Source: Desulfobacterales bacterium (GTDB taxonomy: Bacteria; Desulfobacterota; Desulfobacteria; Desulfobacterales; Desulfosalsimonadaceae). From it: 37,214 nucleotides of DNA. The number at the start of each line of letters is the position of its first letter. The stretch's first letter is position 1. This document shows, piece after piece, positions 1-37,214 of this stretch. Under the pieces are notes generated by a model. The model was given only the letters and a program-made list of their open reading frames with translations. It made no database searches and was not told where the DNA came from. The DNA lies in NCBI GenBank assembly GCA_007134875.1, contig SLJY01000128.1, positions 1 to 37,214 of the forward strand. Direction: 5' to 3'. The translations under genes were made by a program, and so were the position numbers.

Positions 1-1347
1 CCGCGCAGGCGGTATTTCCGGTAGTCTGATTTTTTCGGCTCTCCGCTTTCAAATACGATAATGCCCGATACCATCTCTTTTCCACGGGTGCCGGAGTTGT
101 CGATGCATTCGATGCGATTCGGGTATGCAGGAAGATGCAGTCTCTTTTGGATGCCTTCCAGGAGCCGGGATGCACTTCGCGCGGATTCGGCAAGTACCCT
201 CAGGCGCTCCGCCGCATTCGCGGACGCCATTTCCGCAAGGCGTACCCGGCTGCCCCGCTTCGGATGAATGACATCGACTTTTCGCCCCCTGATACCACCA
301 AGAAGCCTGTTGTACATGGCGGTATCGTCAACGGGTGATGCGACGATGATTTCCCGGGGTATGCGTTCGGGGGCGTCGTAGTACTGGCTGATAAAGGCCC
401 CGATAAGATTGCCGTCCCCGGATACGGCAAGGGTTTCCGGATCGCTCACCGTGTAGTCCTTCATTCCCTGGACATGCCCGTTCCGGACGGTAGCCACCAA
501 AATAAGCGCCAGGTCATCGGTGCGCGCCACGGCCACGGCATCCCGGTCCTTGAAATCAGTGGTTACGGCCACCTGCTTTTCCACGACCCGGTTGACGGCG
601 ACCATCTTGTCCCGCAGTTGGGCCGCTACTTCGTACGCCTGCCGGTCCGCCGCCTCCGTCATTTCTTTTTTTATTTTCCGCACCAGGTCGACGGCTCTGC
701 CGGAGAGCAGCATCCGGACTTCCTCCATGATTTCCATGTATTGCCGCGGATCGACGTCGCGGGCGCAGGGAGCCGGACAGGCATTGATCTGGAAATTCAA
801 ACACGGCCTGCGGCGGGGCTTGGGCTCGGGGTGCCTGCATTTTCTGAGCCGGAAATTCCGGTTGATCAGGCGGAGGGTTTCGCGAAGGGCGCCGGCCGAT
901 GAGTAGGGGCCAAAGTACAAGGCCCCGTCCTTTTTGATTTTCCGTACCACCGTCAGATTGGGATAGCGTGCGGACGGGTCGATCCGAAGGGACGGGTACC
1001 GTTTGTCATCCTTGAGAATAACGTTATAGCGCGGCCGGTGGCGCTTGATCAGGTTCGACTCGAGAATAAGGGCCTCGTTTTCCGTGGCGGTGAGCACGGT
1101 CTCGAAATCCGAGATTTTACGAACCAGCATCCCGGTCTTGTAATCCGTGGGCCAGGATTTTGAAAAATAGGTTGAAAGCCGGTTTTTAAGGTTGGATGCC
1201 TTTCCGACGTAAATCACCCTGCCTTGGTTGTCTTTCATGATATAGACACCGGGACTTCGGGGAACGCCGGTCAGGCGCTCCGCAAGGTCTGATTCGGCTT
1301 TTTCAGCCGTTTCGCCGGCGCTTTTTGTTTCAGCAACCGTTTTGGGA

Positions 1348-1370
<23 letters not shown>
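1..1370 (-). CDS. uvrC: UvrABC excision nuclease subunit C, partial (C-terminus beyond left edge)
   Basis: UvrC makes the two incisions around a UvrB-marked DNA lesion. About 456 residues are visible. After a short lead comes the GIY-YIG nuclease core (PGVYIMKD, then [14 protein letters not shown]), then the conserved CPAPC segment and a UVR motif of the kind that contacts UvrB ([20 protein letters not shown]). The reading frame is open to the window edge, so the C-terminal RNase H-like and HhH domains lie outside. The start is taken as TTG at 1370, the only ATG, GTG or TTG start upstream of the PGVY motif in this frame. It overlaps the end of uvrB by 23 nt, which suggests translational coupling. 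No strong ribosome site is seen in front of it, so the exact start is uncertain although the identity is not. Confidence 0.93.
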
Positions 1371-3369
<1,999 letters not shown>

Positions 3370-3417
3370 AAGATCTTGCCGTAAAGGCAACTTGAAAGCT
3401 ATCGATATATTTATATT

Positions 3418-4881
3418 TCAGGATTGTTTCATTTTCCACACGGTCCCGTCCGAACGGTCCTCAAGGATAACGCCCGTGTCAAGCAGTTCATCCCGAATCC
3501 GGTCGGCCGTCTGAAAATCCTTGTCCTTTCGGGCCTGCCTTCGCCGGGCGATCTTCTCTTCGACCCAGGCCGGATCGATCTGCCTGCGGTCTGCGGCCTG
3601 ATTCTGTTTTTCGGTAAAATAAGCATCCGGTGTTCGCCTGGCAATGCCCAGAACGGATCCGATGCCAAGGATATCGGCGGTATCCTGCAGAATCCCCTCT
3701 TTGCCGACCGCATTTTTGCCGTTTTCGCCCGCATCTATCAGGCGGTTGATTTTGCGCACGGTTTCAAACAGTATGCCGATGGCCCGGGCCGTATTGAAAT
3801 CATCGTCCATGGCTTCCAGAAACTGGCTTCCGGTTTCGGATTCGAAAGAAAAGACCGCGGAGCCAGGCTTGGGGACCTCAAGCGTTTGTCCCGTGAACTG
3901 CTCCACGCGGGCCAGGAGGCTGTAAATTCGGTCGATACCGGCGGTCGCCTCCAGCATGGCCTGTTCGGTGTAATCCAACGGAGAGCGATAGTGGCTGGAC
4001 AGGAGAAACAATCGCAGGGCTTCAGGGTCCCAGGCCTTGACGATATCCCGGATCGTGAGAAAATTGCCCAGCGATTTGGACATTTTTTCCTGGTCGATGT
4101 TGATAAACCCGTTATGGACCCAGTAGCGGACGAAGGTTTTGCCGAAAGCCGCCTCGGACTGTGCGATTTCGTTTTCATGGTGGGGAAAGATGAGGTCTTT
4201 GCCGCCCCCGTGGATGTCGAAGGTCTGTCCCAGGTATTCCGCGCTCATGGCGGAGCACTCGATGTGCCATCCGGGGCGTCCCTTTCCCCACGGGCTGTCC
4301 CACTGCGGCTCATCCGGCTTGGACGCCTTCCAGAGCACGAAATCGTAGGGGTTTTTCTTCCGGGGGTCCACTTCAACCCGGGACCCGGCCACCATGTCCT
4401 CCAGCCGCCGGCCGGATAGCTTTCCGTAATCCGGAAATTTTTCCACGCTGAAATAGACGTCCCCCCCCGCCTCATAGGCAAACCCCTTGTCAATCAGGGC
4501 GGAAATGATGGCGATAATCTGATCGACGTGCTCCGTGGCGCGGGGTTCCATGGTGGGAGGAACCATGTTGAGGCTTTTCATGTCCTCGTGAAATTCGTGG
4601 ATGTATTTTTCCGCCACTTCGTCGGAGGTCATACCGGTTTCATTGGCCTTGGCGATGATCTTGTCGTCCACGTCGGTAAAATTACGGACATAGAACACGT
4701 CAAAGCCCCGGACCTTAAGGTACCGGTAGATCACATCGAAAACAACCACCGACCGGGCATGTCCGATATGACAGGAATCGTAGACCGTGGGCCCGCAGAC
4801 GTACATGCGCACCCGGCCTGGATCGACGGGCTCGAATACTTCCTTCTGCCTGCTCAATGAGTTATATAACCTGATCGTCAT
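3418..4881 (-). CDS. cysS: Cysteinyl-tRNA synthetase
   Basis: Class I aminoacyl-tRNA synthetase charging tRNA-Cys. The 487-residue protein starts [10 protein letters not shown]. It shows the zinc ligand Cys29 in YVCGPTVYD, the HIGH motif at residues 38-41, the WHIECSAMS and [11 protein letters not shown] zinc-site segments, and KMSKSLGN. The frame stays open upstream to 5037, but that extension is the translation of a degenerate R1 repeat and matches no synthetase, so ATG 4881 is chosen. It lies downstream of ispF and 48 nt upstream of uvrB on the same strand. Confidence 0.97.
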
Positions 4882-4913
4882 AGCCTGAAATCCGTTTTGT
4901 TTTGATACTGTGA

Positions 4914-5063
4914 TTGACCTCTTCGTAAAAGAACAATATCTGCGCCTGCGCTCGATTGCTAATAATTTCAAGTACCTAATCACACTGGATTCTTCTTCAA
5001 TCGCGAAAGCCTTGATCTTGGGCGTTTTACAAAGCATCCGGATCGAGGCTTTTTACGGGTTCA
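4914..5063 (-). repeat. Degenerate R1 inverted-repeat element, reverse orientation (copy E)
   Basis: Read on the minus strand, this gap between ispF and cysS matches the R1 element seen on the plus strand at 8888, 18067 and 30062. Shared blocks include the terminal CGTAAAAAG, CGATCCGG, GCTTTGTAAAA, AAGATCAAGG and, near the far end, CAATATCTGCG in its reversed form. It is more diverged than the other copies. It fills most of the 210-nt intergenic region. Confidence 0.75.
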
Positions 5064-5091
5064 TCATGATTGCCCGGAAAAATGGCCGTGC

Positions 5092-5562
5092 TTACGAACC
5101 GATCATGACAATGCACATGGCGGCGATCCCTTCCCCTTTTCCGATAAAACCCAGTCCTTCGGTGGTGGTCGCCTTGATATTCACACAATCCACCGGAAGC
5201 ACCAGCGCGGCGGCGATATTTTCCGCCATCCCCGCCCGGTACGGTGCGAGCCGGGGGGCTTCCGCGAATACGGTCGCATCGACATTGTAAATCCGGGGGA
5301 ATGCTTGGCCCACCATCTGCCGCGTCCGCTCCAGCAGTCGGATGCTGACGGCGTCCCGGTAGGCCGGATCCGAATCGGGGAAGTGGTACCCGATATCTAC
5401 CAGGCCAGCGGCACCCAGCAGGGCGTCGCACACGGCATGAACCAGCACATCGGCGTCCGAGTGGCCGTCCAGTCCCTTTTCATAGGGGATCTCCACGCCG
5501 CCCAGAACCAACCGCCTGCCCTTCACCAACCTGTGCACATCATTGCCGATGCCGACGCGCAT
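5092..5562 (-). CDS. ispF: 2-C-methyl-D-erythritol 2,4-cyclodiphosphate synthase
   Basis: IspF catalyses the cyclisation step of the non-mevalonate isoprenoid pathway, forming MEcPP and releasing CMP. The 156-residue protein is full length. Metal ligands are visible as Asp8 and His10 (NDVHRL) and His42 (GHSDADVLVHA), with the DIGYHFPDSD segment and the C-terminal TTEGLGFIGKGEG nucleotide-binding segment. The ATG at 5562 has an AGGAG ribosome site about 6 nt upstream. It sits between the HDAC-like gene (99 nt upstream) and cysS, in a minus-strand run leading to uvrB and uvrC. Many related bacteria have IspD next to or fused with IspF; here no ispD is in view. Confidence 0.96.
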   Translation of the reverse strand: MRVGIGNDVHRLVKGRRLVLGGVEIPYEKGLDGHSDADVLVHAVCDALLGAAGLVDIGYHFPDSDPAYRDAVSIRLLERTRQMVGQAFPRIYNVDATVFAEAPRLAPYRAGMAENIAAALVLPVDCVNIKATTTEGLGFIGKGEGIAAMCIVMIGS

Positions 5563-5661
5563 AACCGCTCCTGATTATAAAATCATAGGGTTTCATAGCA
5601 TATCAGTGCACCATGGTAAACGGGCAAATGCCCGCCCGGGTGAACACGGGAGCTATTTCCC

Positions 5662-6417
5662 TTATTCGTCGTCCGGCATCCACAGGCCGCCCATGAGGGC
5701 GGCGGCGTTCCGGCCCAGCACGTTGTGATTATAGCCCCCCTCGAGCAGGGCGAAGCATCCGCCCCCGGAACCCCTTGCCGCATGCCGGACCATCCGGCCG
5801 ATGGCGCGGTAGTCGTCGGTTGCCATCAGTCCGCCCCAGTCGTTCATGTGATTGTCGAAGCCGGCTGAAATACCGATCAGATCGACCCGGTTTTCCGAAA
5901 GAATCTGTTCCACTTCGTACAGATATTTCTCCCGGGAGTTTTTGGCGATATTGAACGTTTTGACCCAGTGTTTTCCCCCCAGGATATTGTCGGTTCCGTC
6001 TCCGTAATGAAGATCGATATCCAGTACAATCGCTGAACCGATACGTTTTTCTTCATGCAGCGCAAGAAGGGCGATGGCCATGTTGTTGAAATAACAGAAC
6101 CCCCATGAACTGTCCGCCGAAGCATGATGACCCGGCGGCCGGATTGCCCCGAAAGCCGGCTCTTCCAATCCGATACGGGCTGTGTCGATGGCGGCGCCCG
6201 CTGCAAGCGCGGCAACGTCGTACAGCCCCTGGCGCTTCACATCATCGACGTGATGCCGGGTATGCGCCAGCAGGATCTGTTTTTCGGACGCATAACCGGG
6301 GCTGGTGATTTCGGCGTATTCCGGCAGCGCCCGGATAACGGATTCCATACGTCCCGGTTCTGCGGCCGGATCCCGCGTGTATACCGTGTAAAAATACTCA
6401 TCGAACAATACTTTCAT
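5662..6417 (-). CDS. Histone-deacetylase superfamily (AcuC/Hdac-like) zinc deacetylase
   Basis: This is a member of the arginase/deacetylase fold family that hydrolyses acetyl-amide bonds; bacterial members act on acetyl-lysine, acetylpolyamines or acetoin-related substrates. The active site looks complete: the His pair at 97-98 (RPPGHHA), zinc ligands Asp133 or Asp135 with His137 (LDIDLHYGDGT), Asp188 (GISAGFD) and the GGYN segment at 227-230. At 251 residues it is shorter than most AcuC proteins (over 300). A strong AGGAGG site lies 9 nt before the ATG. The FN3/barrel gene lies 47 nt upstream and ispF 99 nt downstream on the same strand. The substrate cannot be told from the sequence. Confidence 0.88.
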   Translation of the reverse strand: MKVLFDEYFYTVYTRDPAAEPGRMESVIRALPEYAEITSPGYASEKQILLAHTRHHVDDVKRQGLYDVAALAAGAAIDTARIGLEEPAFGAIRPPGHHASADSSWGFCYFNNMAIALLALHEEKRIGSAIVLDIDLHYGDGTDNILGGKHWVKTFNIAKNSREKYLYEVEQILSENRVDLIGISAGFDNHMNDWGGLMATDDYRAIGRMVRHAARGSGGGCFALLEGGYNHNVLGRNAAALMGGLWMPDDE

Positions 6418-6464
6418 CCGGAATTTCCTCCTTATTTATGGCTATCGGGATCGGGATCGAAATG

Positions 6465-8060
6465 TCAAAAGCTGTAAAACCCCCCGATCAAAAACATCCA
6501 CCCGCCAAGGTCCACATCGTTCTTCCCAAACCGATCGATCACGGAATACCGCGTTTCCAACATCATGCCCCACCGGCGGTACCGGGTATCCGTATTATGC
6601 AGCCACAGCCCGGCCCGGCCGTGGTATCCCCCGATCCACTTACTGGTATCGTCGCGGGTATCCAGATCCGAGGTTTCCCGGATATACCAGTAATCCGGAC
6701 CGGCCCCGACGAAGCCCCATATATAGGGGATGATCGGAAAGCGTGCGTTGAGCGATGCGGTGACCGGGACCATGGTATAGGTGGCGTCCACCCCGGTGCG
6801 CGATCCGGTTGCGGTCGTCCGGAGCGTCCCGGAAGAGCGCATGAAACCGGCATGTAAATCGGCTGTGAAATACCGGTGCAGGCCCCGCTCGTAAAAAAGA
6901 AAAACAGGATAGTTGTCCGTGCCGTAATGATCGTCGAAATCCGATTCGGCCGGAATGAAATACCCTCCGGATATGCCCGCCTTGTTCGGATGTTCGGTTA
7001 CGTCGTAATCCTCCCTGCGAATTTCCCTCGACCCGGAAACGCTTCCCACAAAGCATCCGCTTGAAAAATCGTCGAAACGATCCGTGAAGGACGCCATCTC
7101 CTCGACCGTTATGGCGATTTCCGCCGTGGGATCGCTTTCATTGCCGGTTTCGTCGTAGGCGACGGCGGAAAAATGCCATTCGCTGTAAAACGGACGGTCT
7201 TCAAGAGTCAATACAGCCGATCGGCCCGTATCCGCCTCGCTGTCCGGTGCGCCGGGCGTCTCGCCGTAAAGGATGATCACCCCGGCATAATCGGTCATGT
7301 TCTCGTTGCCGGGCGTTACGGTGACGGTTATTTCCTTCTCGTCCGAGAGGCGTGCCCGGATGCCGGACGGGGTGTCGGGGGCAATGGTATCCGGAAGCGT
7401 ATCCAAGATGATCTCCCCGGCCTTTGCGGACGCCTCCGCCTCATCGTTCACGAAAGCCATGGCGCTGATATTGAAATAATACCGTGTATCTGAATCCAGA
7501 GCCGTTATTTCGACCGCGGTTTCATCTCCGTTCAACCCGATCGGATCGCCGTACGCACCAGGGGATGTCCCGTAATAGATCCGGTATTCATCGACATCCG
7601 AATCCGGGCTTTCATCCCACACCAGCCGGACGGATGTCTCCGTTCTCCAGCCTTCTTGCGGGGCTCTCCAGAAATTTTTCGGCGGTTCAGGGGCCTTGTC
7701 TTCCGGAAGGGTCCTGACAGACTGCGGATCGGATCGATCACCCTCCCCAAGAAAAGGATACTCGACTGACATGGCAAATTCATATTCGGTATTTGGTTCA
7801 AGTCCTTCGATAGTGTACTCTTCCCGGTTCGGATTCTCGATTGTTTCCTTTTCCGGAAAATCCGATTCTGGTAACCCCCAGTAGATATAATATGCCTCCG
7901 CATCCGTCACTCTCTCCCAGTTCACGGTCACAGAGCATACATCCGGCTCATAAGAAATATTGCCCGGGGGTTGGAGAGTGGCGGTGAACACAGTGATCGC
8001 GGGGATCAACAAGAAAACAAAACATACAATCAAAAAAAGAAGGTTTCTTATACGTCTCAA
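6465..8060 (-). CDS. Exported protein with three fibronectin type III domains and a C-terminal beta-barrel-like domain
   Basis: The 531-residue protein begins with a signal peptide (hydrophobic stretch at residues 6-26). Three FN3-like repeats follow, at about 30-117, 122-220 and 226-320. Each has the Trp on strand B (VTVNWE, VRLVWD) and the late Tyr segments (TEYEFAMS, TRYYFNIS) of the fold. From about 330 to the end the sequence changes to alternating aromatic strands and finishes in FYSF, as in outer-membrane barrels with a C-terminal Phe. I infer surface-exposed or periplasmic FN3 repeats tethered by an outer-membrane barrel. The start is a TTG that overlaps the stop of the truncated GDPD gene by 4 nt (TTGA), so translation is probably coupled. 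Its function is not known. Confidence 0.8.
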   Translation of the reverse strand: MRRIRNLLFLIVCFVFLLIPAITVFTATLQPPGNISYEPDVCSVTVNWERVTDAEAYYIYWGLPESDFPEKETIENPNREEYTIEGLEPNTEYEFAMSVEYPFLGEGDRSDPQSVRTLPEDKAPEPPKNFWRAPQEGWRTETSVRLVWDESPDSDVDEYRIYYGTSPGAYGDPIGLNGDETAVEITALDSDTRYYFNISAMAFVNDEAEASAKAGEIILDTLPDTIAPDTPSGIRARLSDEKEITVTVTPGNENMTDYAGVIILYGETPGAPDSEADTGRSAVLTLEDRPFYSEWHFSAVAYDETGNESDPTAEIAITVEEMASFTDRFDDFSSGCFVGSVSGSREIRREDYDVTEHPNKAGISGGYFIPAESDFDDHYGTDNYPVFLFYERGLHRYFTADLHAGFMRSSGTLRTTATGSRTGVDATYTMVPVTASLNARFPIIPYIWGFVGAGPDYWYIRETSDLDTRDDTSKWIGGYHGRAGLWLHNTDTRYRRWGMMLETRYSVIDRFGKNDVDLGGWMFLIGGFYSF

Positions 8061-8614
8061 AGCGCTTTCCTTTTCTCAGCGAGATGAAAGAAATATGGCG
8101 CTAATGCAGCGGGATCATCGCTTACGATGAAGTCCGCTCCCGCGTCCAGGGCCGCATCGAGTTGACGGGTGGTATTGCAGGACCAGACCAGGATTTTTTT
8201 CCCGGCCGCATGCACGGATGCTGTAAACCTTTTTTCCAGAGATTCGAGCGGCAGGCCGTATCCGTGCAATGCCTCAGCGTTCTCCTGTCCCCATGACGCT
8301 GCCGGTTCATGGTCCGGCCCGGTCCGGTTCAAGATCGTTTTCAGGCCGGGAGCCCGCCGGTGAACCACCTCAAGCATTTCCGCATCAAACGACAGGAGGT
8401 ACAAGCCTTCCGGAAGACCGGTTCCGGCATACTTCAGGAGCATCCGGCAAACAGAGTCCGCAAGCCTGCGGCCGGCTTTTTCAGATCGACGGCCCCTCGC
8501 AACCGCGCATTTAAGTTCAACAAACAGGTGTGTTCTTAAAATATATCGATGCAGAACATCCTCAAGGCGGAGCAGTTGAGTCCCTGCATGGTCATCGACA
8601 ATCACGTTGGACAA
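8057..8614 (-). pseudogene. N-terminally truncated glycerophosphodiester phosphodiesterase (GDPD)
   Basis: The 185 residues match the C-terminal two thirds of a GDPD TIM barrel: FVELK (a metal/catalytic Glu strand), LLSFDAEML, KKILVWSCN and GADFIVSDDPAAL. The N-terminal third is missing, namely the HRG...ENT active-site strand and the first catalytic loop. An in-frame stop lies just upstream, near 8640, and nothing upstream to 9100 resembles the missing part; that space holds repeats. The only start is TTG at 8614. Without the HRG histidine the enzyme should be inactive, so I call it a remnant. It could still be translated and deliver ribosomes to the FN3/barrel gene through the TTGA overlap. 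Confidence 0.7.
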
Positions 8615-8734
8615 ACAATTAAGACAGACCGTGTTTGTGCTTGACCTTCAGTAAAAGATATGATTGTTTACGTTAAGGTTAATTTTGACGATTTCGCAAA
8701 AAATAACTTTTTCAAGCCTCTCACGGAAATCGGC

Positions 8735-8780
8735 TTAATCCGTATCAATCTGTGTTAATCCGTATGATCTGTGGGCTTAA
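8735..8780 (+). repeat. R3 short repeat (AATCTGTGTTAATCCG type)
   Basis: Contains AATCTGTGTTAATCCGTATG followed by ATCTGTGGGCTTAA. The same words recur at 15952-15986, and in inverted form at 16019-16049. This is a small dispersed intergenic repeat. Confidence 0.7.
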
Positions 8781-8887
8781 CACGTTTTAAGGCTACCCGG
8801 CGGCCCGGCTGCATGGGCCGTTTCCTTATGAATGTAAACCGGATCGGATCGCTTGTCGATTTTTTTCGGTTTTTATAAGATTCATGG

Positions 8888-9033
8888 ACTCGTAAAAAGT
8901 CGCGATCCGGCGGCTTTGTAAAAAGTTCAAGATCAAGGTTTGCGCGATTTCGAAGAATGCAGAGTACTTATTGTACGTGAAATTCTGAGAAATCGCGCGT
9001 AACGCAGATATTGGACTTTTTACGAAGCGGTCA
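8888..9033 (+). repeat. R1 inverted-repeat element (copy A)
   Basis: About 146 bp bounded by CGTAAAAAGT on the left and ACTTTTTACG on the right. Inner palindromic arms are GCGCGATTTC and GAAATCGCGC. It matches copies at 18067-18211 and 30062-30232, but lacks about 23 nt in the middle that both of those carry (the segment around TGTTTACAAGGCGTAAG). It holds no coding sequence; its structure is MITE-like or hairpin-like. It lies 68 nt upstream of the acyl-CoA synthetase gene. Confidence 0.85.
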
Positions 9034-9101
9034 AGACTGTTGTTTTTATAACAGATTGCTCAGCAAATTGTAACCCCGTTCACTCCCGGAGGCCAACGTA
9101 C

Positions 9102-11201
9102 ATGGATAAACTGTTTTACCCGGATTCGATCGTTGTCATGGGTCTGTCGAAAAAAACGAGCAACGTCCCGCGCATTATACTGGAAAACCTTATCCGATGG
9201 GGGTACATGGGCCGCATATTCGGCGTCAATCCCCGATCGAAGGATCTTCACGTGGACGGGGTGCGGATGTACCGCTCCATCGAAGAACTGCCCGTGGTCC
9301 CGGACCTGTGCGTCGCACTGATCCCTGCCACGCTCGTTCCGGACGCCATCGAATCCTGCGGTCGTTTCGGCATTCCCTACATGGCGATTCCCTCGGGCGG
9401 ATTCAACGAAAGCGGCCAGGAGGGCGAAAAACTGGCGAAAGCTGCCATGGAAAAGTCAACGCAGTACGGCGTCCGCTTCATCGGCCCCAACGGCCTGACC
9501 GTTGCCAACACGGCCAATGGCCTGTGCCTTCCTTTTATACCGCTTTATCGGCCGCCCAAGGGCGGGCTTTCCGTCATCACCCAGTCCGGCGGCCTGGGGC
9601 TGATCATCTGGAACCTGATGAAAAGCGAAAACGTCGGCATGGCAAAATTCGCCAGCATCGGCAATAAACTGGACTTAAACGAGATCGATTTTCTGGAATA
9701 TTTTTCCGAAGACCCGGAAACCACCGTTATCGCCATGTACCTGGAAAGCATTTCCGACGGGAGAAAACTCGTCGAGGCGGCCGCGCGAAGCAAAAAGCCG
9801 GTGATCGTGTTCAAGTCGAGCACCACAAGGGCCGGCGGCCGGGCCGCCATGAGCCATACGGCGGCGGTCAGCCACGATGACGCGGTCATCGACGCCGCTT
9901 TCGAGCGTGCCGGAATCATCCGTATCCGGCAGTTTTCCGATTTTATTTCCATGGCCAAGGTATTCAAGCTGCCGCCTTTCAAAGGGGACCGGCTCATGGT
10001 CATGAGCCCCGCCGGCGGATTCACGGTCATCCTTGCGGACCTGATCGAAAAATGCGGGTTTTCCTTTGCCGACCCAGGCAGGGAATTTTACGAGGAGCTT
10101 CAGAATTACGCCAATGCCGGCGTCATCAATTTTTCAAATCCCCTGGACATGGGCGATATTTACGATCCGGACATGTACGCCCAGGTATTTTTTTCCGTGC
10201 TTCACAATGAAAACGTGGACGGCGCCGTGTACGTGACCCAGTGGCCGGATATGCCCCGGGGCGAGGACGTGTTTACGCGAATGTTCAACACGGATCTTTC
10301 AAAGGAAACCATCGGCGCCATCCAGTCCTCGGGAAAACCCATGGGCGTGTGCCTGTACGGACACACCAACACCCTCTCGCGCATCAAGCACAACATCGCC
10401 TTTCCCCTGTTCAACAATCCCGAGGAAATGGTCGATGCGATCCGGGCGCAGATGGAATTTTACAGAGGGCGCGCCCGGGAACCAATTGCTCCGTCGCTGC
10501 CTCCGCATTTCGATGAACAACATGGTGCATCCTGGATTGACGCCCGCTTAGGCGATATCGGGGAGGATGCCCTGGAACTGATGACGGCTGCGGGGATTCC
10601 GATCGCACCTTCTGAGGCGGTCGCCGATGCGGAGGGCGCCCGTGCGGCGGCTGATCGGATCGGATGCCCTGTGGTTTGCAAACTCATTTCCCCGGATGCC
10701 ATCCACAAGTCCGATGCGGGCGGGGTGATCACCCATATTGCAACACCAGCGGATGCCGCTGGGGCTTTTGAACAAATCCGGGACAATCTTCGTTTCCATG
10801 ACAGCAGCGCCCGGTTCGAAGGCGCGCGGGTTATGAAGATGGCGGGCGACGGCTTCGATATGCTGGTGGGCGGAAAACGCGATCCCGTGTTCGGTCCGGT
10901 GGCGGTTTTCGGCTTTGGCGGCATTTACGTGGAGGTTTTTTCGGACGTGGAAATCGTTTTGTGCCCGTCCGAAGAAACCGAAATCCGCGAAAAGCTCATG
11001 CGCCTTAAATCCTTTCCGATTCTCTCGGGCGCGCGCGGCCGTGAAGCGGTGGATATTGACGGATTTATCGACACGGTGGTGCGTGTAACCCATCTCATGG
11101 ACCGCTTTCCAAGGATCCTGGAGCTGGACCTGAACCCCGTAAGGATTCTCGCAGACGGATCGGGTGCGGTGGCGCTGGATGCAAGGATACGGCTGGATTA
11201 A
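9102..11201 (+). CDS. Acyl-CoA synthetase (NDP-forming), fused alpha-beta type
   Basis: The family interconverts acyl-CoA plus ADP and phosphate with free acid, CoA and ATP, allowing energy conservation in anaerobes; some close relatives bind CoA without catalysis. The 699-residue protein has a CoA-binding Rossmann domain (about 1-130), two succinyl-CoA-ligase-like domains (SVITQSGGLG; phospho-accepting His252 in AAMSHTAAVSHDD) and a C-terminal ATP-grasp domain from about 480 (VVCKLISPDAIHKSDAGGV, then LELDLNPVRI). The catalytic His motif is present, though its following residues differ from the common SHTGxLAG. The ATG at 9102 has GGAGG 9 nt upstream. It stands alone between repeat-bearing gaps. 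The acyl substrate cannot be told. Confidence 0.9.
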   Translation: MDKLFYPDSIVVMGLSKKTSNVPRIILENLIRWGYMGRIFGVNPRSKDLHVDGVRMYRSIEELPVVPDLCVALIPATLVPDAIESCGRFGIPYMAIPSGGFNESGQEGEKLAKAAMEKSTQYGVRFIGPNGLTVANTANGLCLPFIPLYRPPKGGLSVITQSGGLGLIIWNLMKSENVGMAKFASIGNKLDLNEIDFLEYFSEDPETTVIAMYLESISDGRKLVEAAARSKKPVIVFKSSTTRAGGRAAMSHTAAVSHDDAVIDAAFERAGIIRIRQFSDFISMAKVFKLPPFKGDRLMVMSPAGGFTVILADLIEKCGFSFADPGREFYEELQNYANAGVINFSNPLDMGDIYDPDMYAQVFFSVLHNENVDGAVYVTQWPDMPRGEDVFTRMFNTDLSKETIGAIQSSGKPMGVCLYGHTNTLSRIKHNIAFPLFNNPEEMVDAIRAQMEFYRGRAREPIAPSLPPHFDEQHGASWIDARLGDIGEDALELMTAAGIPIAPSEAVADAEGARAAADRIGCPVVCKLISPDAIHKSDAGGVITHIATPADAAGAFEQIRDNLRFHDSSARFEGARVMKMAGDGFDMLVGGKRDPVFGPVAVFGFGGIYVEVFSDVEIVLCPSEETEIREKLMRLKSFPILSGARGREAVDIDGFIDTVVRVTHLMDRFPRILELDLNPVRILADGSGAVALDARIRLD

Positions 11202-11289
11202 ATAGTGGCTGAACGAAAACCGTCATTTTCGTCAAGAGCATAGGATGCGATTTCTTCGTCAGCACATCCTGTGTTTCTTGACAACGGGA
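11202..11289. repeat. R2-type repeat between convergent genes (copy 1)
   Basis: Begins with AGTGGCTGAACGAAAACCGT, which is the reverse complement of the right end of the R2 element at 21362-21511. It holds the block AGGATGCGATTTCTTCGTCA...CATCCTGTG (11242-11273), which matches 19139-19170 at 27 of 32 positions. The AGGATG and CATCCT ends can pair as a hairpin. It is the only sequence between the acyl-CoA synthetase stop and the Hsp70 stop, so it may also act as a two-sided terminator. Confidence 0.6.
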
Positions 11290-14118
11290 TCACCCGGCCT
11301 CCGGGTCGTCCGGCATCCCGCGCAGTATCAGGCCGGAGGGAAGGGCTTCGCCGAAGATGGCATTTTCCTCCTGCTTTTCAAAGGCCGCAATCTCCCTTAG
11401 AGGACCCGTTTTTTCCGGCATACCGGTTTGGTCAAGCCACTTTTCAACCTGTTCGGCCAGTTCCGGGGAAATATCGCGCGCCCGGTCGCCGGTCTTCCTG
11501 GCCATCTGGACCATGGCATCCCCGGCTGCGGCAGGCTGCTTCCATCCGGCCTCCAGCATCCATTCAATCCAGGTGCTCACCTCCGCGGGGGGCACCACCC
11601 GATCGACCGGCCCATAGAGCAGCTCCCGCGCCCCCAGCCGGGAAAGGCACCACAGATGCTGGGGTTTGGCCTTTTTCGGGTTGATCTCCGCAATCAGCGC
11701 CCTGCCCCAGGCGGTTTTTTCCTTTGCCGCCAGGCGCTCCATGTTTGCAAGCGCCATGTACATTTCCACGTGCTCCTGCGGCGGAATCTTGGCTTTGCCG
11801 CCTTTTTTCGGCAGCAGAATCGCCCGGAGATCCTGTGAAAACTGGCGCTGCTGCCCTGCCGTGAGCCCGCCGGCGACCCGTCGCCATAAGATCCACCATT
11901 CGGCCCGTGCCTGCTGGTTATTGGCAAAGGCGACGCCGGGCTTGTAGAGTTTCCAGAGCATCCGGACACGATGCTCGTCGTAGCCGTCTCCAAATCCCGG
12001 CCGAATGCAGAATCCGGCCATGTTGAGCCACCGGATTTCATGGGCCGGGGAGTGCTTCCGGGTTTCCGGCTGCCCCAGCAGCCGGTCCGCGATTTTCCTG
12101 ATGAGTCCCAGGGGCCAGTTTTCCCGCTTCCGGCCGGCCGTCCGGGAGACGGCGCGGACCAGTCCGGAAAGATCCGACTCCTGGGCGTCTTTTCGAAACG
12201 CCTGGTCAACATCAATCAAAACCTCTTCCAGCACGTCCGAGTCGAATACTTCCCGGTCGGCGACACCCGATTCCGGACCGCCCACTCCGCGAAGCTGGAA
12301 GCGAAGCTGCCACCGGTGCCCGGTGGACCGGGAGGAGCACCATAGGGCAAGCACGCCGGCTTCCGTGTATTCCGCCTCGATGGTAACGCCGATGGCGGTT
12401 TTCGCCCCTTTACGGCCATACTGGATGACGGTTTCCAGCGGCGGAAGTGCGGTCATGGAATCATCGACGGAAACGATATCCCCGAACCGGTCCCCGGAGC
12501 GGTAACTGGAAGAGTAAAGCGCGAATGCCACGGGCTGGTTGGTCAGCACGTCAAATGCCATGTTGTCCAGCGCAAGCCGGCTTCCTTCGTCAAGGCCCCG
12601 CTCTACGATGCACACCGCCTTTTTGTCTTCTTCCCGCCGGCGACCGCCGGCATCGTCCGGTATTTCTCCGATACCCAGGTAATAGGCCCTCGGACTGCCG
12701 GAACCGACCCGTACCCCCAGCCCTGTCTTGATCAGTCCGTAGTAGGACGCCCCCAGAGCCACCGCAAGGTCAAGGCTTTTTGTTTCCAGCACGCGGGGCT
12801 GCGAGGTGTCGCGGCCGTCGAACCAGTGGCGGACGGCCTGCCGGATCCGGTTCTGCACGACGGCGGATTTGAGCGATCCACCGTTGAACAGGATGCGGTC
12901 GGGAAAGGGTTCCCTGGGCCCCAAAAGCATCGTGATGTCATCGGCATGGGTTTCCAGGAAATTTCCGATATGGCGGGTGATGGCCGGATCCTGTTCATAG
13001 GGAAGGCCGAACTCGGAAATGCCCTTTGTATGGGCTTTTTTGGATTTCGGAGATTTTTCCGCCAAGGGGAAAAATCCATCCACGACGATTTCTTCCAGCG
13101 ATTTCCGGTCGATGCATGCCGAGAGGGTACCGCCGATAAGCCGGCTCCCCTCGCCCATCAGCGTGATGGTTTCCGATTCGGCGCCATCGTTGAGAATGTT
13201 TTCCTTGGCCTGACAGCACAGGTGGCAAAGGGATTTCCATCGATCTCCGTCCAGGCGGGTGCGTGTCTGAAACCGGGATTCAACCAGCCGGGCCAGTGCG
13301 AGATCGATGTTGTCGCCCCCCAGGATGAGATGATCCCCGACGGCAATCCGTTCAAAGCGCGGAGAGCCGCCATCTGTTTCAACCAGGGTGATCAGGGTCA
13401 GATCCGTGGTTCCGCCGCCCACGTCGCAGACCAGGATCAGTTCACCGGGCTGAACATGTTCCTGCCAGTCGTGCTCGTGCAGAATCAGCCAGCTGTAGAA
13501 TGCGGACAGGGGTTCCTCCAGAAGAAGAACGCCCGGAAGGCCGGCCATCCGGGCCGCCTCCAGGGTCAGATCCCGGGCGATCTCGTCGAAGGAGGCCGGC
13601 ACGGTCACCACCAGAAACTGGTTTTCCAGGATATCGTCCTCGCTGGAAGCCGACCCTGAAACCGAATGATTCCAGGCCCGCCGGATATGATCCAGGTAGG
13701 AGGCGGTGGCTTCCACGGGCGAAATCTTGCCGATTTCGTCTTTGGCGCCCCAGGGAAGTATCCGGGCACGGCGGTCGGCTCCGGCGTGGCAGAGCCAGCT
13801 CTTGGAGGATGCAACGAGCCTGGAAGGCACGCGCCCCCCCAGTTCCCGGGCAAACGTGCCAACCACATGGGTGGGCTCCGGATTCCAGGGCAGCCGGATA
13901 TCTTCGGCGGCGATCTCGTATTTGCCGGGTATATAGTAGAAGGACGGAAGCACCGGACGCGCGGATACCTCCCCCGTTCCTGTGAGCTGGGGGATATCGA
14001 AAATCCGGATCCCTTTGTCCTTTTTATCTTTCGCGTACCGGTCGACCCAGGAGACCGCCGAATTGGTGGTTCCTAAGTCAATGCCGACAATGTAACGCTT
14101 GTCTCCCCAGTCCGTCAT
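11290..14118 (-). CDS. Large Hsp70-family protein with C-terminal helical extension (DUF3731-like)
   Basis: A divergent DnaK relative of 942 residues. The actin-fold ATPase domain is clear: phosphate 1 GIDLGTTNS (12-20), the LLEEPLSAFYSW segment holding the catalytic Glu, phosphate 2 VCDVGGGTTD and the adenosine motif LFNGGSLKS. The usual DnaK linker (DVLLLD type) and canonical lid are not seen. After a beta-rich segment near 520-640 comes about 300 residues of mainly helical sequence, of the kind I recall as DUF3731 in this family. The start ATG overlaps the stop of the upstream Hsp70 gene by ATGA, with GGGAG 9 nt before it. It is the last gene of the DUF2760-Hsp70-Hsp70 run. The client is unknown. 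Confidence 0.88.
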   Translation of the reverse strand: MTDWGDKRYIVGIDLGTTNSAVSWVDRYAKDKKDKGIRIFDIPQLTGTGEVSARPVLPSFYYIPGKYEIAAEDIRLPWNPEPTHVVGTFARELGGRVPSRLVASSKSWLCHAGADRRARILPWGAKDEIGKISPVEATASYLDHIRRAWNHSVSGSASSEDDILENQFLVVTVPASFDEIARDLTLEAARMAGLPGVLLLEEPLSAFYSWLILHEHDWQEHVQPGELILVCDVGGGTTDLTLITLVETDGGSPRFERIAVGDHLILGGDNIDLALARLVESRFQTRTRLDGDRWKSLCHLCCQAKENILNDGAESETITLMGEGSRLIGGTLSACIDRKSLEEIVVDGFFPLAEKSPKSKKAHTKGISEFGLPYEQDPAITRHIGNFLETHADDITMLLGPREPFPDRILFNGGSLKSAVVQNRIRQAVRHWFDGRDTSQPRVLETKSLDLAVALGASYYGLIKTGLGVRVGSGSPRAYYLGIGEIPDDAGGRRREEDKKAVCIVERGLDEGSRLALDNMAFDVLTNQPVAFALYSSSYRSGDRFGDIVSVDDSMTALPPLETVIQYGRKGAKTAIGVTIEAEYTEAGVLALWCSSRSTGHRWQLRFQLRGVGGPESGVADREVFDSDVLEEVLIDVDQAFRKDAQESDLSGLVRAVSRTAGRKRENWPLGLIRKIADRLLGQPETRKHSPAHEIRWLNMAGFCIRPGFGDGYDEHRVRMLWKLYKPGVAFANNQQARAEWWILWRRVAGGLTAGQQRQFSQDLRAILLPKKGGKAKIPPQEHVEMYMALANMERLAAKEKTAWGRALIAEINPKKAKPQHLWCLSRLGARELLYGPVDRVVPPAEVSTWIEWMLEAGWKQPAAAGDAMVQMARKTGDRARDISPELAEQVEKWLDQTGMPEKTGPLREIAAFEKQEENAIFGEALPSGLILRGMPDDPEAG

Positions 14119-15926
14119 CCGGTCTGCTCCCGTACATTGAATTCAAGCTTCCAGCGGGTCCCGTCCGCCACGGATACGCACCATATCTCCAGGGTGCCGA
14201 TTTCGGTGGCGTGAACTTCGAGGTTAACCCGGACAGCGGTGCCCGCCTCGCCGTCCAGAACGGTTTCCAGGGTAGTCAGCTCCTCGATTTCGTCCTGCCA
14301 GTCCTCGATCACGGCCCCGGCGGGATCGTTTTTCCGGATGGCGGAGCTGAAAAACTCGAAACGGACCGCCTCCCCCACTCTAAGCACGAATTCCCGCCCG
14401 GAAAGAAAAGCCCGGGTTCCTTCTTCCATGCCGAAAGGCGCCACGCACAGTGCCTTGACCGGCGCCGGCATCCCCGGAACCGCCGGCATGGCCGCTGCGA
14501 TGCCGATATAGTAGGATTTCCCGAGCCCTCCCCGGATCCGGATGCCACGGCCCCTGCGGGCATGGCCATAGTATGCCGCACCACGGGCCACGGCAAGGTC
14601 GAATTCACCGGATTCGATCTCCCGGATCCTGTTTTTTTCACCGGACCATCCGTTCAGAATTGCCTTGATCCGGTTTCGTATGGCTTCGGATTTCATGACG
14701 CCGCCGTTGAACAGCACCGCGGTCGGCGTTTCGCTCCCCTCCGGCCCCTCCGGACCGTCGGCCGTCCGACGGTTCAGAAAGGCGGCCAGATGCCTTGTGA
14801 TTCCGGGATCGCTGGCATAGACCAGGCCCGCCTCCTGGAGGCCCGTTCGCGCCCCGGATGCCGGGTTGGCCGTTGCCTCGCACGCCGGGAAAAACCCTTC
14901 CAGCAGAACGGATTCCATGTCCGGGGCTTCCAGGGCGGTTTTGACGGCCCCGCCGATCAGCCCGGAGCCCCTTCCCAGTATCGTGATGGGACACGAATCG
15001 ATGTCGCCTTTTGAAAACAAGGTTTCCTTGGCTTCGCGGCACCCGTGGACCAGGCCCCGCATCTGCCAGGAATCAATGCGGGTTCCGGACTCGGCCAGTT
15101 TCCTGGCGAGATGATAGGCTAGGGCGAGGTCCATGTTATCCCCGCCCACCAGGAGATGATCCCCCACCGCCGTCCTTTCGAGCACAAGGCTGCCTTCCTC
15201 CTCGGAAATGCGTATCAGGCTGAAGTCGGTGGTGCCGCCGCCCACGTCGCAGAGAAGCACAAGATCCCCCTTTTCCACGGCCTTTCGCCAGGCCTCCCCT
15301 GCCGAATCGATCCAGGAGTAAAAGGCGGCCTGGGGTTCTTCAAGGAGGGTGATACGGGCCAGGCCCGCCTGTTCGGCCGCCTGGACTGTCAATTGTCTGG
15401 CAACGGCATCGAAGGAAGCGGGCACCGTGAGAAAAATCTCCTGGTTTCCCATGGCCATGGCTGGATCTTCCCCGGCCATTTCGTGATTCCAGGCATCCCG
15501 GATATGGTTAAGAATTTCGGCGGAAGCCTGCACGGGGCTGATCTTTTCCACATCCTCCGGTGATTCCCAGGGGAGTATGGGGCTTTCCCGGTTGACCGAC
15601 GTATTGCACAGCCAGGACTTGGCGGAAGCGATCACCCTGTGGGGCACCTCCGCGCCCCGCTCCCGCGCATACTCGCCCGCAACCTTTTTCACGCCTGAAG
15701 CCCAGGGCAGATCGAATGCCCCGTCGGCAATCTCCGCATTCGTGGGTACATATAGAAACGAGGCCAGTGACGGGCGCCTTGATACGGTGTGCGGGGATAT
15801 CACCTGGGGTATCGGAAAAATCCGGATGGCAGCGGACGCTGTGCCGTCCGGGTCGGCGTATGTGTAGGCCACGATGGAGTTGGTGGTCCCGAGGTCGATA
15901 CCGATAATGAATGTTGAATCAGACAC
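14115..15926 (-). CDS. Hsp70-family protein, 603 residues
   Basis: A second divergent DnaK-like ATPase, clearly paralogous to its downstream neighbour over the first 470 residues (shared GIDLGTTNS, SKSWLC or AKSWLC, AWNH, LLEEP, VGGGTTD, GDHLLVGGDN, FNGG). After the ATPase domain only about 120 residues follow. They look like a small beta-sandwich (ELTTLETVLDGEAGTAVRV, then TEIGTLEIWCVS) and there is no helical lid. The start is GTG at 15926 with AGGAAAG about 8 nt upstream. The 4-nt overlap with the larger Hsp70 gene implies coupled synthesis, perhaps of a heteromeric complex. No grpE or dnaJ is adjacent and no CIRCE-type operator is visible. Confidence 0.9.
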   Translation of the reverse strand: MSDSTFIIGIDLGTTNSIVAYTYADPDGTASAAIRIFPIPQVISPHTVSRRPSLASFLYVPTNAEIADGAFDLPWASGVKKVAGEYARERGAEVPHRVIASAKSWLCNTSVNRESPILPWESPEDVEKISPVQASAEILNHIRDAWNHEMAGEDPAMAMGNQEIFLTVPASFDAVARQLTVQAAEQAGLARITLLEEPQAAFYSWIDSAGEAWRKAVEKGDLVLLCDVGGGTTDFSLIRISEEEGSLVLERTAVGDHLLVGGDNMDLALAYHLARKLAESGTRIDSWQMRGLVHGCREAKETLFSKGDIDSCPITILGRGSGLIGGAVKTALEAPDMESVLLEGFFPACEATANPASGARTGLQEAGLVYASDPGITRHLAAFLNRRTADGPEGPEGSETPTAVLFNGGVMKSEAIRNRIKAILNGWSGEKNRIREIESGEFDLAVARGAAYYGHARRGRGIRIRGGLGKSYYIGIAAAMPAVPGMPAPVKALCVAPFGMEEGTRAFLSGREFVLRVGEAVRFEFFSSAIRKNDPAGAVIEDWQDEIEELTTLETVLDGEAGTAVRVNLEVHATEIGTLEIWCVSVADGTRWKLEFNVREQTG

Positions 15927-15951
15927 GATAGAATCTTTCCTGCATAGGGTT

Positions 15952-16049
15952 TATATCTGTGTGAATCCGTGTGATCTGTGGGCTTAAAACCAAGACGAGG
16001 TAACAATCATGGCCCGCGGATCACACAGATTCACACAGATTAACACAGG
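15952..16049. repeat. R3 repeat in inverted-repeat arrangement
   Basis: The left arm CTGTGTGAATCCGTGTGATC (15957-15976) and right arm GATCACACAGATTCACACAG (16019-16038) are reverse complements with one mismatch. TGTGGGC and GCCCGCG next to them extend the pairing imperfectly. The spacer is about 42 nt. The same words occur once at 8735-8780. It lies between the DUF2760 gene and the first Hsp70 gene, so it would fold inside that operon transcript. Confidence 0.8.
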
Positions 16050-16114
16050 TTGCTTTATTCAAAACGCTGGGGGGTGGCAGTGCAGCATGTTTGTTGGCGG
16101 TTTGGATCCTGTTG

Positions 16115-16960
16115 TCATTGAATTTCCACTTCCGCGGGGGCGATGATTTTGGGATCCCCCGTTCCCGTGATCACGGGCAGTTCCAGGCTGCCTGCGCGCC
16201 ATCCGCGGTGCCTTAAAACCCCTTTGAACGGAGGCTCCCCGGTGACATTTCCGGTGAGTTTGATTGCCGTCGGATCGAAATCCGGCGGAACGCCTACCGT
16301 ATCGCCCTCAGCCTCTTCCATCACCGGCTGCGGGGAGAGGTTTTTCATGAGGCTTTTTTTGCAGTTGTCATGAATGCTTCGCACCGCCGCCCCGATTTGG
16401 GCGTCATCATACGGGGAGAGGTCTTCCTGAAGGAAATCAACGAGGCGACCCTCTCGCTGGAGCACCGACAGGACATGGAGATAATAGCGCCGATTCTTCT
16501 CCTGTGCATCTTTTTTGGAAATGGCTTTTGCGGCACCATCATCATCGAAATCCGGCTCCCCCACGATTTTGCGGCCGAATTTCTTTTTGGCTTCCGCCAC
16601 GGGTTTCTTCTTCGCGCCATCGGTGGTCTCCCGGTGGGTTCCCACTCCACCGCGCCGCAGGGCCCGGACGACGATTCCCCGCACCGTAAGCCAGCACAAA
16701 ATGAAAAAAATCACAAACACGGCAATGGATGCGGGTATGAACAGATCGCGGACCTGTTCCACCAGGGGCCAGATCCGCTGCACGCCCTCTTCCAACTCCG
16801 GTTTTTCCAGGGCGGCGGTTTTCAGGGACTCCAGGGGAACGGCCGAAAAAATATGCACCGCGCCTGCATAAAAGCCGCCGCTGATCAGCCCGGCCAGCAG
16901 CAACGTGTAAAAAAATAACCACAGAAACGTTCTTCTGGATATTGATCGGACGATGGTCAT
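16115..16960 (-). CDS. DUF2760 membrane protein of the Hsp70 operon
   Basis: The 281-residue protein has two membrane helices near the N-terminus (about residues 10-33 and 70-95). A basic charged linker follows (KKKPVAEAKKKFGRK), then a conserved cytoplasmic domain with YYLHVLSVLQREGRLVDFLQEDLSPYDD, AAVRSIHDNCKKSL and a C-terminal segment FKGVLRHRGWRAGSLELP. This pattern is DUF2760, a family of unknown function that I know as a regular neighbour of paired Hsp70 genes. ATG 16960 is chosen because AGGGAGA lies 8 nt upstream; the frame extends to 17062, but the extension reads like noise. The first Hsp70 gene begins 188 nt downstream. I infer a membrane anchor or client-recruiting subunit for the chaperones. 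Confidence 0.85.
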   Translation of the reverse strand: MTIVRSISRRTFLWLFFYTLLLAGLISGGFYAGAVHIFSAVPLESLKTAALEKPELEEGVQRIWPLVEQVRDLFIPASIAVFVIFFILCWLTVRGIVVRALRRGGVGTHRETTDGAKKKPVAEAKKKFGRKIVGEPDFDDDGAAKAISKKDAQEKNRRYYLHVLSVLQREGRLVDFLQEDLSPYDDAQIGAAVRSIHDNCKKSLMKNLSPQPVMEEAEGDTVGVPPDFDPTAIKLTGNVTGEPPFKGVLRHRGWRAGSLELPVITGTGDPKIIAPAEVEIQ

Positions 16961-17113
16961 AGATGAGTCTCCCTGGTGCATGAAGAATGAATGAAGCCAA
17001 TGCACAATGATCATTTTGCAGGCATGACGGGTCAAGATACTGCAATATAAATCGATAATCAATAGATTCTATCCAGGCCCCTGTCAAGAACCTTTTCCAG
17101 CAAAGATTTTGCC

Positions 17114-17142
17114 TTGAACAGGCAAGGACCCGGTGTTATAGT
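17114..17142 (+). promoter_or_regulatory. Sigma70-type promoter for the Cys-rich/YfaZ pair
   Basis: TTGAAC (17114-17119) and TATAGT (17137-17142) are separated by exactly 17 nt, and each is close to consensus. The predicted transcript starts near 17149 and gives a leader of about 23 nt carrying an AGAGGA ribosome site before ATG 17172. Confidence 0.65.
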
Positions 17143-17171
17143 TTTTCAAAAAAAGAAAGAGGATTGCATTG

Positions 17172-17357
17172 ATGATTATTATAAGAGACCTGTTCGACTT
17201 TGAAATCGGCTACCTGACAAAAAGCCCCTGCAAGGAATGCCCATACCGGGCAGATCTCCCGGCGTGCATTGATGAATGCCGCCTTTTGGATAAAATCCAG
17301 GTTGCGCTTGCGCGGGGGGTCTCCAGTACGGGAAGACATCCATTTCTCGAATCCTGA
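17172..17357 (+). CDS. Small Cys-rich protein, 61 residues (hypothetical)
   Basis: A short protein with a compact cysteine cluster: CKECPYRADLPACIDECRLL, that is C-x2-C-x7-C-x3-C. The spacing could bind zinc or a small Fe-S centre. I do not recognise the family. Support for its being real: a near-consensus promoter upstream, AGAGGA 9-10 nt before the ATG, and a TGATG junction with the next frame. There is no signal peptide, so it should be cytoplasmic. An in-frame TTG at 17169 is a less likely start. Confidence 0.65.
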   Translation: MIIIRDLFDFEIGYLTKSPCKECPYRADLPACIDECRLLDKIQVALARGVSSTGRHPFLES

Positions 17358-17395
17358 TGAATGTAACAGAACATGCAGCGAAGGATCATTCTGCA

Positions 17396-18001
17396 ATGAA
17401 ACGGGTTTCCCCCGGTGCGTTTTTTCTCGCCCTCTCCATGATTGTCGCGCTATCGAATCCATCGCCTGTTACGGCGGAAGACCAGTATATATTCGGCATC
17501 ATGGCGAACCGGACCGCCATCGAAATGCAGGGGGAGGCCGGATTCTACCTCCAGCCGAGCACCTTTTACGCCGGGGTAAACGGCGTCTACCACGAAGATC
17601 GCTATAGGATGCTGGGCGCCCATGCATTGATCGGTAATGTCATTCATCCCGGACTGACAGGAAAACTTGGATTCAAGGGGTACTTCGGCCGATTCGAGAG
17701 ATCGAACCGGAACAATCAGGATCTGGCCGCAATAGCCTTTGTCGTTTCCGCAAGCTACGACCTTTCGGATGTCATTGCCGCCCACTACATTCCCGTCATT
17801 CTGCATGCCACCCTCAGTGCGGGGCCGCGGCCGACCTCCTTCAGCGATACGAAACGTTTTTTCGAAGGCGTTCTCGCGGCAGACTGGATGTTTCTCGAAA
17901 ATGCCGCCATCACTGCAAAATTACGGTATGTGGATGCGAAGTTCGATGAGTGGTCCCGATCACACGGATCCGGTTATTTAGGGTTCAAATTTATATTCTG
18001 A
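17396..18001 (+). CDS. YfaZ-like outer-membrane beta-barrel protein
   Basis: The 201-residue protein starts MKRVSPGAFF with a signal peptide cleaved probably after VTA (about residue 27). The rest is alternating hydrophobic/aromatic strands with gly-rich turns (GVNGVYHEDRYRMLGAHA, GLTGKLGFKGYFG) and a terminal FKFIF, typical of a small outer-membrane barrel. The pattern resembles the YfaZ family, whose function is unknown. The start at 17396 is preferred because AAGGA lies about 10 nt upstream and the signal peptide begins there. A longer frame from ATG 17357 overlaps the stop of the small Cys-rich gene (TGATG) and could be used by coupling. Confidence 0.75.
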   Translation: MKRVSPGAFFLALSMIVALSNPSPVTAEDQYIFGIMANRTAIEMQGEAGFYLQPSTFYAGVNGVYHEDRYRMLGAHALIGNVIHPGLTGKLGFKGYFGRFERSNRNNQDLAAIAFVVSASYDLSDVIAAHYIPVILHATLSAGPRPTSFSDTKRFFEGVLAADWMFLENAAITAKLRYVDAKFDEWSRSHGSGYLGFKFIF

Positions 18002-18066
18002 CGATACCTTTTTTTGCCCTTCTTTCCCTTTTTTTGCGCCTTCAGATATTTAATTAATTCCTGATA

Positions 18067-18211
18067 CACTCGTAAAAAGTTCAAGATCAAGGCTTGCGCA
18101 ATTTCGAAGAATGCAGCGTACTTGGCGTACGTGTATGTTTACAAGGCGTAAGCCGCAAATTCTGAGAAATTGCGCGTAACGCAGATATTGGACTTTTTAC
18201 GAAGCCGTCAA
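18067..18211 (+). repeat. R1 inverted-repeat element (copy B)
   Basis: About 145 bp from CGTAAAAAGTTCAAGATCAA to GGACTTTTTACGAAGCCGTC. It carries the central TGTTTACAAGGCGTAAG segment missing from copy A, but lacks the outer left block (GATCCGGCGGCTTTGT type) found in copies A and C. It follows the YfaZ-like gene and directly precedes a strong terminator. Confidence 0.85.
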
Positions 18212-18218
18212 TTCCTGA

Positions 18219-18267
18219 CAATCAAAAAACCCTGTAAAGAGTCGCTCTTCACAGGGTTTTTTGATTG
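18219..18267. terminator. Strong bidirectional rho-independent terminator
   Basis: The arms at 18219-18241 and 18245-18267 are 23 nt each with one mismatch and a 3-nt loop. The core is ACCCTGT/ACAGGGT flanked by A and T runs on both sides, so it can stop transcripts from the YfaZ-like gene (plus) and from the ComEA-like gene (minus), which converge here. Confidence 0.88.
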
Positions 18268-18327
18268 TTGCGGTCTTGACGATCGATTGACGGTTTTCTG
18301 AACCGCCTTTAAAGGGATCGTGCAGAT

Positions 18328-18609
18328 TTATCGACCCGTTGTTATCGAGTCCCGTATGTTTTCAAGTGTTTTGGGTCCGATACCCCTGACATTGACGATT
18401 TCATCCACGCTGCTGAACACCCCGTTTTCCTGTCGGTACTCGACGATCCGCTGGGCAGTGGCCGGACCAATGCCGGGGATTTCAGACAACTGCTCGATTG
18501 TCGCAGTGTTTATATTAATTTTCTCACCAGATGCATGTGTATTTGCCGCAATAAGAGAAAAGATTGCAATTGATAAGACAACCAACATCTGCTTTCTAAC
18601 CGGTTTCAT
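18328..18609 (-). CDS. Secreted ComEA-like helix-hairpin-helix protein
   Basis: The 93-residue protein has a signal peptide (MKPVRKQMLVVLSIAIFSLI, cleavage near ANTHA). A tandem HhH domain follows: INTATIEQLSEIPGIGPATA, then FSSVDEIVNVRGIGPKTLE. This is the C-terminal DNA-binding domain of ComEA, the periplasmic DNA receptor of natural transformation. Many Gram-negative bacteria carry such short stand-alone versions. A GAGGAGG ribosome site lies 5 nt before the ATG. No other competence gene is nearby, so a role in DNA uptake is inference from the family only. The long AT-rich region upstream presumably holds its promoter. Confidence 0.9.
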   Translation of the reverse strand: MKPVRKQMLVVLSIAIFSLIAANTHASGEKININTATIEQLSEIPGIGPATAQRIVEYRQENGVFSSVDEIVNVRGIGPKTLENIRDSITTGR

Positions 18610-18903
18610 AAGTCCTCCTCGTTGATTAAGAAAAATTGAATCGAAAAGACCGCATAAAAATACATTTTTATCTATATCTAAAATGTATTTTATGCAATAT
18701 TTTTTTTAAAGCTATCAATTTTTTTCTATACAAAAAGAAACAAGTTATTTTAAAAAATACATATAAATTTATATTTTTATTATACAGTTTCTAATTTTAA
18801 TAATTTATATACGTTTTTATATGGATTTTATCCTGTCTTTTGAATAAAATTAATACGCTTTTTTTGTATAATAGAACAATGGTTTTTACAAACAGATTTT
18901 GAA
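18610..18903. other. Very AT-rich intergenic region upstream of the ComEA-like gene
   Basis: From about 18640 to 18900 the sequence is dominated by A and T runs, in sharp contrast to the GC-rich surroundings. No gene is seen. It includes an inverted repeat at 18652-18695. It may hold the promoter of the minus-strand ComEA-like gene; several -10-like words are present, but none can be chosen with confidence. Confidence 0.6.
18652..18695. promoter_or_regulatory. Inverted repeat in the ComEA-like gene leader (possible operator or RNA hairpin)
   Basis: GCATAAAAATACATTTTTA and TAAAATGTATTTTATGC are near-perfect inverted arms with a short spacer, about 45 nt before the start codon on the minus strand. 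A T-run flanks it on the plus side, so it could also be an AT-rich terminator. Confidence 0.45.
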
Positions 18904-19060
18904 CGTCTTGTAAACGTTGAAAATCAAGGACTCGATGATTCCGAAGAATGCTGTGTGCCTGGCAAAGGCGGAACTATGCAGCGGGTGCTTTAAGGGATGA
19001 TGGCTTGACGGCTTCGCAGTGTCCAATATCTACGCCTGCACGCAATTTCTCAGAATTTCA
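18904..19060. repeat. Rearranged, degenerate R1 element (copy D)
   Basis: The left half (18904-18960) matches the left half of R1 in forward orientation (CTTGTAAA, AATCAAGG, CGAAGAATGC). The right half (19005-19060) matches the R1 right end in the opposite sense to copies A-C (GTCCAATATCT, GCAATTTCTCAGAATTT). This is a mosaic with an inverted half, more diverged than A-C. Confidence 0.6.
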
Positions 19061-19068
19061 AACGGCAC

Positions 19069-19170
19069 AGGATAGGCTGGCGAAGGAAGCACTTCGTTTC
19101 AGTGTCGCCGCAACAAATTCAATGGGAGAGCGACATTTAGGATACGCTTCCTTCGTCAGCGCATCCTATG
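19069..19170. repeat. R2-related inverted repeat (copy 3)
   Basis: The arms AGGATAGGCTGGCGAAGGAA (from 19069) and TTCCTTCGTCAGCGCATCCT (ending 19167) are near reverse complements. The right arm block 19139-19170 matches 11242-11273 at 27 of 32 positions. No coding sequence. Confidence 0.6.
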
Positions 19171-19212
19171 TCCTGAGATAGGTTCTAAAAAGACGGTTTA
19201 CGGGTTGGGGGG

Positions 19213-20151
19213 TCAGGATGAAAGATTCCGGTTTTGACGGTCGAGATATTCCAGCTGGTGCAGTAAAACACGGCACTGGCTCATGTTAAATCCCGCCGCC
19301 GCTGCCGCTTCTACGGGGTACCGGTAAATAGCGCCCGTTTCCGGCTTGCGCCCGGTTTCATAGTCGAGCTTCATGCTTGGCTTGTAAGAAACCATTTTCC
19401 GGGTTGCAGCAATCATTTCATCGGCGAATTCCGGTTCAATGCCGTACCCGCATGACCGGGCCGCACCGATCACTTCAAGCATCACAGACCGTAGCAGAAC
19501 CGTTGCCGGATCACTGAACACCAAATCCGAGGTCATCGCGTTCAGAATGACGCATAATCCGTTAAACGGCATATTCCAGACAAGTTTTTCCCATCTGGCA
19601 CACCCCAGGTCCCCGGCCATACCCACCTGGATTCCCGCCCTGTGGAAAAGCCCGGTTACCGTTTCCAGTTGAGGCGTAATCCCTGCCGCCCGGCCGGCCG
19701 GCCCATACTGCGCCATCCGTATGGAGCCGTAATCCAGATGCCGGATGCGCCCCGGCCCGATTTTATTGGAGCACAGAAAACACAATCCGCCAAGAACGGC
19801 AGCATCCGGCAGGACCGCCTGAACCGAGGCTTCGGCGCCAAGGCCGTTCTGCAGAAGAACCACCGTGCCATCCGGCCGGACAACCTGCGGGAGGATATCG
19901 GGTAGTAAATGATTCTCCGTGGTTTTCAGGGCGATGATGGCGATATCGCATACCGGCATGTCTTCCGGAGCGGCATGGGCATGAATACGGGAAAGCTTAA
20001 TGTCGCCGTTTATGGATTCTACATAAAGCCCTTGATTTTTTACATGTTCAAAATCGCTATGAAAAAGAAAATGGACTTCAAAACCAGCCCGGACCAGCAA
20101 GGCTCCGTAATATCCACCAACAGCGCCGGGACCGATTACCGAAATATTCAT
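19213..20151 (-). CDS. 2-dehydropantoate 2-reductase (ketopantoate reductase) family protein
   Basis: The ApbA/PanE family reduces ketopantoate to pantoate with NADPH in pantothenate and CoA synthesis; many paralogues act on other 2-keto acids. The 312-residue protein has the dinucleotide-binding GPGAVGGYYG at residues 7-16, the IIALKTTEN segment with its catalytic-type Lys, the LLQNGLG segment, and the C-terminal domain beginning near WEKLVWNMPFN, where the Lys and Asn are family catalytic residues. AAGGA lies about 11 nt before the ATG. The small barrel gene is 75 nt upstream on the same strand. Without other pan genes nearby, panE itself is not certain. Confidence 0.85.
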   Translation of the reverse strand: MNISVIGPGAVGGYYGALLVRAGFEVHFLFHSDFEHVKNQGLYVESINGDIKLSRIHAHAAPEDMPVCDIAIIALKTTENHLLPDILPQVVRPDGTVVLLQNGLGAEASVQAVLPDAAVLGGLCFLCSNKIGPGRIRHLDYGSIRMAQYGPAGRAAGITPQLETVTGLFHRAGIQVGMAGDLGCARWEKLVWNMPFNGLCVILNAMTSDLVFSDPATVLLRSVMLEVIGAARSCGYGIEPEFADEMIAATRKMVSYKPSMKLDYETGRKPETGAIYRYPVEAAAAAGFNMSQCRVLLHQLEYLDRQNRNLSS

Positions 20152-20226
20152 TTGACTTTATATCCTTGTCCTGATTGAGACTTCATAATTTTCCCGATTA
20201 CACGACGCTGTCTGCAACGGGGTGAA

Positions 20227-20697
20227 TCAAAATGTTATCATAATGCTCAATGTGGGCTGAAAAACAGGCGTCTCGCCGTAGCCGATAATCTCTTCATCGA
20301 TTCCTGCCACCATCCTTACGGATCCCGAGACTGCAAGAAAATCCGTCAGGCTGCGTTCGTAGCCCAGCGCGAAGACAAACCCGAAGTCGTCGCCATGGAC
20401 GTCGTGGTCGTAGTATCCGATTCCGAAGCCAAGAAAAAGGCTGTTCAGGTAACGTCCGAAGTAATACTTGAGCCCCCCGTCGAGGATGCTCAGATCGTCT
20501 CCACTGGAAAACCCAAGGGTTATGGCGGTATCACCGGCAACGCCGATTTGGCCGTGGATGTTGAACATACCGTCATCCTGATTTTTGTCAACGAGCCGGA
20601 TAATATCCATACCGACCCCGTGGGCTTTTGCATGTCCGGGTAGTACGAAAATTACGGAAAGCAGGGTGAGAAGCAGAAACGCGGCGATTTTTTTCAT
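20227..20697 (-). CDS. Small outer-membrane beta-barrel protein, 156 residues
   Basis: It has a signal peptide (MKKIAAFLLLTLLSVIFVLP, cleavage near GHA). Short amphipathic strands follow (GLKYYFGRYLNSLFLGFGIG, FGFVFALGYERSLTDFLAVS), ending in IMITF, a terminal Phe as recognised by the BAM machinery. Length suggests an eight-stranded barrel. I do not recognise the family. GGGGAG lies 6 nt before the ATG. It reads away from the terminator at 20813 towards the PanE-like gene. Confidence 0.75.
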   Translation of the reverse strand: MKKIAAFLLLTLLSVIFVLPGHAKAHGVGMDIIRLVDKNQDDGMFNIHGQIGVAGDTAITLGFSSGDDLSILDGGLKYYFGRYLNSLFLGFGIGYYDHDVHGDDFGFVFALGYERSLTDFLAVSGSVRMVAGIDEEIIGYGETPVFQPTLSIMITF

Positions 20698-20812
20698 ATC
20701 ACACTCCCCATTTGTCTGTATTTTATCCCTTGAAAAAAGCCCATGAGGCCTGGCAGCCGGATCTTATCAAAAAACCGACTTATCGCTTTAGGCGGCTTGT
20801 GTCAAGGCAAAC

Positions 20813-20841
20813 AAAAAAAACCCCGGCGAACCGGGGTTTTT
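20813..20841. terminator. Rho-independent terminator
   Basis: A-rich run, then CCCCGG CGAA CCGGGG and a T run. The stem is about 10-12 bp with a stable GC core and a four-base loop. The A and T flanks allow it to work both ways. It most naturally ends the dodecin transcript, which comes from the right on the minus strand. Confidence 0.85.
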
Positions 20842-20922
20842 AACAGAAATGGACCGGGGGTTGAAATTAAAATCGCACGCATCGTATGGGATGCTGTTAT
20901 GCTTGCCGCTCCCCTGCTAGTG

Positions 20923-21141
20923 TTATTCCGCGGACGGATTGTACTTGAAGGAGAGCCGCACCACTACCCGATACAAAATAACCTTTCCGCTTTCGATTTT
21001 CACGTCAAACTCTTTGACCTGAGCGACGCGTGTGTCCCGAACGGACTTTGATGCGGTTTCCACGGCGTTAACAACGGCATCTTCCCAACCGACCTTGCTG
21101 GTTCCCACCATTTCGATAAATTTGTACACACTTTCCGTCAT
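20923..21141 (-). CDS. Dodecin family flavin-binding protein
   Basis: Dodecins are small proteins that assemble into hollow dodecamers and store or buffer flavins. The 72-residue sequence MTESVYKFIEMVG, then SWEDAV-like GWEDAVVNAVETASKSVRD, AQVKEFDVKIESGKV and YRVVVRLSFKY follows the beta-alpha-beta-beta dodecin fold closely. ATG 21141 is chosen because AGGGAGGAAG precedes it at good spacing and dodecins begin here. The frame is open to 21234, but the extra residues match nothing. A promoter-like pair lies at 21206-21234 and a terminator at 20813, so it is probably a single-gene transcript. Confidence 0.92.
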   Translation of the reverse strand: MTESVYKFIEMVGTSKVGWEDAVVNAVETASKSVRDTRVAQVKEFDVKIESGKVILYRVVVRLSFKYNPSAE

Positions 21142-21205
21142 GGTCTTCCTCCCTTGGTTTACTGATTGATTATGATTTACGTTTGCATGAATGAATGCTG
21201 TTTTA

Positions 21206-21234
21206 AGTATAAACGCGGCAAAAGAATTCAGCAA
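21206..21234 (-). promoter_or_regulatory. Candidate sigma70-type promoter for dodecin
   Basis: On the minus strand TTGCTG (21234-21229) and TATACT (21211-21206) are 17 nt apart. The -10 is close to consensus and the -35 is weaker. The predicted start leaves a leader of about 60 nt before the dodecin ATG. Confidence 0.45.
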
Positions 21235-21361
21235 ACAATCGGAGGCAAATTGATCAAAGAAAAATGATGCTTATATTAATTTCCGAACAAAGACCGGGAT
21301 TTTTCTTCAAGTTCAGAGACGGTGCCGGCACCCCTTGAAAACAGGGGGCCGGCCGGTTATA

Positions 21362-21511
21362 TTAAATAATGGCCGAACGAAAATCAGGATTTTTCATCAA
21401 GATCAAGGACGGCGAAAATTTTAACCGCAGGAATACTTGGCGTATTTTGAGGATTAAAATTTGAGCCGACGCAGAGATTAGCGAAAAAGACGGTTTTCGT
21501 TCAGCCACTAA
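21362..21511. repeat. R2 inverted-repeat element (copy 2, full length)
   Basis: About 150 bp with imperfect terminal inverted repeats: left AATGGCCGAACGAAAATC, right GGTTTTCGTTCAGCCACTA. Inner blocks AATTTTAACC and GGATTAAAATT also pair. It has no coding capacity, so it looks like a MITE or hairpin element. Its right end lies about 20 nt before the AAA+ ATPase start codon. Confidence 0.8.
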
Positions 21512-21530
21512 ATATATATTCAGGAAAGCC

Positions 21531-23357
21531 ATGGATAATACAAAGATGACCATTCCCAACCCAAAGGAAATTGAAAAGGAAATTGCCGATTTCCTCAGTA
21601 AAAAATATGGAAACCAGGTAAAGGTGGTGTCTCCCATTGTTATGCCGAAATCCGATCAATCCGATGCGGAAGAAAAAAATGCCGGCCCGGACGATGATAT
21701 CCGATTCGATGTGAAACCCGAAGCGTTGATTTCCTATCTGGACCAGTACATTATCAAGCAGGACGCCGCCAAGCGGATACTTGCCACAAAGATATGCACC
21801 CATTTCAACCGGATCCGGCACCAAAAAAAAGCCGAGTCCGCCGAAGGTGCGTTTCAGGGGCGCATTAAGAACAACATCATCATGATCGGTCCCACCGGGG
21901 TGGGAAAAACCTACATGATCAAGCTGATCGCCCAGAAGATCGGCGTTTCTTTCGTCAAGGGGGACGCCACCAAGTTCTCCGAGACCGGCTATGTCGGCGG
22001 AGACGTGGAAGACCTGGTACGGGATCTTGTGCGGGAAAGCGACAACGACATCGACAAGGCCCAATACGGAATCATCTATATCGACGAGATCGACAAGATC
22101 GCGTCCAGCCAGGGGCATTACGGGAGCGATGTCTCCCGTACCGGCGTCCAGCGGGCGCTTCTGAAGCCCATGGAGGAGACCGAGGTGGAGATGAAGGTCC
22201 CTCATGACCCCATCTCCATGATCCAGGAAGTCGAACAGTTCAGAAAGACGGGAAAGCGGGAAAAGCGTACCGTTAACACCAAAAACATTTTGTTTATCGT
22301 GAGCGGCGCATTTTCCCACCTGTCCGATATCATTAAAAAACGCACCACCGACCAGGCAATCGGATTCGGCGCAAAAATCGGGGGAGCCGAAGCCCAATCC
22401 GAAATACTTATCCAGACCAAGGCGGAAGACCTGGTCGAATTCGGATTCGAATCCGAGTTCGTCGGCCGTCTTCCCGTGCGATCGGTGTTTGAAAGGCTCA
22501 CGGAAAACGACCTCTACGACATTCTGGCCAATCCTAACAACCCGATCATTCTGAGCAAGCGGCTTGATTTCGCAACATACGGCATTGATATCCGCTTTTC
22601 GGATGAAGCGCTTCGCATTCTTGCCATGAGGGCCCGTGATGAAAATACAGGGGCCCGCGGCCTGGTCTCCGTGATCGAACAGGCACTCATCCCCTTTGAA
22701 ACCCGCCTGCCTTCCACCAACATCCGGCGATTTCCGGTGACAGCAGGTGTGATCGCCAACCCGGATGAGACCATGAACCGATGGCTCGCCGGGGAAGGAC
22801 TCGGGGAAAAGGATGAGGCTTTCGCAACAATCGCGGGGGAGGCCGTCTCCGGCCTGAAGGAATATCTTAGGCAAAACCGTAAAAAGCTTTCGGAGCAATA
22901 CGGTCTGCCGCTTTCCGCCTATCGGATCGAAAGGATTGCCGCCCACTATTATGCCAACGTGGTGGATATCGGTACGGCCATCAGGGCGATCAAATCCTAT
23001 TACGATATGATCAAGCGCATCGAGCTCAACTTCTACAACCGGCACGATCTCAACATCGTCCTGGAGGAGGATGCCATTGACTTCATTTCCGAGCAAATGG
23101 AAAAACATTCATTGAATATTGACCAGATTTATCATAAATTGTCTGATGATTTCGAATACGGACTGAAACTGCTTCGGGAAAAAACCGGCAAGAATCGTTT
23201 TTTCATATCCCGGCATGCCCTGGAAAATCCGGAAGCCTTCCTCAACCGGTTGATCACCAACGAGATCCGGAAAAGGGAATCCGGCGGGGGGGATCTTTCC
23301 GAAGACACTGAATTGTCGGATCTTCTGTCGTGCCTCGATGCAAGACCGGAATCCTGA
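21531..23357 (+). CDS. ClpX-like AAA+ unfoldase without zinc-binding domain, with C-terminal extension
   Basis: The 608-residue protein has the ClpX AAA+ core at about residues 60-410: Walker A GPTGVGKT (120-127), pore loop GYVG (153-156), Walker B IIYIDEID (181-187), arginine finger in EFVGRLP (Arg313) and sensor 2 GARGL (Arg376). IGFGA (277-281) aligns with the IGF loop by which ClpX docks on ClpP. The ClpX N-terminal four-Cys zinc domain is absent; instead there are about 60 charged residues. The segment corresponding to the RKH loop is longer than in ClpX (about 210-250). From about 415 to 608 there is an extra, mainly helical domain I do not recognise. AGGA lies 5 nt before the ATG. ahbC starts 31 nt downstream. 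Confidence 0.85.
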   Translation: MDNTKMTIPNPKEIEKEIADFLSKKYGNQVKVVSPIVMPKSDQSDAEEKNAGPDDDIRFDVKPEALISYLDQYIIKQDAAKRILATKICTHFNRIRHQKKAESAEGAFQGRIKNNIIMIGPTGVGKTYMIKLIAQKIGVSFVKGDATKFSETGYVGGDVEDLVRDLVRESDNDIDKAQYGIIYIDEIDKIASSQGHYGSDVSRTGVQRALLKPMEETEVEMKVPHDPISMIQEVEQFRKTGKREKRTVNTKNILFIVSGAFSHLSDIIKKRTTDQAIGFGAKIGGAEAQSEILIQTKAEDLVEFGFESEFVGRLPVRSVFERLTENDLYDILANPNNPIILSKRLDFATYGIDIRFSDEALRILAMRARDENTGARGLVSVIEQALIPFETRLPSTNIRRFPVTAGVIANPDETMNRWLAGEGLGEKDEAFATIAGEAVSGLKEYLRQNRKKLSEQYGLPLSAYRIERIAAHYYANVVDIGTAIRAIKSYYDMIKRIELNFYNRHDLNIVLEEDAIDFISEQMEKHSLNIDQIYHKLSDDFEYGLKLLREKTGKNRFFISRHALENPEAFLNRLITNEIRKRESGGGDLSEDTELSDLLSCLDARPES

Positions 23358-23388
23358 TTTGCATAAATTAGGTATATTAGGAAAAAAT

Positions 23389-24597
23389 ATGATCGGTATT
23401 TCCAAACTTTACTGTGGGACGGTTGAGCCGTCCGACGCATTGCGTTATTCCAGGCACTCCGGCGACCTGCCCTCCCACCTGCTACAGTTTTCAAGGGACA
23501 AGCGGCCGGTTGTGGTGTGGAACATGACGCAGCGCTGCAATCTGAAGTGCATTCACTGCTACGCCCACGCTAAGGCCCGCCAATCCGACGACGAACTGAC
23601 CACGGCCGAGGGAAAGGCGCTCATCGACGATCTTTCTGCCACCGGAGTGCCGGTGCTCCTGTTTTCCGGAGGAGAGCCCCTGATGCGCGAAGACCTGCCG
23701 GAGCTGGCGGACTATGCCGTGAAGAAGTCAATGCGTGCGGTCATCTCGACCAACGGCACCCTGATAACCCCCGAAGCTGCCCGGGAATTGAAGGCGATCG
23801 GGCTGTCCTACGTGGGTATCAGCCTCGACGGTACCAAGGATATCAACGATCGGTTCCGGGGGATGGACGGTGCTTTCGACGCCGCCATGGAAGGTATCCG
23901 GAACGCTTCCGATGCAGGGATCAAGGTCGGGCTCCGCTTTACCATCAACCGTTTCAATGCCGGCGAGGTACCGGCACTTTTCGACCTGATGGAAGAAATG
24001 GACATCCCCCGCATCTGCTTCTATCACCTGGTTTATTCCGGCAGGGGATCGGGCCTGGTCAACGACGATGTCCCCCACGAGGAGAGCCGGCGGGTGGTGG
24101 ATCTCATCATGGACCGGACCAGGGAACTCCACGACAAGGGCAAACCAAAGGAAGTGCTCACGGTCGACAACCACGCAGACGGTCCATACATCTACCTCCG
24201 CCTTTTGCGGGAAAACCCGGAACGCGCGGCACAGGTCCTTGAACTGCTCGAAATGAACGAAGGGAACAATTCCGGACGGGGTATCGGCTGCATCAGCTGG
24301 AACGGAGATGTTCATGCTGACCAGTTCTGGCGTCATCACAGCTTCGGCAACATCCGAAACCGCCCCTTTTCGGAAATCTGGTACGATATGTCCGACCCCC
24401 TCCTGAAAAAGCTCAAGGAAAAAAAGAAACATGTCACGGGTCGGTGCAGCCGCTGCCGGTGGCTCGATATCTGCGGCGGCAATTTCCGGGTTCGGGCCGA
24501 AGCCGTCACCGGAGACATCTGGGCCCCGGATCCGGCCTGCTACCTGACGGACGAGGAAATCGGGATCGACGCATCCACAGCAACCCATACAGGATGA
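23389..24597 (+). CDS. ahbC: 12,18-didecarboxysiroheme deacetylase, radical SAM
   Basis: AhbC removes the two acetate side chains of didecarboxysiroheme to give iron-coproporphyrin III, the penultimate step of siroheme-dependent heme synthesis. The 402-residue protein starts [20 protein letters not shown], which I recognise as the AhbC N-terminus. It carries the radical [11 protein letters not shown] (Cys50, 54, 57), the FSGGEPL motif and a C-terminal auxiliary cluster region ([22 protein letters not shown]; final Cys in DPACYL). ATG 23389 is preferred, with AGGA about 7 nt upstream; the frame is open to 23338 but overlaps the ATPase gene. hemB and ahbD follow directly. Confidence 0.93.
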
Positions 24598-24602
24598 CAG
24601 CC

Positions 24603-25580
24603 ATGCAGTTTCCTGACTACAGACCCCGCCGCCTACGGGCCAGCGACATGTTCAGGCGGATGATCCGGGAGACGGTCCTTACCCCGGACGACTTGATCTT
24701 ACCGGTGTTCGCTACTGGCGGAAAAAACGTCAAAAACCCGGTTGCCTCCATGCCGGGCCACAACCAGCTCTCCGTGGACAACATCGTCACACGTGTCCGG
24801 GAAGCCCGGGAGCTTGGCATCCCCGCGGTGATGGTATTCGGAATCCCTGACAAAAAAGACCCTTTGGGAACCGGGGCCTATGCGAAAGATGGGATCGTCC
24901 AGAAGGCCGTCTCCGCGATCAAACAAAAGGTCGAAGGCATCGCGGTGATCACGGATGTATGCCTCTGCCAGTACATGGATCACGGCCATTGCGGAATGGT
25001 GGAAAAGGGGGAGATCGACAACGACGGGACCCTGGATCTTCTTGCCCGCACCGCTTTATCCCATGCCAATGCCGGTGCCGACATGGTGGCCCCTTCGGAT
25101 ATGATGGACGGCCGCATCGGCATCATCCGGGAGAGCTTGGACGAAGAGGGCCACACCCGCATCCCCGTGATGTCCTACGCGGCCAAGTACTGCTCGGCGT
25201 ATTACGGGCCGTTCAGGGATGCGGCGCATTCGGCGCCGCAGTTCGGCGACCGCCGCACCTACCAGATGGATCCGGCAAACGCCCTGGAAGCCGTCCGGGA
25301 AGCCACTCTCGATGTGGAGGAAGGCGCCGATATCATCATGGTCAAACCCGCCCTTCCCTACCTGGATATCATCTACCGCCTGCGCGAAGAGTTCGATCTT
25401 CCGGTTGCCGCTTACAATGTCAGCGGCGAATACGCCATGATCAAGGCGGCGGAGAAAATGGGGTGGATCGACGGCGAAAAAGTGATGATGGAGACGCTCA
25501 TTTCCATCAAGCGCGCCGGCGCGGACATGATATTGACCTACTTTGCCATGGACGCGGCAAAAGCGCTCCGGAACAGCTGA
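24603..25580 (+). CDS. hemB: Porphobilinogen synthase (delta-aminolevulinic acid dehydratase)
   Basis: HemB condenses two 5-aminolevulinate molecules to porphobilinogen, the common tetrapyrrole precursor. The 325-residue protein shows the zinc-site cysteines Cys120, Cys122 and Cys130 ([13 protein letters not shown]), the catalytic Schiff-base lysines Lys195 ([11 protein letters not shown]) and Lys248 ([10 protein letters not shown]), and the APSDMMDGR signature. It is thus the zinc-cysteine type rather than the Asp-rich magnesium type. ATG 24603 is chosen since AGGA lies about 9 nt upstream; an earlier ATG at 24594 overlaps the ahbC stop as ATGA and has no spaced ribosome site. It lies between ahbC and ahbD. 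Confidence 0.97.
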
Positions 25581-25598
25581 AAGGAGCCTGTACGCCTT

Positions 25599-26765
25599 AT
25601 GACACATTTTTCCGGGCATTTTTCCGGACATTCTGACGGGCATCCGGCCGGACACCCCGGACCCGGTGCAGCCGGACCCGGCAGCGCCGGGTATGGTCAC
25701 CATGCCGACGGCATGCCCTCCTCCAGCGAACTTCGTCTCGTAGCATGGGAAACCACGAGGAACTGCAATCTTTCCTGTGTGCATTGCAGGGCTTCCGCCA
25801 CCTGCGGACCGTACACCGGCGAGCTCGACACGCAGGCATCCTTTCGCCTGCTCGATCAGATCGCGGAAGTCGGAAGACCCATCGTGATCCTGACCGGCGG
25901 AGAACCCCTGCTTCGCGAGGATATATTCGAGATTACCCGCTACGGCACACGCCTCGGACTCCGGATGGTCATGGCCCCCAACGGCACGCTCGTAACCCCG
26001 GAGGTGGCAACGGGCATGAAGGAATCCGGCATTCAGCGCATTTCCGTGAGCATCGACGGTGTCACCGCAGAACAGCATGATCGGTTCCGGGGGGTGGACG
26101 GGGCCTTTGCCGGCGCGATGAACGGCATAGACGCCGCTAAACAAGCCGGCCTCGAATTTCAGATCAACACCACCATTACCCGGCTCAACCGGGATCAAAT
26201 ACCCGATATTCTTACCTTTGCGGAAGAAATCGGAGCCGTGGCCCTTCACATCTTTCTCCTGGTACCCACGGGAAGGGGCAAATACATCATCGACCAGGCG
26301 ATCTCCGCCCAAGAGTATGAAGATACCCTCAATTGGTTCTATGACCGGAAAAAACAAACGCCGCTTCAGCTCAAGGCTACCTGTGCGCCCCACTACTACC
26401 GCATTCTCAGGCAACGGGCCCGGGGGGAAGGCGAAAAGGTGACGTTTCAGACTCACGGGCTCGACGCGGTGACCCGGGGCTGCCTCGGGGGGACCGGCTT
26501 CTGTTTCGTTTCCCACCGGGGTGTCGTGCAGCCCTGCGGCTTTCTGGACCTTGACTGCGGCAATGTGACACAATCTTCCTTTGCAGACATCTGGCGGGAT
26601 TCCGAAATATTCAACAAGCTCCGGAATGCCGACAATTATGACGGTAAATGCGGCATCTGCCAGTACCGAAAGGTCTGCGGCGGATGCAGGGCCCGGGCAT
26701 ACGAGGCGACCGGCGATTACCTGGCCGAGGAGCCGCTGTGCAGCTACGACCCGCGGCAGGGATGA
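25599..26765 (+). CDS. ahbD: Heme synthase AhbD (iron-coproporphyrin III oxidative decarboxylase), radical SAM
   Basis: AhbD converts the two propionates of iron-coproporphyrin III to vinyls, giving heme. The 388-residue protein has CNLSCVHC (Cys56, 60, 63), TGGEPL, and an AhbD-typical C-terminal half: KATCAPHYYRILRQRA, GCLGGTGFCF, QPCGF, CGICQYRKVCGGCRARAYEA and EEPLC, which form the auxiliary cluster site. The first 39 residues are an unusual Gly/His-rich stretch with seven His before the conserved ELRLVAWE. AAGGAG lies 12 nt before ATG 25599, slightly far; an internal ATG (Met39) would remove the His-rich part but has no ribosome site. It follows hemB by 18 nt. Confidence 0.93.
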   Translation: MTHFSGHFSGHSDGHPAGHPGPGAAGPGSAGYGHHADGMPSSSELRLVAWETTRNCNLSCVHCRASATCGPYTGELDTQASFRLLDQIAEVGRPIVILTGGEPLLREDIFEITRYGTRLGLRMVMAPNGTLVTPEVATGMKESGIQRISVSIDGVTAEQHDRFRGVDGAFAGAMNGIDAAKQAGLEFQINTTITRLNRDQIPDILTFAEEIGAVALHIFLLVPTGRGKYIIDQAISAQEYEDTLNWFYDRKKQTPLQLKATCAPHYYRILRQRARGEGEKVTFQTHGLDAVTRGCLGGTGFCFVSHRGVVQPCGFLDLDCGNVTQSSFADIWRDSEIFNKLRNADNYDGKCGICQYRKVCGGCRARAYEATGDYLAEEPLCSYDPRQG

Positions 26766-26805
26766 TCAACCGGAGACGCTGACAAGACCGGAAAGGAATA
26801 TGGCA

Positions 26806-27453
26806 ATGGAAATCAAGCAGATCTACCTTCCCCGCATGGCCAATTTCTGCTACATGGCAGGCGATCCGGATACCAAGTGTTGTGCGGTGATCGACCCGGC
26901 TTTTGACGCGAAAAAAATTCTCTCGGAAATTCGCTCCGCCGGATACCGGCCGACCCATGTCATCAATACGCACGGCCATGCCGACCATGTTTCTGCCAAT
27001 GCGGACATCCTCCGGGAAACCGGGGCACAGCTGTGCATCCACGAGGCGGATGCCGAAAAGGTGGCAACGTTTTTCAACCGATCCCTTTCAAGGCTTCTGG
27101 GCGGGAAAGGTTCCCCCGGAGCAAACTGCCTTCTTGCGGACGGTGATGCGATCACCGTCGGATCCCTTAAGCTTCGCGTGATCCATACGCCGGGACACAC
27201 CCCCGGTTCCATCTGCATCTACGCGGACGGGCATCTTTTTACGGGAGACACGCTTTTCGTGGGTGCAGTCGGGCGGACCGACCTGCCCGGGGGGTCTTCC
27301 AGGACACTGCTTTCATCTATCCGGGATAAGCTCTACACGCTTCCGGATGAAACCACTGTGTGGCCGGGCCACGATTACGGAGACACCCCCTCATCGACCA
27401 TCGGGCGGGAAAAAGCGGAAAACCCCTTTACGCTCGGCGATATCCCTATGTAA
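26806..27453 (+). CDS. Metallo-beta-lactamase-fold hydrolase (glyoxalase II-like)
   Basis: The 215-residue protein has the family metal site: THGHADH (His56, His58, Asp60, His61), HTPGHTPGS, GDTLF and a final GHDYG. The closest general types are hydroxyacylglutathione hydrolases and persulfide dioxygenases; in an anaerobe a thioester or sulfur-related hydrolase is plausible, but the substrate is not shown. Start: ATG 26800 sits 2 nt behind an AAGGA site, too close, so ATG 26806, 8 nt away, is chosen. It lies 40 nt after ahbD and 22 nt before the GH3 gene. Confidence 0.88.
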   Translation: MEIKQIYLPRMANFCYMAGDPDTKCCAVIDPAFDAKKILSEIRSAGYRPTHVINTHGHADHVSANADILRETGAQLCIHEADAEKVATFFNRSLSRLLGGKGSPGANCLLADGDAITVGSLKLRVIHTPGHTPGSICIYADGHLFTGDTLFVGAVGRTDLPGGSSRTLLSSIRDKLYTLPDETTVWPGHDYGDTPSSTIGREKAENPFTLGDIPM

Positions 27454-27475
27454 ATCTTACCATTCTGGTGGATTC

Positions 27476-28483
27476 ATGACAAAGGCCCGAACCATCGAAC
27501 GCATGGCCGGCCAGCGGATCATGGCCGGATTTCACGGCACCACGCTGAATCCGGGTCTGCGTTTTCTGATCGACACGATAGGCGTCTGCGGCATCATCCT
27601 GTTTTCCCGGAACATCGAAAGCGCGGATCAATTACGGGATCTGTGCGCCGCTGCCGCCGACTCCGCCGCGTCCGCCGGTCTTCCCCGCCTCCTGATCGCC
27701 GTGGACCAGGAAGGGGGCAGCGTGGCCCGCCTGAAACCGCCTCAGTTCGAATACCTTCCCGGCGCCCCGGAACTCATGGATGAAGCCGATGCCGAAACGC
27801 ACGCCAAAGCTAGCGCACAACAGCTTCGGCGGATGCATATCAACATGAACATGGCGCCGGTGCTCGACGTGGCCCCCCCGGAATTTGACTCCATCATGAA
27901 GGACCGGATCTACGGACGCGACCCCGACCGCGTTTCGCGCATGGGACTCGCGGTCATAAGGGGACTCCGCAACGGGGGCGTCCTGCCGGTGGCCAAGCAT
28001 TTTCCCGGAATCGGAAGAACCACATCCGATTCGCACGTTGACCGTCCCGACCTGGAAGTCTCGCCGGAAAGTCTTGAAAACTACGATCTTATTCCATTCC
28101 GTGAAGCCATTTATGCAGGTGTTCCCGGCATCATGCTGTCCCATATCCGGTATCCGGCCATTGACGGTGACTGGCCCGCAAGCCTTTCCACGATCATAGC
28201 CCGCGACCTACTCCGGAAAAAACTGGGCTATACCGGAGCGGTGTTTACCGACGATCTCGAAATGGGAGCTGTTTCAAAATACTACGACATAACCTGCACC
28301 ACGGGGCGGGTCCTTGAAACCGAAACGGACGTGGCCCTGATCTGTGAATCGGGCCGCCTGACTGGAGAGGCATTCGAAGTCGTGTGCCGCCACATGGCGG
28401 ATAGCCCGTCCCATGTGGAAAAAGCAGAACATTCCATCCGCAGAATCGCAGCCCTGAAGGAGCGCCTGAATGAACCGAACTGA
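27476..28483 (+). CDS. Glycoside hydrolase family 3 protein (NagZ-like)
   Basis: Family 3 beta-N-acetylhexosaminidases such as NagZ cleave GlcNAc from muropeptides in cell-wall recycling. The 335-residue protein has VDQEGG (77-82), KHFPGIG (174-180), the DSH loop (185-187) that carries the catalytic Asp-His pair in NagZ enzymes, and FTDDLEMGA with the nucleophile Asp260. The usual KHFPGHG motif has Ile in place of the second His. No signal peptide is seen, so it acts in the cytoplasm. The last 14 nt overlap the start of glpD. The assignment to muropeptide recycling is inferred from the family. Confidence 0.88.
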   Translation: MTKARTIERMAGQRIMAGFHGTTLNPGLRFLIDTIGVCGIILFSRNIESADQLRDLCAAAADSAASAGLPRLLIAVDQEGGSVARLKPPQFEYLPGAPELMDEADAETHAKASAQQLRRMHINMNMAPVLDVAPPEFDSIMKDRIYGRDPDRVSRMGLAVIRGLRNGGVLPVAKHFPGIGRTTSDSHVDRPDLEVSPESLENYDLIPFREAIYAGVPGIMLSHIRYPAIDGDWPASLSTIIARDLLRKKLGYTGAVFTDDLEMGAVSKYYDITCTTGRVLETETDVALICESGRLTGEAFEVVCRHMADSPSHVEKAEHSIRRIAALKERLNEPN

Positions 28484-30029
28484 AATGATCGCCCGCATCC
28501 GGGATACCGGCCGCACCTGGGATTTGATTATCATCGGCGGCGGCGCGACCGGACTGGGGAGCGCGATCGAGGCGGCATCCAGGGGGTATCGGGTCCTGCT
28601 ACTGGAACAGGACGATTTTTCCAAGGGAACGTCGAGCCGCTCTACAAAGCTCATCCACGGCGGCGTCCGGTACCTGCAGCAGGGAAACGTCTCGCTTGTG
28701 CTCGAAGCCCTCAAGGAAAGGGGCCTTCTTCGCCAGAACGCCCCGCACCTTGTTCATAACCTCCCTTTCGTGGTCCCGAGTTATGACTGGTGGGAGGGTC
28801 CGTTTTACGGCATTGGCCTGAAGCTCTACGATATGCTGGCCGGAAAGCATGGATTCGGCCGCTCAAAATTTTTATCCCGTAAAACCATCCGGCAGACCAT
28901 ACCCACCCTGGAAACCGAGGGACTGCGCGGCGGTGTGATCTATTACGACGGGCAGTTCGACGATGCGCGCCTGGCGGTGAATATGGCGCAGACCGCGGTG
29001 GAGCAATCCGCCACGGTAATCAACTACATGAAAGTTGAAGGGCTGATCAAGGAAAAAGAGATAGTTTCCGGCGTTCTTGCAACGGACACCCTGTCCGCGG
29101 AGAGCTACGAAATCCGGGCAGCAGGCATTATCAACGCAACCGGCGTTTTTACGGACAGCGTACTGGAAATGGATCAACCCGGATCCGGCCGTCTCATATC
29201 CCCGAGCCAGGGAATTCACCTGGTTCTCGAGGCCGATTTCCTGCCCGGCGACAAAGCCATTATGGTGCCTCATACCGCGGACGGGCGCGTTCTTTTTGCA
29301 ACCCCCTGGCATGACAAGGTGATCGTTGGAACCACCGATACGCCCGTCGATGCCGTGAGCCTGGAGCCGCGCCCCCTGGAAGAGGAAACCGACTTTCTGC
29401 TGTCCCATGCAAGCCGTTACCTGACAAAGGATCCGACCCCTTCGGACGTAAAAAGCATTTTTGCCGGCCTCCGGCCGCTGGTCAGGGAAAAGGCGGCAGG
29501 CAGCACCGCCTCCATCAGCCGGGATCATACCATCTACATATCCCGATCCGGGCTGGTCACCGTGGCAGGCGGCAAATGGACCACCTACCGGAAGATGGCT
29601 GAAGACACCATCGATCACGCCGCCATTCTGGCCCAGCTTCCGGAAAATCCGTCCGTCAGCCGAGATCTGCACATCCACGGATATCACCGGCATGCGGAAA
29701 ATTTCGGCGATCTTGCCCTCTACGGAAGCGACGCGCCCGCCATCCTGGATCTCGTTTACCGGGAGCCGTCCCTGGGAGAACCCCTTGCACCGGCAGCCAA
29801 AACCATCGCGGCGGAAGTTGTGTGGGCGGTTCGTCATGAAATGGCCCAGACGGTCGAGGATTTCCTTTCCCGAAGGACCCGGGCGCTTCTGCTCGACGCA
29901 CGGGCCAGCACTGAAATGGCCCCGGCTGTAGCTAAAATCATGGCTTCAGAGCTGCAAAAACAAGACTTTTGGGCAGACCGGCAGGTGGCGCAATACGTCG
30001 AACTTGCAAAAGGCTACATCCTTGGTTAG
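28470..30029 (+). CDS. glpD: FAD-dependent glycerol-3-phosphate dehydrogenase
   Basis: GlpD oxidises glycerol-3-phosphate to dihydroxyacetone phosphate at the inner membrane and passes electrons to quinones. The 519-residue protein has the FAD motif IIIGGGATGLG (residues 20-30), the DDFSKGTSSRSTKLIHGGVR segment, the substrate-domain stretch GTTDTP and the C-terminal VAGGKWTTYRKMAED. Length and motif order match the family. The ATG has AAGGAG 8 nt upstream and lies inside the end of the GH3 gene (14-nt overlap), indicating co-translation. An R1 repeat follows shortly after the stop. Confidence 0.95.
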   Translation: MNRTEMIARIRDTGRTWDLIIIGGGATGLGSAIEAASRGYRVLLLEQDDFSKGTSSRSTKLIHGGVRYLQQGNVSLVLEALKERGLLRQNAPHLVHNLPFVVPSYDWWEGPFYGIGLKLYDMLAGKHGFGRSKFLSRKTIRQTIPTLETEGLRGGVIYYDGQFDDARLAVNMAQTAVEQSATVINYMKVEGLIKEKEIVSGVLATDTLSAESYEIRAAGIINATGVFTDSVLEMDQPGSGRLISPSQGIHLVLEADFLPGDKAIMVPHTADGRVLFATPWHDKVIVGTTDTPVDAVSLEPRPLEEETDFLLSHASRYLTKDPTPSDVKSIFAGLRPLVREKAAGSTASISRDHTIYISRSGLVTVAGGKWTTYRKMAEDTIDHAAILAQLPENPSVSRDLHIHGYHRHAENFGDLALYGSDAPAILDLVYREPSLGEPLAPAAKTIAAEVVWAVRHEMAQTVEDFLSRRTRALLLDARASTEMAPAVAKIMASELQKQDFWADRQVAQYVELAKGYILG

Positions 30030-30061
30030 CGATATATTCAGCAAGGCGCCCAATATTGATG

Positions 30062-30232
30062 CACTTGTAAAAAGTCGCGATCTGACGGCTTTGTAAAAAG
30101 TTCAAGATCAAGGCTTGCGCGATTTCGAAGAATGCAGCGTACCTGGCGCACGTGTATGTTTACAAGGCGTAAGCCGCAAATTCTGATAAATCGCGCGTGA
30201 CGCAGATATTGGACTTTTTACGAAGCGGTCAA
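30062..30232 (+). repeat. R1 inverted-repeat element (copy C, longest)
   Basis: About 171 bp from CTTGTAAAAAGTCGCGATCT to GGACTTTTTACGAAGCGGTC. It carries both the outer left block (as in copy A) and the central TGTTTACAAGGCGTAAG block (as in copy B), so it is the most complete copy. It separates glpD from the thioredoxin reductase fusion. Confidence 0.87.
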
Positions 30233-30294
30233 TACTCGTAAAAGTCCAGATCGGTAGAGTTCAGGTATATATCAATCAAACCGGGAGAATGGCA

Positions 30295-31998
30295 ATGAGT
30301 CATGAAAAGCACGATGAGCACCCGGACGGACACCGGAAAAACGTGTCAGCAGACCATAAGGGGCACGGGCATAATAATCACGACCATGATCACGGGCACA
30401 AAAGCGCCGAAGAAACAACCGAGGAGCTGAAGCGGCTCTTTTCCATGCTGAAGAACAAGGTCAATATTCTTCTGTTTACCCGGAAAGGGGAAAACGACGT
30501 CTACAACGATCTTGCCGGACGGATTCTCGGGTGGTTCGGCCGCACAACGGATAAAATAACGGTCACGCCCTATTCGCTAGGCCATGATCTGGCAAGAAAA
30601 TACAGGGTACACCACTCTCCCACCATCGTATTTATGCCCGATACATACGATATCCAATGGCTCGGGGCACCTGCCGGGGAGGAAGGCCGGACGCTCGTGG
30701 AGATGATTTTGCTTTTGGGAACCGGTCAGACCGGCCTTTCGGAAGACTCGGAAAAAATTCTTTCCCGTATAACGGAAAAACGTCATGTCCGGGTATTTGT
30801 CAGCCCAACCTGCCCGTACTGCCCCCAGCAGGCCATCAACGCCGCGAAAGCGGCTATTGCCCACCCAGACCGGATCGGTCTAGAAATTGTCGACGTTCAG
30901 GCTTTTCCGGAGATCGCGGATGCTTATGACGCCCAGTCGGTTCCGCAAGCCTTTGCCGACGACGTGCTGATCGCCATGGGCGCCCAGGCGGAAGAACTGT
31001 TCTGCCTCAGCCTGGAAATGATGGAACAGCAGAATGTCTATATCCCGGACGACGACGCGCTTTTCGTGGAAACGGATCTGGTGATTATCGGCGGTGGCCC
31101 GGCGGGTCTATCCGCCGGAATTTACGCCGCTCGCAGCGGCCTGAACGCGGTAGTCCTGGAAAAAGGGGCGCTGGGCGGACAGGTCACCGAGACCCCGGTT
31201 GTGGAAAACTATCCCGGCATGACCCATGTCGGGGGAAAAGCGCTGGCGGATGTCATGGTGACCCATGCCCTCGAGTATGTCCGAATATACCAGGGAGAGG
31301 AAGCCGTGGATATCCGGCCAAATGAAGACGGGACGCACACGGTGATCACCAACCGAAGAAAATTCCTGACGCGCGCCATTCTTCTGGCCACGGGCGCCAA
31401 GTACCGGAGGCTGGATGCACCCGGAGAATCCCGTCTATCCGGTCGCGGGGTAAGCTATTGCTCAACCTGCGACGGTCCGTTTTTCAAAAGCAAAAACGTT
31501 ATTATCGTGGGTGGTGGTGACAGTGCGGTCACGGAGGCGATTCACCTGCAGAGCATCGGGGCGGATGTAACCATTATACACCGCGGCGACAAACTCAGCG
31601 CGCAGCACCACCTGGTCCGGCAGATAGAGGATAGCGGAATAGAAATACTTTACAACACCGAGGTCAGGGAAATTCACGGTGAAACGTCCGTTGACAAGGT
31701 GACGCTGTATAACAACCTCACCCGCACAGAGCAGATGATGGACGTGGATGGCCTTTTCATCGCCATCGGCTACGTGCCCGCCGTTGATCTGGCGAAAAAA
31801 CTGGGCTTGGAACTTACACCGGAGGGATTCATCCGCCAGGAGCATTTCCGGACCAGCCGGCATGGGGTTTATGCGGCCGGAGACGTCACCGGCGGTTACA
31901 ACCAGATCGTCATTGCATCCGGGCAGGGATCAGGCGCCGCCATGACCATATTTGAAGACCTGGTCCATCCATACTGGAAAAAGGAAAGATCCGGCTGA
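30295..31998 (+). CDS. His-rich double-thioredoxin-fold / thioredoxin reductase fusion (AhpF-like architecture)
   Basis: A 567-residue flavoprotein. Residues 1-36 are very His-rich (11 His, e.g. HKGHGHNNHDHDHGHK). Residues about 40-245 form two Trx folds: the first lacks a CxxC, the second has CPYC (173-176). The thioredoxin reductase part follows: FAD motif GGGPAG (266-271), redox pair CSTC (389-392), NAD(P) motif GGGDSA (406-411) and a closing AAGDVTGGYNQIVIASGQG. This resembles AhpF or a protein-disulfide-oxidoreductase fused to TrxB, so electrons could pass from NAD(P)H through CSTC to CPYC. GGGAG spacing favours ATG 30295 over 30289. No ahpC lies nearby; the partner is unknown. Confidence 0.88.
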   Translation: MSHEKHDEHPDGHRKNVSADHKGHGHNNHDHDHGHKSAEETTEELKRLFSMLKNKVNILLFTRKGENDVYNDLAGRILGWFGRTTDKITVTPYSLGHDLARKYRVHHSPTIVFMPDTYDIQWLGAPAGEEGRTLVEMILLLGTGQTGLSEDSEKILSRITEKRHVRVFVSPTCPYCPQQAINAAKAAIAHPDRIGLEIVDVQAFPEIADAYDAQSVPQAFADDVLIAMGAQAEELFCLSLEMMEQQNVYIPDDDALFVETDLVIIGGGPAGLSAGIYAARSGLNAVVLEKGALGGQVTETPVVENYPGMTHVGGKALADVMVTHALEYVRIYQGEEAVDIRPNEDGTHTVITNRRKFLTRAILLATGAKYRRLDAPGESRLSGRGVSYCSTCDGPFFKSKNVIIVGGGDSAVTEAIHLQSIGADVTIIHRGDKLSAQHHLVRQIEDSGIEILYNTEVREIHGETSVDKVTLYNNLTRTEQMMDVDGLFIAIGYVPAVDLAKKLGLELTPEGFIRQEHFRTSRHGVYAAGDVTGGYNQIVIASGQGSGAAMTIFEDLVHPYWKKERSG

Positions 31999-32014
31999 AG
32001 CTCGGGATTCCGGC

Positions 32015-32980
32015 TTACCGGCCGCGGGAGCGCCCCATGCGTCCCACCAGAAATCCGTCCACGAACAGGGAAATCAGGTGGTGAAGTACGCAAACGATCA
32101 GGGCCTGGCCGTATTCCGGAAACAGGTTGACCTGGAGGATAATGGAAAGGGGCAATGTTTTCTGGGCCCCCATGAAGATAACGGATTCCCTCCGGCCCCG
32201 GCCCATGGACAACATCCGGGTCGCTCCGAAACCAGCCGCCAGCATGAGCAGATGAAAAACGAATACCAGCACAGCGATCTGCGCCGCGGACAGCCATGCG
32301 CCCATTAAAACAGGCTTCGCCTGGGACACCCCGATCCACACGATGATCAGTATCAGAATCTGACTTGCCATGGACAGCCGGCGCGATAAAGCGGGGTCAA
32401 CGTTTTTCACCGCTGATTTTGCACCGATGCCAGCTGTGAGGGGAAGCAGAACGAACCATGCGATCTTTGCGATCATGGCCCATGAATCAAGCTGTACCGC
32501 TGCGGTTTTTCCGGTCGCCAGAAGCAGCAGGGGAAGAGTGATGGCGATGGTAAAGGTCGCCATGGCATTGGTGGTAAATGATACGAACAGCGCATGGGCG
32601 GGATTCCCGCCGGCAGCGCCCGTCATCACGACCCCCGTGCTCATGGTCGTCGGCATGACCGCCACCAGAAATAACCCGATCAATACGCCCGTGGAAACGG
32701 GCAGCACGGATATGGCCGCTGCATACAAAGGGGCCATGACAAAAATCAGCAGCATTGCAGCGACCGTTGCCTTGGCATCCGTCAGGCCGCTGCGTATCTG
32801 CTCCGGGTTGAGAAGAAACCCCTGAAACAGGAATACCAGAAAAATAACCATATCCGGTCCGTGGACGGACCGGGCCCACCTGCCGGCATCCGCGATGGCA
32901 TCGGTGGGATCGAAAACCGTACAGGTAAAAACCAGCCCCAGTCCCGCCAGAAACCAATATTTTTTCAATGTCTGCATCAT
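32015..32980 (-). CDS. BASS-family transporter (bile acid:sodium symporter-like, SLC10A7/YfeH type)
   Basis: A membrane protein of 321 residues with about nine to ten hydrophobic helices. Family features include FLFQGFLLNPEQIRSG in the second helix region, AVMPTTMSTGVVMTGAAGGN (the discontinuous crossing helix), and FMGAQKTLPLSIILQ in the second half. These resemble the SBF-like branch that includes SLC10A7. The transported solute is not known. Two consecutive ATGs at 32980 and 32977 begin the frame, with no strong ribosome site. The stop lies 16 nt from the stop of the convergent reductase gene, and its start faces smc across 96 nt. Confidence 0.88.
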   Translation of the reverse strand: MMQTLKKYWFLAGLGLVFTCTVFDPTDAIADAGRWARSVHGPDMVIFLVFLFQGFLLNPEQIRSGLTDAKATVAAMLLIFVMAPLYAAAISVLPVSTGVLIGLFLVAVMPTTMSTGVVMTGAAGGNPAHALFVSFTTNAMATFTIAITLPLLLLATGKTAAVQLDSWAMIAKIAWFVLLPLTAGIGAKSAVKNVDPALSRRLSMASQILILIIVWIGVSQAKPVLMGAWLSAAQIAVLVFVFHLLMLAAGFGATRMLSMGRGRRESVIFMGAQKTLPLSIILQVNLFPEYGQALIVCVLHHLISLFVDGFLVGRMGRSRGR

Positions 32981-33076
32981 AGTGTTGAAAACATCGGCGG
33001 TTCACGATATTGAATATAGGTTACAATGCTTGTTTCGCTGCAACAAGCCATAGTAGATAGTACAAAGGCTTTTCCA

Positions 33077-36000
33077 ATGCAACTAAAAAGGCTCGAAATA
33101 TCCGGCTTCAAATCCTTTGCCGACAAGTGCGCAATCGACTTCCCCCCAGGGGTTTCTGCCATCGTCGGCCCCAACGGCTGCGGCAAGAGCAACATTATCG
33201 ATGCCATCAAGTGGGTGATGGGAGAACAAAGCGTCAGGCAGCTTCGGGGGAAATCCATGGGGGATGTCATTTTTGCAGGAACGGACCGTCGCCCGCCCCT
33301 GAATATGGCCGAGGTATCCCTCGTCATTGCCGGCCATGACCCCCACGCCGGCACAATGATCGGGGAATATAGTGAAATCATGGTCACCCGGAGGCTTTAC
33401 CGCTCCGGGGAGAGCCGCTACCTCATCAACAGGCAGCCCTGCCGTCTTAAGGATATCAGCGACATCTTCCTCCGGTTCTCCATGGGGTCGCGTTCGTGCG
33501 CCATTATTCAGCAGGGCAATATCGGAGCGATTACCGACGCCACGCCCGAAGAGCGGCGCGCCTTTATCGAGGAAGCCGCCGGCGTTGTAAGGTACAAGGC
33601 CCGGAAACAGGAAGCCGTGTCCAAGGTAAACGCAACGAAGGACAACATTGTCCGCCTGCACGACATCCTGGAGGAAATCGAAAACCGCTTGTCGGAACTT
33701 ACCGTGGAAGCGGAAAAAGCCAGACGCTACCGGAACTGCCGGGACCGTCTGAAGCAAGCTGACATGATGATCAGCTGCTATTACCATGAACGCTACGGTC
33801 GGAAAATCGAATCCGTGGAAGAACTGCTCGAAAGCTTGAAGGAAAACACCGGAGACAAAGCCGGGGAGATTGAGCGCTTAAACGAAGTACTCCGGGAGAT
33901 CGAAGACAGCCGCAGGGAAAAGGAAGAAACAATCGCGGAAAAAAAAGCGGAAAAAGAGGAAAAGCAGAAAAAGACCGAAAGCATCGATTTCGAATGCCGC
34001 CGCCTGGGGGATGAACTGGAACGGATCCGCGAGGAAAATGAGCGCCAGCGCCAATCCCTTGACGAATTGAGTGAAAAAAATGAAACGATCCGGGCCGAGC
34101 GGGAAGAAGAAACCCAAAAAGAACAAACCCTCCGGGAGCGGATCCGAACCGTCAAAAACGAAATGGACGACGAAAAACAAAAGACGGCCGCCTACCGGGA
34201 GCAGCTCTCGGAAAAGGGAGGCATTCTGGAGGAGAAAAAAGAAGCCCTGATGACGCTTTCCAACCGGCACGCGCGCCACCAGAACAGTTTCCAAAACGCC
34301 TCCGAGAACCGGGAAAACCTGGAGCGTCGCATCAGGAAAACCCGCCAGGAGAAAAAAGCGGCGGAAAAAACTGTTTCCGAACTTGATGCGGCCGAAAAGG
34401 ATGCAGCCGGAAAAATAGAATCCATTCAGGAGCGGCTCGAAGATCTGAAGCGCCGGAAATCCGAATGTGAAATCGTATTAAAGGAAAAAAGCGCCTTTCT
34501 TTCCGAAAAGACCCAATCCATCGGACGCATCGAAAACGAACGAAGCCGCCTTAAATCCCGCCTCACCATTTTATCGAAGATGGAAGCCGGTTTCGAGTGG
34601 TACCGTGACGGGGTCCGGGCGATTATGAATCACCAAAGCGAAATCGACCCGGACGGCCGTATCCGGGCGATCATTGCGGAAATTATCGACCCGGAAGCAG
34701 GATTTGCCGACGCGGTTGAAGCCGCCCTGGGAGAATCGCTTCAATACATTATTGTTGATGGCCCAAAGACGGGTCAAGACTGTATCCAATACCTCAAAGA
34801 CAATGAATCCGGCCGAAGCGGTTTTCTTTTTCATGGAAACCGGTATGGGGCCGCCCCGGACTCCCCTTCGGGAAACCCTGTGCCTGTTTCACCGCCCGGG
34901 CCGGCATCGACGCAACGCACCGATGGGAAAGCGCTTCCTATGATTGCCGATCACGTTTGTGCCCGGGCCGGATACGAACAACTCGTTGGGCATCTGCTGG
35001 CGGACATCGCGGTGGCAAACGATCTGGAAGACGCGCTCCGCCTTTGGGACAGCGGAAACGGTTATACCGCGGTGGTCACCCGCCAGGGAGACATGGTGTC
35101 GAAAAGCGGCGCAATGGTCGGCGGAAGCAGGGACAACCTTTCCGGCATTCTGGAAAAGAAACAGGAAATCCGGCAGATTCAGCAGGAGATCGAAACGATC
35201 GGGGAAAACCTGGAGGCGGAAAAAGCCGCACGAAAGGACCTGGAAACGGAAGTCAAAAACCTGGAAAACCGCCTTTCGGATATCACGCAAAAGAAATTCC
35301 GTTACGAGGCGGATCATCTGGAGGCGGAAAAAAAGCAATACAAAACGGCGGAACAGTTGAAGCATGCCCGGCGTCACCTGGAGATCGCCGCCCTTGAAGG
35401 CGAGCGGCTCGAAGGGGAAAAAGAAGATGCCGAAGAGGAGATTAAACGCCATGACCAGCTGCTTGCGGAAATCGCCCGTGATATCGAAGCGGAGAAAAAG
35501 CAAATCAATGACGTAACCCGGGACATTGAGACGCTAAAGGAGACCATCCGCACATCCGACAACCGGCTGGTCGATCAGAGACTGGAGCTGACCCGCCTGG
35601 AATCGGAAAGGGACAACACCCGGCGGACGCTTGCGCGCCTCAGGGAATTGCTTCGGGAAGGCACGGATCGGGAGGAAGTGGCCCGCACAGCCATTGATGA
35701 CGGTGAAGCGCGGAAGACTGAAATCGAAAAGCAGCTTGCCGCTTATACCTCGGAGAAAGCCCGGGAGGCCTCCGCGCTCCGGCAGATCGCCGGCGACCTG
35801 AAAGACGAGGAAGCCCGGTATCGTGCGGTCGTTGAAAAAAAGCAAACAACGGATAGCGCCCTTTCCGATGCCAGAACCCATATGGAAAAAAACCGGGAAA
35901 AGATTCACAAGCTGGAACTTGAGCTCTCCGGGCTGCAGATCAACCGGGAAAACATCGTCAACCGCTTTCTTGAACGCTATTCGGATCCGTTTTCAACGGT

Positions 36001-36769
36001 TTTGGAGCAATTTGCGGAAACGGTCCGCGCGCCCGGCTTCACCATCGAAAAAACGGAAAAGCAGCGCCTGGATGCCAGGACGGAAATGGAGCAGATCGGG
36101 GAGGTCAGCCTGGGGGCCATCGAGGCATGCGAGCAGCAGCAGGGGCGGCGCGATTTTCTGGTCGAACAGCGAAATGACCTGGAAAAAGCTCTGGCAGACC
36201 TCGAAAGCGTGATCCGCAAGATCAACCGGATAACCCGGACCCTGTTTCTCCGGACCTTTGAACAGATCAACACCCGGTTCAGCGAACTGTTTCCGCGGCT
36301 GTTCAACGGCGGGGCTGCATGGCTCGAGCTGACCAGCCCGGATTCCCCCCTGGAAACGGGCGTGGAGCTGATGATCCAGCCCCCCGGCAAGAAACTGAGC
36401 CGTCTGAGCCTGCTTTCCGGCGGGGAAAAAGCACTTTCCGCCATCGCCTTTATTTTTTCCATTTTCATGCTCAATCCTGCATCTTTCTGCCTGCTCGATG
36501 AAATCGACGCACCCCTTGATGACGCCAATGTGCACCGCTTCAACGAACTGTTGCGCATCATCGGGGAGGAAACCCAGATCATCATGATCTCGCACAAAAA
36601 GAAAACAATGGAATTTTCGGATATGCTTTTCGGCATCACCATGGCCAAAAGCGGCGGATCCAGGATGATCTCGGTAAATATTGATCAGGCCCTGGAAATC
36701 CACCGGAAACAGCAAAACGCCGACGGGGCGCATCACCATCCGAACCCAAGCGCAAGGACGATTCAATGA
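33077..36769 (+). CDS. smc: Chromosome segregation SMC protein
   Basis: SMC dimers with ScpA/ScpB organise and segregate the chromosome. The 1230-residue protein starts MQLKRLEISGFKSF, the family N-terminus, with Walker A GPNGCGKSN (31-39). Two long coiled-coil arms (about 170-510 and 690-1030, rich in Glu/Lys/Arg) flank a hinge at about 520-690 with GGSRD at its end. The C-terminal head has LLSGGEKALSA and Walker B FCLLDEIDAPLDD. The hinge contains a Pro/Ser/Gly-rich insert near residues 590-618. AAAGG lies about 8 nt before the ATG; an upstream ATG at 33026 would add unrelated residues. The stop overlaps ftsY by ATGA. No scpAB is seen in the window. Confidence 0.97.
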   Translation: MQLKRLEISGFKSFADKCAIDFPPGVSAIVGPNGCGKSNIIDAIKWVMGEQSVRQLRGKSMGDVIFAGTDRRPPLNMAEVSLVIAGHDPHAGTMIGEYSEIMVTRRLYRSGESRYLINRQPCRLKDISDIFLRFSMGSRSCAIIQQGNIGAITDATPEERRAFIEEAAGVVRYKARKQEAVSKVNATKDNIVRLHDILEEIENRLSELTVEAEKARRYRNCRDRLKQADMMISCYYHERYGRKIESVEELLESLKENTGDKAGEIERLNEVLREIEDSRREKEETIAEKKAEKEEKQKKTESIDFECRRLGDELERIREENERQRQSLDELSEKNETIRAEREEETQKEQTLRERIRTVKNEMDDEKQKTAAYREQLSEKGGILEEKKEALMTLSNRHARHQNSFQNASENRENLERRIRKTRQEKKAAEKTVSELDAAEKDAAGKIESIQERLEDLKRRKSECEIVLKEKSAFLSEKTQSIGRIENERSRLKSRLTILSKMEAGFEWYRDGVRAIMNHQSEIDPDGRIRAIIAEIIDPEAGFADAVEAALGESLQYIIVDGPKTGQDCIQYLKDNESGRSGFLFHGNRYGAAPDSPSGNPVPVSPPGPASTQRTDGKALPMIADHVCARAGYEQLVGHLLADIAVANDLEDALRLWDSGNGYTAVVTRQGDMVSKSGAMVGGSRDNLSGILEKKQEIRQIQQEIETIGENLEAEKAARKDLETEVKNLENRLSDITQKKFRYEADHLEAEKKQYKTAEQLKHARRHLEIAALEGERLEGEKEDAEEEIKRHDQLLAEIARDIEAEKKQINDVTRDIETLKETIRTSDNRLVDQRLELTRLESERDNTRRTLARLRELLREGTDREEVARTAIDDGEARKTEIEKQLAAYTSEKAREASALRQIAGDLKDEEARYRAVVEKKQTTDSALSDARTHMEKNREKIHKLELELSGLQINRENIVNRFLERYSDPFSTVLEQFAETVRAPGFTIEKTEKQRLDARTEMEQIGEVSLGAIEACEQQQGRRDFLVEQRNDLEKALADLESVIRKINRITRTLFLRTFEQINTRFSELFPRLFNGGAAWLELTSPDSPLETGVELMIQPPGKKLSRLSLLSGGEKALSAIAFIFSIFMLNPASFCLLDEIDAPLDDANVHRFNELLRIIGEETQIIMISHKKKTMEFSDMLFGITMAKSGGSRMISVNIDQALEIHRKQQNADGAHHHPNPSARTIQ

Positions 36770-37214
36770 CTGAGTTTTTCTCCGATCTGTGGGAGGGTCT
36801 CCGCATCGACGGGGCCCTGGATCGAATCCACCGGTTTATCATGGATTATCCGATGGAAACCGGCGCCGGAATTCTTTTTGTTTTTCTTTTTTTGATTGCC
36901 GCTGTGCTTATCCGAAAAAAGAAAAAGCGTTCGCCGCGCTTTTCGAAAACCGATGAGACGTCTGGGACGGCATCAGGAGAAGAAGGCGACAGCACCCGGG
37001 AGCCTCCATCCGTATCCGCCGGGACATCGAAGCCGGATCGCGCCCCGGCTGTTGACGCAGAACCAGAGCCTGCATTGGAGCAAACTGCGGCCTGGCTCAT
37101 GGGGCGCTTAAAAAGCGGCCTGCAGAAGACCCGCCGATCGATTGCCGGCAGGCTCGAATCCATTTTATCCGAAGGCGGCGCAACCGACCCGGAGACGCTG
37201 GAGGAAATCGAGGA
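36766..37214 (+). CDS. ftsY: Signal recognition particle receptor FtsY, partial (C-terminus beyond right edge)
   Basis: About 149 residues are visible. The protein begins with a short amphipathic lead and a membrane helix (about residues 33-50), then a basic stretch (IRKKKKRSPRF) and an acidic/Pro/Ser-rich linker. The start of the NG domain follows: LMGRLKSGLQKTRRSIAGRL...TDPETLEEIE, the typical FtsY N-domain helices. The GTPase part is outside the window. An N-terminal membrane anchor is a known FtsY variant in some bacteria. The ATG overlaps the smc stop (ATGA); smc-ftsY adjacency is common in proteobacteria and firmicutes, which supports the assignment. Confidence 0.88.
   Translation, partial: MTEFFSDLWEGLRIDGALDRIHRFIMDYPMETGAGILFVFLFLIAAVLIRKKKKRSPRFSKTDETSGTASGEEGDSTREPPSVSAGTSKPDRAPAVDAEPEPALEQTAAWLMGRLKSGLQKTRRSIAGRLESILSEGGATDPETLEEIE

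Follow-up and report, generated by a model that had tools for sequence, protein, structure and literature searches.

Background

The Hsp70 systems known so far depend on J-proteins and exchange factors, which act via a few conserved contacts. DnaK works with DnaJ and GrpE, HscA is the Hsp70 of Fe-S cluster assembly, and eukaryotic Hsp70 is paired with the enlarged paralogues Hsp110 or Grp170, the helical bundle of Hsp110 gripping Hsp70. Exchange of Hsp70 nucleotides can also be carried out by HEAT/ARM-repeat proteins (HspBP1, Fes1, Sil1). Many other members of the actin superfamily are ATP switches or scaffolds.

Here, a trio of genes was analyzed in a 37,214-nucleotide stretch of a Desulfobacterales genome (contig SLJY01000128.1; henceforth called the window), encoding a DUF2760 protein and two divergent Hsp70s, henceforth called SMALL and BIG. 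The trio resembles the DnaK system in its ATPase site and substrate-binding beta domain but differs from it in the lid, in the helper contacts, and in its gene neighbourhood. We propose, at about even chances, that its two Hsp70s form a dedicated proteostasis machine independent of J-domains, in which DUF2760 acts as co-chaperone or adaptor, and that this machine is membrane-anchored in the present lineage.

Results

Organization of the locus

The three genes lie on the reverse strand in the order DUF2760 (16115..16960, 281 aa), SMALL (14115..15926, 603 aa, GTG start), and BIG (11290..14118, 942 aa), with coordinates, strands, and lengths as given in the original prediction. The ATGA junction named there for the two Hsp70 genes was likewise confirmed, the end of SMALL (14115) and the start of BIG (14118) sharing a 4-base overlap. 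The ATG at 16960 was taken as the start of DUF2760; the mechanical open reading frame extends upstream to a TTG at 17062. DUF2760 and SMALL are separated by 188 bp containing a palindromic dispersed repeat (15955..16040, strand unassigned), possibly an attenuator or merely an inserted repeat, and a single transcript spanning all three genes is hence only likely. No J-domain or GrpE was detected in the scanned open reading frames of the window, in line with the predicted absence of adjacent dnaJ and grpE; the grpE-dnaK pair of the same genome is located on another contig. A CoA-ligase/ATP-grasp neighbour present in the window lies beside BIG in few relatives only.

Hsp70 membership, ATPase site, and domain architecture

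Both proteins belong to the Hsp70 superfamily (PF00012, 68.8 bits for SMALL and 54.5 bits for BIG; cut-off 20.6), and both score far below the thresholds of the DnaK and HscA models. The NCBIfam DnaK equivalog scored 65.0 and 55.2 bits for the two Hsp70s against a cut-off of 648, and HscA, the nearest model by score, reached 77–87 bits against a cut-off of at least 620. The ATPase residues (DnaK D8, T11, K70, P143, R151, E171, and the phosphate-2 motif DxGGGTxD) were invariant in the 19 SMALL and 42 BIG sequences aligned, i.e., the intact ATP-site motifs predicted for the window hold in every aligned relative. The lysine equivalent to K70 is residue 103 in SMALL and residue 106 in BIG of the window. 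The model of BIG matches the DnaK fold over residues 7–615 (Z 31–37), with the alignment to DnaK and BiP ending at about residue 615 and the substrate-binding beta domain formed by strands at 478–608. In SMALL, this beta domain is present by alignment, its last strand constitutes the C-terminus, and no DnaK-type lid follows. The lid position of BIG is occupied by DUF3731 (residues 690–932; 11323..12051, reverse strand; PF12531, E 1.7e-87, 293.8 bits, cut-off 25), which is all helical in the model. The predicted lack of a canonical lid thus applies to both proteins, and the helical C-terminus of roughly 300 residues announced for the larger one corresponds to residues 627–922 of the model. Two further assignments were discarded: HEAT repeats in DUF3731 were unsupported (hhalign E 0.14), and a PADLOC match suggesting phage defence was weak and confined to the Hsp70 domain.

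Taken on their own, the great sequence distance from DnaK, the MreB-like matches (SMALL 30.1 bits, cut-off 27), and the altered linker described below would fit proteins that use the Hsp70 fold as an ATP switch or scaffold rather than as a chaperone. We regard this as quite unlikely: the BIG model contains a full substrate-binding beta domain, the trio can adjoin groESL, and deletion of a candidate BIG gives stress phenotypes (PMC8265645).

The architecture also recalls eukaryotic Hsp110/Grp170 with Hsp70, as two Hsp70 paralogues, one of them enlarged, are co-inherited and the beta domain of BIG is followed by a helical one. BIG might then act mainly as a putative exchange factor and holdase for SMALL, its helical domain gripping the nucleotide-binding domain of SMALL and DUF2760 serving as anchor or client adaptor. 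An Hsp110 nucleotide-binding domain was among the structural matches of BIG (6gfa, Z 31.5), but ordinary Hsp70s matched equally well or better, and the C-terminal domain of BIG is DUF3731. Both ATPase sites of the trio are conserved, BIG keeping every catalytic residue checked, which an exchange factor would not need; moreover, BIG occurs without SMALL in two genomes. The literature collection searched yielded no paper on a bacterial Hsp110. We consider an Hsp110-like division of labour unlikely.

J-domain contact and interdomain linker

The position of DnaK Arg167, a J-domain contact, is occupied by threonine in SMALL of the window, within the motif ITLLEEP (15333..15353, reverse strand), and by valine in BIG. 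Among the aligned relatives, SMALL has T, V, or H here (T in 17 of 19), while BIG (n = 42) has mostly T (22), followed by I (7) and R (5). The hydrophobic interdomain linker of DnaK, VLLLD, is replaced in SMALL by the conserved IRIRGG (14526..14543, reverse strand) and in BIG by the corresponding VRVGSG (12697..12714, reverse strand). Across the alignments, VLLLD gives way to I-[RK]-[GAS]-G in SMALL and, for the majority of BIG sequences, to [IV]-G-[GSA]-G. With the arginine that docks J-domains and the hydrophobic linker both exchanged for other residues, SMALL and BIG are unlikely to be driven by canonical J-proteins. We infer this loss of J-protein dependence from few positions, and the five BIG sequences with R keep the arginine itself. 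With contacts for the classic helpers lost in both Hsp70s, the trio therefore seems to be a separate, essentially unstudied chaperone machine.

Co-occurrence, synteny, and spread

Among 447 genomes of two phyla, 45 have BIG or DUF2760, and 41 of these have both (Fisher p 2.7e-53). In the Desulfobacterota (198 genomes), BIG was present in 24, DUF2760 in 25, and both in 23, the three exceptions being assemblies of 62–85% completeness; the corresponding numbers for the Pseudomonadota (249 genomes) were 18, 19, and 18. The pairing persisted in seven genomes in which BIG is unlinked. Where linked, the genes are tightly spaced, with at most 300 bp between DUF2760 and SMALL in 67 of 70 loci with both and between SMALL and BIG in 50 of 55. 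At least six phyla share the gene order DUF2760-SMALL-BIG, and conjugative Bradyrhizobium plasmids carry the whole trio, once 1 kb from groES/groEL. The original prediction that the trio recurs and forms a dedicated gene set is thereby upheld: it is a set of Hsp70s distinct from DnaK/DnaJ/GrpE, co-occurring well beyond close relatives in Desulfobacterota, Pseudomonadota, and further phyla. One of the two outcomes named in that prediction as refuting, a lack of co-occurrence outside close relatives, was thus not observed.

A tree of 80 rows contained a single SMALL|BIG split (support 0.935), and the distance matrices of the two proteins were correlated (r 0.91); judged from these sequences, SMALL and BIG stem from one ancient duplication. 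SMALL is absent from two near-complete genomes that keep BIG and DUF2760 (G134, G155), and the Hsp70 pair is therefore not strictly obligatory.

No general fourth neighbour that would reveal a function was found among the trio loci. A HEAT-repeat gene and an RNase II gene recur nearby in one Desulfobacterota group, and a gene for a small secreted-looking protein in Methylococcales. The HEAT-repeat protein, encoded directly after SMALL, is reminiscent of the HEAT/ARM-repeat exchange factors but is limited to that one group, and DUF3731 is not demonstrably HEAT-like. Neither envelope genes nor Fe-S assembly genes recurred among the trio neighbours, the latter setting the trio apart from HscA.

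DUF2760 and its membrane anchor

The DUF2760 protein was identified by PF10816 (E 7.8e-50; 168.3 bits, cut-off 25), the domain match covering 16124–16483 on the reverse strand. Two transmembrane segments were predicted by hydropathy scan, at residues 12–30 (16871..16927, reverse strand; a helix in the model) and 73–91 (16688..16744, reverse strand), which agrees with the earlier description of a two-helix membrane protein. On the C-terminal side of the second lies a basic stretch with 5 K/R among 25 residues, favouring a cytoplasmic location of the C-terminal domain. Two such helices are predicted in most Desulfobacterota relatives; among 60 DUF2760 proteins, however, 18 have no predicted transmembrane segment, including those of Burkholderiales, Acidobacteria, and Myxococcus, and 13 have one. 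The predicted tethering to the membrane thus stands for this lineage and fails as a general property, and the anchor appears from the sequences to be a lineage trait. An envelope chaperone complex functional at the membrane only would suit the two helices and the basic flank, but with soluble relatives this common and no envelope genes recurring beside the trio, we find it very improbable.

DUF2760 could alternatively serve the twin Hsp70s as a highly divergent nucleotide exchange factor of the GrpE type; it weakly resembles GrpE in topology and a few motifs. Foldseek, which returned no match with E < 1 for the DUF2760 model, passed only 36 PDB chains, and one of these was GrpE (8gb3_E), collinear over model residues 128–259 and GrpE residues 44–177. 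A low-threshold profile alignment paired FDP with FDP, GW with GY, and IIAPAEVEI with the LRPAxVxV end. The structural match (Z 3.5, rmsd 9.8) is in the range of noise, however, and the sequence match did not stand out significantly from shuffled and control profiles: hhalign of the trimmed regions gave E 0.034, a value that 13 of 149 control profiles matched or surpassed, and with a deeper alignment the score fell (E 0.09, matched or surpassed by 38 of 174 controls). The 25 Pfam families listed at E ≤ 10 for the 60 DUF2760 members did not include GrpE (PF01025), in a search in which weak matches are removed by the HMMER filters. The family further differs from GrpE in that some of its members have transmembrane helices. 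The resemblance to GrpE was hence set aside, and we give the exchange-factor role little credence. An apparent fusion of DUF2760 in a protein of about 890 aa proved to be a chance match, the protein being an M16-type peptidase by sequence.

Literature and a candidate BIG in Myxococcus xanthus

In the literature collection searched, DUF2760 and DUF3731 are not named by any paper. Deletion of M. xanthus MXAN_5323, a 925-aa Hsp70, impairs sporulation and H2O2 survival, phenotypes common to several Hsp70s in the same paper, and MXAN_5323 does not substitute for DnaK of E. coli (PMC8265645). As Myxococcus BIG proteins are 924–925 aa long, MXAN_5323 is a candidate BIG; the match extends only to length and class, and its annotation covers only the nucleotide-binding domain. 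The original view that the function is undescribed is thus nearly correct, to be qualified for BIG, for which this candidate provides a deletion phenotype.

Discussion

In the proposed J-domain-independent machine, SMALL and BIG each provide a DnaK-like nucleotide-binding domain with every catalytic residue checked and a substrate-binding beta domain, as read from sequence for SMALL and from sequence and model for BIG, and most likely act as a pair. The helical DUF3731 in the lid position of BIG may close over clients or grip the partner. Based on its co-occurrence with the Hsp70s, DUF2760 may be an obligate co-chaperone or adaptor that regulates or places the pair; in this lineage, the two predicted transmembrane helices would tether it to the inner membrane and leave the conserved domain in the cytoplasm, while elsewhere it would be soluble. 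The output is probably stress proteostasis, e.g., during oxidative stress and sporulation in myxobacteria, as suggested by the one published deletion. More tentatively, and with the odds rather against it, the trio might represent a new type of Hsp70 machine: a co-inherited pair driven without any J-domain protein and regulated by DUF2760, itself a separate class of co-chaperone, in a self-contained three-gene module that spreads also by conjugative plasmids.

The locus exemplifies a widely conserved Hsp70 pair that has kept its ATPase, lost two helper contacts, and almost always occurs together with DUF2760. M. xanthus and similarly tractable hosts make the trio testable. If the J-independent machine is real, it would be another way of driving the Hsp70 cycle, and DUF2760 and DUF3731, both domains of unknown function, would for the first time be assigned a role.

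Gene order in the window

Three genes, each confirmed by Pfam, follow each other on the minus strand in transcription order: a DUF2760 protein (PF10816; 281 aa; 16960-16115), the lidless divergent Hsp70 SMALL (603 aa; 15926-14115), and the divergent Hsp70 BIG (942 aa; 14118-11290), whose residues 690-932 form a C-terminal DUF3731 (PF12531). The reading frames of SMALL and BIG overlap (ATGA). A single transcript spanning this trio is considered likely only, because the 188-bp gap between DUF2760 and SMALL contains a palindromic repeat (arms ATCTGTGTGAATCYGTGTGATC; 15955-16040) with copies at other sites in the genome. At up to one mismatch, the arm has five further copies at four other genomic places, two of them forming another facing pair on contig C110 (29071-29157). 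No J-domain or GrpE was detected among the window ORFs scanned; grpE and dnaK of this genome adjoin each other on another contig. Separate from dnaK, contig C150 (~5508-7746; L002, L006) carries a second divergent GrpE with an Hsp70-like gene directly after it, the frame of which may be broken (two TAA reported by the search).

Synteny and co-occurrence of the trio

The trio was surveyed in 80 named loci, and its order was seen outright in 48 of them, the window among these. The DUF2760-SMALL distance stayed within 300 bp in 67/70 loci, the SMALL-BIG distance in 50/55. By record titles, the loci cover Desulfobacterota, Planctomycetota, Acidobacteriota, Myxococcota, Nitrospirota, Verrucomicrobiota, and beta/gammaproteobacteria. 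Annotated trios are also present on named plasmids, e.g., conjugative plasmids of Bradyrhizobium, in one case ~1 kb from groES/groEL. In one Desulfobacterota group (L063, L104, L105, L112, L135), a HEAT-repeat protein (~292 aa) directly follows SMALL, at the position occupied by BIG in other loci; an RNase II-like gene (RNB domain) is found near the DUF2760-SMALL pair in the Desulfobacterota loci L059, L063, L065, and L067. Record L118 (BNCN01000001.1, titled Comamonas sp. KCTC 72670) looks mislabelled, since its whole neighbourhood matches Myxococcus/Corallococcus loci, and the title of L088 (CAMBFS010000129.1, Klebsiella pneumoniae MAG) is probably wrong; its SMALL is 56% identical to the deltaproteobacterial SMALL of the window.

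With DUF3731 as the marker of BIG, 198 Desulfobacterota genomes contained BIG in 24, DUF2760 in 25, and both in 23 cases, the three discordant genomes being 62-85% complete, and 249 Pseudomonadota genomes contained them in 18, 19, and 18 cases, respectively. The pooled association (Fisher p 2.7e-53) is overstated because related genomes are not independent. Co-occurrence extends to unlinked genes, e.g., 250 kb apart in genome G161. DUF2760 exceeded the cut-off in 33/294, 8/297, and 123/195 genomes of the phyla sampled around a Planctomycetota, an Acidobacteriota, and a Myxococcota locus, respectively. Two 99%-complete genomes (G134, G155) have BIG and DUF2760 without SMALL, which is therefore the dispensable member. 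A real, widespread, and jointly inherited gene set is well supported.

When both Hsp70s of 40 loci were placed in one tree, a single split separated SMALL from BIG (support 0.935), and their distances were correlated (r 0.91), which argues for one ancient duplication followed by joint inheritance. SMALL appeared nested within BIG in a first tree containing SMALL from one phylum only; this was gone under balanced sampling.

Conserved and altered features of the Hsp70s

DnaK of the window's own genome served as the reference for 19 SMALL and 42 BIG sequences (DnaK numbering). D8, T11, K70, P143, R151, E171, and the phosphate-2 motif DxGGGTxD were present in all of them, whereas Arg167 and the linker VLLLD were altered in SMALL and most BIG: the Arg167 position holds Thr in 17/19 SMALL and mainly Thr or Ile in BIG (Arg in 5/42), and the linker is replaced by I-[RK]-[GAS]-G in SMALL and, for most BIG, by [IV]-G-[GSA]-G. 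In DnaK, the response to J-domains and the coupling between domains are known to depend on Arg167 and the hydrophobic linker. Judged from sequence, their loss would make SMALL and BIG J-independent. Up to residue ~615, the model of BIG (mean pLDDT 83) agrees with DnaK and BiP (Z 31-37); from 627 to 922 it is entirely helical. By alignment, SMALL stops at the final strand of its beta domain.

The DUF2760 protein

In the model of the window's DUF2760 protein (pLDDT 85, pTM 0.52), a hairpin of two helices leads into a C-terminal domain of helices and beta structure. Of 60 relatives scanned for hydropathy, 27 showed two transmembrane segments, 13 showed one, 2 showed three, and 18 showed none; this variability places membrane anchoring outside the conserved core, and the membrane link initially proposed holds for part of the family and not as a general trait. 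Foldseek found no relative. GrpE surfaced once in a second structural look, with a few motifs aligning collinearly. In hhalign, DUF2760 against GrpE yielded E 0.034 for trimmed regions (13/149 control profiles equal or better), a value flattered by choosing the regions after the motif was seen, and E 0.09 for a deeper alignment (38/174 equal or better). GrpE homology is accordingly treated as a lead and not as a finding. The DUF2760 stretch VPPDFDPTAIKLT resembles the SMALL stretch VPASFDAVARQLT, probably by chance; the Hsp70 segment containing the latter stretch was the best-scoring hhalign control (E 4e-4).

Published traces and proposed mechanism

In Myxococcus xanthus, deletion of MXAN_5323, a 925-aa Hsp70, reduced sporulation and H2O2 survival but had no effect on growth under heat, cold, or osmotic stress; the gene did not substitute for E. 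coli dnaK, and three other non-canonical Hsp70s gave effects of like kind (PMC8265645). BIG of the Myxococcus loci measures 924-925 aa, and we infer that MXAN_5323 is BIG. The 'Hsp70 family protein' that a proteome study of Burkholderia pseudomallei (PMC7085900) measured by primer would be SMALL; the primer translates to GEHILL, which is the motif in Burkholderia SMALL but not in BIG.

The most likely mechanism, to which we give about an even chance, is a J-independent two-Hsp70 machine, in which SMALL and BIG would act as an Hsp70 pair without J-domain proteins and DUF2760 would be their putative co-chaperone.
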